64,000 nt of DNA from Prevotella sp. (GTDB lineage Bacteria > Bacteroidota > Bacteroidia > Bacteroidales > Bacteroidaceae): the NCBI GenBank assembly GCA_017471465.1, contig JAFUTI010000002.1:1-64000 (forward strand). The letters run 5' to 3'. This document shows, one piece after another, positions 1-64,000 of this stretch. The notes below the pieces were generated by a model. The model saw nothing but the letters and a program-made list of their open reading frames with translations, was not told where the DNA came from and did no database searches. Position 1 is the stretch's first letter. Each line of letters starts with the position of its first letter. A program made the translations under genes and the position numbers.

Positions 1-2
1 GT

Positions 3-161
3 GGTCAAGAAATGGAAGTGGAGCACTCGCTATTATTACCGCAACAATTATCAACGGAGAAATGGAGGGGTGGATGGCTGAGCATCGAATTGGCTATCGG
101 ATGGCAAGCTGACTGGGCATTTTTCAACCGTACAGGTCGAAATTTTTCTGAGAGGCCGTGA
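3..161 (+). CDS. Possible 3' end of an upstream gene (partial)
   Basis: The frame starting at base 3 is open for 52 codons and stops at TGA 159-161. It is the longest open frame at the left edge; the other two forward frames stop at 79-81 and 110-112. The peptide is aromatic-rich in its second half and ends in FSERP. I do not recognise a family. The last codons lie inside the repeat unit at about 136-297, so if the gene is real, the repeat supplies its C-terminus and stop. The three frames cannot be separated on coding grounds, so this is only a candidate. Confidence 0.3.
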   Translation, partial: GQEMEVEHSLLLPQQLSTEKWRGGWLSIELAIGWQADWAFFNRTGRNFSERP

Positions 162-297
162 CTTTTTGTACGACATCAGTTGTGGGTGTTGGTACGACGT
201 CTGGTGTGGGTGTTGGTGCGACATCTGGTGCGACCAACCTTTGAAAATTTGGAGTTGAAAATCAAGCAGTTAAGTGGCAGGTGTAAGAGGTGTCACC
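136..297 (+). repeat. Single copy of the intergenic repeat unit also found at 35813-36115
   Basis: Three blocks appear in the same order as in the right half of the 35813-36115 element: TTTTTCTGAGAGGCCG at 143-158, a GGTGCGAC/TGGTGCGACC block at 215-235, and a 26 nt end block at 272-297 beginning AAGTGGCAGGTGTAAGAGG. The first 22 bases of the end block match the inverted left end at 35813-35838 at 21 positions. No inverted partner is visible to the left, so this is a single unit rather than a doublet. It fills most of the gene-free stretch 162-372; the rest (298-372) shows nothing recognisable. Confidence 0.75.
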
Positions 298-372
298 TAC
301 TGATAAATTGAAAAAGAATCACAACAGACAGAAGAAATGACAATTTTTCACTTTAGTCAGCAAAAAAATAAC

Positions 373-380
373 TATCTTTG
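373..380 (+). promoter_or_regulatory. -7 box (TATCTTTG) for the GH3-PL1-CE7 operon
   Basis: TATCTTTG matches the Bacteroidetes -7 consensus TAnnTTTG and lies 27 nt before ATG 408, giving a leader of roughly 20 nt. No TTTG is seen at the expected -33 position (349-352 reads CACT). The box contains the TTG at 378 from which a longer reading frame could be drawn, so that TTG cannot be the start. Confidence 0.6.
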
Positions 381-407
381 CAGCACAAAACAAATCATTC
401 AAATAGT

Positions 408-2657
408 ATGAAGTATTTCTCTTTGTTGTTCAGTCTGATGCTGACAGGCTCGCTGAGCGTGCATGCTCAACAGTATCCTTATCAGGATTCACGTCTTTCT
501 ATCGACCAACGTGTAGATGACCTTTTGGGGCGTCTGACACTGGAGGAGAAAACCCGGCTCATGATGAACGGCTCACCGGCCATTCCGCGTCTGGATATCC
601 CTGCTTGGAACTGGTGGAGCGAGGCCCTGCATGGTGTGGGGCGCAACGGCGTGGCCACCGTGTTCCCTTCGTGCATCGGTATGGCCTGCTCGTTTGACAA
701 CGACCTGATTGAGCGCATCTTTGTGGCCGTGAGCGACGAGGCTCGTGCCAAAAACACGCTGGCCCGCCAGCAGGGGAAGGTAGGCAAATACAGTTGCCTG
801 TCGTTCTGGACTCCTAATATTAATATTTTCCGCGACCCGCGTTGGGGGCGTGGACAGGAGACCTACGGCGAAGATCCCTTCATGAATGCCCAGATGGGAC
901 TCTGCGTGGTGCGCGGCCTGCAGGGGCAGTCACCGTTCGACCAGCACCGCTCCGACAAGTACCTGAAACTGCACGCCTGCGCCAAGCACTACGCCGTACA
1001 CAGCGGCCCCGAGAAACTGCGCCACAGCTTTAACATCGAGGACCTGCCCGCCCGCGACCTGTGGGAGACCTATCTGCCCGCCTTCAAAGCACTCGTCCAG
1101 GAGGGACAGGTGGAGCAGGTGATGTGTGCCTACCAGCGTTTTGAGGGCGACCCGTGCTGCGGTTCCAACCGCCTGTTGCAGCAGATTCTGCGTCAGGAAT
1201 GGGGCTTCAAGGGGCTGGTGGTGAGCGACTGCGGGGCCATCGACGATTTCTACAAGCCCAAGCGCCACGAGGTGTCGGCAGACTCGGCAGCCGCCTCAGC
1301 GAAGGCCGTGCTCAGTGGCACAGACGTAGAATGTGGACGCAGTTATCACAGCCTGCCCCAGGCCGTACGACGTGGCGACATCAAGGAGAGTGAGGTCGAC
1401 GTCAGCGTGCGCCGACTGCTGAAGGGACGCTTCGAGCTGGGCGACTTCGACCCCGACGAGCAGGTGGGCTGGACGCAGATTCCCCTGAGCGTGGTGGCCT
1501 CGAAGGCGCACAAGGAGCTGGCTCGCCAGATGGCTTGCGAGCAGATGGTGCTGCTGAAAAACAACGGTGTGCTGCCACTGAATCGTTCAAAGATAAAAGC
1601 TGAAAGTTCAAAGTTGATGGTCATGGGTCCCAACGCTGCCGACTCTACCATGCTGTGGGGCATCTATTTCGGTCAGCCCTCGCACACGGTGACACCGCTG
1701 GAGGGCATTCAGGCCAAGATTGGTCCCGTCAAGTACATGACAGCCTGCAGCATCACAGACATGACAGTAAAAGAGATGGCTGTGGGCAAGCAGACAGAGA
1801 CCGCCGACGGCAGTACGACGCTGCAGATGATAGAGAAGGGCGAGAAGACCTACACCATAGCAGAGATTCTGGACGCCTGCCGGGAAATAGAGACCGTTAT
1901 CTTCGTAGGCGGCATCTCGCCTAATCTGGAGAAGGAACAGGCTCGCGTGCAGGCCCCCGGCTTCGACGATGGCGACCGCACATCGATAGAACTGCCACAG
2001 GTGCAGCGCGACATTCTGAAGGCCCTGCATGAGGCGAGCAAGAAAGTGGTGCTTGTCAACTGCAGCGGCTCGGCCGTCGCCCTGACGCCCGAACAGGACG
2101 AGACCTGCGACGCCATCGTGCAGGCCTGGTATGCCGGTGAGCAGGGGGGGCATGCCCTGGCCGACGTGCTCACCGGCGACTACAACCCCAGCGGAAAGCT
2201 GGCTGTCACCTTCTATAAGGACGACTCTCAGCTGCCCTCTTTCGACGACTACCACATGGCCGGCCGCACCTACCGCTACTTCCAGGGCAAGCCGCTCTAT
2301 CCCTTCGGTTACGGACTGAGCTACACTACGTTCAAGTACGGCAAGCCCTCCTACCGCGATGGCAAAGTGACCGTCAGTGTGAAAAACACCGGCAAGCGCG
2401 AGGGAACGGAGATTGTGCAGGTCTACCTGCGACGTATCGGCGATGCCGAAGGTCCTGCTAAGACCCTTCGCGGCTATGCCCGCGTCAACCTGAAGGCCGG
2501 TGAGCAGCACCAGGTGGAAATCAGCCTGCCCCGTGAACGCTTTGAGACCTGGGATGCCCAGACCAACACCATGCGTGTGATGCCTGGTCAGTACGAGCTG
2601 ATGGTCGGCGCGTCGAGTGCCGACAAAGATCTGCAGAAGCTGAACGTGAACTTGTAA
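408..2657 (+). CDS. Glycoside hydrolase family 3 beta-glycosidase (beta-xylosidase/beta-glucosidase type)
   Basis: This 749-residue secreted enzyme releases terminal beta-linked sugars from plant glycans, probably in the periplasm. ATG 408 is followed by a signal peptide ending near VHAQQ. The N-terminal GH3 barrel is clear, with KHYAVHSGPEKLRHSFN and the nucleophile motif GLVVSDCGAIDDF (about residues 270-285). The C-terminal GH3 domain (GPNAADS, then YPFGYGLSYTTF) and a fibronectin-like end domain follow. The SDCGA context is common among beta-xylosidases, but the substrate cannot be fixed by reading. Between PLNR and LMVMGPNA there is an unusual Ser/Lys-rich insert (RSKIKAESSK) encoded by four 7-mers at 1586-1613. 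It is the first gene of an operon, 13 nt before the pectate lyase. Confidence 0.9.
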   Translation: MKYFSLLFSLMLTGSLSVHAQQYPYQDSRLSIDQRVDDLLGRLTLEEKTRLMMNGSPAIPRLDIPAWNWWSEALHGVGRNGVATVFPSCIGMACSFDNDLIERIFVAVSDEARAKNTLARQQGKVGKYSCLSFWTPNINIFRDPRWGRGQETYGEDPFMNAQMGLCVVRGLQGQSPFDQHRSDKYLKLHACAKHYAVHSGPEKLRHSFNIEDLPARDLWETYLPAFKALVQEGQVEQVMCAYQRFEGDPCCGSNRLLQQILRQEWGFKGLVVSDCGAIDDFYKPKRHEVSADSAAASAKAVLSGTDVECGRSYHSLPQAVRRGDIKESEVDVSVRRLLKGRFELGDFDPDEQVGWTQIPLSVVASKAHKELARQMACEQMVLLKNNGVLPLNRSKIKAESSKLMVMGPNAADSTMLWGIYFGQPSHTVTPLEGIQAKIGPVKYMTACSITDMTVKEMAVGKQTETADGSTTLQMIEKGEKTYTIAEILDACREIETVIFVGGISPNLEKEQARVQAPGFDDGDRTSIELPQVQRDILKALHEASKKVVLVNCSGSAVALTPEQDETCDAIVQAWYAGEQGGHALADVLTGDYNPSGKLAVTFYKDDSQLPSFDDYHMAGRTYRYFQGKPLYPFGYGLSYTTFKYGKPSYRDGKVTVSVKNTGKREGTEIVQVYLRRIGDAEGPAKTLRGYARVNLKAGEQHQVEISLPRERFETWDAQTNTMRVMPGQYELMVGASSADKDLQKLNVNL
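1586..1613. repeat. Four-unit 7-mer insert in the GH3 gene
   Basis: Units TTCAAAG, ATAAAAG, CTGAAAG, TTCAAAG. Read in frame they give a Ser/Lys-rich stretch between the two GH3 domains, where relatives have a short loop. Confidence 0.75.
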
Positions 2658-2670
2658 GAATGCGAAGAAC

Positions 2671-4377
2671 ATGATGAAGAATACTGTTTATACGATTATC
2701 CTGGCGCTGCTCCTCTGCTGTACGGCAGCAGAGGCGCAGGTGGAGAAGACACCGGCCTTCCCTGGTGCCGAAGGCTTCGGTCGCTATGTGACAGGAGGCC
2801 GTGGCGGCAACGTCTATCACGTGACCAACCTCAACGACTCAGGCACCGGCTCGCTGCGCTGGGCCAACTCACAGCCAGGGCCACGCACCATCGTTTTCGA
2901 CGTGAGCGGCACCATCTATCTGAAGTCGGCACTGAAGATTGCGCCAAACACCACCGTGGCCGGTCAGACGGCTTCCGGCGACGGCATCTGCGTGGCCGAC
3001 TACCCGGTGACCATCGGGTCGAACGTCATCGTGCGCTACATGCGCTTCCGACTAGGCAACCGCAACGTGGCCAACCACGAGGGCGACGGCCTGGGCTCAC
3101 TCGATCAAAACAACATCATCGTCGACCACTGCTCGGTCTCGTGGAGCATCGACGAGTGTCTGTCGGTCTATGGCGGCCGGAACCTCACCACACAGTGGTG
3201 CATCGTGTCGCAGAGTCTGGTCAATGCCGGCCACGCGAAGGGCAGTCACGGCTACGGCGGCAACTGGGGCGGCAGCGGCGCCTCGTTCCATCACAACCTG
3301 ATAGCCCACCACACGTCGCGCACGCCTCGCCTGGGTCCCCGCCAGGGCACTCAGACCGACGAGCGCATGGACATGCGCAACAATGTCATCTACAACTATG
3401 GCAGCAACGGCTGCTACGGCGGTGAGGGCATGAAGGTGAACATCGTGAACAACTACTACAAGCCCGGCCCCGGCTCGCCTACAGGCACCAAAGGCATGCG
3501 CATTGCCGGCATCGGTATCCGTACGACGGATTATTGTAAAAACAAAGACGGCTCCTGGAACGGCTGGTACCCCATGTGGCACGTCTGGGGGAAATACCAC
3601 GTGACAGGCAACGTGAACGCCTCATACAGTCAGGTGACCAGCGACAACTGGACCTACGGCATCTACAACCAGATAGACAACTCGAAGAACGACAACACCT
3701 ATACCCAGGCGACCAAGGACACGATGCGCCTCGCAGAGCCCATCCCCTTTGTCAGCGTCACCACCCACACGGCCGAGCAGGCCTACGAGCAGGTGCTGAA
3801 GTATGCCGGTGCCTCGCTGCATCGCGACCAACTGGACGAGATTATCGTCAGCGACACCCGCAACAAGCGGGCTACCAGCACTGGTAGTGGCAATGGCAGT
3901 GGATTCATCAACACGCAGGACGACGTGCTGTCGGTCATCAGTGGCAACGAGAGTCCCTGGCCCGAGCTGACACAGACCGCTGCTCCTGCCGACAGCGACG
4001 GCGACGGCATGCCCGATGACTGGGAGACAACCCACGGACTGAACCCTGCCGATGCTGCAGACGGCATTGCCCGCGATGCAGAGGGATACACCAATCTGGA
4101 GCACTACCTCAACGCACTGGTGGCCGACATCACAGCAGCCCAGAACGAGGGCGGCACTGCAGAGGGCTATGTGGAGTACACAGGGGAAGACGTGACGGCC
4201 ATCCTGACCATACCGGTCGAGGCCTTCAATCTTGACAAGGACGAAACTACCACCGCCCCCAGTGGCAAGAAAGAGCGTTCCTGGTTCAACATGCAGGGCC
4301 AGCGTGTCGACTTCCATAATGCGCGCCCAGGCATCTACATACAGAATGGGCAGAAGATGGTTATCAGAAATATTTAA
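2671..4377 (+). CDS. Secreted pectate lyase, polysaccharide lyase family 1
   Basis: 568 residues. The enzyme cleaves de-esterified homogalacturonan by beta-elimination. A signal peptide (to about residue 23, TAAEAQ) is followed by the PL1 right-handed beta-helix, which opens with FPGAEGFGRYVTGGRGG and contains VDHCSVSWSIDECLSVYGG. Near residues 435-460 there is a calcium-loop segment DSDGDGMPDDWETTHGLNP of thrombospondin-3/dockerin type, often found at the end of Bacteroidetes lyases. The C-terminus, FNMQGQRV...GIYIQNGQKMVI, is a short sorting-domain-like tail shared with three other exported proteins here. It begins 13 nt after the GH3 stop and ends 13 nt before the esterase, so the three are probably co-transcribed. 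Confidence 0.9.
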   Translation: MMKNTVYTIILALLLCCTAAEAQVEKTPAFPGAEGFGRYVTGGRGGNVYHVTNLNDSGTGSLRWANSQPGPRTIVFDVSGTIYLKSALKIAPNTTVAGQTASGDGICVADYPVTIGSNVIVRYMRFRLGNRNVANHEGDGLGSLDQNNIIVDHCSVSWSIDECLSVYGGRNLTTQWCIVSQSLVNAGHAKGSHGYGGNWGGSGASFHHNLIAHHTSRTPRLGPRQGTQTDERMDMRNNVIYNYGSNGCYGGEGMKVNIVNNYYKPGPGSPTGTKGMRIAGIGIRTTDYCKNKDGSWNGWYPMWHVWGKYHVTGNVNASYSQVTSDNWTYGIYNQIDNSKNDNTYTQATKDTMRLAEPIPFVSVTTHTAEQAYEQVLKYAGASLHRDQLDEIIVSDTRNKRATSTGSGNGSGFINTQDDVLSVISGNESPWPELTQTAAPADSDGDGMPDDWETTHGLNPADAADGIARDAEGYTNLEHYLNALVADITAAQNEGGTAEGYVEYTGEDVTAILTIPVEAFNLDKDETTTAPSGKKERSWFNMQGQRVDFHNARPGIYIQNGQKMVIRNI

Positions 4378-4390
4378 AAATCAATTCAAG

Positions 4391-5755
4391 ATGAAACAAG
4401 ACAACAGTAAACGGATGACGAGAATTTTAACGACACTCTTTGTCACTCTTTCCGCTTTTCTCTTCTCCCAATCTTCCTTTTCAGAAAACTATCCCTATCG
4501 CAGCGACTACCTGTGGCTGACAATACCCGATCACGCCGACTGGCTCTATAAGACCGGCGAACATGCCAAGACAGAAGTGACACTCTGTAAGTATGGAATC
4601 CCTCAGAACGTAGAGGTGAGCTACGAGATAGGTCAGGACATGCTGCCCGCCACCTCGAAGGGAAAGGTGATGCTGAAGAACGGACGCGCCGTCATTGACA
4701 TGGGCACGATGAAGAAACCGGGATTTCTGGACATGAAACTGAAGGCCATTATCGACGGAAAGACATACGACCACCATGTGAAGGTAGGATTCTCACCAGA
4801 ACAGCTGAAGCCCTACACTAAGAATCCCGCTGACTTTGACGCTTTCTGGAAGACAAATATCGAGAAGGCGCACAAGGAAGTGAACAGTGAAAAGCTTGTC
4901 ATGAAGTGTGAACGCGTTGACAAGTATTCGACAGACGAGGTCGATTGCTATCTGCTGAAGTTGCATACCGACGCCGGACACAGCATCTACGGCTACCTGA
5001 CCAAACCAAAAGCTAACAACGGCCAACAGCCAACAGGGAAATACCCCGTCGTGCTCTGTCCGCCGGGAGCCGGCATCAAGACCATCAAGGAGCCCATGCG
5101 CAACCACTATTATGCCAAGAACGGATTCATCCGTCTCGAGATGGAGATCCACGGACTGCATCCTGAGATGACCGAAGTACAGTTTAAGGAGATATCCAAT
5201 GCGTTCTCGGGAGCTAACGGATATTTAGAAAACGGACTCGACAACCGCGACAACTACTACATGAGACACGTCTACGTGGCGTGCATACGTGCCCTCGACT
5301 TCCTCTGCTCACTGCCCGAATGGGACGGCAAGAACGTTTTCGTGCAGGGCGGCAGTCAAGGCGGAGCATTGTCACTCATCACAGCAGGACTCGATCCGCG
5401 AGTGACCGGCTGCGTGGCTAACCATCCGGCATTGAGCGACATGGCTGCATATTCCGAAGCCGGTCGCACGGGAGGCTATCCCCACCTGCATCGCGAGAAC
5501 CAGATGCTGACGTCAGAGAAGATTACCACCCTGCAATACTACGACGTCGTCAACTTTGCCCGCCGCATCCAATGTCCCGTCTTTATGACCTGGGGCTATA
5601 ACGACAATGTCTGTCCACCCACCACCAGCTACATCGTGTGGAACCTGATTAGCGCCCCCAAGGAGTCGCTCATCACTCCTATCAACGAGCACTGGACGAG
5701 TGCGGACACCAACTACGGCCAAATGCTTTGGCTCAAGAAGCTAATCAAAGAATAA
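4391..5755 (+). CDS. Acetyl xylan esterase-like carbohydrate esterase (CE7, alpha/beta hydrolase)
   Basis: 454 residues. It removes acetyl groups from plant polysaccharides or released oligosaccharides. The nucleophile elbow GGSQGG, the acid in YNDNVCPPTTSY and the histidine in NEHWTS are in the expected order. An N-terminal domain of about 130 residues precedes the hydrolase core. ATG 4391 was chosen because it follows the previous stop by 13 nt and gives a hydrophobic signal segment (ILTTLFVTLSAFLF); an ATG at 4415 is also possible. The frame extends upstream to 4232, but that part overlaps the lyase gene and reads as out-of-frame sequence. A Gln/Asn-rich spot (KANNGQQPTGK, 5011-5038) resembles a degraded 7-mer repeat. 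Confidence 0.85.
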   Translation: MKQDNSKRMTRILTTLFVTLSAFLFSQSSFSENYPYRSDYLWLTIPDHADWLYKTGEHAKTEVTLCKYGIPQNVEVSYEIGQDMLPATSKGKVMLKNGRAVIDMGTMKKPGFLDMKLKAIIDGKTYDHHVKVGFSPEQLKPYTKNPADFDAFWKTNIEKAHKEVNSEKLVMKCERVDKYSTDEVDCYLLKLHTDAGHSIYGYLTKPKANNGQQPTGKYPVVLCPPGAGIKTIKEPMRNHYYAKNGFIRLEMEIHGLHPEMTEVQFKEISNAFSGANGYLENGLDNRDNYYMRHVYVACIRALDFLCSLPEWDGKNVFVQGGSQGGALSLITAGLDPRVTGCVANHPALSDMAAYSEAGRTGGYPHLHRENQMLTSEKITTLQYYDVVNFARRIQCPVFMTWGYNDNVCPPTTSYIVWNLISAPKESLITPINEHWTSADTNYGQMLWLKKLIKE

Positions 5756-5825
5756 CAAAGAAATCATCAACAGAAACGCACTCTTACTCTTTTGAAATCG
5801 ATTACGAGAAATTTATATCGTAACA

Positions 5826-5857
5826 TTTGTCTAATTGGAAAAAAAACAATATCTTTG
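5826..5857 (+). promoter_or_regulatory. Bacteroidetes promoter for susC
   Basis: TTTG at 5826-5829 (-33) and TATCTTTG at 5850-5857 (-7) are separated by exactly 20 nt. The predicted start site is about 55 nt before ATG 5920. A TTG inside the -33 box opens the same frame as susC, but translation from there would require ribosomes to start upstream of the transcript. Confidence 0.8.
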
Positions 5858-5919
5858 CACACACTAACAAAACTACTAATAGAAATCATATAACAATATT
5901 AATACTAATACTAAATTCT

Positions 5920-8900
5920 ATGTCAGAAAAATTAAAGAGTATCAGAGCGACGCTTGTGCTGGCCCTACTCATGGTAGTGGGCACCATACAAGCGCAGACG
6001 ACCGTAAAGGTCAACGTGAAGGACTCGAGCGGAGAAGCTGTCATCGGTGCCAGCATCATTGAGAAAGGCACGAAGAACGGCGGCATCACCGACATCGACG
6101 GTAACTACACCTTGAAGTCAACGGGCAAACCCATCACCATCTCGTATGTCGGTATGAAGACAAAGACGGTGGACGTCAAGGGTAAGACAGCAGTCAACGT
6201 CGTCATGGAAGATGACAACACGACACTGAACGACGTGGTGGTCATCGGCTACGGTACGGTACGCAAGAAGGACCTGACGGGCTCCGTCTCTTCACTGAGC
6301 TCGAAGCAGGTAGAGAACATCCCGGTGAGCAACATCTCGGAGGCCATGACAGGTAAGATGGCCGGTGTGAACATCACTACCACCGAGGGTTCTCCCGACG
6401 CCGACGTGAAGATCCGCGTACGTGGCGGCGGTTCACTGTCGCAAGACAACTCACCGCTCTACATCGTCGACGGTTTCCCCGTCAGCAGCATCAGCGACAT
6501 CGCTCCAAGCGAGATTCAGAGCATCGACGTACTGAAGGACGCCTCGTCGACAGCCATCTACGGTGCACGCGGTGCCAACGGCGTTATCATCATCACCACA
6601 AAGAGCGGCTCCGAGGGCAAGACCCAGGTGACGTTCAACGGTTCTCATGGCTGGAAGCAGATTACAAAGGAGGTAAAGGTGATGTCGCCTTACAACTACG
6701 CCCTCTACCAGTATGAACTCGGCTCGACAGACTACGGCAACTACAACGACATGGACATCTGGCGCTCAGCAGAGGGCAGCAACTGGCAGGACGAGGTCTT
6801 CGGACGTACCGGTCACCAGACACAGTACAATGCCAACGTCAGCGGCGGCTCGAAGGAGTTCAAGTTCAACGTCGGTTTCAATCACAACGACGAGAAGAGC
6901 ATCATGATGGGCTCGGGCTACGAGAAGAATAACATCAGTGCCAAGATCAATGCCAACCTGAACAAGTGGCTGTCGCTCGACTTCAACGGCCGCATGGCTT
7001 ACACGACCCTCGACGGTCTGAACGGCGGTGCCGACACCAACGAGTCGAACGCCGCTAACGGCATCGTTGCCAACACGGTGCGCTGGGCACCTGTCGAAAC
7101 CCTCGGCAGCGGCAGCGATGACGAAGACGAAGAGAACAGCACCTCGACACGCCGCACGCCCTACCAGCGCATTACCGCAACCTACAAATACCAGGAGCGT
7201 TTCCAGCAGAGCTACAATGCCGGTCTGAACTGGAAGCCCATCAAGCACTTCACCTTCCGCACTGAGTTCGGCTACACATGGAAATACAACAATACCGATC
7301 AGGTCTGGGGGGCCGATGCCACCACCAACTCTAAATACGGCTATAACGGTGCGCCACAGGCACAGTTCGTGCGTGTCAACAACCAGAACTGGCGTAACGC
7401 TAACACGCTGACCTACGACAACCGCAAACTCTTCGGCGGACGCGACCACCTGAACGTCCTCATCGGACAGGAGTGGAGCAGCTCGAAGCAGACCTCACGG
7501 ACCAGCACGTCGGTAGCCTACCCCACCACGATGACCATCGACGAGGTACTTGCCAACACGGCCAGCGGCACCGCCCTGAACAACGAGGGCACCATCGCAG
7601 CAGACGAGAACCTGCTGTCGTACTTCGGACGTATCAATTACACATTCGCAGAACGCTATCTGGCTACTTTCACCATGCGTGCCGACGGTTCGTCGAAGTT
7701 TGGCGACGGCCATCGCTGGGGCATCTTCCCCTCACTGGCACTGGCTTGGCGACTGTCAGAGGAGAAGTTCATGAAAAGCACACAGTCGTGGCTGTCGAAC
7801 CTGAAGCTCCGCCTGTCATTCGGTACGGCAGGTAACAACCGTATTAACAGCGGTCTCATCCAGACCACGTACACCGTCACCGGCACGTCGGGCAAGACAC
7901 CGTTCTTCAACGAGAACCGCGCCGTCATGCTGCAGCACGGCACCTACCTCTACAACCCCGACCTGAAGTGGGAGACTACCGTCACCCGCAACTTCGGTAT
8001 CGACTTCGGCTTCATCGGCGGACGCATCAATGGTACCCTCGACTTCTATTGGAACACAACCAACGACTTGCTCATGCGCAGCGTCGTTCCCTCTAACTCC
8101 GGCTACAGCTACCAGTATCAGAACTTCGGCAAGACATCGAACAAGGGTGTCGAGCTGACGCTCAACGCCGCCATCATCGACAAGAAGGACTATGGACTGA
8201 ACTTCAACGCCAACATCTCCTACAACAAGAACAAGATTGAGGAGGTGGCTGTCGACAACCCCTGGCAGACCTTTGCCTGGGCTGGTTCGACAATGGCCAA
8301 CAACGACAACTTCTTTATCGAGGAAGGCGGACGCTTAGGCGAACTATGGGGCTATAAGCTCAACGGCTACTACACCGTCTACGACCCGGCCACCGGCACT
8401 GGCGACCTGCGCTACAACGGCCGCTCATGGGAACTGGTGAACGGCACCGACAACAGCTACACACTCTTCGGTGGAAACCTCTACCCCGGCGTCCCCAAGG
8501 TTGAGACCGACGCCAATGGCGACCCTCTGAAGCAGCGCCTGGGCAATACCGTGCCAACGACAACTGGCGGCTTCGGACTCGACGGCCGCTTCAAGGGCTT
8601 CGACTTCACCGTCTTCTTGAACTACTCTATCGGCAACAAGCTGCTCAACGGTACTAAGCTGGCAAATGCCTTCTATGCCGGTTCAGCACGCAACTATAAT
8701 CTGGTCGACGACTTCAACGTAGAGAACCGCTATACCTGGATTGACCCCAATAACGGTCTGAACCTCGGCCGTCCGTCGGCTTCGACACTGGCCTACTACG
8801 GCAGCAATGAGGCACTGATGGCCCGTCTGAACGAGATGAACCAGGGTAAGGAGATGTATAACCCCGCCGGCGTGACAGCCATGCAGCTTATCGACTATGC

Positions 8901-9159
8901 CGTTGAGGACGCTTCGTTCCTGCGTCTGCAGAACGTCACCGTGGGCTACACACTGCCCAAGAAACTGGTGCAGAAGGTATGGCTTTCAAATGTCCGCATC
9001 TATTTCACCGGCTACAACCTGCTGACCTTCACTGGCTATTCGGGCTACGACCCCGAGGTGGACACCAGTTCGAAGAGCAACCCCATGTGTCCTGGCATCG
9101 ACTATGCCGCCTACCCGAAGAGTCGCTCTTACGTGGCTGGCATCAATGTGTCGTTCTAA
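5920..9159 (+). CDS. SusC-like TonB-dependent outer-membrane oligosaccharide transporter
   Basis: 1,079 residues from ATG 5920. The signal peptide is MSEKLKSIRA...GTIQAQ. It is followed by a carboxypeptidase-regulatory-like domain (about 27-115; GASIIEKGTKNGGITDIDGNY), a TonB-box region (DVVVIGYGTVRKKDLTGSV), a plug with the SusC hallmarks LYIVDGFPV and DASSTAIYGARGANGVIIITTK, and a long beta-barrel ending in aromatic VSF. It imports oligosaccharides across the outer membrane using TonB energy and pairs with the adjacent SusD. The neighbouring lyases and esterases point to pectin fragments as substrate; that is inferred from context only. The start is set by the promoter lying between 5826 and 5857. 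Confidence 0.95.
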   Translation: MSEKLKSIRATLVLALLMVVGTIQAQTTVKVNVKDSSGEAVIGASIIEKGTKNGGITDIDGNYTLKSTGKPITISYVGMKTKTVDVKGKTAVNVVMEDDNTTLNDVVVIGYGTVRKKDLTGSVSSLSSKQVENIPVSNISEAMTGKMAGVNITTTEGSPDADVKIRVRGGGSLSQDNSPLYIVDGFPVSSISDIAPSEIQSIDVLKDASSTAIYGARGANGVIIITTKSGSEGKTQVTFNGSHGWKQITKEVKVMSPYNYALYQYELGSTDYGNYNDMDIWRSAEGSNWQDEVFGRTGHQTQYNANVSGGSKEFKFNVGFNHNDEKSIMMGSGYEKNNISAKINANLNKWLSLDFNGRMAYTTLDGLNGGADTNESNAANGIVANTVRWAPVETLGSGSDDEDEENSTSTRRTPYQRITATYKYQERFQQSYNAGLNWKPIKHFTFRTEFGYTWKYNNTDQVWGADATTNSKYGYNGAPQAQFVRVNNQNWRNANTLTYDNRKLFGGRDHLNVLIGQEWSSSKQTSRTSTSVAYPTTMTIDEVLANTASGTALNNEGTIAADENLLSYFGRINYTFAERYLATFTMRADGSSKFGDGHRWGIFPSLALAWRLSEEKFMKSTQSWLSNLKLRLSFGTAGNNRINSGLIQTTYTVTGTSGKTPFFNENRAVMLQHGTYLYNPDLKWETTVTRNFGIDFGFIGGRINGTLDFYWNTTNDLLMRSVVPSNSGYSYQYQNFGKTSNKGVELTLNAAIIDKKDYGLNFNANISYNKNKIEEVAVDNPWQTFAWAGSTMANNDNFFIEEGGRLGELWGYKLNGYYTVYDPATGTGDLRYNGRSWELVNGTDNSYTLFGGNLYPGVPKVETDANGDPLKQRLGNTVPTTTGGFGLDGRFKGFDFTVFLNYSIGNKLLNGTKLANAFYAGSARNYNLVDDFNVENRYTWIDPNNGLNLGRPSASTLAYYGSNEALMARLNEMNQGKEMYNPAGVTAMQLIDYAVEDASFLRLQNVTVGYTLPKKLVQKVWLSNVRIYFTGYNLLTFTGYSGYDPEVDTSSKSNPMCPGIDYAAYPKSRSYVAGINVSF

Positions 9160-9218
9160 GCGGGCACGCCCATACGAAAAGTGAACAATAAAAAAGAATA
9201 GTTGAAAAGAAAGATTAT

Positions 9219-11198
9219 ATGAAAAAGATATTGTCAATCATAGCATTAGCGGCTGGTGCCTTCAGTCTGACAGGCTGCACCGACTTCCTCGACCAGCAGT
9301 CGCCGTCGGAGCAGACCGACGCCTCGGTCTGGGAATCAACCTACTACACCAGCCTGCGCGTGAACAAGCTCTTCGGCGACATGATGCAGGACCGCACCTA
9401 CTCACAGGACTTAGGCATCGTGTGGCGCATGAACAGCGACTGCGAACTGGTCGATGGTCTGGGAACCAATGCCTACAACACCTCCAGTGAGCGTGGCGGC
9501 ATGAACTACAACCTCGATCCAGGTTGGGTCCGTTTGAGCGACGTGTGGACAAACCTCTACGGCACCATCGAGGACGCCAACCTGAACATACGCGGCATAC
9601 GTGCCAGCTCGCTCATCAATGGCGGTGGCAACAATCAGAAAGCCATGGAGCGCTACCTGGGTGAGTCGCTCACCATCCGCGCCCTGTGCTATCTGGAACT
9701 GGTACGCTTCTACGGCGATGTTCCCATGAAGCTGGAACCCTCGGCCAGCGACCTTAGCAATGTCTACTTGGGCAAGACCGACCGCGATGACATCCTCGAC
9801 AAGATGATGAGCGACCTGGACGAAGCCATCGGCTACCTGCCCTGGGCCGACGAGGTGAGCGGCTATACCACGGAGCATGTCACCAAGGGCTATGCCCATG
9901 CACTGCTGGCACAGATAGCACTGACCCGCGCTGGCTATGCCATCCGCGAATCAGCCAAGAGCGGCTACGAGACGGCTGCTGAGAACAGCGACCCCACCTA
10001 CCCCACACAGCGTCCTGACGAGGCTACACGCAAGCAGCTCTACGAGCGTGCGCTGAACCATCTGACTGCCATCATCCAGAGCGGCAAGCATCAGCTGAAC
10101 CCCTCATTCGAGAATCAGTGGTATCTGGTGAACCAGTTAGTACTCGACCAGAACTTCCACGAGAACCTGTTTGAGATTCCCATGGGACAGAATGTCAGCT
10201 CGGAGCTGGGCTATACCGTCGGCGTTCGTCTGAATGGCGTCACTGCCAAGTATGGCTACGGAAACTCCTCAGGCAAGATGAAGGTGACGGCTCCCCTGCT
10301 CTACTCCTACGACCCTGCCGACCAGCGCCGCGACCTGACGGTGGCTGCTTTCCAGATTGCGCAGAACGCAACCGAGAACATCACCGAGGAACAGATGCTG
10401 ACCAACGCCCCCTTCGGCCTGTATGTCGGCAAATGGGATCCACGCAAGATGAGCGACGCATGGCTCCAGGACAACCTCGTGGCAACGGCCAAGCACATGA
10501 CAGGTATCAATCCCGTACTGATGCGCTACTCTCAGGTGTTGCTCTACTATGCTGAGGTAATGAATGAGCTCGCCGGTCCCACAGGCTCTTATGAGGGCTC
10601 AGCAGGACTGACAGCCTACGACGCACTGGCAAAGGTACACAACCGTGCCTTCACTTCGGCCCAGGACGGCAATGCCTTCCTGACTAACGCCAAGGCCAGC
10701 AAAGAAGCGATGTTCAACGCCATTGTCGACGAGAATGCATGGGAACTGGCCGGCGAGGGTATGCGCAAGGCCGACCTCGTGCGCTGGAACCTGCTGGTAA
10801 AGAAGACCAAGGAGATGAAAGAGACCTACCTGAAGCAGCTCATCGGCGGTATTTATCAGGAGAAAGTCTACTTCAACTATCTGGATGCTGCCAAGAGTCA
10901 GATTGACTTCGCAAGCATCACATGGTATGGTATCCCGGCAGGCAAGACCGCTTCCGACTACGCTGGCAGCGCCGACTCGTTCGGCAAGAGCGATATCGAG
11001 AAGGAGACAGACACGCAGGTGTACACCTACCTGCCCTCTATCTCCTGCGGACTATTAGGCGAGGCCACCGTCAACACCGACGGAACCATCACCTACACGA
11101 CACCGGTCGTTCAGAACCGCTACATTATGCCTATCGGCTCGACCATCATCTCGGCGGCCAACGGCTCATTACACAACTCTTACGGCTATAGTGACTAA
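9219..11198 (+). CDS. SusD-like surface glycan-binding lipoprotein (RagB/SusD family)
   Basis: 659 residues. The lipoprotein signal has lipobox SLTGC with Cys20. The mature protein begins DFLDQQSPSEQTDASVW and has the SusD TPR-like features LRVNKLFGDMM, YLGESLTIRALCYLELVRFYGDVP and MRYSQVLLYYAEVMNEL. It forms the lid on the SusC barrel and binds the incoming glycan. It lies 59 nt after susC and 18 nt before the next lipoprotein gene, so the three belong to one operon. It is longer than many SusD proteins; there is no sign of frameshift. Confidence 0.95.
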   Translation: MKKILSIIALAAGAFSLTGCTDFLDQQSPSEQTDASVWESTYYTSLRVNKLFGDMMQDRTYSQDLGIVWRMNSDCELVDGLGTNAYNTSSERGGMNYNLDPGWVRLSDVWTNLYGTIEDANLNIRGIRASSLINGGGNNQKAMERYLGESLTIRALCYLELVRFYGDVPMKLEPSASDLSNVYLGKTDRDDILDKMMSDLDEAIGYLPWADEVSGYTTEHVTKGYAHALLAQIALTRAGYAIRESAKSGYETAAENSDPTYPTQRPDEATRKQLYERALNHLTAIIQSGKHQLNPSFENQWYLVNQLVLDQNFHENLFEIPMGQNVSSELGYTVGVRLNGVTAKYGYGNSSGKMKVTAPLLYSYDPADQRRDLTVAAFQIAQNATENITEEQMLTNAPFGLYVGKWDPRKMSDAWLQDNLVATAKHMTGINPVLMRYSQVLLYYAEVMNELAGPTGSYEGSAGLTAYDALAKVHNRAFTSAQDGNAFLTNAKASKEAMFNAIVDENAWELAGEGMRKADLVRWNLLVKKTKEMKETYLKQLIGGIYQEKVYFNYLDAAKSQIDFASITWYGIPAGKTASDYAGSADSFGKSDIEKETDTQVYTYLPSISCGLLGEATVNTDGTITYTTPVVQNRYIMPIGSTIISAANGSLHNSYGYSD

Positions 11199-11216
11199 CC
11201 TTAAAAGAACAAGAAT

Positions 11217-12848
11217 ATGAAACTGAAGAATATATATAAGGTGATAGGTGCCGGTGCCCTGGTTCTACTGATGGCAGGCTGCAAGGATGGCAACGACTGG
11301 GACACTGACGGTTCCTACAACCGCACATTTGCACCCACGGGTGATATTACTGTCGAGCGCTTCGACACCAAGGTTTCCGTCTCATTCAAAGCAGTGGCCG
11401 GTGTCAAATCCTACGAGGTAGAGCTGAGCACCGACTCGCTCTACCTGGACGAAGTCAGCAGCTCCTCCATCGTCAACACCTTCACCACGGCCAGCGACAC
11501 CATTCGCGGTCTGGTAGGTGAGACCAACTACTACCTGCGCGTCAGGGCCATCTCTGAGAACAAGCCTAACTCAAAATGGCTCTACTACAAAACGGGCAGC
11601 GGACGCGGCTATTTCACTACACTGGCTGAACAGCTGTTCTATGACCTGACTGCTGCCGACATCGAAGACGGCGTGCTGCACTTGTCATGGATACCCGGCT
11701 CAGAAGTGACAAAGATTGTCGTACTGGCTAATGGCGAGCAGACAGCCGAATACGCCCTGAGTGCCGAGGAGATTGCAGCAGGCCATTACGACCTCGTCGG
11801 TCTTGCACCAACGACCACCTATACCATCCAGTTGTTCAACGGCAGCAGCAAGCGCGGTTCACACAACGTGACGACGCCCGCCTCAATGCCCGCTGCCGAC
11901 TTCAAGTACACACTTGACGCATCGGTGGATGTCATCTCGCAAGACCTGCTTAACGAAATCGCCGAACAGGCCAAGGCCGCTGCTGGCAGTGAGACAAACT
12001 ACAGCGCCACTATCGGTATCCCGGCCGGAACGACTCTCGACATCCACGGCACATCGGAAGCCGGTGATGCCACCAGCGTAAAGATTCCCGACGGCATGTC
12101 GGTCACCTTCTTCGGACTCTCCGGTGGCGAGACGCCTGTCATCAACCTGTCGAAGTCTGTCGACATCCGTGGCAGCCACGCCTTTGTGCGCTTCGAGAAT
12201 GTCAACATCAAGGACGGCGGATGCCAGTATTTCGTCAACCAAAGCGAGGGCTGCACGCTGGGCGAGCTGTCGTTCACCGATGTCAGCCTCATCGACATGG
12301 CCCGTTCATGGGTTCGTCTGCAGGGTTCAGCCGCAAAGTCTATTGAGAAGATTATTATTGATGGCTGTACGGTAACCAACCAAGGCAGCGGCGCCTACGC
12401 ACTGTTCTACTTCAACAGTGCCGACTACACCATCGGAAGCCTGATTGTCAAGAACTCGACATTCAACACACTGAAGCACAGCTTCACCGACTGTCGCAAC
12501 GCTAAGATCAACGGTATCGAAGTCAGCAACAGCACGTTCTACAACATCATCGGCGCTGGTCGCTACTTCGTCGATGCCCAGAACGTCAACGTGCCCATCA
12601 CACTCAACAGCGTCATCTTTGCAAAGACCGCTTCTGAGACATCGAAGGGTGTGCGCGAGGGTGTTGTGGAATCATCTAACAGCTACTTCACCAACGACTT
12701 CGTCATGTCGAGCAACAAGTTCACTGTCGACCAAACCTTCGATGGCTCGTCGGCAGACCTGTTCAAGGATCCTGAGAACGGCGACTTCACGCTGAAGGTA
12801 TCTTCCATTAAGGCCGGTGACCCGCGCTGGATTCCAAGCGAAGAGTAA
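11217..12848 (+). CDS. Surface lipoprotein with DUF4957/DUF5123-type beta-helix (SusE-position glycan-binding protein)
   Basis: 543 residues. The lipobox is LLMAGC (Cys22). An N-terminal fibronectin-like region (about 45-220, with KSYEVELSTDSLYLDEV and TNYYLRVRAI) is followed by a right-handed beta-helix with repeated short strands (INLSKSVDIRGSHAFVRFENVNIKDGG; NSTFYNIIGAGRYFVDAQNVNVP). The C-terminus FKDPENGDFTLK...AGDPRW is typical of DUF5123 proteins. This family sits third in pectin-type Sus operons. The likely job is surface binding of polygalacturonan chains, although a lyase-like activity is not excluded. The gene ends at a strong terminator. Confidence 0.8.
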   Translation: MKLKNIYKVIGAGALVLLMAGCKDGNDWDTDGSYNRTFAPTGDITVERFDTKVSVSFKAVAGVKSYEVELSTDSLYLDEVSSSSIVNTFTTASDTIRGLVGETNYYLRVRAISENKPNSKWLYYKTGSGRGYFTTLAEQLFYDLTAADIEDGVLHLSWIPGSEVTKIVVLANGEQTAEYALSAEEIAAGHYDLVGLAPTTTYTIQLFNGSSKRGSHNVTTPASMPAADFKYTLDASVDVISQDLLNEIAEQAKAAAGSETNYSATIGIPAGTTLDIHGTSEAGDATSVKIPDGMSVTFFGLSGGETPVINLSKSVDIRGSHAFVRFENVNIKDGGCQYFVNQSEGCTLGELSFTDVSLIDMARSWVRLQGSAAKSIEKIIIDGCTVTNQGSGAYALFYFNSADYTIGSLIVKNSTFNTLKHSFTDCRNAKINGIEVSNSTFYNIIGAGRYFVDAQNVNVPITLNSVIFAKTASETSKGVREGVVESSNSYFTNDFVMSSNKFTVDQTFDGSSADLFKDPENGDFTLKVSSIKAGDPRWIPSEE

Positions 12849-12864
12849 TTAAAGCACATTACAA

Positions 12865-12910
12865 AAAACAGGCACGCATCGCTTTTCAGCTTGCGTGCCT
12901 GTTTTCTTTT
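12865..12910. terminator. Bidirectional intrinsic terminator
   Basis: 14 bp stem (12865-12878 with 12892-12905) containing ACAGGCACGC, a 13 nt loop, an A-tract on the left and a T-rich tract on the right. It sits between the convergent DUF5123 gene and the PL1-CE8 gene and can serve both. Confidence 0.9.
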
Positions 12911-12925
12911 GGTACTATGTAAGGA

Positions 12926-15900
12926 TTACCTTACCAACACTTTTCTACCGGAAATGATATTCACACCTTGTCGCGGCTGAGACAGACGTAGACCGGAAAG
13001 ACCGTAGACGGCATCAGACGATGGAACACGCGTGACAGCAGTGATGGCCGAATGGACATTGCCCTTGGCATCGATGGTGACAGGGCGACCTAAGACACCA
13101 TTCTCATTGACACACTGCAAGCTGACCGTACTGCCAGCAGTATAGGCAGCGGTCTCAGCAGTGGTGACGGTAGCCTGACCGTTGGTAACGACGAGATAGC
13201 AGGCGGCACGTCCCGACGTGTCGCGCCACGTCAGCTGATTGCCACTGATGGTCAAACTGGGCTCAGGCAATATGCGGGCAGCAGCGTCGGCATCCCACTG
13301 GTCGCTGCCGCTAAGCACATTCTGAATAGTGTATGCAGCAGCCTCTGCCTCGGTGAGCACGGATTTGCTGGTGGTTGTCTTACCGCCGGCAGTAAACGAC
13401 GTCTTACGCTTCGACAGGTCTACAGTCTGTCCCGCAGCGTCGACAGTATTATACTCTGCCATCTGTACGGGCAGTCCGTCCATGTCCCGCCATCCGGCAT
13501 CGGTGATGCGGACATGCTGGCCGAGACGTGTGTCGATGAACGACACCATCGGCGTGTCGCCCCAAGGGCGTCCTAAATCAGTTGAGAGTTGAGAGTTAAG
13601 AGTTGAGAGTTGCGGGCTTCCGCAGATGTAGGCATCGCGGAAGACGTAGCCCCACGTGGGATTGATGTGGCAGGGGGCAACGATGACATTGGTGGTGTTG
13701 GTGAGCTGCAGGGTGTCGCGGTCGAAGTAGACGTCGCCGGCATTGTAGATGAAGTCGGTAGTGCCGCTGATGCAACACTCGCGGACGAGATGACGCTGAC
13801 CGCTCTTGCCCGTGCGGTAGGTGTCCTGCCAGCCGTTGATATGGCACTGTGTGACGGTAATGCGGTCGCCCAGCGTATAGAGTGCCAAGGCCTGTTCACC
13901 CTGACCGTAGGTGTTATTGATTGTCAGGTTGTCCAGACTGACGTCGTCAGCGTTCACGTAGACGGTGGCCGTCGTGCCCAGATTGCCAGCGTAGGACTTC
14001 GATCTGTTGTCGGTGATGACGACCTGCTCGCGGTTCACGCCTGTCAGGTGGATGAAGGGCTTCGAGATTTCCACATGCTCGTTGTAGGTGCCGGCCTTCA
14101 CCAATATATAATAAGGTGCTGCTGCGGTGGCATGCTTCTCAGCATCAGCCACAGCCTCTCCGATCGTCTTGAAGGCCGCCACGTCAGTGGGGTCGACGAC
14201 GGCATTGAAGAGCTGACGCTTCTCGACGGCTGGTGCGGTCTTGTAGGGCGTGAGGTCGATGGTGCCGTCGGCGACGCCGTTGAGGAACAGTTCCAAGTTC
14301 GAGTAACCGCTCTCAGTCAGACGGTAACCGTCGGTGGCATCGTTGGGATTCAGACCGACAGACTGCTCATAGCCGTCGGGCATACCGTCCTGGTCGCTGT
14401 CCTTCATCAGCTGCTCGTCGTCATCCATGCCCAGCCAGGGCCATATCGTTGTTTTGACGGTCTGGCCAGTGGCTTCGTCCAGAGCGTAGAACTCGTCGCA
14501 TCGACTCAGGGTGATGTCGGCGGGTGAGTTGATGATGCCGGCAGCAGGCGTGATGGTGCCGTTACCCTTCTCACTGACAAACGAGGCTCCCCTAAACTGC
14601 GGAGCACGGCGTCCTGCGGCCTCGTCAACGAGGCGCTGGTCGACCTCGTCGTAGCGCGGCAACGAGGCACCAGCCTTCGTAGTGACGGCCACAAAGGCAT
14701 CGTCGGCACTTTCGTACTGCATGCCGCTCAGCGTGTAGGGCAACTGAGTAAACAGAGCCTTGTCGGCCAGAGCCTGTGACGGCGACAATGACCAGAAGTT
14801 CATGGCGCGCGATCCATTGTCGCCGACGAAGCCGTAGTAGTTGTCCTGGTTCACCTTCTCCAGTTCCGTATCTTTCCAGATGCTGGCCGATGGCGCCCAG
14901 ACGCTTGAGAGCTCAAACTTGTTGCCACTGAGGAGCCACTGTCCCACCTGGTTAGTATTGTCGCCCGAAGCCGAGACGAAGTAGCGGCGATTAGTAGCAC
15001 CAATCTTGGTAGCAGGACCGGGACGGTAGTAGTTGTTGATCATGTAGACGCGGTTGTAGGCCGTTGCGTCGGCCGATGCCTGCTCGCCACCATAGATGCT
15101 GTTGTGGCTGCCCCAGTTGAAGATGACGTTATTGGCGAACTCGTTGTCCACATGAAGGTCGTGTTCCTGCGGTTTCGACTGGTTTCGCACACCGTTGAAG
15201 CGCGGCATGCGGCTCATGGAGTTGGCAATGAGACAGTGGTGCATAGTACCGTGCTCGCCACCCCACTGCATGCCGTATGAGCGTTCGCCCTTGACATTCT
15301 TAGAATAGTAGAGGCCTTCTGCCGAGATGCACCACTGCACGGTGGTCGAGTCGGTGTCGTAGAGCGTCATGTTCTCCTCCATCGACCACGACAGCGAACA
15401 GTGGTCGAGCACCACGTGGCTGACGTTCTCAATGTCGAGCGGCGACATGCTGCCAGTCATGAGGTCGCCGGTACGGAAACGGATATGGCGCACGATGCTG
15501 TTCGACGACAGCTTCAGCTGATAGCCGGCGATACAGATGCCGCCACCGGGGGCCGTCTGTCCGGCAATGGTGATGTTGCCCTTGCAGGTGAGACGTGAGG
15601 TCAGGTAGATGGTGCCGCAGGTCTTGAAGACCACCGTACGCGGCGTGTCATCGCCGGTGGTCACGGCCCATCGGAAGGTGCCCTCGGCACCACTGTCGTC
15701 GAGACGGGTGACGTAGTAGACCTTGGCACCGCGCTGGTCGGTCATGCGACCACCGGTCGTAAAGCGGCCATAGCCCTCGGCACCGGGGAAGGCCACGATG
15801 TCGGCACGGTAGTTGTCAATGAGGGCGAAGACGGCCATGACGGTCATGTCGCTACTAAGCTTAAACGTATACTTCTGCGCCGTCGACAGCTCGCGGCCGT

Positions 15901-16981
15901 CGCCGTCCACCCAGCGCACGAAGTAGTGACCCTTGGCGGGCGCCGCCGTCAGCGTCACAGTGGTGCCTGCGTTGCAGGTAGTCTTTTCGGTGTTGAAGAC
16001 TTTGACAATGGCTACGCCGTCGGCCGTGGCACTGACGCTGCCCATCTGCGGTGTCGCGGTACCCCAGACGAGCGTGGCCTCGGGCAGTTTTATAAAATGT
16101 GCCTCTACCTGGGTGTCGGCAGCGATGGTGAAGGTATGGGGATTGTCGCTGGCCACGAGGGAGCCACCAACATACCAGCCCTCGAAGGCGTACCCGACGT
16201 TGGCTGTGGCCGTACAGGTAACGTTGTCGCCCGTAACCACCGACGTTGAGGCGGGTGTCACCATGCCGGCCACGTCGGGAACGACACTGCAACGGAACGA
16301 ACTGGTCTGCACCGTACCACCAAGAGTAGCGATGCCCACCAACTTGATGTTGCCAACGGCAATCTGATTATTGTAGCCACTCACCATACGCACCACGACC
16401 TGCCAGGCATCGTTGCTTGCTGTTGCCTCCGCTGGCACGTCGTACGTCAAGTCATCGTATTGGGCATTGACATCTGTGTGACTCTTCACAACTCCCAATC
16501 GGTAACTCTGACTCTCCTCACCGGCAGCGTTCAGTTTGCGCAACAGCACTTCGAAGCTGTCTTTGCCATCCTTTGTCCATGCTGCAATGCTCAGGCTCAC
16601 CTTTGTCGGCACAAATGTCAGGTCGCTGCTGTTTGGCTTGAGCGTAAGGATGGCGCCGTAGTCATCGGAACCGTCCGAAGCACCGGCCGACTTAAATCTC
16701 AAGATTCGCAGGCCTGTCTCCTTGGTGATATAGTTGGCTGGCGTGATTTCAGCCTGAAAATTCCACTTCGAGCCGAAAGCGACAGTTGCTGTCAGCATCC
16801 TGCTGACATCAGTACCCTCGCAACTGAAGGTGGCGGCTGTCGCATTGTCGTAGGCCTCCGATCCCACAGCCATGTCCTTAATAGATTTGTCCAACGGCCA
16901 ATGCGCTGTCACCACAGTCTGGGCACCAACGGCCAACACGGTCAACAGCCAAAGCTGGCACAACAGTAATTTCTTTTTCAT
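12926..16981 (-). CDS. Secreted multidomain pectin enzyme: PL1 pectate lyase fused to CE8 pectin methylesterase
   Basis: 1,351 residues from ATG 16981 (MKKKLLLCQLW...AVGAQ signal peptide). The order is an N-terminal all-beta domain (to about 230); two InlB-type B-repeat modules (about 245-390; GYAFEGWYVGG, HYFVRWVDGDG); a PL1 beta-helix from about 394 (FPGAEGYGRFTTGGR; VLDHCSLSWSMEENM) to 830; a calcium loop DSDQDGMPDGYEQSVGLNP near 867; and CE8 from about 930 to 1180 with WQDTYRT, DFIYN and LGRPWG. The catalytic Asp and Arg motifs are present. A Ser/Leu/Asn insert encoded by four 7-mers (13581-13612) lies directly before LGRPWG. The tail GVNIISGRKVLVR resembles a sorting signal. The methylesterase would make substrate for the lyase in the same polypeptide. 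The gene is divergent from the CE12-CE8 gene. Confidence 0.9.
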   Translation of the reverse strand: MKKKLLLCQLWLLTVLAVGAQTVVTAHWPLDKSIKDMAVGSEAYDNATAATFSCEGTDVSRMLTATVAFGSKWNFQAEITPANYITKETGLRILRFKSAGASDGSDDYGAILTLKPNSSDLTFVPTKVSLSIAAWTKDGKDSFEVLLRKLNAAGEESQSYRLGVVKSHTDVNAQYDDLTYDVPAEATASNDAWQVVVRMVSGYNNQIAVGNIKLVGIATLGGTVQTSSFRCSVVPDVAGMVTPASTSVVTGDNVTCTATANVGYAFEGWYVGGSLVASDNPHTFTIAADTQVEAHFIKLPEATLVWGTATPQMGSVSATADGVAIVKVFNTEKTTCNAGTTVTLTAAPAKGHYFVRWVDGDGRELSTAQKYTFKLSSDMTVMAVFALIDNYRADIVAFPGAEGYGRFTTGGRMTDQRGAKVYYVTRLDDSGAEGTFRWAVTTGDDTPRTVVFKTCGTIYLTSRLTCKGNITIAGQTAPGGGICIAGYQLKLSSNSIVRHIRFRTGDLMTGSMSPLDIENVSHVVLDHCSLSWSMEENMTLYDTDSTTVQWCISAEGLYYSKNVKGERSYGMQWGGEHGTMHHCLIANSMSRMPRFNGVRNQSKPQEHDLHVDNEFANNVIFNWGSHNSIYGGEQASADATAYNRVYMINNYYRPGPATKIGATNRRYFVSASGDNTNQVGQWLLSGNKFELSSVWAPSASIWKDTELEKVNQDNYYGFVGDNGSRAMNFWSLSPSQALADKALFTQLPYTLSGMQYESADDAFVAVTTKAGASLPRYDEVDQRLVDEAAGRRAPQFRGASFVSEKGNGTITPAAGIINSPADITLSRCDEFYALDEATGQTVKTTIWPWLGMDDDEQLMKDSDQDGMPDGYEQSVGLNPNDATDGYRLTESGYSNLELFLNGVADGTIDLTPYKTAPAVEKRQLFNAVVDPTDVAAFKTIGEAVADAEKHATAAAPYYILVKAGTYNEHVEISKPFIHLTGVNREQVVITDNRSKSYAGNLGTTATVYVNADDVSLDNLTINNTYGQGEQALALYTLGDRITVTQCHINGWQDTYRTGKSGQRHLVRECCISGTTDFIYNAGDVYFDRDTLQLTNTTNVIVAPCHINPTWGYVFRDAYICGSPQLSTLNSQLSTDLGRPWGDTPMVSFIDTRLGQHVRITDAGWRDMDGLPVQMAEYNTVDAAGQTVDLSKRKTSFTAGGKTTTSKSVLTEAEAAAYTIQNVLSGSDQWDADAAARILPEPSLTISGNQLTWRDTSGRAACYLVVTNGQATVTTAETAAYTAGSTVSLQCVNENGVLGRPVTIDAKGNVHSAITAVTRVPSSDAVYGLSGLRLSQPRQGVNIISGRKVLVR
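13581..13612. repeat. Four-unit 7-mer insert in the CE8 domain
   Basis: Units GTTGAGA, GTTGAGA, GTTAAGA, GTTGAGA plus GTTG run in register. On the coding strand they encode QLSTLNSQLST immediately before the catalytic LGRPWG motif. Confidence 0.85.
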
Positions 16982-17015
16982 CACATTAGCTATTTTGTTT
17001 TTGATTAGTTTGGTG

Positions 17016-17047
17016 CAAAGGTACAAATTTTCTGTGAATTAGACAAC
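17016..17047 (-). promoter_or_regulatory. Promoter for the PL1-CE8 gene
   Basis: On the minus strand TACCTTTG (17016-17023) is the -7 box, with GTTG (17044-17047) 20 nt upstream as a -33 box. The expected transcript starts near 17010, about 29 nt before ATG 16981. Confidence 0.65.
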
Positions 17048-17086
17048 TATATAGAGAAATCGAAGGGAAAATATGTACTTTAAATG

Positions 17087-17118
17087 TTTGGAGGGAAGAA
17101 AAATAGTTTGTAACTTTG
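17087..17118 (+). promoter_or_regulatory. Promoter for the CE12-CE8 gene
   Basis: TTTG (17087-17090) and TAACTTTG (17111-17118) are 20 nt apart, the same geometry as the susC promoter. ATG 17153 is 34 nt downstream. Only 39 nt separate the two divergent promoters, so one regulator bound between them could control both genes. Confidence 0.8.
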
Positions 17119-17152
17119 CAGGCAATAAAACTGAAAAACTCTAAAACAAAAA

Positions 17153-20100
17153 ATGAAAGCGAAACTTCTTTTTTTAATGGGTCTCGTCGTTCTATTGGCT
17201 TCGACGGGCAGTGCCAAGAAAGTGCACACCCTGGGAGACTCGACAATGGCTCCTTACGACGAGTCGGCCACCAACACCCGTGGTTGGGGTATGTATTTCG
17301 GTAACTTCCTGACCAACGGCTGGACCAGTATCAACTACGCCAAGGGCGGCCGCGACTCGCGTGGTGGCTATAACGAACTATGGCAGAATGCCAAGAACAA
17401 TGTGGAGGCTGGCGACTACGTGCTCATCCAGTTTGCCCACAATGATGGTAAGTACAATGGCGTAGACAACCTGGAGCTACAGGCTTACTACACAGGAAAA
17501 GGCGATGCCGCCAACGCTGCGGCAGTGAAGAGCGACGGACGTGGCACCACGCCCGCAACGACCTATAAGCAGTGTCTGAAACAGATTGTCGACGCTGTCA
17601 AGGAGAAGGGTGCTACCCCTATTCTCGTCTCTGCCGTCTGCCGCTGCTACTTTACCAACGGTGCTGCTCCCATAACCCGCGTTGGCCGTCATGACCTGGG
17701 CAACAAGTATGATGCCATCGTCGACGGTGTTCTCAAGACCGGACAGAGCGTTCCTGAGAGCGACCATACCTGGGACTACAGCTACCAGATGGAACAGTTG
17801 GCAACAGAACTGGGTGTGGCGTTCATTGATATGACCACCGCCACAAAGAATCTCTATGAGAGCTACGGCTCTTACAACAAGTGCTATGCCGCCCTGTTTG
17901 ACAAGGGTGCAGAAACCGACAACACCCACTATAATCTGACGGGAGCGCTGACGGCTGCCCGTCTGTGTGCCCAGCTTATCAAGGACAAGGGCATCCTGAC
18001 TGATGCGATTGTGATTCCCACTGACCTCTCGTTCAATCCTACGGCTGCCGGCATGGGCGATGTCTATGTTGGCCAGTCGGCCATCAAGGAGCTGACACTC
18101 AGCGGACTGGGGCTTGAGCCGGCTACAGGTACGATTACCATCACGCCCTCTGAGGGTATTCTCTTGTCGACAGACAAGCAAAACTGGCAAAACACGCTGG
18201 AAGTCAGCTACGAGAGCGGCACACTCATCAAAACTTTTTACGCCAAGGTGGCTGCTACCGCTGTAGGAGTGTTCAATGGTAAGGTGACTGCCACACTAGG
18301 CAACAAGACCGCTGTCGCCAATGTGACGATGAATGCCATCGAACTGGGTGGCGGTGACCCCTTCACCGTTACATGGACGCTGACCAGCAACGACAATGCA
18401 GTTGTCGACGGTCATGCTACTGCTGACGCTGCTAAAGTAGAAGGTTTGGTGAAGTATGGCAATAACAGCCAGAAAGGCCTGATGTCCAGCACCAGCGAAG
18501 GCGGCGCCTGGGTAAAGGCCGAGGACGACTCTCCCAACCAGTATGTGCAGTTCACCGTGACAGCCCCTGACGGAAGAAAGCTCGACATCAACCACATTGC
18601 CATGAAGGTGGGTGGGCACGGAGGTAACGGCATGCGTTGCCATGTGTACTATTCTACTGACGGCTTTGTTACTCGCACCACCATCTATTCGCCAGGCTCC
18701 ATGACGAGCGGTGTGATGAATGAGGTGGATGTGACCCCCGTTATCAAAATGGAAGAGGGCGACCAACTGCAGATTCGTGTCTATCCTTGGTACACCAGCG
18801 ACGCCACAGGAAAGTGGATTTGCATCTCTGACGTCATTGTAGGCGGACAGTCGAAAGATGCTGCCGGCGTAAACTTTACGGGCACTATCAGCTATGCGCT
18901 TGACAAAGGTGGACTGAACCAGGGCGACGACATCGTGTTCACGCCCAATGAACTCGCTGCCGGCTTTGTCGGCAAGACATGGACGGCTGGCAGCGGGCTG
19001 ACGGTTGAGAATACGGTTAATTATCGCGGCGCTTCCGGTGAAGCAAATATCCCTCAGACGCGTATCTATAATGGTACTGGAGCTTCTCTTTCTTCATCAG
19101 CAGGAGTCGACAATACACTCATGCTGACACTTTCCCCTGAAGACGGATTCTCATTCGTTCCCACCAGACTCAGTTTTCAGGCTGCCCGCTATGGTACGGA
19201 CGGCGGTAACATCGGAGCTTCTGTAGATGCTGGAGAAATGCATGTCGACCTGGTGACTAACGCCAGTGTGAACCGTGATGGAAAGGGGCTTACCGTCGCT
19301 TCGTTCTCTGAAGAGATTACAGGTGTGACAGCGACGGCCGACAAACCGCTGAAGATCAACTTCTCGTTCTTAGGCCTGGGCAACACCAAGCAGATGGGCC
19401 TCTCCAATGTGGTTATCGAGGGTACACTGGTAGGTGCTGCGACACAGGCGACGAAGTATCTGCTCACCACGCAGGTTGTACCGGCAGAGGCCGGTTCTGT
19501 AGCTCGTAACCCTGATTTGGAGCAATACAAAGAAGGAACACAGGTTGAGCTGAGGGCTACCAAGAACTTCGGCTACCGCTTCAAGGAGTGGCAGGACGCC
19601 ACTGGCGCCACAGTGTCTACCGATGCCGTAACGACTGTTACGATGGATAGTGAGAAGACGATGAAGGCCGTTTTCGAGGCCATTCCCGTCTATAAGGTAA
19701 CGACAGACGTCACCAACGATGCTGATCGCGAACTGGGCAGTATCACGCTGACACCCAACGACCACAATGGGCAATACGAAGCTGGCACGAAGATTACCGC
19801 TACGGCTAATGAGAGTAAGATTCTGAAGTTCCTCAGTTGGACTGACGAGAACGAGAACAGCGGCGCTGCCGCCTCTCGTGAGTTGACCGTCAACAACGAC
19901 ATGATGCTAGTGGCCAACTACGAGGTACAGGACTTCATCGCCGTCTTCGATGCTTCAAAGGTAAATACCTATGCCTACACCTCTACGGCAGAATATCCTT
20001 TTGATGCCGACGAGACATGGGATGCTAACCGCAACGCCAAGGCCAGCGTGGTGAAGATGACCGACGGCACACCATGCTATACGCAGAATGGCGGCACACC

Positions 20101-22204
20101 GGTAGTCCGCAACCGAAATGGTGTGGTCATCTCTGCCATCAACGGTCTCTACCAAAACGGCTACCATACGGCAGACATCGCCTGGCAGTATCAGTTCTCG
20201 ACCAAGGGTTTTACATCAGTTCAGTTTATTGGTGACGTATGCGCTAAGAACGCAGCCACGAAACAGTATAAAGCTCTCATCAGTGTCGACGGCAGTGCGT
20301 TTACTGAACTGAAGGCCGCCTGGGAAGTAACAGCCAACGTCGCCAACCCCATCGTCCTCGAGTTGCCTGCTGAGGCTGTCGGCAAGGACTTGGTGACCAT
20401 CCGCATCACCGGTTGCGGCGACGAGGTATACAATACCGGCTATGCTTTCGACAAGACCTTCGACGGTCTGCGCTATAGCGACCACTCGGAGTCGGGCGTA
20501 GGCAATGTCTATGTGCTGGGCGACGCTGAGGTTATTGCCGACGAGGAGGCTCCTGTTGTGACGGCTACCGTTCCTGCCAACAACGCCACGGGCATCAGTG
20601 CAACGGGAAAGATTACCGTCTCGTTCAACGAGAAGATTCAGGCCGGCCAGAGCAATGGTCTGGCAATGATGAACGGCAAGGTGATGGATCCAGTCTGGAG
20701 CAACCGCTCGGTATCGTTCAACTACAGCAATCTGGACTACAATACGCAGTACACCTTCCAGATGCCTGCCGGCTACGTAGAAGACAAGTCGGGCAACCAA
20801 TTGGCTGAGGTCGTGACCATCACATTCACCGTCATGGACCGACCGACAATCGCCAAGAGCACCTACGACTTCATTGTGCCCGACATGGGCACCATCGATG
20901 AGGCCCTGGCTGCTGCCAACGGCCGTGCCGACAAGAATACACGTTTCCGTGTGTTCATCAAGAATAGCACCGAACCCTACGCCTTCCATCCCGAAGGAAA
21001 GGTCATCGGCGGTGACGACAAGGAGTATGACAATCCCACCTCTGTGCTGACGGCTGCCAACACCAGCTTCATCGGTGAGAGCATCGAGGGCGTCGTGCTG
21101 ACCAACGTCACTCCTGATGCCACATGGAACAACGGCTTCGGGCAGGCTTGTCCACTGGAGGGTATCGGCAAGGGTGACGTGTTGCAAATCAAGGGTGCTA
21201 ACAGCTACTTCCAGAACCTAACCATCAAAACCTCGATGGGTGATGCCCACGGTCGCGACATTGCCGTCAACGACCAGTCGAACCGCACGATTTTCAAGGA
21301 TGCATGTCTGTGGGGATATCAAGACACATACGTGTCGAACAACCAGAACGGCAAGTTCTACTTCGAGGGTGGCATCATCCGTGGACGTACGGACTATGTC
21401 TGTGGCAAAGGCGACGTATATTATAATAAGGTGACCTTCCGTCAGGTGAAAGGCGGCTATCTGGCCGTACCTTCTGTGCCGAAGAAGTATGGCTACATCT
21501 TCCAGAGCTGTAAGATAGACGGAGACACAAATGACGTCAGCGGCAGCTACACCCTTGGACGCCCTTGGGGTAGCGGCACCCCTATCGCCCTGTTTATCGA
21601 CACTGAGATGGCTGTCGTCCCCAGCACGATTGGCTGGAACGAGATGTCTAACGGCTGGCCCAAGCGCTTCGCAGAATACGGTTCACACACCTCGAAAGGT
21701 GCCAGCATAGACCTCAGTGGCCGCAAGACCGTCTTCGGCGATGGCCATGCGAACAATCCTGTGCTGACTGCCGAGGAGGCTGCCGAGCCTACGTTGGAGA
21801 CTGTCATGGGGCAGGACGACCAGTGGCAGCCCACGCTGCTCACCGAGCAGGCTCCCGTCCCCACAAATGTCGTAGCCAACACCTCTACACTGTCTTGGGA
21901 CAACAGCGCCTATGCCCTGCTGTGGGCCGTCTGCAAAGATGGCAACGTCATCGGTTTCACCACTACGCCAACCTATACTGTTCAGGAGAATGGCACGTAT
22001 ACCGTTCGTGCCGCCAACGAGATGGGTGGACTAAGCGCCCCCTCACTGGCTGTTGAAGTGACTGGCGTTACCGGTATTAGCGCTACGCTAAAGAATCATG
22101 AAAAGGGGAAAGACAACGCGTCCTACAACTTGAACGGCCAGAAGGTAGGTGCAGGCTACAAGGGACTTGTCATCAAGGATGGCGTCAAGGTTGTGATAAA
22201 GTGA
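17153..22204 (+). CDS. Secreted multidomain pectin esterase: CE12 (GDSL) acetylesterase fused to CE8 pectin methylesterase
   Basis: 1,683 residues. After a signal peptide (to about SAKK), residues 22-280 form an SGNH/GDSL domain of rhamnogalacturonan-acetylesterase type: HTLGDSTMA, GGRDSRGG, QFAHNDG and the Asp-His pair in DNTHYN. The middle, about 280-1230, is non-catalytic: beta-sandwich domains, two InlB-like modules (about 769 and 846; GYRFKEWQDATG) and a Big_5-like Ig domain (about 1133-1232; PVVTATVPANNATGIS). CE8 occupies about 1235-1510 with YQDTYVS, DYVCGKG and LGRPWG; the usual DFIFG is DYVCG here, but the catalytic Asp remains. The tail YNLNGQKV...KDGVKVVIK is sorting-signal-like. 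It would remove both acetyl and methyl esters from pectin outside the cell. Confidence 0.88.
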   Translation: MKAKLLFLMGLVVLLASTGSAKKVHTLGDSTMAPYDESATNTRGWGMYFGNFLTNGWTSINYAKGGRDSRGGYNELWQNAKNNVEAGDYVLIQFAHNDGKYNGVDNLELQAYYTGKGDAANAAAVKSDGRGTTPATTYKQCLKQIVDAVKEKGATPILVSAVCRCYFTNGAAPITRVGRHDLGNKYDAIVDGVLKTGQSVPESDHTWDYSYQMEQLATELGVAFIDMTTATKNLYESYGSYNKCYAALFDKGAETDNTHYNLTGALTAARLCAQLIKDKGILTDAIVIPTDLSFNPTAAGMGDVYVGQSAIKELTLSGLGLEPATGTITITPSEGILLSTDKQNWQNTLEVSYESGTLIKTFYAKVAATAVGVFNGKVTATLGNKTAVANVTMNAIELGGGDPFTVTWTLTSNDNAVVDGHATADAAKVEGLVKYGNNSQKGLMSSTSEGGAWVKAEDDSPNQYVQFTVTAPDGRKLDINHIAMKVGGHGGNGMRCHVYYSTDGFVTRTTIYSPGSMTSGVMNEVDVTPVIKMEEGDQLQIRVYPWYTSDATGKWICISDVIVGGQSKDAAGVNFTGTISYALDKGGLNQGDDIVFTPNELAAGFVGKTWTAGSGLTVENTVNYRGASGEANIPQTRIYNGTGASLSSSAGVDNTLMLTLSPEDGFSFVPTRLSFQAARYGTDGGNIGASVDAGEMHVDLVTNASVNRDGKGLTVASFSEEITGVTATADKPLKINFSFLGLGNTKQMGLSNVVIEGTLVGAATQATKYLLTTQVVPAEAGSVARNPDLEQYKEGTQVELRATKNFGYRFKEWQDATGATVSTDAVTTVTMDSEKTMKAVFEAIPVYKVTTDVTNDADRELGSITLTPNDHNGQYEAGTKITATANESKILKFLSWTDENENSGAAASRELTVNNDMMLVANYEVQDFIAVFDASKVNTYAYTSTAEYPFDADETWDANRNAKASVVKMTDGTPCYTQNGGTPVVRNRNGVVISAINGLYQNGYHTADIAWQYQFSTKGFTSVQFIGDVCAKNAATKQYKALISVDGSAFTELKAAWEVTANVANPIVLELPAEAVGKDLVTIRITGCGDEVYNTGYAFDKTFDGLRYSDHSESGVGNVYVLGDAEVIADEEAPVVTATVPANNATGISATGKITVSFNEKIQAGQSNGLAMMNGKVMDPVWSNRSVSFNYSNLDYNTQYTFQMPAGYVEDKSGNQLAEVVTITFTVMDRPTIAKSTYDFIVPDMGTIDEALAAANGRADKNTRFRVFIKNSTEPYAFHPEGKVIGGDDKEYDNPTSVLTAANTSFIGESIEGVVLTNVTPDATWNNGFGQACPLEGIGKGDVLQIKGANSYFQNLTIKTSMGDAHGRDIAVNDQSNRTIFKDACLWGYQDTYVSNNQNGKFYFEGGIIRGRTDYVCGKGDVYYNKVTFRQVKGGYLAVPSVPKKYGYIFQSCKIDGDTNDVSGSYTLGRPWGSGTPIALFIDTEMAVVPSTIGWNEMSNGWPKRFAEYGSHTSKGASIDLSGRKTVFGDGHANNPVLTAEEAAEPTLETVMGQDDQWQPTLLTEQAPVPTNVVANTSTLSWDNSAYALLWAVCKDGNVIGFTTTPTYTVQENGTYTVRAANEMGGLSAPSLAVEVTGVTGISATLKNHEKGKDNASYNLNGQKVGAGYKGLVIKDGVKVVIK

Positions 22205-22231
22205 TTATCAAAACAGCTATCAGATAGACAC

Positions 22232-22266
22232 AAAAAAATCGGGGCGCTTGCCCCGATTTTTTTTTA
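22232..22266. terminator. Bidirectional intrinsic terminator
   Basis: Stem TCGGGGC (22239-22245) and GCCCCGA (22250-22256) with loop GCTT, flanked by a seven-A tract and a T-tract that extends the pairing. It serves the convergent CE12-CE8 and GH57 genes. Confidence 0.95.
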
Positions 22267-22271
22267 TCATG

Positions 22272-23627
22272 TTATTCTGCTTTCTTTGTCGATGTCTTCT
22301 TTGCGGCAGGTTTCTTTGCAGGTTTTGCTGCCTCATACTTCTCGAGCTTAGCCTTCAGACGGGTAATCTCCTTGTCCTTCAGTTCTATCTCGTCACCTTG
22401 GTTCTTGATAGTGGTGAGCAACCCCTCCAGCTCGTCGTTGTCGATGTCGAGCGGATAGAGGGCATTTACACGATTGATGAAGTCGCCCAAGATGTTCATG
22501 TAGTTGGTGAAGGCGTCGAACGGACCGCTATAGATGCCACGGTCAAGACCGACATTCGAAGGCTTCGTAGTCATAAAGCGGAAGTTGTTACTGGCCTGCA
22601 GGTAGTCCCAGTCCTGATTGATACGTGCATCGTTGGCGATACGCAGGCGGTCGGCCACGCTATAAAGCTTGTTGAAAGCCTCACGCTGCATAGCGTTGCC
22701 AAGCCAGCAGGAGCAGTCACGCTCTTCGTCGACCCACGACAGCGTGTCGGGCACGTCGACAGCTCCCACGCTGGGCACCTTCATGCAGATCTCCGTAGGC
22801 GTTGCGAAGTCGATACCCTTCTCCTTGGCGCAGGCGGGCAGTGCCTTGAGGAAATCGAGAATATTCGAACTGAGCGGCTGAGCGATACCAAGGGCTGAGA
22901 GTTCCATGAAGATATTGACAATCTTCTCTTCCTCAGGCAGTCGGGCTATGCGGTCGATGTAAGCATCGGCAAACAGGGGATAGCCCTCCCACTCAGCATT
23001 ATTAAAGCGCAGCGAGATATCGTCGGACAACTCCACATCGCGAAGCAACAGCTTCAGGTTGGGAGCGATGTTACAGTTGTAGACATAGTGAGGCGACTTC
23101 CATCCGAGCACGTGCTTGGCACCCTCGGTGAGCATACCCTTAAAGCCCATGGCGGCAATCTGTGAACCAATGTCATCGCTGTAGATGAGCGATGAGTTGC
23201 GGGCCACCGTCGGTTTCTGTCCGAAGAGCTCCTCTATCTTGGCACACTGCTTCTTCACATCCAGTGCAAAAGTCTCCTCGTTGGCCAGCGACGACAGACC
23301 GTGACTATAAGGCTCGGCGAGGAACTCTACACAGCCTGTCTGTGCCAGTTCCTGTAGTTTCTCAATAACCTGCGGTGCGTGCATCTCCAACTGTTCAATG
23401 CCAGTACCTGAGAGCGAGAAGGCCACCTTGAAGAACTTACCGTGCTCGGCTATCATGTCGCCAATGGCTGTGAGTGCCGGCATATAGCTACGCTCAGCAA
23501 TGTCAGTGATGCTACGCTCGTTTTCATAATCATCATAGTAATAATGGTCGGCACCGATGTCAAAGAAACGGTAGCGCTTCAGATGAATAATCTGATGTAT
23601 CTCGAAATATAAACAAATTGTTTTCAT
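22272..23627 (-). CDS. GH57 family alpha-amylase / alpha-glucan hydrolase
   Basis: 451 residues, no signal peptide, so cytoplasmic. The start MKTICLYFEIHQIIHLKRYRFFDIGADHYYYDD and FLAEPYSHGLSSL belong to the GH57 (beta/alpha)7 barrel group found next to glycogen genes in Bacteroidales. It probably hydrolyses or rearranges intracellular alpha-1,4 glucan. A coiled segment (about 405-430) and a basic Ala/Lys tail (AAKPAKKPAAKKTSTKK) end the protein; the tail is not part of the catalytic fold. It is the last gene of the leftward glycogen operon; the 35 nt spacer to the glycosyltransferase consists largely of a 7-mer repeat. Confidence 0.88.
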   Translation of the reverse strand: MKTICLYFEIHQIIHLKRYRFFDIGADHYYYDDYENERSITDIAERSYMPALTAIGDMIAEHGKFFKVAFSLSGTGIEQLEMHAPQVIEKLQELAQTGCVEFLAEPYSHGLSSLANEETFALDVKKQCAKIEELFGQKPTVARNSSLIYSDDIGSQIAAMGFKGMLTEGAKHVLGWKSPHYVYNCNIAPNLKLLLRDVELSDDISLRFNNAEWEGYPLFADAYIDRIARLPEEEKIVNIFMELSALGIAQPLSSNILDFLKALPACAKEKGIDFATPTEICMKVPSVGAVDVPDTLSWVDEERDCSCWLGNAMQREAFNKLYSVADRLRIANDARINQDWDYLQASNNFRFMTTKPSNVGLDRGIYSGPFDAFTNYMNILGDFINRVNALYPLDIDNDELEGLLTTIKNQGDEIELKDKEITRLKAKLEKYEAAKPAKKPAAKKTSTKKAE

Positions 23628-23630
23628 AAT

Positions 23631-23658
23631 CTATAAACTATAAACTTTAAACCATAAA
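23631..23658. repeat. Four-unit 7-mer repeat between the GH57 and glycosyltransferase genes
   Basis: Units CTATAAA, CTATAAA, CTTTAAA, CCATAAA, 28 nt in total, fill the spacer directly ahead of the GH57 start codon. Confidence 0.85.
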
Positions 23659-23662
23659 CTAA

Positions 23663-24934
23663 TTACTGTTCCCAGCCGAGCGTACGGCGATAGAGAGTAC
23701 GAATCCAGCGGCCCACCTTCTCCCAGGTAATCTGGTCTACCTCACGCTTGCCCTCATCCTTAAGATACTGGAAGAGCGACTCGTTATGGCAGATAGAGTA
23801 GATGGCATCGGCCAGGGCGTGAATGTCCCAATAGTCAACCTTGATGCAGTTGTCAAGAATCTCAGCACAGCCGGACTGTTTGGAAATAATCGACGGCGTA
23901 CCACACTGCATAGCCTCCAGCGGAGAGATGCCAAACGGTTCACTCACAGACGGCATTACGTATACATCAGATGCCTTCAGGCACTCATACACCTGCTTGC
24001 CGCGCATAAAGCCCGGGAAGTGGAAACGGTCGGCAATGCCACGTTCGGCAGCCAAATGAATCATGGCGTCCATCATGTCGCCAGAGCCAGCCATACAGAA
24101 ACGGACATTACGCGTGCGGTGTAGCACCATCGTAGCAGCCTCGACGAAATACTCAGGCCCCTTCTGCATGGTGATACGTCCAAGGAACGTGACGACCTTC
24201 TCCTTGCCCGTGTGGTCAGGACGTGGAATGTCCTGATACTCCTGTGGCAAGGGATAGACGGCATTGTGGACGGTGAAACACTTACGCGGATCCTGATGAT
24301 ACTGGTTAATCACCGTCTGACGTGTCAGTTCCGAGACACACATGATGCAGTCGGCCCAGTCCATACCGTTCTTCTCGATACCATAGACGGTGGGGTTCAC
24401 CTTACCACGTGAACGGTCGAAGTCGGTAGCATGGACATGGATGCACAAGGGCTTTCCACTAACCTGCTTGGCGTGGATGCCAGCGGGGAAGGTCAGCCAG
24501 TCATGGGCGTGAATGATGTCGAACTCCTCAGTACGTGCCACCTGACCGGCGATTATCGAGTAGTTGTTGATTTCCTCGTGCAGGTTGCCTGGGTAACCGC
24601 CGGCAAACTCCATAGCGCCCAGGTCGTTGACATTCATGTAGTTAAAGTCGGCATAGATATGATCACGCAACTTGAAATAGTAGTCGGGATCCATGATGTT
24701 GCCTACACGCTGTTTCACATAGTCATAGTCCACATCACGCCAGGCAATGGGTACGGCGTTCATCGCCACGATGCGGCAGGCATGCTGACTCTCGTCGCCG
24801 AACGGGTGCGGCAGACAGAGCACTGTCTCAATGTCGCCCTGAGCCTTCAGACCCTCTGAGATGCCATAATTAGCGGTAGCCAGTCCACCAAACACGTGAG
24901 GAGGATACTCCCATCCAAACATTAGTACTTTCAT
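23663..24934 (-). CDS. Glycosyltransferase, GT-B fold (glycogen/starch synthase-like)
   Basis: 423 residues. The N-terminus MKVLMFGWEYPPHVFGGLATANYGISEGL is the glycine-rich acceptor loop of GT4/GT5 enzymes. The C-terminal half has FLGRITMQKGPEYFVEAA and the donor-binding EX7E segment (PFGISPLEAMQCGTPSIISKQSGCAEIL). Between a debranching enzyme and GH57 it most probably extends glycogen from a nucleotide-glucose; the exact donor is not determined. The start is supported by an AGGAGG Shine-Dalgarno (24944-24949), rare in this window, 9 nt upstream. Confidence 0.85.
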   Translation of the reverse strand: MKVLMFGWEYPPHVFGGLATANYGISEGLKAQGDIETVLCLPHPFGDESQHACRIVAMNAVPIAWRDVDYDYVKQRVGNIMDPDYYFKLRDHIYADFNYMNVNDLGAMEFAGGYPGNLHEEINNYSIIAGQVARTEEFDIIHAHDWLTFPAGIHAKQVSGKPLCIHVHATDFDRSRGKVNPTVYGIEKNGMDWADCIMCVSELTRQTVINQYHQDPRKCFTVHNAVYPLPQEYQDIPRPDHTGKEKVVTFLGRITMQKGPEYFVEAATMVLHRTRNVRFCMAGSGDMMDAMIHLAAERGIADRFHFPGFMRGKQVYECLKASDVYVMPSVSEPFGISPLEAMQCGTPSIISKQSGCAEILDNCIKVDYWDIHALADAIYSICHNESLFQYLKDEGKREVDQITWEKVGRWIRTLYRRTLGWEQ

Positions 24935-24943
24935 ATAGCGTTT

Positions 24944-24949
24944 CCTCCT
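24944..24949 (-). promoter_or_regulatory. Shine-Dalgarno AGGAGG of the glycosyltransferase gene
   Basis: The minus strand reads AGGAGG, with 9 nt between it and ATG 24934. It lies just downstream of the stop of the debranching enzyme gene. Most genes here lack such a site, which suggests this one is translated independently within the operon. Confidence 0.7.
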
Positions 24950-24950
24950 A

Positions 24951-26900
24951 TTACTTTTGATACGAATACTTCTCCAAGAGCTTCAGTGTGCGCAGGATTT
25001 CAGCCACATTCATGGCAAAAGCCATAGCGCCACGTCCATGGAACGGCGGGTTGCCGTCGAAAAGCTCAGAGATAGTACCGATAGCGTGATAATCGATTTC
25101 ATCCTCGTAGCCCACCATCTGCCGTTCAATAAACGACAGGCGTGAGCGCTTGTAGAGTTTCAGGCAGGCCTCCATATAGAAACCGCCAAGCCAGGGCCAG
25201 GCTGTTCCCTGGTGGTAGGCATAGTCGCGCTGGGTCTGCGGGCCGACGTACATCGGGTTGTAGCCGCCGCTCTTCGGCGACAGCGAGCGCAGCCCCTTCG
25301 GGGTGAGCAGCTCACGGGTGCAGATATCGACGACACTTTTCATCTGTTGCTGCGACAGCGGCGAATAGTCTAGGGCAACAGCGAAGATCATGTTCGGACG
25401 TACCGACCAGTCCATGTTTGTGCCATCGACATAATCGAGCAGATAGCCGTATGCATTGACAAACGTCTCAACGAACGACTGCTTGGCCAATGCTGCGCGC
25501 TGCTCCAAGTCGGCAGCCTTTTTCTGCTTTCCCTGGTCAGCCAGCATGGCAGCACAGAACTTCAGAGCGTTATACCAAAGGGCGTTGAACTCGACGATAT
25601 AGCCTGAACGCGGGACGACAGGACGTCCGTTGGCCGTGGAGTTCATCCAAGTGACGGCCTTCTGGCTGCCGTCAGAATAGACCAGGCCGTTCTCGTCGAG
25701 ACGCAGGTTCGGATGCCCACCTTTTATAATATAGTCGACAATGTCCTGCACCAGCTTGCCATAGCGCTTATAACCCTCGTCCTTGCCGGCATCCTTGACA
25801 TATTGCTGGATAGACCAGACAGCCCATAGAGGAACATCAGGCTGCTCTATCTCGTAGATTTTCACCGAGAGCGGCTTGTCCTCCATAAACTCCCGCAGGC
25901 CCTTCTCAGCCGTCTTCATCACCAGTTCAAAGTAGTCACGCTCACCGATGGCCAGTGTCAAGCCCGGCAGTGCTATAAACGTATCGCGCGCACGGGCCTT
26001 GAACCACGGATAGCCAGCCAACAGATAACGATCGTCGTTAGGCTTGCGGTTGTGGAATTGGTGAGCTGCTGTCACCAGGATATGATAGAAGTTGTCGCGG
26101 GGCACACGCAGGGCGACCTCATCGTCGAAGAGCTTCTTCAGTCCCGATGCCTTCGTCTGCGATGTAGAAGCAGCAAAGACGATAGACTCGCCTTTCTTGA
26201 TAGGCATCTCAAAATAGCCGGGTACGTAGAGATCTTCATTGGAGGCATATCCACGCTCCTGCTCCTTCGGATATTCGATACCGCGATACCAGTCGGGCAT
26301 GAAGACAAACTCGTTCTTCTTCGAGAACTGCATGTACAGGTCGGGATAGCCGGCATACATACAGGTCTTTATGCCATTGTCAACCTCTTTGTATTCACGG
26401 CTTGCGGTCATATTCTCATGGGTAAACTGACGCACAGAGCGGAAGGCCAGGAAAGGCCGGAAGCGCAGTGTCGTAGCCGAATGGGCATCTACCAGCGTAT
26501 AGCGTATGAGGATTCTGTCCTCGTAAGCCTGGAAGATAGCTTCTTTCTTTAAGATAACGCCACCGACACGATAGGTCGTTGTCGGCACGAGACTGGCATC
26601 AAACTCACGGATGTACTTGTGTCCGTTCGGACTGAAAGTGTTGCCCTGATACTTATGGAGGCCGAGGTTGAACTCCGCGCCATGCTGAATAACCGTACAG
26701 TCAAGCGACGACAACAACACATGGTTATCGTCATCAAGTTCAGGTACAGGGACCACCAGCAGACCGTGGTACTTTCGCGTGTTACAGTCTACCAGAGTAG
26801 ACGAGCTGTAGGCACCAGAACGGTTAGTACGGAGCAATTCACGACGCAGACTCTCCTGAAGGTTAGTCATCACGGCTTTTTCGAATCGTAAATAACTCAT
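24951..26900 (-). CDS. Glycogen debranching enzyme (amylo-alpha-1,6-glucosidase type, GH133)
   Basis: 649 residues, cytoplasmic. The N-terminal domain contains LRTNRSGAYSSSTLVDCNTRKYHGLLV, characteristic of bacterial amylo-1,6-glucosidases. The C-terminal (alpha/alpha)6 domain contains RYLLAGYPWFKARARDTFIALPG, SVRPNMIFAVAL and YAYHQGTAWPWLGGFYMEA. It removes alpha-1,6 branches from glycogen. It is the first gene of the three-gene leftward operon, preceded by a promoter at 26948-26979. The family assignment is firm; whether it also has transferase activity is not visible. Confidence 0.9.
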   Translation of the reverse strand: MSYLRFEKAVMTNLQESLRRELLRTNRSGAYSSSTLVDCNTRKYHGLLVVPVPELDDDNHVLLSSLDCTVIQHGAEFNLGLHKYQGNTFSPNGHKYIREFDASLVPTTTYRVGGVILKKEAIFQAYEDRILIRYTLVDAHSATTLRFRPFLAFRSVRQFTHENMTASREYKEVDNGIKTCMYAGYPDLYMQFSKKNEFVFMPDWYRGIEYPKEQERGYASNEDLYVPGYFEMPIKKGESIVFAASTSQTKASGLKKLFDDEVALRVPRDNFYHILVTAAHQFHNRKPNDDRYLLAGYPWFKARARDTFIALPGLTLAIGERDYFELVMKTAEKGLREFMEDKPLSVKIYEIEQPDVPLWAVWSIQQYVKDAGKDEGYKRYGKLVQDIVDYIIKGGHPNLRLDENGLVYSDGSQKAVTWMNSTANGRPVVPRSGYIVEFNALWYNALKFCAAMLADQGKQKKAADLEQRAALAKQSFVETFVNAYGYLLDYVDGTNMDWSVRPNMIFAVALDYSPLSQQQMKSVVDICTRELLTPKGLRSLSPKSGGYNPMYVGPQTQRDYAYHQGTAWPWLGGFYMEACLKLYKRSRLSFIERQMVGYEDEIDYHAIGTISELFDGNPPFHGRGAMAFAMNVAEILRTLKLLEKYSYQK

Positions 26901-26947
26901 AGTTCCTATTTTAAGGTTTCAATTTATTGTTTTAGGTTTTGATAGCC

Positions 26948-26979
26948 CAAAGGTAAGCATTTTTTGTAAGCCAGCCAAG
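26948..26979 (-). promoter_or_regulatory. Promoter of the glycogen operon
   Basis: Minus strand TACCTTTG (26948-26955) with CTTG (26976-26979) 20 nt upstream. The predicted leader is about 40 nt. In the rest of the 26901-27077 spacer I see no clear promoter for the rightward gene at 27078. Confidence 0.65.
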
Positions 26980-27077
26980 GAATTAAGGTTATTTAAGATA
27001 TAAACAAATAATGATGGTCAAATTAAACCATTTGCTGTTTTGAAAGTCAATTATAATAACGTAACTAATATAACCAG

Positions 27078-30000
27078 ATGATTTCTAACCAACACATACA
27101 TTATTATAAATACTTCCTAACAATAGTTACGCTGCTATTCTCTTCCTATAGCAGGGCTCAGCAACCAGCCCTGCAAGGTATCGTTGTCGATAACGAGAGT
27201 AAGAAGCCCATGTCAAGAGCGACCCTTCAGCTCTATCGTCCCGGCAAGAGAGATACCGTCTTCATTGCCGGCACACTCTCAGACGTGAAAGGTGCCTTTT
27301 CGTTCAAGAGCCTTTCGTCAGGAGACTATCTGCTGAAGACATCGTTCCTGGGATATCAGCCACAGACGAAGCGTGTCACCGTGGCAGCTCGCCGCACCAC
27401 CTCGCTAGGACAGATAGCACTAACACCGGAGGCCATCCGACTGAAGGAAGCCATCGTGACAGCCAACCTGCCCAAGATGGTCGTCAAGGACGATACCGTC
27501 GTCTACAATGCCGATGCCTTCAGCGTGCCCGAGGGAGCTGTCATCGAGGCTCTGGTAGAAGCCTTGCCAGGAGCCAAGATTGACGACGACGGCAAGATTA
27601 CCATCAACGGGAAGGAGGTCAGGAAATTCAAGATGGACGGCCGTGACTTTATGACGGGCAACAACGAGGCTGTGATGAAGAACCTGCCCTCGTACGTCAT
27701 CGACAAAGTCAAGGCCTACGACGAGAAGAGCGACCTGAGCCGTATGACAGGTGTCGATGACGGTGAGGACGACTTCGTACTGGAGTTCGTCACCAAGCGC
27801 AGTGCCCGTAACGGTCTGCAGGCTAATCCTGACATCGGTTACGGATCAGACAACCGCTATGGCATCCGTCTGACGGCCATGAAGCCCTTCGGAGCCATGC
27901 GCTACACCTTCATGGGCAATGCCAACAACGTGAACGGCCGCAACTTCTCAGGACGCGGCGGACGCGGACGTGGCAACAACCAAGGACAGCGTGAGACAAA
28001 GACCGGAGCTCTCGACATCAGTTATGAGGACGGTAAGAAGCTGAAGACCAGCGGACGTGTCACCTGGACCCGAACCGATGCCGACAACTGGAGCCGCAAC
28101 GGTTCAGAGAACTTCGTCAACACCCGCGGCGGTGCTTTCTCTAACAGTGTCAGCCAAAGCTACTCGCGCAATAACAACTGGACGGGAAACATGAACCTGC
28201 AATGGGCCATCGACTCCGTGACCAACCTGTCGTTCCGTCCCAACGTCAGTTTTTCGTCTAACGACAGCCGGTCGGCATCTACGTCGGCCTCGTTCAACGC
28301 CAATCCTTTCGACTACGTCACCGACGCACTCAGCGACGAGAGTCGTCAGGAAATGGCCGGTCGCGACCTTATCGTCAACGACCGCCGCAACAAGTCAATG
28401 AGTGAAGGCAGCTCCAAGGACATGAGTGCACAGGTACAGCTCTACCGCCGTTTCGGTACCAAAGGTCGCAATGCGGCTGTCACTGCCAACATCAGCTACC
28501 GCGACGGTTCTAACGACAACGGCAGTCTGTCGGCGGTACACCTCTATCAGCAGAAGAACCGTTTCGGCAATGACTCCACCTATCAGACGAACCGCTACAC
28601 CGCATCGGCCAACGACAACTTCAGTTACACCTTAGGTCTGGCCTATACTGAACCATTGCTGACATTCGCGCCAAAGCCGGCAGCTACCGACACAACCTCT
28701 GGCAATTCCGCTGCCAGGAGAAGCCGTGGTTCCTTTGGCCGGCGAGGTGGCGGCAACCGCTCTTTCGGGGCACAAGGACTGTTTCTGCAGGTGAACTACC
28801 GTTACCGATACAGCCACCAGAAAAACGACCCGTCGACATACGACCTGCCCGACCTCTCCGATCAGGCGTTCGTCGACCTGATGAACGAATACCACGACTG
28901 GGTCACCCTGTTCGGCGCCTTGCCCGGCCCCTACGAGACGTATCTCAGCGAACGTCTGACACGCTACTCAGAGCGCACGGAATATGGTCATAACATCGAC
29001 CTGCAAATAAGGATGGTACGCGAAAAGATCAACATGAACGCCGGTGTCAGCATCCAGCCGCAGAAGTCGCACTACATACAGCAATACTTAGGACGGCCGG
29101 TAGACACGGTACGCACAGTGACCAACTTCTCGCCTACCCTGAACCTGCGTTACCGCCACAACCAGCAGACAAACCTTCAAGTGCAGCTACGCGGACAGAC
29201 CCAGCAGCCTAACATTACCCAACTGCTCGATATCTACGACGACACAAACCCGCTGAACATCTCAATGGGTAACCCGGGCCTGAAGCCGTCGTTCACGACC
29301 AACCTGCAGGTTAACTTCCAGAAACAGCGGACACCGACATTCGTTGAAGACAGTCTCGGGTTCCAGATTCCCAAGGCACAGCGTCACTGGAGCTTCAACA
29401 CCAATGCCAACTGGCAGCGCACGAGCAACGCTATCGGCAACATTGTCACCTACAACGAGACGACTGGCGGACGCATCTCAAAACCGGAAAACATCAACGG
29501 CAACTGGAACGCTCGTGTAGGCACGTCATTCAACATCGGCCTGGACACCCTGAACCGCTGGGACGTCAGCGGCGGTATCGACGGCAGCTACAACCACCGC
29601 ATAGGCTATGTCAACCTGAACCGTACGGCCCAGCCCGACCGTAACGTCACACACACCTATAACCTCTCACCGTCGGTCTCGTTGAGTTTCCGCAACAAAT
29701 GGCTGAACATCTCGCTGAACACCCGTCTGAACTACGCCCACACAGAAAACCGTCTTCAGGCAACAAACAACCTGACGACATGGAACTACAATTATGGCGG
29801 CAACACAAAGATAACCTTCCCGTGGGGCTCAAATCTGTCTACCGATTTTCACCTCTATAGCAAACGCGGCTATAGCGACGAGAGTCTGAATACGGATGAG
29901 AAACTGTGGAACGCACAGCTGAGCCACAGTTTTCTGCGCGGTAAGAAACTGACGGTGATGCTACAGTGGTACGACATCCTCCACGAACAGAGCAACTTCA

Positions 30001-30206
30001 CGCGCACCGTCAACGCTAATGGCTGGCGCGACTCCGAAGTGAACGCGATCACCAGTTATGCCATGCTCCACGTGAGCTATCGTCTGGATATGTTTGGCGG
30101 TCGTGGTGGCGGAGACAGAGGCGAATGGGGCGACGGCAATCGTCAGCGCGGCCGAGGCAGTGGTTTCGGCGGCGGTCGCGGCGGTGGTCGTGGTGCCGAC
30201 TTCTAA
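27078..30206 (+). CDS. TonB-receptor-like outer-membrane beta-barrel protein with carboxypeptidase-like domain
   Basis: 1,042 residues. After the signal peptide (to about SRAQ) there is a carboxypeptidase-regulatory-like domain (LQGIVVDNESKKPMSRATLQLY; about 28-115), a plug-like segment (VVYNADAFSVPEGAVIEALVEALPGAKI...VRKFKMDGRDFMTGN) and a large barrel of the outer-membrane beta-barrel family. No SusD follows, so it is not a standard glycan importer; homologues are often annotated as TonB-dependent receptors of unknown ligand. Three Arg/Gly-rich stretches stand out: GRGGRGRGNNQ (near 295), ARRSRGSFGRRGGGNRS (near 550) and the C-terminal tail GDRGEWGDGNRQRGRGSG...GRGADF. Its stop lies 2 nt from the convergent lipid kinase gene. 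Confidence 0.8.
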   Translation: MISNQHIHYYKYFLTIVTLLFSSYSRAQQPALQGIVVDNESKKPMSRATLQLYRPGKRDTVFIAGTLSDVKGAFSFKSLSSGDYLLKTSFLGYQPQTKRVTVAARRTTSLGQIALTPEAIRLKEAIVTANLPKMVVKDDTVVYNADAFSVPEGAVIEALVEALPGAKIDDDGKITINGKEVRKFKMDGRDFMTGNNEAVMKNLPSYVIDKVKAYDEKSDLSRMTGVDDGEDDFVLEFVTKRSARNGLQANPDIGYGSDNRYGIRLTAMKPFGAMRYTFMGNANNVNGRNFSGRGGRGRGNNQGQRETKTGALDISYEDGKKLKTSGRVTWTRTDADNWSRNGSENFVNTRGGAFSNSVSQSYSRNNNWTGNMNLQWAIDSVTNLSFRPNVSFSSNDSRSASTSASFNANPFDYVTDALSDESRQEMAGRDLIVNDRRNKSMSEGSSKDMSAQVQLYRRFGTKGRNAAVTANISYRDGSNDNGSLSAVHLYQQKNRFGNDSTYQTNRYTASANDNFSYTLGLAYTEPLLTFAPKPAATDTTSGNSAARRSRGSFGRRGGGNRSFGAQGLFLQVNYRYRYSHQKNDPSTYDLPDLSDQAFVDLMNEYHDWVTLFGALPGPYETYLSERLTRYSERTEYGHNIDLQIRMVREKINMNAGVSIQPQKSHYIQQYLGRPVDTVRTVTNFSPTLNLRYRHNQQTNLQVQLRGQTQQPNITQLLDIYDDTNPLNISMGNPGLKPSFTTNLQVNFQKQRTPTFVEDSLGFQIPKAQRHWSFNTNANWQRTSNAIGNIVTYNETTGGRISKPENINGNWNARVGTSFNIGLDTLNRWDVSGGIDGSYNHRIGYVNLNRTAQPDRNVTHTYNLSPSVSLSFRNKWLNISLNTRLNYAHTENRLQATNNLTTWNYNYGGNTKITFPWGSNLSTDFHLYSKRGYSDESLNTDEKLWNAQLSHSFLRGKKLTVMLQWYDILHEQSNFTRTVNANGWRDSEVNAITSYAMLHVSYRLDMFGGRGGGDRGEWGDGNRQRGRGSGFGGGRGGGRGADF

Positions 30207-30208
30207 AG

Positions 30209-31144
30209 TCAGTCGGGAATCATAAAGTTGATAACCTCCTGTTCGATGTCTACGCGGAAAGGCCCTACAGGAGTCTTCATCAGTCGCCCGTCAATACCGA
30301 AGAGTGCCCGTTTTGCCTCGTCGACAAAAACTACTTTCGTACGGAAGGGGTGAACACTGCGGTGGTTGAGGAAGCGGCCGGTGATGAGCAGCCACAGCCC
30401 CTCGATGAGCTGCACCACCTCAGGATGATAGACTACAGAGACGTCGAGCATACCATTGTAAGGCACGGCGTTGGGCGTCTGGCCATAGCCGGGGCCGGAG
30501 CCTATGCAGACGGTCATCACCTTACGGTCGATGGTGTCGCTGTTGATACGCAGCTTCATCTTGTACTCCATGCGGTGGAAGAGCATCACAAAGAGCGAGG
30601 AGATAAACGACAGCGTACGCGAGCCAAAGAGGCGACGGGTCTGACGGCGCAGGTTCATAATGTCGGCCGTCATGCCGATGTTCAGGCAGTTAAGGAAGTA
30701 GCGGTGGCACTTCTCACCATTCTTATTCGTATAGCGTATACAGCCAAGGTCGATTCTGCGGACACGCCGGGCAGCCAGCCAGCTGACAGTCTGATCAATG
30801 CGGTCTTCGTCGAAAGACCAGAAGCGGGCAAAGTCGTTCATCACGCCATTGGGGATGACGCCCAAGGCTATCTCGTCGCGCATCTGCTTCCCCTCCTTCA
30901 TCAGGCAGTTGACGGCATCGTTCAAAGCAGAGTCGCCCCCAACGACGATGATGGTCTTGTAACCATTGCTGATGAGCATCGTCATCAGGCGGCCAACGGA
31001 GTCGCTGGTCTCACTCTGCACCATATCGTATACAATGTCGTGAGCCTTGAGCGCAGTCTCTATCTTCTGCCAACGTTTCTGCTTGTTGGCGATACCTGCC
31101 TTGGGGCAATACAGCACGCCCCATCTTGTTGTTTCTACTGCCAT
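30209..31144 (-). CDS. Diacylglycerol kinase-family lipid kinase (divergent nucleotide-binding motif)
   Basis: 311 residues from ATG 31144, chosen because it overlaps the end of miaA by 10 nt and starts the conserved region (WGVLYCPKAGIANKQ). The longer frame to 31237 lies inside miaA. The fold is the DAGK/YegS/sphingosine-kinase type, but the usual GGDGT motif reads GGDSA (VVGGDSALNDAVNCL) and the second loop reads IPNGVMNDFARFW rather than PxGTGND. The Asp residues are kept. It may phosphorylate a membrane lipid such as diacylglycerol or a sphingoid base; the substrate is unknown. The altered motif could mean reduced or altered activity. Confidence 0.75.
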   Translation of the reverse strand: MAVETTRWGVLYCPKAGIANKQKRWQKIETALKAHDIVYDMVQSETSDSVGRLMTMLISNGYKTIIVVGGDSALNDAVNCLMKEGKQMRDEIALGVIPNGVMNDFARFWSFDEDRIDQTVSWLAARRVRRIDLGCIRYTNKNGEKCHRYFLNCLNIGMTADIMNLRRQTRRLFGSRTLSFISSLFVMLFHRMEYKMKLRINSDTIDRKVMTVCIGSGPGYGQTPNAVPYNGMLDVSVVYHPEVVQLIEGLWLLITGRFLNHRSVHPFRTKVVFVDEAKRALFGIDGRLMKTPVGPFRVDIEQEVINFMIPD

Positions 31145-32079
31145 AATTTCAAAATCATATTTACTTTTTCTTCCATTGGAAGCGTAGCGTCTATCCAGTG
31201 TATCTGGAAGCCACGGCGCTCCATGCCACGGAACCACGTCATCTGTCGCTTGGCAAACTGATGGATGGCAATCTCTAAACGCTGGAACATCTCGTCGTAG
31301 GTCGTCACACCCGTGATGTATTCCGTCACGTATTTGTATTCTAATCCGTAGTAGATAAGGTCGTCAGCCGGAATGCCTTCGTCAAGAAGTCCTCTCACCT
31401 CGTCGACCATACCCTCGTCAAGTCGGGCTTTCAGCCTTTTGGTAATCTTCGCACGGCGCAGTTCTCTGTCGATATCAACGCCTATGATGAGCGATGGAAT
31501 CGGGGGGAGTTCGCGAAGCGGTACGGGCTGCTCCAGATTATGCGTCTCTATCTCGATGGCGCGGATGGCGCGCTGACAGGAGTCGACATCGGTCTTGTTA
31601 TGCATCGTTGAGCCCGTCTTGGCTTTCAATTCCTTGAGCATCGCGGTCAGCTCGTCGAGCGACTTGCCTTCCAAAGCGGCACGCAGCTCGGGGTTCTGGG
31701 GAACCGGCGACAGCTGATAGCCCTTGAGTACTGCTTCTATATAAAGTCCTGTGCCACCGCAGAGGATGGGCACCGCTCCCCTACTCCGTATGTCCTGATA
31801 AGCATCGAAGAAGTCCTGCTGGTACTGAAACAGGTTATACTTAGTGCCCGGCTCACAGATGTCGATGAGATGATAGGGGATTCGCACCTCGCACCTCGTA
31901 TCTCGCACCTCGTTTACGATATAGTCGGCCAAATCCTTGCCCGTGCCGATGTCCATACGCCGGTACACCTGGCGAGAGTCGGCGGAAATGATTTCGCCCC
32001 CCACACGCTTGGCCAGAGTTGCCGCCAGCGGCGTCTTGCCGCTGGCCGTCGGGCCGAGTATGGTAATCATCATCTGCAT
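31135..32079 (-). CDS. miaA: tRNA dimethylallyltransferase
   Basis: 314 residues. It adds a dimethylallyl group to A37 of tRNAs reading UNN codons. The P-loop GPTASGKT, ISADSRQVYRRMDIGT, PILCGGTGLYIEAVL and the C-terminal FAKRQMTWFRG are diagnostic. Between LADYIV and IPYHLIDI, where the family normally has only a few residues, this protein has NEVRDTRCEVR, encoded by four 7-mers at 31883-31910. The start could be ATG 32079 or the second Met at 32070. Its end overlaps the lipid kinase gene by 10 nt, suggesting translational coupling. Confidence 0.95.
   Translation of the reverse strand: MQMMITILGPTASGKTPLAATLAKRVGGEIISADSRQVYRRMDIGTGKDLADYIVNEVRDTRCEVRIPYHLIDICEPGTKYNLFQYQQDFFDAYQDIRSRGAVPILCGGTGLYIEAVLKGYQLSPVPQNPELRAALEGKSLDELTAMLKELKAKTGSTMHNKTDVDSCQRAIRAIEIETHNLEQPVPLRELPPIPSLIIGVDIDRELRRAKITKRLKARLDEGMVDEVRGLLDEGIPADDLIYYGLEYKYVTEYITGVTTYDEMFQRLEIAIHQFAKRQMTWFRGMERRGFQIHWIDATLPMEEKVNMILKLWQ
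31883..31910. repeat. Four-unit 7-mer insert in miaA
   Basis: Units CGCACCT, CGCACCT, CGTATCT, CGCACCT; 28 nt within the coding sequence, read in frame as an Arg/Glu/Val-rich insertion just before the IPYHLID motif. Confidence 0.85.
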
Positions 32080-32100
32080 ATCGTCTGCAAAAATAGCAAA

Positions 32101-32130
32101 AAAAAGCCATTCTGCAAAACAGAATGGCTA
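32101..32130 (-). terminator. Terminator of gapA
   Basis: Stem AGCCATTCTG (32105-32114) with CAGAATGGCT (32120-32129), loop CAAAA. On the minus strand the stem is followed by an unbroken T-tract from the A-run ending at 32105. It separates gapA from miaA. Confidence 0.9.
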
Positions 32131-32139
32131 TAAAAATAT

Positions 32140-32167
32140 CAATTGTCAATTATCAATTGTCAATTAT
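32140..32167. repeat. Four-unit 7-mer repeat at the 3' end of gapA
   Basis: Units CAATTGT, CAATTAT, CAATTGT, CAATTAT. The gapA stop codon (32164-32166) lies inside the last unit, so the insert abuts or replaces the original gene end. Confidence 0.85.
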
Positions 32168-33189
32168 TTCAGCTCAGCGAGGTACTTAATGGTGCGAACC
32201 ATCTGAGAGGTGTAAGAGTTCTCATTGTCGTACCAAGCAACAACCTGAACGAGAGAGTTGCCGTCGCCAATCTTGCTGACCATGGTCTGGTTAGCGTCGA
32301 ACAGTGAACCGAACTTCATGCCGATGATGTCGCTAGAAACGAGCTTCTCCTCGGTGTAACCGAACGACTCGTTCTGGGCAGCCTTCATGGCAGCGTTGAT
32401 ACCCTCAACAGTCACCTCACCCTTGACAACAGCGTGCAGGATGGTGGTAGAACCGGTGGGAGTCGGAACGCGCTGGGCAGCACCGATGAGCTTACCGTTC
32501 AGTTCGGGGATAACAAGACCGATAGCCTTGGCAGCACCAGTTGAGTTAGGAACGATGTTCTGGGCACCGGCACGGGCGCGCTGAACATCACCCTTGCGCT
32601 GAGGACCATCGAGAATCATCTGGTCGCCAGTGTAAGCGTGAACGGTGGTCATGATACCGCTCTGGATGGGAGCGAAGTCGTTCAGAGCCTTCGTCATAGG
32701 AGCCAGACAGTTGGTGGTGCAAGAAGCAGCGCTGATAACGGTGTCGGCGGGAGTCAGGGTCTTGTGGTTCACATTGTAAACGATGGTGGGCAGGTCATTG
32801 CCGGCAGGAGCCGAGATGACAACCTTCTTGGCACCAGCGGTCAGGTGGGCAGAAGCCTTCTCTTTAGAGGTATAGAAACCTGTGCACTCCAGAACAACGT
32901 CAACGTCCAGCTTACCCCAAGGCAGCTCAGCAGCGTTAGGAATAGCATAGATAGTAATCTTCTTACCGTCGACAACGATGAAGTCCTCACCGGCCTCAAC
33001 AGTGTGCTTGTTCTCACCGAACTTGCCACAGAAACCACCCTGGGCGGTGTCATACTTCAGCAGGTGAGCCAGCATCTTGGGGCTGGTCAAGTCGTTGATA
33101 GCGACCACTTCATAACCTTCAGCCTCGAACATCTGACGGAAGGCGAGGCGACCGATACGGCCAAAGCCGTTAATAGCTACTTTTGTCAT
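32164..33189 (-). CDS. gapA: Glyceraldehyde-3-phosphate dehydrogenase, type I
   Basis: 341 residues. It converts glyceraldehyde 3-phosphate to 1,3-bisphosphoglycerate with NAD in glycolysis. The NAD fold begins [20 protein letters not shown]. The active-site Cys is in [12 protein letters not shown], and [14 protein letters not shown] and [13 protein letters not shown] are present. Full length for the family. It is probably transcribed alone, from a TAACTTTG box at 33272-33279 to the hairpin at 32101-32130. Confidence 0.97.
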
Positions 33190-33271
33190 TTTTTTGTTTC
33201 TTGTTAAAATGGTTATACCTATTTGTAATTAAAAAATGCGTCCTAAAAACACTTTTTATTGTTTTCGAGTG

Positions 33272-33299
33272 CAAAGTTACGAAAAAATTCCTATATTTG
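33272..33299. promoter_or_regulatory. Facing -7 boxes for gapA (minus) and mscL (plus)
   Basis: The minus strand reads TAACTTTG at 33272-33279 (leader of about 76 nt to gapA), and the plus strand reads TATATTTG at 33292-33299 (leader of about 138 nt to mscL). Neither has a clear TTTG at the -33 position. The two boxes point at each other's upstream region, so the transcripts diverge from overlapping promoters. The remaining bases of the 33190-33444 spacer show no other feature. Confidence 0.5.
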
Positions 33300-33444
33300 C
33301 ATCCGAAATCAGTCTTAATTTAAGTGAAAAGTGAATACGGCGGCACGAAAACTGAGATAAGTCAAGACGTAAAGTCGCCTATTGCAAAACACAGATGACA
33401 ATTTTTACATTATTATATTAGTTAAAAATTAAACATTAACGATT

Positions 33445-33840
33445 ATGGGATTTATTAAAGAATTCAAGGAGTTTGCCATGAAGGGCAATGTGATGGACAT
33501 GGCTGTCGGTGTTATCATCGGCGGTGCATTCGGAAAAATTGTCAGTTCACTCGTCGACGACGTGCTCATGCCGCTGGTTGGTATGATTACCGGCAATGTC
33601 GACTTCACCAACCTGGCCTTCCAGATTGGCGAGGGCGAGGGTGCCGCCGTGCTGAAGTACGGCAACTTCATCCAGAACACCGTCGACTTCATCATTGTCG
33701 CCTTCTGTATCTTCCTCATGCTGAAGGGCATCAACAAGTTGAACCGCAAGAAGGAAGAGCCCGAGGCTCCCGCCGCTCCCGCCGGACCGACACAGGAAGA
33801 GCTGCTCGCCGAGATCCGCGATCTGCTGAAGCAGAAGTAA
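33445..33840 (+). CDS. mscL: Large-conductance mechanosensitive channel
   Basis: 131 residues, normal for the family. It opens under membrane tension to release solutes in osmotic downshock. The N-terminal amphipathic helix and first transmembrane helix [42 protein letters not shown] are classical. The second helix is [26 protein letters not shown], followed by a charged/Ala-Pro linker and the C-terminal bundle [16 protein letters not shown]. Monocistronic, ending at a strong terminator. Confidence 0.97.
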
Positions 33841-33854
33841 ACAAGAAACAATGC

Positions 33855-33903
33855 AGCCGCAGGCCGTCATCCTCTGGATATCCGCCTGCGGCTTTTTTTT
33901 ATT
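33855..33903. terminator. Terminator of mscL (shared with the convergent ABC transporter gene)
   Basis: Stem AGCCGCAGGC (33855-33864) with GCCTGCGGCT (33884-33893), then a T-run to about 33901. The T-run overlaps the stop region of the leftward ABC transporter gene. Confidence 0.9.
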
Positions 33904-35698
33904 TTGTCACCGTCTGTGCTATCTTGTCAACATTCATGCTGCGTGCGCTGGCGTCGAAGATTTCCTTATAGAGTCCGCCTTGTTGATAGACTTCACCGGG
34001 TGTTCCCGCTTGAACGACCTTTCCTTGCTGAAGTACATAGATCTGGTCGGCATCGATAATCTGTCCGATGTTATGCGAGATGATAATCACCGTGCGTCCC
34101 TTTTTGATGGCATCGATGGAAGCCTTTATCTGCTCGGTGGCAATGGCATCAAGGCTGGCCGTAGGCTCGTCGAGGAAGATGACCGGTGGATTCTTGATGA
34201 ACATCCGGGCGATGGCAATACGCTGCTGCTGTCCGCCGCTCAGCTGTAGCGCCGCTGTCTCAAAACCATTGGGCAGCTGTACTATCTGGTCGTAGATATA
34301 GGCCTGCTTTGCAGCGTGCACCACGTCTTCGTGGGTCGCCTTTGGATTGCCGTATCGGATATTCTCCTCGATTGTTCCGTCGAAGATATGGTTCTTCTGC
34401 AGTACCAGTCCCACGTTGTCGCGCAACCATTCCGTATCCCACTCTCCCAGTTCCTTTCCGTCCAGCAGGATAGCGCCCTGCTGCGGTTCGTAGAATTTGT
34501 CGAGCAGGTTGACGATAGTACTCTTGCCTGCACCACTCAGTCCGACGAGAGCGGTAATCTTGCCGCTCTCAATCTTCATCGACACATCCCAGAGAGCCTG
34601 CGTACCATTGGAATAGGTAAAGTCGACATTCTTCAATTCGAAGTCGCCCTTCACCTGCTCGGGACGATACTTACCCGTCTGCTCCACCTCGTCGTCGGCC
34701 TTCAGGATGCCGAAGAAGCCCTCGGCGTAGATGAGTGCATCGTTCATATCGTCGTAGATGCGGTGCAGTTGTCGGATGGGCGCGCTGACGTTGGCAAACA
34801 ACATCACATGGTACATGATCTTGCCTATCGACATGCCAGGATAGTCTATCAGCACGAGATAGGCTGTCAGGATAATGATGAGCACCGTGCCAATCTGTTC
34901 CAGAAAACTCTTAAGGCCATTGAAGAGGTATGCCTTCTTGCGGGTGTTCAGTTGCAGGTCGGTCATGTTGCGCTGAATGGCAGCCTGGCGCTCGGCCTCA
35001 ATCTGTTCGCGGTTGAACGACTTGATGACAGTCATACTCTCGATGATATTCAGGATGCCCTGACTGACGGCCTGATGACCGCCGAAGATGCCGCGCCGAC
35101 CGCCCTTCATCTTCGAGGCCTGGACATAGGTCACCCAGAAGTAGAGGGGGACGATACAGAGGGCGACGAGGCCCACGTAGACATTGGCGGCAAACATCAG
35201 TCCGAGGGCGAGGATGGCACTGGTGAAGAGCGGCAGGATCTCGATGAAGAAGTTGTTCACCGTGTTGCTCATGCTCATGATGCCTCGGTCGATACGCGAC
35301 TGGAGCTTGCCGGTCTCGTTGCCCTCGCTGGTAAAGAAGGCCATACGGAAAGAGAGAATCCTGTCGACAACGCTCAGCGACAGGTCGCGGCTCACCAGGA
35401 TGCGCATCCGCTCGCCATAATAGCGCTGGAAAAAAGTGACCACGGCGCCCACCACCTCCTTGCCCAGCAGGATGACGGTGATGACGGTCAGAATCCTGAC
35501 GGCCTGACTCCACTGGAAGCCTTCTGGCTGCTGCATCAGGTCGTTGATGGCATCGACGGCCCGGTCGAGCACCACGGCATTGACCTGTGCCATCAGCGAG
35601 CCGACAAGTGTCAGCACCAGTGTCACGACAATCAGCCATTTGTAGGGTAACACAAACGGCAGGATATTCCTCAACAGTCCCCAGATATTCATTTTCAT
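33899..35698 (-). CDS. ABC exporter, fused permease and ATPase (MsbA/multidrug type)
   Basis: 599 residues. An N-terminal six-helix transmembrane domain (about 1-310) is followed by an ATPase with Walker A GLSGAGKST, signature LSGGQQQR, Walker B VIFLDEPTASLD and switch His (IIISHN). It acts as a dimer exporting lipid, peptide or drug; the substrate cannot be told from sequence. It appears to be transcribed alone from a TAAATTTG box at 35733-35740, about 29 nt of leader. A Met two codons in (35692) is an alternative start. Confidence 0.9.
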   Translation of the reverse strand: MKMNIWGLLRNILPFVLPYKWLIVVTLVLTLVGSLMAQVNAVVLDRAVDAINDLMQQPEGFQWSQAVRILTVITVILLGKEVVGAVVTFFQRYYGERMRILVSRDLSLSVVDRILSFRMAFFTSEGNETGKLQSRIDRGIMSMSNTVNNFFIEILPLFTSAILALGLMFAANVYVGLVALCIVPLYFWVTYVQASKMKGGRRGIFGGHQAVSQGILNIIESMTVIKSFNREQIEAERQAAIQRNMTDLQLNTRKKAYLFNGLKSFLEQIGTVLIIILTAYLVLIDYPGMSIGKIMYHVMLFANVSAPIRQLHRIYDDMNDALIYAEGFFGILKADDEVEQTGKYRPEQVKGDFELKNVDFTYSNGTQALWDVSMKIESGKITALVGLSGAGKSTIVNLLDKFYEPQQGAILLDGKELGEWDTEWLRDNVGLVLQKNHIFDGTIEENIRYGNPKATHEDVVHAAKQAYIYDQIVQLPNGFETAALQLSGGQQQRIAIARMFIKNPPVIFLDEPTASLDAIATEQIKASIDAIKKGRTVIIISHNIGQIIDADQIYVLQQGKVVQAGTPGEVYQQGGLYKEIFDASARSMNVDKIAQTVTK

Positions 35699-35732
35699 AA
35701 CGCTTCTCTCTTTTCTTTATCACATTTGCGTG

Positions 35733-35740
35733 CAAATTTA
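35733..35740 (-). promoter_or_regulatory. -7 box for the ABC exporter gene
   Basis: Minus strand TAAATTTG fits TAnnTTTG; no TTTG is seen 20 nt further upstream. It lies between the gene start and the repeat element at 35813-36115. Confidence 0.5.
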
Positions 35741-35812
35741 CAAAATTCTGCGGAAAAAACTATGTTTTTGTCAATTTATTCAGTACTCGACATCTGCTTA
35801 TCAACAACATAT

Positions 35813-36115
35813 ACCCACACCTCTTACACCTGGCACTTAAAAAGCAGGAAGTCAGACCGTTACAAACCTCAGTGGGTCGCACCAGAGGTCGCACCTGTGG
35901 TCGCACCTATATGTTGTGTACTTTTAGAAAAAACCAGCCTCTCAGAAAAATTTCCCGTCGGGAATTTTTTCTGAGAGGCCGATATTTTTTTACGAGAGGC
36001 CGGTATTTTCTTACTGGTCAGGTGCGACCTCTGGTGCGACCTTAGGTGCGACCTACCCGACTCCGAACGCTACTGATTATCAGCGAGATAAGTGCCAGGT
36101 GCGCCGGGTGTGGGT
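35813..36115. repeat. Composite inverted element (MITE/REPIN-like), two inverted copies of one unit
   Basis: The ends are 26 nt inverted repeats (35813-35838 and 36090-36115) matching at 21 positions, with the mismatches confined to one 5 nt block; the outer nine bases are ACCCACACC. Inside, a perfect 22 nt inverted pair (35875-35896 and 36020-36041, core GGTGCGACC) flanks a central palindrome at 35937-35979. The right end meets the stop codon of the BspA-like gene, and TAT flanks both ends. No ORF of note is inside. It accounts for most of the gene-free stretch 35699-36114. A third copy of the unit is at about 136-297. I know no named family with this structure. Confidence 0.8.
35937..35979. 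terminator. Long central palindrome, possibly a bidirectional terminator
   Basis: 21 bp arms (35937-35957 with 35959-35979) containing CTCTCAGAAAAA and TTTTTTCTGAGAG, with one mismatch and a one-base centre. T-rich tracts follow on both strands within a few bases, so it could end the leftward six-gene operon. It is also the symmetry centre of the composite element. Confidence 0.55.
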
Positions 36116-39100
36116 TATTTCACGACAACCTTTCTGCCGTTCTTGACATAGATGCCTCGCTGCGGCGTCTCGACCTTGCGCCCCTGAAGGTCGTAGATGG
36201 TCTCTGTCTCCGTGTCAACGGTCGGTATGGCATCCTGTCCGGTGGGCAGCTCTTCGAAGATATCCATGACGTCGCGGGCATTTGACGCCGTCGTGGTGAA
36301 GTAGGCCTCGAAGGGTGCTACGGCACGGTAGGTCACGAACTGCGAACCGGCAGCGTTCATCGCATACTTGTCGGAAGCAGAAGCCACCGCCAGGAAGGTA
36401 GGTCTCAGCGTACGCACGCCGTTCGACGTAGCTGTGGCCGCACTGGAAGACGGGACGGTAGCATTGGTAGCCGAGAAGGTGATTGTGCCGTTCACACGGT
36501 AAGCGTCGTCATAGCTCGTGTTGTTGGGCATGGCGATGAGATATGGCTGGTTGGCATACAGGTAGTTAGAGGCCGTGAAGCCGCCGGCGCCGAAGCCATA
36601 AAGCCAAAAGGGTTTCCTGCTATCTGAAGTGCCGGTCCAACGGCCGAAGGGCACGAGCTCGCCTTTCGTGGCATGGCTGATCGTCGTCGGCAGGAACGGC
36701 AGTGTGATAGTCTCCCAGCCCTGTGCCGAGCCCTTACCCGTTGTCTTCGTGAACGAGCGGGTGTAGCTGATGTTGGCTGCCGTAAAGGTGCGCTCAGCCC
36801 AGAAGCCGTTACCACTGGTAAGCGTCACCTGGCTGGCCGTGCTGCCAATCACCACATTCGGCGTGGTATAAGGAGCATACGAACTTGATGTGACATAAAT
36901 CAGCAGGTTGGGGTTGCGCGTCGACGCTGTGGGCAGCATGCTCGATGTGAGGCTGCGGGTAGCCTGCCAGTCGATGCAGCACAGAGCCGAACAGTCGGTA
37001 AACAAGTTGCTGGGCACTGACGTCACCTTGTCATAGACCGTGACACCTATCAGCTGGGTACAGTTGCCAAACACCTGACTCATAATCGTCGTTGCCGTCT
37101 TGGGCAGGGTGATGAACTTCAGCTTCGTGTCGGCAAACATCGACAGACCGACGACATTGTCGGACGTGGCATAGGCCGGCGACTTGTAGTACTCGCCGCC
37201 AGCGACGATGTTGGCATTGGCAAGATTCAGAGTCTCAAGCGTGGCCGTCACAGCGGTATTGCTGTAGTTGATACCTGCCAGCTGCCTGATATAACGGACA
37301 TCGGAGCCGTTGATCGGACCGTTGATAACCAGTTCCTTGGCATTGGCAGCCGTGTAGTTGCTGTTGGCGATAACCGACTGCAGGGTACCTGCCGTCGTCA
37401 GCGTCACCGTCATTGTGCCGCTGCTGTAAGTGACGGTACTGCTGCCACCACCCTCTTCAACGATGTTCGTAAACTTGTTCCAGCCGGTACGTGCCTGATA
37501 AGCACTCTTCTTGCCGGCGGGAACGTAGAGCGTAGCGACGTCGCAGGTCGTGTGGAATACATACTCGTCGACATCAAACGGCGTGACGATAGACGACGTC
37601 ACCTTTTTCATCTTTGAATTATCGTAGAAGGCCCGACTGCCTATCGACGTCACTCTGGCCGGGATGTTAATCTCTTCCAAACTGTTGCAGGATGCAAAGG
37701 CCCATCCGCCAATCTTCTGAACGTTGGCGGGCAGCGTGATGGTCTTTAGATACCTGTTGGTCCAGAAGGCATCGTACTCAATCTCGGTCACCGTCGACGG
37801 GATAGTGTAACTCGTTGTCGTATTACCCTGTGCGTAGGCCTTCAGCACCGTCTTGTTCTTGTCGAAGAGTGCACGGGAGTCCGTCGAGAGGATGGTATTG
37901 CCCGATGCCACGGTGAACTGTGTCAGAGCTCTCATCGCACTGAACGACGACTCAGAGACCGACGTCACCGAGGCGGGTATGGTCAGCGTCGTGAGGGCTG
38001 AATATGAGAATGCGTCGTAGTCAATAGTTGTCAGCGTCGTGGGCAGTGAGATGCTGGTCATCCTAGTGTTTGAGAAGGCACATCCGCCTATTTTCTTCAG
38101 CTGTGCCGGCAGGTTCACGCTGGTCAGCTTCACGTTATAGAAACCATATTCACCAATCGTGGTGACGGCACTTCTCACGGTGAACGACGTGGCTGACATT
38201 CCCTCGGGATAACGCACCAGCGTCAAGCCGTCTTTCGAATACAGCACGCCGTTGTAGGCCATGAAAGTGTTGCCTCCCTCTACATAGAAGATAGTCAGGC
38301 TCGTACAGTTGTTGACAAACGAACCGGCAATCCTCGTTACCGAGGCGGGTATCGAGAGTTCCTTAAGACTCGTGCTGTTGCCAAAGCAATAATAGTCTAT
38401 CTCAGTAATGGTCTTGGGCAGGGTGATATACTGCAAGTTGGAGGCATAGAACAAGTACTCTGGCAACACATTGTTCTCCGAAGCCGTATAGGTGCTGTAA
38501 TACTGCGTGGGGTCGCCACCGACAATCGTTGTATTACCGATGTCGAGGGTCGTCACCGTGCCCGTCGTCGTCATTTCGCGCAGCACCTTGAGGTCGGCAC
38601 CGTTCAGCGAACCGTTGACAACGAGCTTCGTCGGGCTGACAGAGGCATAGCTGCTGTTGGCGATGGTCGACTGCAAGGTTCCTGCTGTCGTCACCGTCAC
38701 CGTCATCGTGCCGTTGTTGTAGGTGACAGAGCCGGAATTGCTCATCTCGCTGATGGTCTTAAAGGTTTTCCAGCCCGTGCGTGCATGGTAGGCACTCTTC
38801 TTGCCGGCGGGGACGTAGAGCGTAGCGACGTCTGCAGTAGTTTCGAATACCGACTCATCAACATCATACGGTGTAACGATATACGATGTCACTTTCTTCA
38901 TCTGTGAATTATTGTAGAAAGCATAGCTATCTATCGACGTCACCTTGGCCGGGATATTAATCTCCTCCAAGCTGTTGCAGGATGCGAAGGCCCATCCACC
39001 AATCTTCTGGACGTTGTCGGGCAGCGTGATGGTCTTTAGATACCTGTTGGTCCAGAAGGCACAGTACTCAATCTCGGTCACCGTCGACGGGATGGTGTAA

Positions 39101-40566
39101 CTCGTTGTCGTATTACCCTGTGCGTAGGCCTTCAGCACCGTCTTGTTCTTGTCGAAGAGTGCACGGGAGTCCGTCGAAAGGGAAGAATTTCCTGAGGCAA
39201 CCGTGAATTGTGTCAACGCCGTCATAGCACTGAACGAGCTAGTATAGACGGTTGTCAAGGAAGCTGGTAACGACAGTGAGGTTATCGATGAGTACCTGAA
39301 TGCCGAACCACCTATCGTTGTCAGCGTAGTTGGCAGCGAAATGCTGGTTATCTTGGCATGAGAGAACGAGTTGGCAAGCAGTAACGTGACACCTGTGGGG
39401 ACTGTGTACGACGTACCGGTCTTCCCTTCTGGATATTTCACAAACGTCTTTTCGTCCTTCGAGAATAAAACACCTGATTTGCTGGTGTAGTTGGTACTGC
39501 TACTTTCAACGTCGATGGTTGTAAGGGCAGAACATCCTGAAAAGGTGCTGCTTGCGATGCTACTGACAGATGCCGGGATTGTAACTTGTGTCAACCCGGT
39601 GCAATACCCTAAGCAACTTATGGCCAATTGTGTGATAGAACTCGGCAGGACAATGCTTTCCAGTTTCGAATTATAGAACAAGTACTGCGGGAGCACATTA
39701 CTTTCTGAAGCCGTATAGTTACTGTAGTATTTCGTGGTGTTGCCACCGACGATCGTGGTATTACCGATATCGAGATGCTTCAGGTTCTTATCGACGGCCA
39801 TGTCGCGCAGCACCTTCAGGTCGGCACCGTTCAACGGACCGCTGATCGTCAGGCTCTCCTCAGAACCAGAGATCTTCGTATCGAGCGTTCCAGCCTGGGT
39901 GAGGACGATACCACTGCCGCCATCCTTGGTCAGGACCGTGTTGTTGAATACCTCGTCCAACATCCAGAACGTGTTGTCGCTACCTATGCTATAGAAAAAC
40001 ACGCTGTCGGTAAGCACGAGTCTGGAGCCGTTGTTCTCAATTCGGAAGACGATATCATCGTCGTGGACATTGATATAGCCCGCCTCACAGTTATACTCAT
40101 CGTAGGCACCGATATACACTGTCTGGTTGGTGTACTGCGTTCCTCCGCCAGTAAAGCTGAAGGTTCCTGTCATGCTTTGATCCACAGGAATGTGCAGCTC
40201 CGTCCTTGTGGAGTTCAGTGTTCCGTAAAAATAGTTATACGCTGGCGCCTCATAGTTCATATTATAAAAATATGGCGAGAGGTTTGCCAGCCACACCTTG
40301 TTGCTATTGCTGTTGTCAAGCGTAATGGTAACAGGCCATGAGTCGACATCACGCAGGTTGCTGCCCACAGCGGTAAAAGTACCGACGAGAGCCGATGCAC
40401 TGCTGATGGCATGCTGCTGAGCACTCGCCTTCATCATACCTGTCGAAGCCTTGACCACAGACTTCACCTTGACCTTGCGCGGCGTGCCTGCCACACAGAC
40501 CGTTGCTACGAGGAGCAGCACGGCAGATGTCATATATTTCAGTGTTTTTGTCTTCATCATCATCAC
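36115..40566 (-). CDS. BspA-like secreted leucine-rich-repeat protein
   Basis: 1,483 residues, last gene of the six-gene leftward operon. The signal peptide is within MKTKTLKYMTSAVLLLVATVCVAG; the start could be any of four ATGs at 40566-40557. The body contains many LRR_5 repeats (for example ITEIDYYCFGNSTSLKELSIPASVTRI), the fold of BspA-type adhesins. Three modules begin near residues 224, 625 and 1055, each with an xxTAGTLxxxI start and an LNGADLKVLR-like motif. The first two share a recently duplicated segment of 430-residue period. The C-terminal third is a different beta domain, ending IYDLQGRKV...GIYVKNGRKVVVK. Surface adhesion or carbohydrate/protein binding is likely, not shown. Confidence 0.8.
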   Translation of the reverse strand: MMMMKTKTLKYMTSAVLLLVATVCVAGTPRKVKVKSVVKASTGMMKASAQQHAISSASALVGTFTAVGSNLRDVDSWPVTITLDNSNSNKVWLANLSPYFYNMNYEAPAYNYFYGTLNSTRTELHIPVDQSMTGTFSFTGGGTQYTNQTVYIGAYDEYNCEAGYINVHDDDIVFRIENNGSRLVLTDSVFFYSIGSDNTFWMLDEVFNNTVLTKDGGSGIVLTQAGTLDTKISGSEESLTISGPLNGADLKVLRDMAVDKNLKHLDIGNTTIVGGNTTKYYSNYTASESNVLPQYLFYNSKLESIVLPSSITQLAISCLGYCTGLTQVTIPASVSSIASSTFSGCSALTTIDVESSSTNYTSKSGVLFSKDEKTFVKYPEGKTGTSYTVPTGVTLLLANSFSHAKITSISLPTTLTTIGGSAFRYSSITSLSLPASLTTVYTSSFSAMTALTQFTVASGNSSLSTDSRALFDKNKTVLKAYAQGNTTTSYTIPSTVTEIEYCAFWTNRYLKTITLPDNVQKIGGWAFASCNSLEEINIPAKVTSIDSYAFYNNSQMKKVTSYIVTPYDVDESVFETTADVATLYVPAGKKSAYHARTGWKTFKTISEMSNSGSVTYNNGTMTVTVTTAGTLQSTIANSSYASVSPTKLVVNGSLNGADLKVLREMTTTGTVTTLDIGNTTIVGGDPTQYYSTYTASENNVLPEYLFYASNLQYITLPKTITEIDYYCFGNSTSLKELSIPASVTRIAGSFVNNCTSLTIFYVEGGNTFMAYNGVLYSKDGLTLVRYPEGMSATSFTVRSAVTTIGEYGFYNVKLTSVNLPAQLKKIGGCAFSNTRMTSISLPTTLTTIDYDAFSYSALTTLTIPASVTSVSESSFSAMRALTQFTVASGNTILSTDSRALFDKNKTVLKAYAQGNTTTSYTIPSTVTEIEYDAFWTNRYLKTITLPANVQKIGGWAFASCNSLEEINIPARVTSIGSRAFYDNSKMKKVTSSIVTPFDVDEYVFHTTCDVATLYVPAGKKSAYQARTGWNKFTNIVEEGGGSSTVTYSSGTMTVTLTTAGTLQSVIANSNYTAANAKELVINGPINGSDVRYIRQLAGINYSNTAVTATLETLNLANANIVAGGEYYKSPAYATSDNVVGLSMFADTKLKFITLPKTATTIMSQVFGNCTQLIGVTVYDKVTSVPSNLFTDCSALCCIDWQATRSLTSSMLPTASTRNPNLLIYVTSSSYAPYTTPNVVIGSTASQVTLTSGNGFWAERTFTAANISYTRSFTKTTGKGSAQGWETITLPFLPTTISHATKGELVPFGRWTGTSDSRKPFWLYGFGAGGFTASNYLYANQPYLIAMPNNTSYDDAYRVNGTITFSATNATVPSSSAATATSNGVRTLRPTFLAVASASDKYAMNAAGSQFVTYRAVAPFEAYFTTTASNARDVMDIFEELPTGQDAIPTVDTETETIYDLQGRKVETPQRGIYVKNGRKVVVK
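37681..37888. repeat. Direct repeat, distal copy, within the BspA-like gene
   Basis: Nearly identical over about 200 bp to 38971-39178, at an offset of exactly 1,290 bp (430 codons). Weaker similarity continues leftward to about 37480. Confidence 0.85.
38971..39178. repeat. Direct repeat, proximal copy, within the BspA-like gene
   Basis: Partner of 37681-37888. The stretch encoding SRALFDKNKTVLKAYAQGN is identical in protein and nearly identical in DNA, so the duplication is recent or kept uniform by gene conversion. Confidence 0.85.
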
Positions 40567-40575
40567 GTTTTAAGG

Positions 40576-41949
40576 TTATTTTTTCACCGAGCGCGACGGG
40601 ACATTAGGCGTCGGGTTGTCGCCGGAGTTAGGTGTGTTGGGCGATGCCGACTGAAGCGTCACCATAAGGGTGTTCGATGAATAGGTAGTACCATAGGTGT
40701 TCTGAGCGAACGCACGTACATAGTAGGTCGTACCGGCCACCAGCACATCATGGTCGACAGTGCCGTTAAGCGTACGGCCGGACGAACTGCTGCTCGAATA
40801 TGTATAGTAGTCACTTAGTGTCGGCGTCGAATTTACGCTGCTGTAGCAGACGCCATAGAGTGTTGCATCGGGATTGGCGGAGAACGTCATCGAGAACTGG
40901 AACGACGAGCTGGTGGGATTGCTGACGGAGAACGCCGTGATGACCGGTGCTCCTGCTGTATTGCCCGCCTGCGTCACATTCACAGTGCGCGAGGTTGTCT
41001 GTCCGTTTGCCATTGCCGTCACGGTGATGACGGCAGTACGCTGCGACGTGGCTGTATTGGCCTTCGGCGTGACGGTGATGGTGCGTGTGGCGCCTGCGCC
41101 AGTGACACTCACCGTGCAGAGGGCGGTGTTCGACGACTGTGCCGTCAGTGAAGCCGTTGTCGGCGACACCGTAGCGGTGAAAGTACGGTTTGTCGTCTCA
41201 TCGGCAGCAAACGACAGCGCTGATGTCGACAGCGTCAACGACGGGCCTGCCGCGTTGGGAATGGTCACGGTAAGCACATTGGACGAATAGCTCGTGCCGT
41301 TAATATTGGTGACAAAGCCTCTGACGTAATAGGTTGCGCCAGCCTGGAAGTCGTCCCTGTTGACGTTACCCGTGAAGGTCTTGCCCGTACTGGGCGTGTT
41401 CACTATCGCCTTCGTGTCGCGGATAGTGGGCACGGTATTAGCCGAACTGAAGCAGACACCATATTCCGTAGCCTCAGGATTGGAGGTGAACGTCAGCGAC
41501 ATGCTGAAGCCCGTCGACGTGGGATTGCTGACGCTGAAAGCAGAAACGACGGGCAGGCCTGCCGACGGACTGCTACCGTCGCCACGCTGACGGACGGTCA
41601 TCGTCACCGAGCGCTCCAGTCCGCTGATCTTCAGCTGCTCAGAGCGTTCGTTACCGGTATTCTGTACGGCTGTCTCCAACGTGATGGTAGCGTTGCCAGA
41701 CCCCTCTTTAGGGTTGACAATCAACCAGTTGGGGATGTTTGTGATCGTCCACTTACAGTTAGCCGTCAGCGTGACACGCTCCTGGGCACCCGCCGCACTG
41801 GAGAAGTCGAGCGTCGTCGGACTAACCATAATTTGCTCACTGCTGATGGTGACATCGTCGGCACCTCCACCGTCATCACCAGGACATCCCATCAGAAAGA
41901 GGGAGGCCATTGCCAGTAGAGATCCACGGAACAGTTGTTTCTTTTTCAT
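40576..41949 (-). CDS. BACON/fibronectin-like multidomain lipoprotein
   Basis: 457 residues with lipobox FLMGC (Cys22) followed by a Gly/Asp spacer. A BACON-type domain (about 38-120; ISSEQIMVSPTTLDFSSAAGAQERVTL...CKWTITNIPNWLIVNP) is followed by two similar Fn3-like domains (PVVSAFSVSNPTSTGFSMSLTF and PVITAFSVSNPTSSSFQFSMTF), with another Ig-like domain between them. The C-terminus is Pro/Asn-rich. It is probably cell-surface and anchored in the outer membrane. It lies 9 nt before the BspA-like gene, and the two may act together in surface binding. No enzyme motif is visible. Confidence 0.75.
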   Translation of the reverse strand: MKKKQLFRGSLLAMASLFLMGCPGDDGGGADDVTISSEQIMVSPTTLDFSSAAGAQERVTLTANCKWTITNIPNWLIVNPKEGSGNATITLETAVQNTGNERSEQLKISGLERSVTMTVRQRGDGSSPSAGLPVVSAFSVSNPTSTGFSMSLTFTSNPEATEYGVCFSSANTVPTIRDTKAIVNTPSTGKTFTGNVNRDDFQAGATYYVRGFVTNINGTSYSSNVLTVTIPNAAGPSLTLSTSALSFAADETTNRTFTATVSPTTASLTAQSSNTALCTVSVTGAGATRTITVTPKANTATSQRTAVITVTAMANGQTTSRTVNVTQAGNTAGAPVITAFSVSNPTSSSFQFSMTFSANPDATLYGVCYSSVNSTPTLSDYYTYSSSSSSGRTLNGTVDHDVLVAGTTYYVRAFAQNTYGTTYSSNTLMVTLQSASPNTPNSGDNPTPNVPSRSVKK

Positions 41950-41984
41950 CTTTATCTCAACAAACGATTATACCTTATTATATA

Positions 41985-42914
41985 TTAGAAGTAGATGAGC
42001 AGACCCAAGGCCATACCGAAGCCCTCGGTCCACGACTTGATGGTGTTATCCTTCTCCAGAAGCTTGGCCGTGTTGTCCTTATCGAAGGCAAAGAGATACT
42101 CCGGTGTCGCCTGCAGGCTGAAGTGCTCACCCAGCCGGAAACGGAAGCGCATGCCAGCCGTTCCGGAGATGGTTGTCGTCTTGTCATAGCCGTTCTTCTT
42201 GGGCTTGCTCAGTTCCTTGCCGCTGATGAAGTTCATGGCACCACCCACCAACGGCGTGATGGTAAAGGCGTTAGCCAACTTGATCTCCCAGCCTAAACGC
42301 AGGAAGGCGCGCATAGCGCTGTAGTTATAAGATGCCACGAGGTCCTGCGACACCTTGTCGTAGAAGCTCTTGTCGTCGCTCTTCTGGATACCGTAGATGA
42401 AGCCGGCCTCAGCGTTGAAGCCGCCGAAGTTGATGCCTACGGAGGCCTCCGGGCCCATGATGCCCACGACATTGAAGCCAGCACCGACATAGACGGGATG
42501 CTTCTTCTCGGTAGTCATTATCTCGATGACGATATCGTAGACGGCCTTCGACTCCACGGTCTCGGGGATGCGGTAGTCGCGGATGATACCCAGGCGCGGG
42601 TGGCGGATGGTGATGAGCTTCGTACCGCGGGGAACGTAGATGAGCACCTCGCCCGTGCCCTGAACAGCCTTTAACACACCGAGGTTCGGCGTGTAGGTGA
42701 ATTGTCCGTCTTTGGCCGAGAAGCGCAACAGGGCACCCTCGACACCGTTGTTATCCCTGACGGCAGCCTTTGAGGCCGTCAGGTCGGTCATGTTACGCTT
42801 GAACTTGGCTATTCTGAAGTCGGCCTTGTTGTCGTCATCGTCCTGCGCCAGAGCTGCTGTCGGCAGCAAGGCCAGAGCGAGCAGCAGCAGTAGGTGGTTA
42901 ATATGTCGTGTCAT
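41985..42914 (-). CDS. Exported protein: PEGA-like N-terminal domain and outer-membrane barrel-like C-terminal domain
   Basis: 309 residues with a signal peptide (LALALLPTAALAQ) and an acidic DDDDN start of the mature protein. Residues about 60-130 (GEVLIYVPRGTKLITIRHPRLGIIRDYRIPETVESKAVYDI) look like a PEGA-type surface-layer domain. From about 140 to the end, alternating aromatic/small strands (YVGAGFNVVGIMGPEASVGINFGGFNAEAGF...GFGMALGLLIYF) suggest a small beta-barrel with a terminal aromatic residue. I do not recognise a named family. It overlaps the previous gene by 17 nt, so it is translationally coupled. Confidence 0.6.
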   Translation of the reverse strand: MTRHINHLLLLLALALLPTAALAQDDDDNKADFRIAKFKRNMTDLTASKAAVRDNNGVEGALLRFSAKDGQFTYTPNLGVLKAVQGTGEVLIYVPRGTKLITIRHPRLGIIRDYRIPETVESKAVYDIVIEIMTTEKKHPVYVGAGFNVVGIMGPEASVGINFGGFNAEAGFIYGIQKSDDKSFYDKVSQDLVASYNYSAMRAFLRLGWEIKLANAFTITPLVGGAMNFISGKELSKPKKNGYDKTTTISGTAGMRFRFRLGEHFSLQATPEYLFAFDKDNTAKLLEKDNTIKSWTEGFGMALGLLIYF

Positions 42915-43935
42915 AACGTTCGTTGGGACTGCTGGGCAACACGAAGTCGCCCAAGGTGAATACGTCGTTGGGGTTCAGCTTCTGGCCCTTGCTCTTGTCG
43001 AGCCACTCGGGCTGCCACGTGCGGACATGAATCTGCGGTGCATCGGGGTCGGAGAAGTCCCAGATCATAAAGACATAGCCCTCATCGCTGTAGCGCTGGG
43101 CGTTCCACTCCTGACGCAGGGTGACGGCATAGATGTTCTTGTCCGTCGGGTGTGCCTCTATCGAGACATTGTCGAACTTCACGCGGATATAGCGGTTGCT
43201 GCGGAAGGCGTTCGACAGGTTCTGCAGATACTCCTTCTTCGTCTGTTTCTTGTAGAGCACCTTCGGTCCGGTGGGGATGACCTCCGAGGGCTTCGACTTG
43301 ATGACGCGGCCGGTGATAATCAGGGCATCGTCGCTGAACACCTGCTGCATAAACTTCAGGTCCTTCTTCTCGTAGGCCGTGCGGAACTGCTCCACATAGT
43401 CGCGGATCTCCATACGGCGGCGCTCGTCGGTAATCTCGTTCTGTCCCGTCAGCACGTTACTGTACATCTTCATGCTCACCGTGAGATAGAAACTCTCCAT
43501 CTGGCCCTGCTTGTTGAAGTTGATGACGGCTTCCTGGTATTCAGGGTCACGGTCGTCGATATTGTCGGCAGGCCACATCATGATGGGCAGGCAGCGCACC
43601 TGATAGCCGTGATTGGTGGTCAGACAGCGCTCCACAATCTCTGACTCCTCGCAGACGAAGTGGATGTTCGACCAGAGGATGGTCATCTCGGCACGCGACT
43701 CGGGGGTGATATTAATGCCCGACAGCTGCAGGGGCGAGCTGGTCCTGCTGGCTCGGTTGGCCTCTGTCAGCAATGTTGAGATGGTTCGTTCGATGTTCGA
43801 CTTCAATGCCTGATTATAAATACCGTCATTGATTCGCAGGGTCACGCGCTCGGCGCCCCTCGGCTGTGCCATAGCACCAAGGGCCACCGTCAGACAGGCG
43901 ACGAGTGCCACGATGCTGTTAACTATTCTTTTCAT
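42898..43935 (-). CDS. Exported protein with an NTF2-like segment, function unknown
   Basis: 345 residues. Signal peptide MKRIVNSIVALVACLTVALGAMAQ. The central part (about 160-290; RDYVEQFRTAYEKKDLKFMQQVFSDDALIITG...YLQNLSNAFR) has the length and pattern of an NTF2/SnoaL-like domain, but no catalytic residue set is evident. The N-terminal 130 residues are unassigned. It is the third gene of the leftward operon, 16 nt after the preceding one and overlapping the next by 17 nt. Confidence 0.55.
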   Translation of the reverse strand: MKRIVNSIVALVACLTVALGAMAQPRGAERVTLRINDGIYNQALKSNIERTISTLLTEANRASRTSSPLQLSGINITPESRAEMTILWSNIHFVCEESEIVERCLTTNHGYQVRCLPIMMWPADNIDDRDPEYQEAVINFNKQGQMESFYLTVSMKMYSNVLTGQNEITDERRRMEIRDYVEQFRTAYEKKDLKFMQQVFSDDALIITGRVIKSKPSEVIPTGPKVLYKKQTKKEYLQNLSNAFRSNRYIRVKFDNVSIEAHPTDKNIYAVTLRQEWNAQRYSDEGYVFMIWDFSDPDAPQIHVRTWQPEWLDKSKGQKLNPNDVFTLGDFVLPSSPNERYDTTY

Positions 43936-43951
43936 ATAGCTTGCTGATTGT

Positions 43952-44884
43952 TTATTCGTTCAACTGGAACCAGATGGCACCGCAGCCACCGTAGTTGTAG
44001 ATAGAGTCGTTATAACCGGTGCGCAGGTTCTTACGCTGACGGTCGGTACCCGGGCCGAGCACGGCGCGGATGCGGGCATCGGTATCGTAGATGATGAGAT
44101 AGCTCTTCTGGGGTTCGCGCATAGTGCGGTACTTACCCAGCTTCGTAATCTCGCCATTGAGTTTCAGGGGCACCATCACGCTCTTCAGGTCGTAGAACGA
44201 GCGGACGGCGAGAATCTTATCGAGGGCCGTGCCGTTTCCGATAACCACGTTAAGGCGCTCAGCCAGACGTGCGGCAGCACGCTCCACGGCAGCCTCCTGC
44301 TCGGGGGTCATCTTCTGGTTGCTGTACAGGTAGACGTCGAGGATCTCCTCGTCGCTCAGACCCTCAATACTGATGACCGTCACCTCAGGGACGCTTGTCG
44401 TCTCACGGTCATCGGCTACCGTGCTGACAGGCAGACTGTCGTCGTCGGACTTAGGAGCCGCCTGACGGGGCTTGGGAGCGGGAGCGGCTTCGTAGCCACC
44501 CTCCTCGGGCTGTTCCTCAAACTTCACCTTATAGCCGGCTTCACGCAACAGCGACGCCAGCTTCGACAGTTTGACGTATACCAGCACACGTGTCTGTGAG
44601 CCGCGCTTGGTCTCCAACGACTGCACCATCTCGCGCACGTCGTCGCCGCTCATCTCCACATCTGAGTCGTGGGTCTTCTCAGCCGCCCAACGGTCGGCCT
44701 CGTGCATCATGTCGTTGAAAGCAGCATCAAGGGCCTCCTCACGGTTAGCCCGTGTTGCCTCGCCATAGACGTAGTTGGGACTCGACTTGATCCTGTTTAT
44801 CTCTTTCTGCACGTCATTCTGTGCACTTGCCGGCAGCAGAGCCGCTAACAATACGATCAGTAATGCTAATTTCTTTTTCATCAT
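43952..44884 (-). CDS. Exported protein of unknown function
   Basis: 310 residues with a signal peptide (KKKLALLIVLLAALLPASAQ). The N-terminal half has helices and a short beta segment (QTRVLVYVKLSKLASLLREAGYKVKF); a low-complexity Pro/Ala/Asp-rich linker (about 120-160) leads to a second domain starting EVTVISIEGLSDEEILDVYLYS. The C-terminal half is compact and ends YGGCGAIWFQLNE. I do not recognise the family. ATG 44884 overlaps the preceding gene's stop by 4 nt (ATGA), indicating coupled translation. Confidence 0.55.
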   Translation of the reverse strand: MMKKKLALLIVLLAALLPASAQNDVQKEINRIKSSPNYVYGEATRANREEALDAAFNDMMHEADRWAAEKTHDSDVEMSGDDVREMVQSLETKRGSQTRVLVYVKLSKLASLLREAGYKVKFEEQPEEGGYEAAPAPKPRQAAPKSDDDSLPVSTVADDRETTSVPEVTVISIEGLSDEEILDVYLYSNQKMTPEQEAAVERAAARLAERLNVVIGNGTALDKILAVRSFYDLKSVMVPLKLNGEITKLGKYRTMREPQKSYLIIYDTDARIRAVLGPGTDRQRKNLRTGYNDSIYNYGGCGAIWFQLNE

Positions 44885-46014
44885 TCGTATATTTTTTTGT
44901 TTCTTACTCTGTCTTTCTTGTGGTTACGCGTCAGCAGCAAGGCGTTGTGCATCGGTACGTAGGTGTGCAGCCGTGCCTTGATAGCCCCTTGACGGTTGTC
45001 GATGACCGACATGGGAATGGTGACCGACATAACATGGTTGTAATATTCCCGCTCGTTGACAGCGAACACTGAGGCGCAGACCTGGTCGTAGTCGACAGAC
45101 TCAATGCCGAAGTACAGCGTGCAGCCTGTGGCCTTGCAATGGGCTATCCACTGGCGTAGCGACACACTGAACTGTTTGTTCTTAAAGCCATAGAGTACCT
45201 GTGTAACATCAAGCTGATAATTGCCGGGAGCCGTCTCCGAGAGCATCATGTTGGCAGCCGTCTCAGCTGGATGCGACACGTCACTCACCAGCTGGTAGCG
45301 CTGGTCAGACTTTCGGCAATAGTAAGTGCTGGCGTTGATGGTCTTACGCAGGTACCAGCCCCCCTCATGGGTATAATAAAAAGGCTGGGGCGACGGTGTC
45401 AGCATCGACGCGTCGGGTTCCCGCTGCTGGCGCGCGGCCGTCAGCTGGCGCGTCAGTTCATACTCGAAGCCATCTTCTGCCTCGCTCTTGCTGACACCCA
45501 TCAGCAACTGGTATTCCATGGGGAATGTCACCGTCAGCAACTCCTGTCCGTTACGCGTCCACGTGGCCACATACTTCTTGTCATCGGTGCTGTAGCCAAA
45601 TCCGTCGCCGGGATGTAACGTCGCCACCGTTGCCAACGTGCCGTAGACGAACTTGAAGCGGTCGTCGCGCAGAATATGCTTCACACTATGGTCGGCAGGG
45701 GGATAGGCCAGCAGCAGGAAATAGCGTTCCAGGAAATCCGTCAGCACCCGCTGACCGGCATCGTTGCGCATGAAGTCAGAGAAGAGGTCGTAGCCGATGT
45801 TGTCGACACGGCCCTCGCTGACACGCACATACACCCTGCGACCGCCTACCTGTCTGTAGTTATAGCCGTCGGTCAGGCCCGAGGTGGCGACACCTATCCG
45901 TCCCGCCAGACTCTTCAGTTCCTGCGAGCGGAAAGTGACGGCTGCGGCCCATTCAGCACACAGCAACAAAACCACCAAAACAACAGCCCGAAAATGATGT
46001 ATTACAGTCATCAT
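44881..46014 (-). CDS. Exported protein of unknown function, first gene of the six-gene operon
   Basis: 377 residues with a signal peptide (VVLVVLLLCAEWAAA). No named domain recognised. The protein looks mixed alpha/beta and contains YGTLATVATLHPGDGFGYSTDDKKYVATW and the Tyr-rich KTINASTYYCRKSDQRYQLV. The gene starts the operon running to 36115, in which every product carries an export signal. The -7 box at 46019-46026 is only 4 nt from the first ATG, so the mRNA should be leaderless (starts ATGATG). Confidence 0.55.
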   Translation of the reverse strand: MMTVIHHFRAVVLVVLLLCAEWAAAVTFRSQELKSLAGRIGVATSGLTDGYNYRQVGGRRVYVRVSEGRVDNIGYDLFSDFMRNDAGQRVLTDFLERYFLLLAYPPADHSVKHILRDDRFKFVYGTLATVATLHPGDGFGYSTDDKKYVATWTRNGQELLTVTFPMEYQLLMGVSKSEAEDGFEYELTRQLTAARQQREPDASMLTPSPQPFYYTHEGGWYLRKTINASTYYCRKSDQRYQLVSDVSHPAETAANMMLSETAPGNYQLDVTQVLYGFKNKQFSVSLRQWIAHCKATGCTLYFGIESVDYDQVCASVFAVNEREYYNHVMSVTIPMSVIDNRQGAIKARLHTYVPMHNALLLTRNHKKDRVRNKKIYE

Positions 46015-46018
46015 GGTG

Positions 46019-46050
46019 CAAAATTAAACAATTTTCGTAAAACAACCAAC
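46019..46050 (-). promoter_or_regulatory. Promoter of the six-gene envelope operon, leaderless geometry
   Basis: Minus strand TAATTTTG (46019-46026) with GTTG (46047-46050) 20 nt upstream. Only four bases (CACC) separate the -7 box from ATG 46014. Confidence 0.65.
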
Positions 46051-46082
46051 AAAAAAGCAGTTATTTCGAAGAAAAAATGCTT

Positions 46083-47693
46083 TTACTCCCACTCTATCGT
46101 TGCGGGCGGCTTCGAGGAGATGTCGTAGCAGACACGGTTGACACCACGTACCTTGTTGATAATCTCATTAGAGACCTTCGCCATGAAGTCGTAAGGTAGA
46201 TGAGCCCAGTCGGCCGTCATAGCGTCGCTTGAAGTGACGGCACGCAGGGCCACGGGATTCTCGTAGGTACGCTCATCGCCCATGACTCCCACCGAACGGA
46301 CGGTACTGAGGAGGATGGCGCCAGCCTGCCATATCTGGTCGTAGAGCGACACTTCTATCTCGCCGTCCTGCATCTGTGCAGGGACACCGGCAGCAAGCAC
46401 CTTGCGGGCCTCTTCGCCGCTGAGTTTCACCTTGTAGTCGCGAAGACCACGGATATAGATATCGTCGGCATCCTGCAGGATGCGCACCTTCTCACGGGTG
46501 ATATCGCCGAGGATACGAACGGCAAGGCCTGGTCCGGGGAAGGGATGGCGGGTAATCAGGTGCTCGGGCATGCCCAGCTGACGGCCCACGCGGCGCACCT
46601 CATCCTTAAATAGCCACTTCAGCGGTTCGCAGAGCTGGAGGTGCATCTCCTTGGGCAGGCCGCCCACGTTGTGGTGGCTCTTGATGACCTTGCCCGTGAT
46701 GTTCAGCGACTCAATGCGGTCGGGGTAGATGGTTCCCTGTGCCAGCCAGCGGGCATCGGTAATTTTCTTAGCCTCAGCATTGAACACCTCGACGAAGTCG
46801 CGGCCTATTATCTTTCGTTTCTGCTCGGGTTCGGTGACGCCCTCGAGGTCGCTGAAGAATTTTTCACTCGCATCGACGCCGATGACATTCAGACCCAGCA
46901 CCTTGTAGTCGTCCATGACCTGCTGAAACTCGTTCTTGCGCAACATGCCGTGATCGACGAAGATACAGGTGAGACGGTCGCCGATGGCGCGGTTGAGCAG
47001 CACGGCAGCTACCGACGAGTCGACACCGCCGGAGAGTCCGAGGATGACACGGTCCTGCCCCAACTGCTGTTTCAGTTCGGCAACAGTGCTGTCGACAAAC
47101 GAGGCGGCCGACCACTCCTGGCGGGAACCGCAGATGTCGACGACAAAGTTCTTCAGGAGCTGTGTGCCCTGTATGGTGTGGAACACCTCGGGATGGAACT
47201 GTACGGCCCATACCGGCTGTTTCGTCGACGCGAAAGCAGCATTGACAACATCTTTCGTACTTCCGACAACCTCGAAGTCGGCGGGGATGGCCGTGATGGT
47301 ATCGCCATGCGACATCCACACTTGTGAGTGCTGCTCAAAACCACGGAACAGCGGGTTCGTGGTGTCGACGGTCTCCAGATTGGCCCGTCCGTATTCACGT
47401 GAGTCGGCCTTCTCCACACGTCCGCCAAGGGTGTTGGAGATGAACTGCGCACCGTAGCAGATGCCTAATACGGGAATACGGCCAATAAACTGCGACAGGT
47501 CGACCTTGAACGCCTCCGGGTCGTGCACGGAATAGGGTGAACCGCTCAGGATAACGCCGATGACCGACGGATCGTCCTTGGGGAACTTGTTGTAGGGCAT
47601 AATCTCGCAGAAGGTGTCCAGTTCACGCACACGGCGTCCTATGAGCTGGGTCGTCTGTGAGCCGAAGTCCAAAATGATAATCTTCTGTGTCAT
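46083..47693 (-). CDS. guaA: GMP synthase (glutamine-hydrolysing)
   Basis: 536 residues. It converts XMP to GMP using glutamine and ATP. The N-terminal class I glutamine amidotransferase has the catalytic Cys in GICYGAQF and the His/Glu pair in QFHPEV. The ATP pyrophosphatase domain has the loop LSGGVDSS. The C-terminal dimerisation domain ends KPPATIEWE, the usual end of the family. It is 9 nt downstream of the MurU-like gene and may be co-transcribed with it. Complete and ordinary. Confidence 0.97.
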
Positions 47694-47702
47694 ATTGTTT
47701 AT

Positions 47703-48401
47703 CTATAATTGTTTTAGAAAGTCATTAGCTGCTTCAAGCGTGTCGAGCTTGCCGACATCCATCAGTAGCAGGTCGGCAGCTTCGTAGCCTCGTATCAAAT
47801 GGTTGGCGCACGCCTTGAGATAGAAGTCCATAATGGGAAAACGGGCAGGCCACTCGCTAAGCAGGGGTGCCAGCGAGGGGTGGAAGAGGTGGATGCCCGA
47901 GAAAGCCAAGGCCGTTCCTTCACGGCCTTTCACCTCGCCCGTCTCAACGTTCTTCCAGCCTATCAGCCGGCGGTCGTCATCAAACTGCAGGTAACGCTTC
48001 GTCTTGCGCTGACTCACTACCAGGAGTGGGGCATCAGTGGGCAGAGCATTCAAATCGAGGTTGCTCAGGATATCCACATTATGTATTAGGACAGGCGAGG
48101 CAGGGTCGAAGAGCGGCAGTGCCTTCTTGATACCGCCACCGGTCTCCAGCAGTCCGCCGGTCTCATCGCTGATGCGTATGTCGAATCCGAAGTTGGCGTT
48201 AGCCTCCAGATAGTCCACTATCTGCTGGGCGAAATGGTGCACGTTGACAACGATACGCTCATAGCCCGCCGCACGCAGCTTCATCACGACATGCCACAAC
48301 AGAGGCTGCCCCCCTACCCTGACAAGTGCCTTGGGCATCGTGTCTGTCAGGGGTTTCAGGCGGGTACCAAGGCCCGCAGCGAAAATCATGGCCTGCTTCA
48401 T
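47703..48401 (-). CDS. Sugar-1-phosphate nucleotidyltransferase, MurU-like
   Basis: 232 residues. The N-terminus MKQAMIFAAGLGTRLKPLTDTMPKALVRVGGQPL is the nucleotide-binding signature, and the short length without a hexapeptide-repeat domain fits MurU (N-acetylmuramate-alpha-1-phosphate uridylyltransferase). Next to an AmgK-type kinase, the likely reaction is formation of UDP-MurNAc from recycled MurNAc-1-phosphate, bypassing de novo synthesis. Substrate is inferred from the neighbour; mannose-1-phosphate guanylyltransferase-like activity is the main alternative. A TAATTTTG box (48406-48413) lies 4 nt before ATG, in the 18 nt gap after the fusion gene. Confidence 0.8.
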   Translation of the reverse strand: MKQAMIFAAGLGTRLKPLTDTMPKALVRVGGQPLLWHVVMKLRAAGYERIVVNVHHFAQQIVDYLEANANFGFDIRISDETGGLLETGGGIKKALPLFDPASPVLIHNVDILSNLDLNALPTDAPLLVVSQRKTKRYLQFDDDRRLIGWKNVETGEVKGREGTALAFSGIHLFHPSLAPLLSEWPARFPIMDFYLKACANHLIRGYEAADLLLMDVGKLDTLEAANDFLKQL

Positions 48402-48419
48402 GGTGCAAAATTACAAAAA

Positions 48420-49949
48420 TTATTCGATACGGCCTAATGTTTGCCGAATATTCTGCTCACGGTGACAGATGTGCACCTCAATACCGAACCTACGGTGGAT
48501 GTGCTCGGCCAGATGCTGGGCACTGTAGACGGAGCGATGCTGACCGCCCGTACAGCCGAACGAGAACATCAGACTCGTAAAGCCGCGCTGGATATAGCGG
48601 CGCACGTGGGCGTCGGCCAGCTTGTAGACAGAGTCGAGAAATGTCAGTATCTCGCCGTCGTCCTCGAGGAAACGGATAACAGGCTCGTCAAGTCCCGTCA
48701 GCTTCTTATAGGGTTCGTAGCGACCAGGATTGTGGGTCGAACGACAGTCGAAGACGTAGCCGCCGCCATTGCCCGACTCGTCCTCGGGGATGCCCTTGCG
48801 GTAGCTGAAGCTGTAGACCTTCACCACCAGTGGACCCTGGGCATCGTATTTCGAGAAGGTGGCAGGGCCGTCCTGCGGGTGGGGCTTGTAGGGGTTGTTG
48901 TCGGTCGTCTTGTAACCGTCGGCACGCGAGGCCGTGGTCTCTATCTGGCGGAACTGCGGCAGTTGGGTAAGCCGTTGCAGCAGGTCTGTGAGATAGGGAT
49001 AAGGGAACGTACGGTCGTGCAGCAGCTCGCGCAGGTTCTGCATGGCGGGCGGTATGGACTCTATGAAGTGCTGCTTACGCTCAAAGTAGCCGCGGAAGCC
49101 GTAGGCCCCCAGTACCTGCAACTGGCGGAAGAGCACGAAGAGGGCCAGTCGCTCCACGAACTTGTGGGGCGAGGGCACCTCGGTGTACTGCTTCAAGGCG
49201 TTGTAGTACTCATAGACCAGTTCGCGGCGCAGCTTATGCGGATATTTTGCAGAAGCCTGCCATAGGAACGAGGCGAGGTCGTAGTAGTACGGGCCCCTGC
49301 GACCGCCCTGGAAGTCAATGAAATAGGGATGTTGGCCCAACATGACGTTACGGGCCTGGAAGTCGCGATATAGAAAAGCCTCCTGCTTCTCGGCTGTCAG
49401 GTCCTTGGCCAGCAGACGGAAATCGGCCTCCAGCTTCAGTTCGTGGAAGTCGAGTTCGGTGGCTTTCAGGAAGCAGTACTTGAAGTAGTTCAGGTCGAAG
49501 AGCACCGAGTCCATGTCGAACTCGGGCTGAGGATAGCACTGCGAGAAGTCGAGCCCGCGAGCACCGCGAATCTGTATGTTTGGCAATTGGCGGATGGTCT
49601 GCCTCAGCAGTTCCTGTTCTTTCAAGGTGTAGCGGCCCCCCGCCTCACGTCCGCCGCGGATGGCGTCGAACAGCGACACGTGCCCTAAGTCGGTCTGTAG
49701 GTATCGCAACTCGTCGTCGCTGACAGCCAGCACCTCGGGCACAGGCAGTTGTCGGCGGGTGAAGTGATGCGCCAAATAGACGAAGGCGTGGTTCTCGTCG
49801 CGGCTGGTGCCAATGCAGCCAATCACGGAGCTGCCATCGTCAGCAGTAAAGCGGTAGTACGCGCGGTTGCTGCCGGCACCCGGCAGTTTTTCTGTTGTCA
49901 GGGGCTCCGCGCCCCTCCACCTTTTATATAATTCCAAGAGTTTCTCCAT
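48420..49949 (-). CDS. AmgK-like sugar kinase fused to a RapZ C-terminal domain
   Basis: 509 residues from ATG 49949, chosen because the -7 box is just upstream and the kinase domain begins there (MEKLLELYKRW); the longer frame to 50150 crosses a hairpin and a different reading. Residues about 1-330 are an aminoglycoside-phosphotransferase fold with the catalytic loop FLYRDFQARNVML and metal-binding FIDFQG, as in AmgK, which phosphorylates MurNAc/GlcNAc at the anomeric position. Residues about 380-509 match the RapZ C-terminal domain (VFDCRSTHNPGRYE, FSFGCTGGQHRSVY), which in E. coli binds glucosamine-6-phosphate. With the MurU-like partner downstream, this forms a peptidoglycan-sugar recycling pair, with RapZ perhaps sensing amino sugar. 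Confidence 0.85.
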   Translation of the reverse strand: MEKLLELYKRWRGAEPLTTEKLPGAGSNRAYYRFTADDGSSVIGCIGTSRDENHAFVYLAHHFTRRQLPVPEVLAVSDDELRYLQTDLGHVSLFDAIRGGREAGGRYTLKEQELLRQTIRQLPNIQIRGARGLDFSQCYPQPEFDMDSVLFDLNYFKYCFLKATELDFHELKLEADFRLLAKDLTAEKQEAFLYRDFQARNVMLGQHPYFIDFQGGRRGPYYYDLASFLWQASAKYPHKLRRELVYEYYNALKQYTEVPSPHKFVERLALFVLFRQLQVLGAYGFRGYFERKQHFIESIPPAMQNLRELLHDRTFPYPYLTDLLQRLTQLPQFRQIETTASRADGYKTTDNNPYKPHPQDGPATFSKYDAQGPLVVKVYSFSYRKGIPEDESGNGGGYVFDCRSTHNPGRYEPYKKLTGLDEPVIRFLEDDGEILTFLDSVYKLADAHVRRYIQRGFTSLMFSFGCTGGQHRSVYSAQHLAEHIHRRFGIEVHICHREQNIRQTLGRIE

Positions 49950-49957
49950 ACTGACGG

Positions 49958-49965
49958 CAAAGGTA
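49958..49965 (-). promoter_or_regulatory. -7 box of the AmgK-RapZ gene, near-leaderless
   Basis: Minus strand TACCTTTG ends 8 nt before ATG 49949. A transcript starting 5-7 nt after the box would have a leader of 0-3 nt. No TTTG is seen at the -33 position, which falls in the hairpin 49968-50007. Confidence 0.55.
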
Positions 49966-49967
49966 CG

Positions 49968-50007
49968 AAAAAAATCCCGAAAGCCTATCACTTTCGGGAT
50001 TTTTTTA
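49968..50007. terminator. Bidirectional intrinsic terminator
   Basis: Stem AATCCCGAAAG with CTTTCGGGATT around loop CCTATCA, flanked by an A-tract and a T-tract. No intact gene ends here on either strand; the nearest stop is that of the C-terminal remnant at 50027 (minus strand), 20 nt before the stem. Confidence 0.85.
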
Positions 50008-50026
50008 CATATCGACGTAGCGACCC

Positions 50027-50095
50027 TTATCTCACGACCTTCTTTCCACCGACGATGACGACGGCCAGCCCCCACGAATTGCCCGAATCGCCCCG
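50027..50095 (-). pseudogene. Possible remnant: C-terminal tail of a vanished exported protein
   Basis: On the minus strand a frame ends NSWGLAVVIVGGKKVVR followed by a stop, then the terminator at 49968-50007. The last 11 residues resemble the shared tails of the exported proteins (GIYVKNGRKVVVK). Nothing further upstream in the frame looks like a protein domain. A deleted gene that kept its tail and terminator would explain the otherwise unused terminator. Weak, based on a short match. Confidence 0.3.
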
Positions 50096-50100
50096 AATTA

Positions 50101-50158
50101 CCACCCAAATGGGTGGAGAAGAAAGAGGAAGAGAACGAATTTCCACCCATTCGGGTGG
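50101..50158. promoter_or_regulatory. Pair of 16 bp palindromes upstream of the amidohydrolase gene
   Basis: CCACCCAAATGGGTGG (50101-50116) and CCACCCATTCGGGTGG (50143-50158) have centres 42 bp apart, four DNA turns. The second covers the expected -33 position of the promoter at 50179-50186. Flanking bases (GAATTACC before, GGCGTAATTG after) extend the symmetry. This looks like a double operator for a dimeric regulator. Confidence 0.5.
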
Positions 50159-50178
50159 CGTAATTGGGAATAAATGTG

Positions 50179-50186
50179 TAACTTTG
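50179..50186 (+). promoter_or_regulatory. -7 box of the amidohydrolase gene
   Basis: TAACTTTG, 43 nt before ATG 50230. No TTTG at -33, where the palindrome CCACCCATTCGGGTGG lies, suggesting activator or repressor control. Confidence 0.55.
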
Positions 50187-50229
50187 TGGGCGATATGAAA
50201 AAGAGACTCATTAACCCACATGAAGCTTT

Positions 50230-51171
50230 ATGAATGATGAATTGATTATTGATGCCCATAGCCACTTGTGGCTCAGACAGGACACGACATGGAACGGACA
50301 GGCTATCCGCACTACGCGCAACGGCCGCTCCTTGTTTCTGGGCGAGGAGGTGCAGATGTTGCCGCCTTTCATGACCGACGGGCGTAACACTGCCGAGATC
50401 TTCTTGTCGAACATGGACTACGCCCAGGTGGGCGCCGCCGTAGTGGTACAGGAGTTCATCGACGGCATACAAAACGATTATCTGAAGACGGTACAGCAGC
50501 AATATCCCGACCGCTTCTTCTGCTTTGCTATGGTCGACTACCTGCAAGACGGTTTCTACGAGGAGGCACTCCACCTGATGGCTGTTGACGGGTTCCGCGG
50601 CATGGCTATTCCCGGCCATCGGCTCTTAGGCAGGCCACTCACCAGCCCCGAGATGATGAAGATGTTCCGACTGATGGAGGCTAACCACTGGCTACTGTCT
50701 ATCACACTGGCCGACGGAATGGAACAGGTGGCACAGCTACGTGAGGTCATTGAGGAGTGTCCACAATTAAAGATAGCCATCGGGCACTTAGGCATGGCAG
50801 CCCCACCAAAGACACCGTGCTGGGAGAATGAGGCATGGCGCCAACAGATGCTGCTGGCCCGTCATGAGAATGTGATGGTGGAGACAGGCGGCATCACATG
50901 GCTCTACAACAGCGAGTTCTACCCCTACCCCACGGCCGTGCGTGCCATCCGCGAAGCTGCCAATCTGGTGGGCTGGAACAAACTGATGTGGGGCAGTGAC
51001 TATCCACGCACCATCACCGCCATCACCTATCGCATGTCGTACGACTTCGTGAAGAAGTCAGCCGAACTGAGCAACGAGGAGAAACGGCTCTTCCTGGACG
51101 AGAATGCCCGCCGGTTCTATGATTTCCATCAACTGCCGGAACTGCCGTATATCAAGAATATGAGCGAGTAA
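50230..51171 (+). CDS. Metal-dependent amidohydrolase (amidohydrolase 2 family)
   Basis: 313 residues, cytoplasmic. A TIM-barrel hydrolase with the metal motif DAHSHLW near the N-terminus, later KIAIGHLGMA, and the C-terminal acid in WGSDYPRT. Relatives include sugar lactonases, decarboxylases and amidohydrolases; the substrate is not evident. A sugar-acid lactonase role would suit a plant-glycan degrader, but that is a guess. It stands alone, convergent (13 nt) with the large gene to its right, behind a pair of palindromes that look like operators. Confidence 0.8.
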   Translation: MNDELIIDAHSHLWLRQDTTWNGQAIRTTRNGRSLFLGEEVQMLPPFMTDGRNTAEIFLSNMDYAQVGAAVVVQEFIDGIQNDYLKTVQQQYPDRFFCFAMVDYLQDGFYEEALHLMAVDGFRGMAIPGHRLLGRPLTSPEMMKMFRLMEANHWLLSITLADGMEQVAQLREVIEECPQLKIAIGHLGMAAPPKTPCWENEAWRQQMLLARHENVMVETGGITWLYNSEFYPYPTAVRAIREAANLVGWNKLMWGSDYPRTITAITYRMSYDFVKKSAELSNEEKRLFLDENARRFYDFHQLPELPYIKNMSE

Positions 51172-51184
51172 CCGTTACCACGAA

Positions 51185-54157
51185 TCACTGCAACGTGACA
51201 GCCATGAGGCCGATGACAACGTCGTTAGACAACGTACGGACAGTCAGGCTGCGCAGTTTCTTCTGAGGATTCAACGGCATGGAGAGTATCTGGGCTGCAC
51301 CACCAGGTATTTCACGACCATAGACGCCCTTGATGCCCAGCACACGGCCCAAATTGCGGCTCACAACCGGTTTCCCGTCTTCTGTAGCCTTACCAAGACA
51401 GACGCGCAAGGGACGGGGATCGGCAGCATAGAAAGCCTTGCCGTCGATGTAGTAGTCCTGTTCGATGGGACACCAGTTGTCGGGATTGCGCAGCACGAGC
51501 GTGTCGGTCGTATTGTCTTGATAGGAAACAATAACAAGTCCATTGGCGATGCGGCTCTGCATGTGGTTGGTGCTACCGGCCATCAACAGGTGAGCTACCG
51601 CGGCACTGCCCTTCAATGGAATCGCCACCGCATCGGGATAGTTGTCCCAAAGGCTGGTATAAACGATATTAGGACCTTGTCTTGGCGTATGGAAAGGGAT
51701 GTTCGCGACTACGATATGATCGCGCACTATCAAGGAACGGAAAACGGAGTCGTTGATGTCGGCCGTCAGCTGCGGATGACACCACTCGCCGATACCCTGC
51801 ACGGGAATCTGCAGTGTCGTGGTCTGCGGACGGGGCGAGAGATACTGGTTTTTGAAGATCTCGTCAACACGGGCGTTGAACACCTTGTCGAACTTCTGGA
51901 GACGCGGCTTTGCTGTGCTTGCCAATGCGGCATTGGCATAGCGAGGCTTCTCGTTCGCCTTCGGGCCGTTCAACCTCATAGAACGGTCAGCCTGGGTTAC
52001 CTCAATAACTTGATGTAGCTCGCTGCTCCCCTCGGTATCGCGATATTGACCTTTGTCTAAGTTCTGGCGGATAATAATCTTCAAAGGCTGACGGAAATTC
52101 TGGGAAATATCATAGTGCTCCACCCCATCCTTACGCGTATATTTATAAGATAGGTATGGCGTCGTAACACTGACGCTGTCCCATGTGCTGGGGAAACCGG
52201 GGCGGATGATGCAACAGCCGTCGAGGGCCTGGGGAATGATGCCAAAGAGCCCCTGCACAAGCGTGCGCGACGAGATGCCGATGCAGTCGCCGAAGTCGCG
52301 GTAGCACTCGCCACGGGCGGCATCGTAATAGCTGATCTGCCCGAAGTTGCCTGGGCACTGTCCATAGTACATCTGGTCCATGACATTGCCCATCAGCAGA
52401 CGGTAGCCCTCGTCGCTGCGACCTGCCTCGAAGAAGGCCAGCGCCGTGTGCATGACCTCGGCCGCCGCCACATTGTTGATACTCCAGGAATAGGGCATCC
52501 AGTTGGAGGTGGCAATGGTTTGATAGCCAGTCTTTTCGACGTCGATATGCGGAATATGGCTGCTCACCCACCCCGTGGCCTGCCAAGCCTGCTCGGGCGA
52601 ACAGGCACCGCAGTCGATAGGCGTGTAGACCGACCAGACGGCGGGACTCTCGTGGAGGCGCTTCAGCCCCATGACGTCCTGATACTCTGCCCAGACGCCA
52701 TTATCGGTCATCCACAGACGCTCATTCATAGCTTTGAGGATAGCGTCGGCTTCCTCGCGATAGGGCGTGGAATTCTCACCTATGATGTCGGCAATACGTG
52801 CCGCCAGCCGGTTGCCACGGTAATTATAGGCCGACGAATGGGTGACGGCACCGCCGCTGTAGTAGAGGGCGTCGCTGGCCCAGATGCAGCAGTAGGCGTC
52901 GTAGAGGTGGTCACCGTCGGGGTCGTAGTTGCGCTTCTCCCACGCCAGATGGCTCTTGATGACGGGCCACATCTGACGCATGTACAGCGTGTCGGCGTCA
53001 TACTGGAAGTGCCACAGCAGCTCGTCCATGTAGTTCAGGTTCATGTCGTAGTGGTGCATCTGGTCGTTACGTTCAGGGTTGCGGCAGATGTAGCCATTGC
53101 TGTACATCTGCGTACCCCACCGCTTCTCGGCCCGCGCCATCTGCATCGTCGGATCTTGCGAAGGGTGCGGGATGGTTGGCTCAACGCCAGTCACCTGACT
53201 CTTAGCGTAGGCATCGAAGTGGCTGCGCTGGCGGTCATTCCAGCCCAACACGTCACCCACGTAGGCAGCACGCCAGCCGGCCAACGGCATACGCCAGCCC
53301 ACGCAGCCGTGCAGCCACGTCTTGCCGTCCCAGTCGCCATCGGCGGCCAGGGCCAGGGCACTGCCCAGAGTGTTGATGTAGGGGTCGGGGGTCTGGAATC
53401 TGATGCGCTGACAAAGCTGCATGTTATGACGGTTAGCCGCCGCAAAGCGGTCACGGGCCTCATGGACAGGCAGCGCCACAATCTGGTTGATGCTGTCGAT
53501 GACGAAATAAGTGTCGCTGTAGTAGCCCTCATGGCTGCCATCCATAGCTGGCGCCAGCCACTCGTAGCGCTGCAAGCCCTTCTCGCCGGGAGCAGCCTCG
53601 AACACGCCGGGCTTGTCGGCACCGATGTCACCATTGCGGTGCAGCTTGGGATTGGCAATCTCGCACATACGCGCTTCCATCCGCACAGGCTCTTTGAACC
53701 ACGAACTGCGGAACCACCAAACGGCCCCCTCCCTGTCAGGACTGGCAACCACCTGCAGCTCCAGCATCTGATGCTCGCCCCAACGGGCATCGCGCAACAG
53801 ATAGCGGCGCATACCATTCGTATAATAGGCCTTGCTATAGTCGGTAGAGTCGAGCGGCACACCGTTCACCACGAAACGCAGGTGACGGTGGTGGTTCTTC
53901 TTGACAATGGCGAAGACGGGACGGTCGCTGGTCTCAATGCGATAGTCCGTCCACCCGCCATAGAGAGCCCGCGTAAAACGATTTTTTCCGTTTTCGCAGA
54001 CGAAGGCGCTGGCCATAGGAAAATACTGCTGACTACGCTCGACCCCGATCTTGTCGAGGTTATAGGATTTAGACTCGATGAAGTCGCCCACCTTCTGCTT
54101 CTGGGCATAGGCGACAGTGCCTGTCAAAAAGGCAAGTAGTAGATATAGTTTTCTCAT
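51185..54157 (-). CDS. Large secreted putative glycoside hydrolase ((alpha/alpha)6 type, DUF4450-like)
   Basis: 990 residues with signal peptide MRKLYLLLAFLTGTVAYAQ. The N-terminal beta domain (about 20-270; LYGGWTDYRIETSDRPVFAIVKKNHHRHLRFVVNG) precedes a helical toroid (about 280-700; GWRMPLAGWRAAYVGDVLGW, HHYDMNLNYMDELLWHFQYDADTLYMRQMWPVIKSHLAWEKRNYDPDGDHLYD), the pattern of GH-like (alpha/alpha)6 enzymes; a C-terminal beta region follows. It resembles Bacteroidetes DUF4450 proteins in carbohydrate loci. Catalytic residues and substrate are not assigned. The -7 box TATCTTTG (54165-54172) is 7 nt from ATG 54157, so the mRNA is probably leaderless. Confidence 0.65.
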   Translation of the reverse strand: MRKLYLLLAFLTGTVAYAQKQKVGDFIESKSYNLDKIGVERSQQYFPMASAFVCENGKNRFTRALYGGWTDYRIETSDRPVFAIVKKNHHRHLRFVVNGVPLDSTDYSKAYYTNGMRRYLLRDARWGEHQMLELQVVASPDREGAVWWFRSSWFKEPVRMEARMCEIANPKLHRNGDIGADKPGVFEAAPGEKGLQRYEWLAPAMDGSHEGYYSDTYFVIDSINQIVALPVHEARDRFAAANRHNMQLCQRIRFQTPDPYINTLGSALALAADGDWDGKTWLHGCVGWRMPLAGWRAAYVGDVLGWNDRQRSHFDAYAKSQVTGVEPTIPHPSQDPTMQMARAEKRWGTQMYSNGYICRNPERNDQMHHYDMNLNYMDELLWHFQYDADTLYMRQMWPVIKSHLAWEKRNYDPDGDHLYDAYCCIWASDALYYSGGAVTHSSAYNYRGNRLAARIADIIGENSTPYREEADAILKAMNERLWMTDNGVWAEYQDVMGLKRLHESPAVWSVYTPIDCGACSPEQAWQATGWVSSHIPHIDVEKTGYQTIATSNWMPYSWSINNVAAAEVMHTALAFFEAGRSDEGYRLLMGNVMDQMYYGQCPGNFGQISYYDAARGECYRDFGDCIGISSRTLVQGLFGIIPQALDGCCIIRPGFPSTWDSVSVTTPYLSYKYTRKDGVEHYDISQNFRQPLKIIIRQNLDKGQYRDTEGSSELHQVIEVTQADRSMRLNGPKANEKPRYANAALASTAKPRLQKFDKVFNARVDEIFKNQYLSPRPQTTTLQIPVQGIGEWCHPQLTADINDSVFRSLIVRDHIVVANIPFHTPRQGPNIVYTSLWDNYPDAVAIPLKGSAAVAHLLMAGSTNHMQSRIANGLVIVSYQDNTTDTLVLRNPDNWCPIEQDYYIDGKAFYAADPRPLRVCLGKATEDGKPVVSRNLGRVLGIKGVYGREIPGGAAQILSMPLNPQKKLRSLTVRTLSNDVVIGLMAVTLQ

Positions 54158-54164
54158 ACGTCTG

Positions 54165-54172
54165 CAAAGATA
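54165..54172 (-). promoter_or_regulatory. -7 box of the DUF4450-like gene, leaderless geometry
   Basis: Minus strand TATCTTTG with seven bases between it and ATG 54157. The -33 region falls in the 9-mer repeat at 54181-54223 and shows no TTTG. Confidence 0.5.
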
Positions 54173-54180
54173 TGAAGAAA

Positions 54181-54223
54181 AAAGAAGTTAAAGAAGTTAT
54201 AGAAGTTAAAGAAGTTAAAGAAG
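54181..54223. repeat. Tandem 9-mer repeat
   Basis: AAAGAAGTT, AAAGAAGTT, ATAGAAGTT, AAAGAAGTT, AAAGAAG. It lies between the -7 box of the DUF4450-like gene and the terminator at 54233-54270, where a change in copy number would alter promoter-upstream spacing. Confidence 0.85.
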
Positions 54224-54232
54224 AGGCTACGC

Positions 54233-54270
54233 ATACAAAAAAAACGAGACGTCACCACGACGTCCCGTTT
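54233..54270 (-). terminator. Intrinsic terminator of the candidate small RNA
   Basis: Stem AAACGAGACGTC (54242-54253) with GACGTCCCGTTT (54259-54270), one A-C mismatch, loop ACCAC. On the minus strand it is followed by eight T residues. Confidence 0.85.
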
Positions 54271-54332
54271 CAAAAACAAACTACTTAAAAACTAATCTAC
54301 TAAAACAAATCAAAAATATCTTTTTCCTTTCT
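54233..54332 (-). ncRNA. Candidate small RNA, about 100 nt
   Basis: A promoter with both boxes at ideal spacing (54338-54369, minus) starts transcription near 54332, and a strong terminator ends it near 54233. No start codon with a usable frame lies between. The transcript would be A/U-rich with a terminal GC hairpin. It could be an independent small RNA or a leader that attenuates transcription into the DUF4450-like gene 75 nt further on, although that gene has its own -7 box. It does not match an RNA family I recognise. Confidence 0.5.
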
Positions 54333-54337
54333 GCGTG

Positions 54338-54369
54338 CAAAATTACTACGTTTTCGGATATTTACCAAA
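54338..54369 (-). promoter_or_regulatory. Promoter of the candidate small RNA
   Basis: Minus strand TTTG (54366-54369), exactly 20 nt, then TAATTTTG (54338-54345). Among the best matches to the Bacteroidetes consensus in the window. Confidence 0.75.
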
Positions 54370-54370
54370 T

Positions 54371-54440
54371 AAAAATGTCTCAAAACATTTCATATTTGAC
54401 TTATGTCAAAGGGGGAAAGAGACAAAATGACCCTTCCCCC
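54371..54440 (-). terminator. Hairpins downstream of groEL
   Basis: Reading leftward from groEL there are three potential stems: GGGGGAA with TTCCCCC (54411-54417/54434-54440), TTTGAC with GTCAAA (54395-54400/54405-54410), and AAATGT with ACATTT (54373-54378/54385-54390), the last followed by a T-rich stretch. One of these probably ends the groESL transcript just before the small-RNA promoter. Confidence 0.5.
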
Positions 54441-54467
54441 CTATTTTGACTACTGTAGATTGCAAAA

Positions 54468-56138
<1,671 letters not shown>

Positions 56139-56139
56139 T

Positions 56140-56412
56140 TTACTTCTCAATCACTGCCAACACATCGCTCTGACGCATCATCAGATATTTTTCACCTTCA
56201 AACTCAAGTTCCGTGCCGCTGTACTTTCCGTAGAGGACCTCGTCGCCAGGTTTCAGAATCATCTGCTCATCCTTGGTTCCCTGACCTACGGCTTTGATAG
56301 TGCCATGCAGGGGTTTCTCCTTGGCGGTATCAGGAATGATGATGCCACCGATTTTCTCTTCTGCCGGTGCTGGCGATACCAACACACGGTCTGCTAATGG
56401 TTTAATGTTCAT
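56140..56412 (-). CDS. groES: Co-chaperonin GroES (10 kDa)
   Basis: 90 residues. It caps the GroEL chamber. [45 protein letters not shown] with the mobile loop, and a C-terminal DVLAVIEK, are typical. First gene of the groESL operon. No CIRCE element was found upstream; instead there is an inverted repeat with a sigma-54-like sequence at 56461-56503. Confidence 0.98.
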
Positions 56413-56460
56413 AATGCTTTGTTTTTATTGAATGTTTTATAAATTGTCTGACACATTACA

Positions 56461-56503
56461 AGCTAAAACCGTGCCAAAACGTCAGAACTGACATTTTGGC
56501 ACG
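56461..56503 (-). promoter_or_regulatory. Inverted repeat and sigma-54-like promoter upstream of groESL
   Basis: 56470-56503 is a near-perfect palindrome (CGTGCCAAAACGTCAG, two bases, then its inverse with one mismatch). Its groES-proximal arm runs into TGGCACGGTTTTAGCT on the minus strand (56461-56476), which has the GG-N10-GC spacing of a -24/-12 promoter. A start about 12 nt further would leave a leader near 38 nt. No TAnnTTTG box is present in the 131 nt spacer. Interpretation by pattern only. Confidence 0.4.
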
Positions 56504-56543
56504 ATTTTCAGTATGGCACAATAAGACTTGACAGCCTTTTTAC

Positions 56544-57890
56544 TTACTGGATATTAACATCCTTAACCTTACAGTTATCAATAAGAGCGGGCTCAAAGGC
56601 CTTTTTGTCATCCTTAACGTTGATGTTCTCAAAAGTAAAATCCGTCAGTTTGTACTTGTCGCTCTTGCCGACATCAAAGAAGTTCTTGGTAGTCATCTGG
56701 ATGTTGCGAATGGTGATGTTGTTACACTGTGACAGCGGCATATCCTGACGGTCTCCGGGCTTGAAGAACTGCGTCCAGGGACGGACGACAAGGAACGAGC
56801 CACACTGTCCTGTAATATCTTCGACGGTGACATACTCGTAGTGCTGTGGCGTGTCGGGGCGCATCTTCAGCCATAGTACACGTGTAGCCGACTTTACATG
56901 GATACGTCGCAGGATGACATTACGGTCGTCAAGTGATTCTGAGCCAAGAGTCAGACAACCATGGACCTTGCCATAGGTACAATCCTCAATAAGTATGTTA
57001 CGGCAGGGACCGTTCGTCGTATCCTTATCAGCCCAAGTGCCCTTGCCACCCTTCAGAACAACGGCATCATCATTAACATGCATATAGCAGCCATGAATAA
57101 GTACGTCGGAGCAGACATCAAGATCAATAGCATCGCTCGATGGTGCACCACGCTTCGGATCAACAGGCGTCACATTCTCTGTCGGTGCATAGATAAAACA
57201 GCCCAGATAGCGGACGCGCTCACAGCGATAGAGGTGATTGGTCCAGAAAGGTGAATTGATGATTTTGACATCCTGTACTGTCACATCTTTGCTATTAGAA
57301 ATGTACACATTACGCGGACGAAGGGCTTCCAGGTTGGTACAGTTCTTATCGTACTTACGGCGAATCCAGAACTCCTCCCAGTAAGGCTGGCCGTTACCGT
57401 TGATAGTGCCAGGACCAGTAATCGTAAATCCGTTGCATCCGTCTGCATTAACCAATGCAGCGAAATAGTCGAGTGTCTGTCCCTCCATGCGTGTCTTCAC
57501 AACGGGGAAGTGCTTGATGCGCGTACTCCCCTGCAACTCGCCGCCCTCCTCAATCATCAGGTGGGTCTTCGGCTTGAAGAAAAGGGCACCGCTGACAAAG
57601 GTTCCGCGGGGGATGACGACAACACCTCCACCCTCTTGTGCACAGCGGTCAATGACGGCCTGTAGCTTCTCCGTCTGCACATCTGTACTATAGCCACTGA
57701 CGCCATAGTCGGTGACGACATAGCGTTTCAATCCTGACAAATCGACACGAGTGGTGTCGCTAAACCACTCGGAGATGGGCGTGCCGTCTGGCCACAACTG
57801 AGGGTTCTGCACTTTCTTTTTGCCGACAGCCGCCATACTTACAAAAGCCAGCATCAGCAACAAAACAGTTCTGAAATTCATCGTTTTCAT
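56544..57890 (-). CDS. Secreted polygalacturonase, glycoside hydrolase family 28
   Basis: 448 residues with signal peptide (VLLLMLAFVSMAAVG). A right-handed beta-helix with the GH28 motifs: SSDAIDLDVCSDVLIHGCYMHVNDDAVVLKGG (catalytic Asp pair), YGKVHGCLTLGSES (His), and a basic residue in RVLWLKMR. It hydrolyses alpha-1,4-galacturonide bonds, so it can finish the work of the pectin locus at 0.4-22 kb although it stands alone. Its -7 box TATTTTTG lies at 57914-57921. The start was taken at ATG 57890; the second Met at 57881 is possible. Confidence 0.9.
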   Translation of the reverse strand: MKTMNFRTVLLLMLAFVSMAAVGKKKVQNPQLWPDGTPISEWFSDTTRVDLSGLKRYVVTDYGVSGYSTDVQTEKLQAVIDRCAQEGGGVVVIPRGTFVSGALFFKPKTHLMIEEGGELQGSTRIKHFPVVKTRMEGQTLDYFAALVNADGCNGFTITGPGTINGNGQPYWEEFWIRRKYDKNCTNLEALRPRNVYISNSKDVTVQDVKIINSPFWTNHLYRCERVRYLGCFIYAPTENVTPVDPKRGAPSSDAIDLDVCSDVLIHGCYMHVNDDAVVLKGGKGTWADKDTTNGPCRNILIEDCTYGKVHGCLTLGSESLDDRNVILRRIHVKSATRVLWLKMRPDTPQHYEYVTVEDITGQCGSFLVVRPWTQFFKPGDRQDMPLSQCNNITIRNIQMTTKNFFDVGKSDKYKLTDFTFENINVKDDKKAFEPALIDNCKVKDVNIQ

Positions 57891-57913
57891 GTTTTAGCAA
57901 TAGTTTTCTGCTG

Positions 57914-57921
57914 CAAAAATA
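57914..57921 (-). promoter_or_regulatory. -7 box of the GH28 gene
   Basis: Minus strand TATTTTTG, 23 nt upstream of ATG 57890. No clear -33 box. Confidence 0.45.
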
Positions 57922-57964
57922 AGAAAATAATTCCATATTTTAGCGATATTATCAAAAAAATAAC

Positions 57965-57972
57965 TAACTTTG
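57965..57972 (+). promoter_or_regulatory. -7 box of the sppA-lpxK-thiL operon
   Basis: TAACTTTG, 25 nt before ATG 57998. An in-frame TTG at 57989 lies between the box and ATG; it would fall only some 10 nt into the transcript and is not needed. Confidence 0.55.
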
Positions 57973-57997
57973 CCCGCATAAAACTATTTTGACCATT

Positions 57998-59782
57998 ATG
58001 AAAAGCTTCTTTAAGTATCTATTTGCCACCATCTGTGGCTTGTTTGTTTTTACATTTATCGCTGGAATAGTTTTCTTTGCAGTCATCGCCGGTATGGCTT
58101 CATCCGAGAAAACAGCACCTGTCGTAAAGGACAATTCCGTCTTTGTGCTGAAGATGAATGGCATCGTTCAAGAGCGTGCAGAGGAAGAGACGCCTATTGA
58201 TATCCTACTTAACACCAACGAGATGAGCGTCATGGGACTTAATGACATCATTGACGCCATCAAGAAAGCAAAGAATCATCCGGACATCAAAGGCATCTAC
58301 TTGGAAGGAGGAATTACCAGCTACGACGCCCCTGCCACAGCACAACAGATACGTGATGCTCTGAAAGACTTCCGCAAGAGCGGGAAATGGGTTATTGCCT
58401 ATGCCGACAACTACTCTCAGCAGGGCTACTATGTGGCTTCTGTTGCCGACAGTGTGTTTCTAAATACCACGGGAATGATTGAACTCAAGGGTATCGGCGG
58501 CAAACGCGAGTTCATGACAGGTCTGTATGAAAAGCTTGGCGTACGCTACCAGGCTGTGCGAGTAGGCAAGTACAAGAGTGCGGTAGAGACTGTCACTCGT
58601 AAGGATATGAGTCCCGAAAACCGTGAGCAGACAGAAGCTTACCAACAGGGAATCTGGAACCACATGCTAAAGGACATGGCATCCAGCCGAAAGAAACTGA
58701 CAGCAGAGCAGATTGACCAGCTGGTGAGCGATAGCATCATGGCCTTTGCCGCTCCTGATGACTACTTGAAGAGTGGTCTTGTTGATGGACTCTTTTACCC
58801 CGAAGGCATTGTCAACATCATCAAGCAGAAACTTGGCACTGACGACGAGGTCAACCAGTTACTTCTCGGTGACATGACGGCTATGCCAACAGAAGACGGG
58901 GACAAAGGCAGCGAAGTGGCCATCTACTACGCCTATGGTGAAATCATCGACCAGACAACAAACCTCTTTGCCACCGAGCATAACATTATCGGCCAGGAGA
59001 CTGTTGAGGATTTGAACAAGCTGGCAAAAGATGACAATGTGAAGGCTGTCGTCCTGCGCGTCAATTCACCTGGCGGCAGTGCCGTGGCTTCCGAACAGAT
59101 TTGGCACGCGCTGAACCAGCTGAAGGAGAAGAAACCTTTGGTGGTATCCATGGGCGGCCTCGCTGCTTCTGGGGGTTATATGATAAGCGCTGGTGCAAAC
59201 TACATTTTTGCCGAACCGACCACTATTACCGGCAGTATCGGTATCTTCGGACTTGTTCCCAATTTCACAGGTTTGGTGACGGACAAGTTAGGCATCACTT
59301 TCGACGGGACGAAGACTAACCGCTATACCGACTATGAGGAGAACCTGATATTCAGCAATGACAATGCATCTGAGATTGGATTCATGCAAAGCTATGTGGA
59401 CAGGGGCTACCAGTCGTTCCTCAACATTGTGGCCCAGGGCCGCAAGATGAGCAGCGAGCAGGTTCACGAGATTGCCCAGGGCCGCGTATGGCTGGCTTCC
59501 GATGCACTGCCCATCAAGCTCGTCGACAAGCTCGGGTCGTTAGACGATGCTGTGAAAAAAGCTGCCGAACTGGCCAAAGTCAGTGATTATCACACAAAGA
59601 ACTATCCCGAGCCTGATAATTGGTTTGACAGACTGATGGACCAGACAGAGAAAAAGGGCACCTATCTCGATGAAGAGCTGCATGCCGTTCTTGGCGATCT
59701 GTATCAGCCGTTCGTCAATGCCCGTCGCGACCAACAGCGAAACCGTCTGCAGGCACGTCTGCCGTTTCTTTTGAACTTCTAA
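57998..59782 (+). CDS. sppA: Signal peptide peptidase A (protease IV, S49 family)
   Basis: 594 residues. A single N-terminal transmembrane helix (FATICGLFVFTFIAGIVFFAVIAGMA) anchors it; the rest faces the periplasm and degrades cleaved signal peptides and perhaps other membrane peptides. Two tandem S49 domains are present: the general-base Lys is expected in VRVGKYKSAVE (near residue 190) and the nucleophile Ser in MGGLAASGGYMIS (near residue 389), with LRVNSPGGSA before it. It is the first gene of an operon with lpxK 6 nt downstream. Confidence 0.95.
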   Translation: MKSFFKYLFATICGLFVFTFIAGIVFFAVIAGMASSEKTAPVVKDNSVFVLKMNGIVQERAEEETPIDILLNTNEMSVMGLNDIIDAIKKAKNHPDIKGIYLEGGITSYDAPATAQQIRDALKDFRKSGKWVIAYADNYSQQGYYVASVADSVFLNTTGMIELKGIGGKREFMTGLYEKLGVRYQAVRVGKYKSAVETVTRKDMSPENREQTEAYQQGIWNHMLKDMASSRKKLTAEQIDQLVSDSIMAFAAPDDYLKSGLVDGLFYPEGIVNIIKQKLGTDDEVNQLLLGDMTAMPTEDGDKGSEVAIYYAYGEIIDQTTNLFATEHNIIGQETVEDLNKLAKDDNVKAVVLRVNSPGGSAVASEQIWHALNQLKEKKPLVVSMGGLAASGGYMISAGANYIFAEPTTITGSIGIFGLVPNFTGLVTDKLGITFDGTKTNRYTDYEENLIFSNDNASEIGFMQSYVDRGYQSFLNIVAQGRKMSSEQVHEIAQGRVWLASDALPIKLVDKLGSLDDAVKKAAELAKVSDYHTKNYPEPDNWFDRLMDQTEKKGTYLDEELHAVLGDLYQPFVNARRDQQRNRLQARLPFLLNF

Positions 59783-59788
59783 CCACTA

Positions 59789-60949
59789 ATGATGGAAGGC
59801 GACTTCATCAAAATCAACGAGTGGCTGCTGCCACTGAGCTGGTTCTACGGAGTAGGAGTAGGCTTCAGGAATTTCCTCTTCGAAGTGGGGATTCTAAAAA
59901 GCCGTGCTTTTAAGACACCTGTCATCTCAGTGGGGAACATCACCGTCGGCGGCACAGGAAAGACGCCTCATGTGGAATATCTTGTCCGTCTTCTGCATGA
60001 GAAGATGCGAGTGGCAGTGCTCAGCCGAGGTTACAAGCGCAAGAGCACAGGCTTCTTGGTTGCCACAGAAGAGACGCCGATGAAACTCATAGGCGACGAG
60101 CCCTTTCAGATTAAGCGGAAGTTCCCAAACATCACCGTTGCCGTTGACAAAAAACGTACCCGCGGTATTGACCTGCTGGAGAGTAGCCCTCAGGCTCCTG
60201 ACGCTATCTTGCTCGACGACGCCTTTCAACATCGGTATGTCAAGCCGGGTATCAATATCCTTCTCGTCGACTACCACCGTCTCATCATCTATGACAAACT
60301 GCTGCCGGCAGGCCGACTACGTGAGCCACTAAAGGGTAAAGATCGGGCTGACATCGTTATCGTCACCAAATGTCCGAAGGAACTTAAGCCCATGAATTTC
60401 CGTGTCATCACGAAAGCCATGAACCTCTATCCCTACCAGCACCTCTTCTTCACTACGCTCGACTACGACCTGTTGCGACCATTATTTGCGACAGTCTCCA
60501 AGACTCCTGACGACCTATCAATGCAGAACGTGCTGCTTCTAACGGGCATCGCTTCACCGCAGCAACTGATGGAGGATATCAAGCCACTGGTAAAGAGTAT
60601 CACGCCATTGACATTTGCCGATCACCACAATTTCAGCCACAAGGATGTAAAACTACTAAATGAGACCTTTGCGGCCATGCCCGCGCCTAAGTGTATCATC
60701 ACAACAGAAAAAGATGCTGCCAGACTGACCCAGGCAGAGGGCTTTAGTGAAGAGGTTATTAGGAGTCTCTATGTGCAACCCTTACACATCAGTTTCATGC
60801 TCGACCAGGAAGAGGCTTTTAACGACCTTATCACTGGCTATGTCATGAAGAATTCACGTAATCACATTGTGGCTCAGCAAAAGGATAGCCATAAGCACAA
60901 GACCAAGAAGCCAGAAACGACGAAGCCCAAGACCATCAGCTTCCGTTAA
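59789..60949 (+). CDS. lpxK: Tetraacyldisaccharide 4'-kinase (lipid A biosynthesis)
   Basis: 386 residues. It phosphorylates the 4' position of the lipid A precursor at the inner membrane. The N-terminal membrane-associated helix (INEWLLPLSWFYGVGVGFRNFLFEVGIL) is followed by the P-loop VGNITVGGTGKTPH, the catalytic-region DDAFQHR and FADHHNFSHKDV. The last 30 residues form a Lys-rich extension (DSHKHKTKKPETTKPKTISFR) beyond the usual family end. It overlaps nothing but is tightly packed between sppA and thiL. Confidence 0.95.
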   Translation: MMEGDFIKINEWLLPLSWFYGVGVGFRNFLFEVGILKSRAFKTPVISVGNITVGGTGKTPHVEYLVRLLHEKMRVAVLSRGYKRKSTGFLVATEETPMKLIGDEPFQIKRKFPNITVAVDKKRTRGIDLLESSPQAPDAILLDDAFQHRYVKPGINILLVDYHRLIIYDKLLPAGRLREPLKGKDRADIVIVTKCPKELKPMNFRVITKAMNLYPYQHLFFTTLDYDLLRPLFATVSKTPDDLSMQNVLLLTGIASPQQLMEDIKPLVKSITPLTFADHHNFSHKDVKLLNETFAAMPAPKCIITTEKDAARLTQAEGFSEEVIRSLYVQPLHISFMLDQEEAFNDLITGYVMKNSRNHIVAQQKDSHKHKTKKPETTKPKTISFR

Positions 60950-60965
60950 CACTTAGAATATAATT

Positions 60966-62015
60966 ATGGAAATAGCAAAAATAGGAGAATTCGGTCTCAT
61001 CGACAGACTGACAAACGAAATCAAGCCCAAGAACACATCAACGATATACGGCATCGGTGATGACTGTGCCGTGCTGAGTTATCCTGACCGCGAAGTGCTT
61101 GTTACCACTGACCTGTTGATGGAGGGAGTCCACTTCGACCTCACCTACATTGACCTGCAGCACCTTGGATACAAGGCGGCGATGGTCAACATGAGCGACG
61201 TCTTCGCCATGAACGGCACCCCGCGCCAGCTGACCGTCTCATTAGCCATCAGCAAGCGCTTCAGCGTGGAGGACATTGAGCAGCTCTACAATGGAATCCG
61301 GCTGGCCTGCGACAAATGGCATGTCGACATCGTCGGCGGCGACACAACCTCAAGCTATACGGGACTGGCCATCAGCATCACCTGCATTGGCGACGCCCGC
61401 AAGGAAGACATCGTCTATCGCAACGGCGCCAAGGACACCGACCTCATCTGCGTCAGCGGCGACCTTGGTGCCGCCTACATGGGGCTTCAGTTGCTTGAGC
61501 GCGAAAAGAGCGTCTACTATCAAATGGTCGATGAAGCCAAGAAGCAGGGAAAACCTGTGCCGGATTTCCAGCCCGATTTCAGTGGTAAGGAGTATCTCCT
61601 GCAGCGACAGTTACAGACCGAGGCTCGCGGCGACATCATCCGGAAGCTGCGCGAGGCTGGCATCCACCCCACTGCCATGATGGACGTCAGCGACGGACTC
61701 AGCAGCGAACTGCGCCACATCTGCAAGCAGTCGGGTGTTGGCTGCCGCATTTTTGAGAAACAATTGCCTATTGACTACCAGACAGCTGTCATGGCAGAAG
61801 AAATGAACATGAACGTAACGACCTGCGCCCTGAACGGCGGCGAGGACTATGAACTGGTATTCACTATCCCCATTGGCGACCACGAGAAGATAGAGCAGCT
61901 TGAAGATGTCAGGCTCATCGGACATATCACCGACCAGAAGTTCGGTCATGTACTCGTAAGCCGCGACGAGCAGGAGTTTGAACTGAAGGCTCAAGGTTGG
62001 AACTTTAACAATTAA
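60966..62015 (+). CDS. thiL: Thiamine-monophosphate kinase
   Basis: 349 residues. It converts thiamine monophosphate to the diphosphate cofactor. The PurM-like ATP fold shows GEFGLIDRL, GIGDDCAVL, VTTDLLMEGVHFDL, VGGDTTSS, MMDVSDGLSSELRH and LNGGEDYELVF, all family motifs. ATG 60966 lies 16 nt after lpxK. No thiamine riboswitch is seen upstream, as expected for an internal operon gene. It ends at a bidirectional terminator. Confidence 0.96.
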   Translation: MEIAKIGEFGLIDRLTNEIKPKNTSTIYGIGDDCAVLSYPDREVLVTTDLLMEGVHFDLTYIDLQHLGYKAAMVNMSDVFAMNGTPRQLTVSLAISKRFSVEDIEQLYNGIRLACDKWHVDIVGGDTTSSYTGLAISITCIGDARKEDIVYRNGAKDTDLICVSGDLGAAYMGLQLLEREKSVYYQMVDEAKKQGKPVPDFQPDFSGKEYLLQRQLQTEARGDIIRKLREAGIHPTAMMDVSDGLSSELRHICKQSGVGCRIFEKQLPIDYQTAVMAEEMNMNVTTCALNGGEDYELVFTIPIGDHEKIEQLEDVRLIGHITDQKFGHVLVSRDEQEFELKAQGWNFNN

Positions 62016-62034
62016 AGCCCACAATAAAGAAGAA

Positions 62035-62068
62035 GAAGAAGTCCCGCCTTAAGCGGGACTTCTTTTTT
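62035..62068. terminator. Bidirectional intrinsic terminator
   Basis: Stem AGAAGTCCCGC (62037-62047) with GCGGGACTTCT (62053-62063), loop CTTAA, A-rich on the left and TTTTT on the right. It serves the convergent thiL and rny genes. Confidence 0.95.
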
Positions 62069-63602
62069 ATTTGGCGTATGCGACTGACCTTGTCTCTCGT
62101 ATGACGGTAATCTTCACCTGTCCAGGATAGGTCATCTCATTCTGAATCTTCGTAGCTATCTCACCGCTTAAGGCCTCAGTCTCAGCATCCGACATCTTGT
62201 CGGCTCCGACGATGACGCGAAGTTCACGACCTGCCTGGATGGCGTAGGTCTTAGTCACACCAGGATAACTCATGGCAATGGCCTCCAGGTCGTTTAGACG
62301 CTTGATATATGCCTCAACTATCTCGCGACGGGCACCAGGACGAGCACCAGAGATGGCATCGCAGACCTGCACGATAGGAGCCAGCAATGTCTGCATTTCC
62401 ATTTCGTCGTGGTGAGCACCGATAGCATTGCAGATGTCGGGTTTCTCCTTATACGTCTCAGCAATCTTGGCACCATAAAGTGCGTGCGGCATCTCGCTCT
62501 CCTCATCGGGAACCTTACCTATATCGTGCAATAGTCCTGCCCGCTTGGCTTTCTTGGGATTCAGCCCCAGTTCAGCTGCCATCACAGCACAGAGGTTTGC
62601 CGTCTCACGGGCATGCTGCAGCAAGTTCTGACCGTATGAAGAGCGGTATTTCATCTTACCGATGATGCGGATAAGCTCAGGATGCAGACCGTGGATACCC
62701 AGGTCTATGGCAGTGCGCTTACCAGTCTCGATAATCTCATTGTCAAGTTGCTTCTTCACTTTAGCTACTACCTCCTCGATGCGGGCAGGATGTATACGGC
62801 CGTCGCTCACCAGTTGGTGCAGGGCCAGACGGCAGGTCTCGCGACGCACAGGATCGAAACCGCTGATAACAATAGCCTCGGGCGTGTCATCGACGACAAT
62901 CTCAACACCGCAAGCGGCCTCCAAGGCACGGATATTACGACCTTCGCGACCGATAACGCGACCCTTCACATCATCATTGTCGATATGGAATACCGATACG
63001 GAGTTCTCGACAGCCGTCTCCGTGGCCACACGCTGAATGGTCTGGATAACAATCTTCTTGGCCTGGGCATTGGCGTTCAACTTGGCCTCATCCATGATTT
63101 CGTTAATGTAGGCCTGGGCATCGGTACGGGCTTCGTCCTTCAGCGATTCCACCAGACGGTTCTTAGCTTCCTCGGCGCTCAGCCCTGAGAGCTCCTCAAG
63201 TTTCTCGCGCTCTTTAAGCTGCATCTTCTCCAACTCCTCCTGCTTCACACTGAGCAACTTCTTCTCATTGTCGATGCGCTGCTGCTGGTTGTCAAGTTCA
63301 TTCTTGCGACGACCGAGTTCTTCCTGACGCTGGCTCAGACTGATCTCACGCTGCTTCAGCTTGTTCTCACTCTGCTGGATATGCTGGTTGCGCTGTTGCA
63401 CCTCCTTCTCCAGTTCTGCCTTCTTGTTAAGGAATTTCTCCTTCACCTCCAGCAGCTTTTTCTCTTTAATCACTTCGGCTTCCTTACCGGCCGCCACAAC
63501 CATCTCGTTGTATTTTCCCTTCAGGACATAACGGAAAATCATGTATCCGCAAACACCACCCACAATAAGGGCAGCTACGGCAATGATAATTAATAGAACC
63601 AT
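62067..63602 (-). CDS. rny: Ribonuclease Y
   Basis: 511 residues, normal length. A membrane-anchored endoribonuclease that starts decay of many mRNAs. The order is an N-terminal transmembrane helix ([21 protein letters not shown]), a long Glu/Lys/Gln coiled coil (about 40-170), a KH domain ([26 protein letters not shown]) and an HD domain with HDIGK. It lies 29 nt downstream of the zapA-like gene, probably in one operon. Confidence 0.96.
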
Positions 63603-63631
63603 AATTTATCTATATAACATGTTAATCTTCT

Positions 63632-63943
63632 TCATTTCAATGCCTCGTCAATGTCAGAAGTCAGACGCTGAAGAAAATTATTATATGAGTCGGTATCTTT
63701 GCTGACATGCTCCATCTGGTACTTCACAGCCATCTCCAGAAGAGCCGTCGCAGCAATAAAACGCTCGCTGCGGCGTCCTCTGAACATCTCGGCAAACTTG
63801 CCGTAAGTGGTCTGCACCAGTTTCTCGGCATCACGGTAGTAGCCCTCGGTTTCGGGCTGTACATAGATGTCAATCTTCTCGTCGCAAATATTCAGACTGA
63901 TATGTTGTTTCTCTTTTTTAACTTCGGCCATTGCTTCTGTCAT
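63632..63943 (-). CDS. zapA: Cell division protein ZapA-like
   Basis: 103 residues. ZapA binds FtsZ and bundles its filaments at the division site. The protein has the expected small N-terminal domain (HISLNICDEKIDIYVQPETEGYYRDAEKLV) and a C-terminal helical segment (RFIAATALLEMAVKYQMEHVSKDTDSYNNFLQRL). Its ATG overlaps the stop of the preceding gene as TAATG. The gene order ahead of rny is the common one in Bacteroidales. Confidence 0.85.
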   Translation of the reverse strand: MTEAMAEVKKEKQHISLNICDEKIDIYVQPETEGYYRDAEKLVQTTYGKFAEMFRGRRSERFIAATALLEMAVKYQMEHVSKDTDSYNNFLQRLTSDIDEALK

Positions 63944-64000
63944 TATTTCTGTTTCTCGCCACTAAGGACGTTGATACACTTATTGACTTCACGAATCAAC
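63943..64000 (-). CDS. 3' end of an unidentified gene upstream of zapA (partial)
   Basis: The last 18 codons, LIREVNKCINVLSGEKQK followed by TAA at 63943-63945, enter from the right edge. The stop shares its last base with the zapA start (TAATG), so the two are translationally coupled. In Bacteroidales a short protein of about 100 residues usually occupies this place; too little is visible to identify it. Confidence 0.6.
   Translation of the reverse strand, partial: LIREVNKCINVLSGEKQK

Follow-up and report, generated by a model that had tools for sequence, protein, structure and literature searches.

The intergenic stretch at positions 35813-36115 of the window, by which we mean the whole 64,000-nucleotide stretch of Prevotella sp. 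DNA that was analyzed, is probably a copy of a mosaic element of MITE-like, non-autonomous kind, which an enzyme acting in trans would move. The family to which it belongs has mirrored ends with a common core, mirrored 12-bp arrays at a fixed distance, a variable center, a dispersed distribution, and copies that are present in one genome and absent from the same site in relatives.

The window element is 303 bp long, and no strand was assigned to it as a whole. Its left end (35813-35840, plus strand) begins with ACCCA, followed by the exact 23-bp core CACCTCTTACACCTGGCACTTAA at 35818-35840. Its right end (36089-36115, minus strand) carries a diverged core and GGGT at the edge, that is, an end of the ACCC type. 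The matching inverted ends described in the initial annotation were recovered as terminal arms of 27 nt (35813-35839 and 36089-36115) with 81% complementarity. An exact inner inverted pair had also been described, and its exactness was borne out (35875-35897 and 36019-36041, 100%); its length is 23 nt and not 22 nt. This pair was found to be part of two mirrored arrays, each of three 12-bp GGTCGCACCnnn units: the left array lies at 35875-35907 on the plus strand and the right array, in inverted orientation, at 36018-36053 on the minus strand. In the window, GGTCGCACC occurred 7 times against 0.93 expected, a number reached in 0 of 100 shuffles. The central palindrome (35928-35988) has arms of 30 nt (35928-35957 and 35959-35988) that are 87% complementary and separated by 1 nt; the 43-bp palindrome reported earlier is its core. 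It contains 21-bp repeat units in opposite directions, and two such units (GAGAGGCCG...), 86% alike, were located at 35965-36006 on the plus strand; this repeat is present elsewhere in the genome, too. By reading the sequence and comparing other copies, we further located a short inner palindrome, CTGATTATCAG, in the right arm (36073-36083), which is lost from the left arm of the window copy.

The two halves of the element are indeed inverted copies of each other (66.9% identity over 317 columns, E = 7e-30), and the third unit that had been placed about 35 kb away was confirmed: its end core occupies 270-292 and its array units 215-238. This second window copy (139-293, minus strand) consists of a right half only and lies at the contig start; since window position 1 is contig position 1, its other half is absent from the assembly. 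When RNA folding of the two strands of the window element was calculated, the energies were 14.6 and 14.2 s.d. below the dinucleotide-shuffle mean, and 0 of 100 shuffles folded as well. The ORFs of at least 80 aa that reach into 35813-36115 are an 82-aa frame (35726-35974) and a neighboring gene, which overlaps with its end.

On one side, the window element is bordered by the 5' end of a 599-aa ORF, which by reading alone seems to encode a putative ABC transporter; on the other side lies a 1,483-aa ORF, with its stop codon toward the element. The last base of the element (36115) is at the same time the first base of TTA at 36115-36117, the reverse complement of the neighboring gene's stop codon. 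The C-terminus of this gene (IYDLQGRKV...) is presumably a secretion-type end domain, and its last 75 bases (36115-36190 of the window) matched sites in the window's own genome, in RUG742, and in RUG200 at 78-83%. TAT stands at both ends of the element as annotated; a duplication of TA or TAT was not established, and a direct repeat at the ends was not recognized as a feature of the family.

Subsequently, the distribution of the family was examined. The window's own genome is a metagenome-assembled genome (MAG) of 2.4 Mb that is 63% complete, and the incompleteness of MAGs limits every negative result given here. When this genome was searched with the element at E up to 10, 93 matches were obtained, the element's own site among them, so that the further copies anticipated in the initial annotation were found. 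With up to 3 mismatches allowed, the 23-bp end core matched 18 times there, whereas its reversed pattern had 0 matches. Among 150 genomes of the same genus, the end core was present in 3 (up to 2 mismatches), and the 12-bp array pattern (up to 1 mismatch) occurred in the same 3 genomes; the reversed control of the array pattern gave 1-3 matches in each of 17 genomes. Neither core nor array pattern was found in any of the 68 same-genus genomes that were at least 90% complete. An exact scan of one genome per species, covering 84,980 species, returned 93 stretches, all titled Prevotellaceae or Prevotella. The genomes with matching stretches were RUG200, RUG742 (G051), RUG14573, RUG14547, two SRR bins, and RGIG1522, the title of which gives goat abomasum; SRR11784280_bin.26 is called G101 below. 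We take RUG in these genome names to mean rumen. No match to three patterns was observed in viral contigs, and no match was observed in a plasmid collection.

A script that looked for pairs of cores no more than 1.5 kb apart, with up to 4 mismatches in each, collected 46 copies of 205-721 bp; the window copy, in which the right core has diverged further, was included manually to give 47 paired copies. The paired copies, including that of the window, are small and non-coding and have terminal inverted repeats, which are MITE features. In these 47 copies, the array started 57 or 58 bases from the core in 80 of 85 arrays, and 277 array units gave the consensus GGTnnCACC. The 114 distinct ends were divided into 70 of GGTGA type, 34 of ACCC type, and 10 others; the edge at these end types is sharp, and A-rich sequence was observed just outside both main types. 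When 42 unique paired loci were compared, 19 had one end of each main type, 13 had two GTGA ends, 4 had two ACCC ends, and 6 included other forms. A GGTGA end together with CACC is itself an array unit, which suggests that one protein may read both. The center varied among copies and was often built of 21-bp repeats; one copy (L034) has no center, and 21-bp units lie directly outside its right end. For 47 of 153 ends, a search over 3 kb gave no second core; array motifs are still present at most of these ends, and four solo ends (L036, L038, L041, and L108) had no arrays. At seven loci (L067, L078, L089, L122, L128, L138, and L153), the copy has another conserved sequence as its right end, ...GCTGGGTGTCACC..., and then a GC-rich palindrome, GCGTGCGC..., followed at several of them by a common promoter-like and leader sequence. 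A tandem repeat resembling TACTCATGTCTAAA was also observed at L149 and in the flanks of L102, L140, and L075, with dozens of matches in RUG200, RUG742, and RUG14573.

The initial annotation presented the element as non-autonomous and mobile, and this agrees with our finding of a dispersed non-autonomous element in the window's genome and its relatives, some of whose sites are filled in one genome and without the element in others. In 77 pairs of end segments, the two members matched at 88% or above along 200 bp or more. By the script measure, their near flanks were alike in 25 and unlike in 52; the latter number is an upper bound, because it includes pairs that represent one shared locus whose flanks are alike for a short distance (L042/L152, L081/L151, and L099/L132). 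Twelve of the 52 pairs lie within one genome and therefore at different loci. For example, two copies in RUG14573 (L114 and L118) were 94.6% alike over 260 bp with unrelated near flanks, and two copies in SRR11784280_bin.26 (L105 and L124) were 91.2% alike. L114 and L118 have a 67-bp flank fragment in common at different distances, and the flanks of L098 and L125 are partly alike.

Sites filled in one genome were also compared with those of relatives, and the element was missing in 5 of 5 aligned relatives for L090, 3 of 3 for L124, 3 of 3 for L150, and 1 of 1 for L069; divergence of the intergenic DNA prevents a base-exact comparison at these sites. IspH of the window's own genome runs into an element end and gains the tail VTPLTPGS, and IspH of three relatives ends otherwise; the other neighboring gene at this site differs in the relatives as well. 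Conservation at the same loci in distant species was not encountered: in the compared pairs, loci were shared only among genomes with alike flanks. Taken together, these comparisons of sequence give good support to mobility of the family. Many other copies stand at loci shared among genomes with alike flanks, and copies at different loci of the window's own genome are mostly 66-80% alike; accordingly, much of the spread may be old.

Loss and change in place were also indicated. L075 in RUG200 is without the element carried by L084 and L158, and L268 in RUG742 is without that carried by L076. At both of these sites AGGTG is joined to TGGGT, a junction that looks like the product of a deletion between 5-bp repeats at the two ends of the element. 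As an alternative, a pre-existing target repeat was considered and disfavored: among the matches listed, the exact 15-base junction AATAGGTGTGGGTAT appeared once in 8 genomes (in G174, at the L075 site), and nearby one-mismatch forms at G013 and G176 were also listed. Hence, we read L075 and L268 as probable deletions, virgin targets being the less likely alternative.

L070 and L098 stand at one and the same locus, with 80-base flanks that match at 100% and 98.8%, and have identical right arms. In L070, the left arm is a mirror image of the right arm, whereas in L098 it is not. This pair is a candidate for arm conversion, for which an assembly artefact is another possible source. L032 and L130 also have nearly identical arms within the copy. 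Over all 47 copies, shared loci included, the pairing effect between arms is weak, with a spacer identity within the copy of 0.560 compared with 0.520 (s.d. 0.025) for permuted partners. An invertible segment was rejected, since the same orientation scored higher in 13 of 13 comparisons at shared or part-shared loci; for L068/L137 it was only slightly ahead (0.807 compared with 0.790). In the window's own genome, a solo end (L041, C1:218222) and a full copy (L042, C1:222163-222470) lie about 4 kb apart where RUG200 has one element (L152), and the left flank is present twice in comparison with RUG200.

From these features, a trans-acting enzyme would read the end core and the 12-bp arrays as repeated binding sites and would insert copies into intergenic DNA rich in A/T, in many cases shortly after a stop codon. 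An inserted copy would then be inherited in place, where its arms may overwrite one another and the length of its center may change, and a deletion between its terminal AGGTG (CACCT) repeats could remove it.

We attempted to find this enzyme among Y1_Tnp, DDE_Tnp_1, and DDE_3 loci in the incomplete carrier genomes, and no transposase could be tied to the family. DDE_Tnp_1 gave 5 matches in 3 of 6 carriers and DDE_3 gave 2 matches in 1 of 10 genomes, and no core was detected at either set of loci with up to 4 mismatches. The IS630-like source suggested in the initial annotation was thus not upheld, DDE_3 being found in only 1 of the 10 genomes. Two 12-mer likenesses with 2 mismatches were observed at DDE loci (L238 and L240). 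An autonomous copy was sought by eye in 10 of the 47 partnerless ends and in the ORFs of 5, and no transposase was seen. Direct repeats at the ends were counted in 36 unique pairs. Repeats of 2 bp were found in 15 pairs compared with 11.5 in shuffles, a marginal excess that about 5% of shuffles reach. Repeats of 3 bp (0 compared with 1.2), 4 bp (2 compared with 1.7), and 5-9 bp (0) did not exceed chance.

That no enzyme was tied to the family would be expected if the copies spread passively, that is, if recombination, conversion, and repeat slippage move and homogenize them and no dedicated enzyme exists in the present carriers. The exchange of inner parts and the candidate arm conversion seen at shared loci, the two apparent losses at AGGTG repeats, and the duplicated flank at L041/L042 point in the same direction. 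However, recombination driven by flanks does not predict alike copies with unlike near flanks, nor a sharp edge at the end types, and we consider passive spread unlikely.

The initial annotation also offered a REPIN-like doublet, in which two inverted REP units are moved by a RAYT (Y1 HUH transposase) encoded elsewhere. Two inverted end units, some solo ends, and no clear target duplication would suit such a doublet, and Y1_Tnp matches were obtained in 6 of 8 carriers; in RUG14573, an element copy lies about 1 kb from a Y1 gene (L220). Nevertheless, Y1_Tnp was found neither in the window's own genome nor in G101, both of which have many cores, and it was present in 2 of 2 relatives that have no core at up to 2 mismatches (G013 and G031). 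The other 17 of the 18 Y1 loci were without the core. Furthermore, a 296-aa RAYT-like Y1 gene in RUG200 (L222:1060-2000) is bordered by inverted copies of a different palindrome, GATCAG...GGTTCTCTGATC. The core motif of this palindrome was observed in 3 of 114 element flanks (1.05 expected) and its tail motif in 2 of 114 (0.33 expected), counts in favor of the doublet. In 855 kb of loci, the core motif had 32 matches with up to 2 mismatches, an uncontrolled count. Folding of single ends, in 60 of the 101 distinct ends, was no better than that of shuffles (mean z of -0.51 for 45 nt and -0.77 for 95 nt); thus, the units of a REPIN, each a stable hairpin, were not recognized in these 60 ends, nor was a cognate RAYT flanked by the same unit among the 18 Y1 loci of the incomplete genomes. 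These results disfavor the REPIN/RAYT version, which we regard as quite unlikely.

The competing suggestion of a double terminator was examined from the genes around the copies. A terminator-like core is present on both strands of the element; a scan for a GC-rich hairpin with a T run found 2 sites compared with 0.8 (s.d. 0.8) in shuffles, and Rfam returned only 7 matches, all below gathering and to microRNA families. A crude ORF caller placed both neighbors in 39 of the 47 copies, of which 18 lay between tandem, 11 between convergent, and 10 between divergent genes; all neighboring ORF pairs in the same loci comprised 195 tandem, 47 convergent, and 41 divergent pairs. The distance from copy to gene had a median of 37.5 bp for 3' ends (40 ends) and 149.5 bp for 5' ends (38 ends). 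A terminator role is possible for single copies; by itself, it does not explain the dispersal. A fixed cellular structure, a bidirectional terminator or RNA hairpin kept at gene ends, is disfavored and the most doubtful of these readings: the very stable hairpin and terminator-like core on both strands and the nearness of 3' gene ends suit it, whereas the core in just 3 of 150 same-genus genomes, the sites without the element in relatives, the copies between divergent genes, the few terminator sites, and the sub-gathering Rfam matches do not.

The enzyme-moved, MITE-like element was then compared with known systems. Among the matches listed from the open-access literature, which lacks most subscription journals, none dealt with a family of this kind in Prevotella. 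We take Porphyromonas gingivalis to belong to the same order of bacteria as the window's host. Among the published systems found, the nearest in concept, judging from the portion of the report available to us, is the BrickBuilt MITE of P. gingivalis (PMC4596501). In that portion, BrickBuilt is described, like the window family, as intergenic and multi-copy, from tens to hundreds of bp to about 1 kb long, with a tandem repeat inside inverted ends and no transposase inside; its repeat is of 23 nt, its 12-bp ends are common to IS5-family elements, and duplications of GAAA/AAAA were found at two loci (PMC4596501). In the window family, in contrast, mirrored 12-bp repeats lie beside the ends and 21-bp repeats lie in the center; the ends are not those of BrickBuilt, and neither a duplication nor a partner IS was detected. 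When compared by reading with this portion, the core and units of the window family corresponded neither to the 23-nt repeat nor to the AGACCTTT-type ends of BrickBuilt. As far as the accessible parts of two REPIN/RAYT papers go, those elements are likewise dispersed, paired inverted units with no clear target duplication (PMC3733652, PMC6006769), whereas in the window family single ends form no better hairpins than expected by chance and no cognate RAYT locus was found. Compared by layout and not by sequence, the family differs from pneumococcal BOX in that its modules are mirrored about the center. The layout of BOX is boxA/B/C. According to the part seen of a 2024 review of prokaryotic MITEs, BOX is similarly modular and intergenic with a variable number of inner units; neither Prevotella nor Bacteroid was found in the main text there (PMC10969869). 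Our best reading is a MITE-like mosaic family for which we found no published name.

Related sets were also noticed in the clade. A second composite palindromic set consists of TTTGTCGTCAC / GTGACGACAAA units with spacings near 48 and 18 bases, and 6 clusters of it were observed in the 129 loci scanned: L043, L044, L051, L052, and L053 in the window's own genome and L089 in RUG200. By eye, several of these have a like center of the 21-bp type and a like inner palindrome; L052 is irregular, with 21-bp units outside. A possible third set in the window's own genome (L040, L044, L045, L048, and L050) has the 21-bp repeat beside hairpins of short units resembling CACCTCCCA. Because the window family, with its GGTnnCACC units, and the second set differ in their end and array motifs but resemble each other in the 21-bp center and, in several copies judged by eye, in the inner palindrome, we tentatively raise the possibility of a superfamily of modular palindromic elements comprising at least these two sets. 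Its end modules with iteron-like arrays might be interchangeable around a shared core that can itself be exchanged, different but related enzymes might recognize them, and the arms might be kept alike by within-element conversion.

If our interpretation is right, these Prevotella genomes carry a mobile family of unusual build without a visible enzyme, and the pairing of ends with an enzyme would be directly testable. One copy alters the end of a gene, with IspH gaining residues from the element, and close relatives provide candidates both for the conversion of arms and for losses at short repeats.
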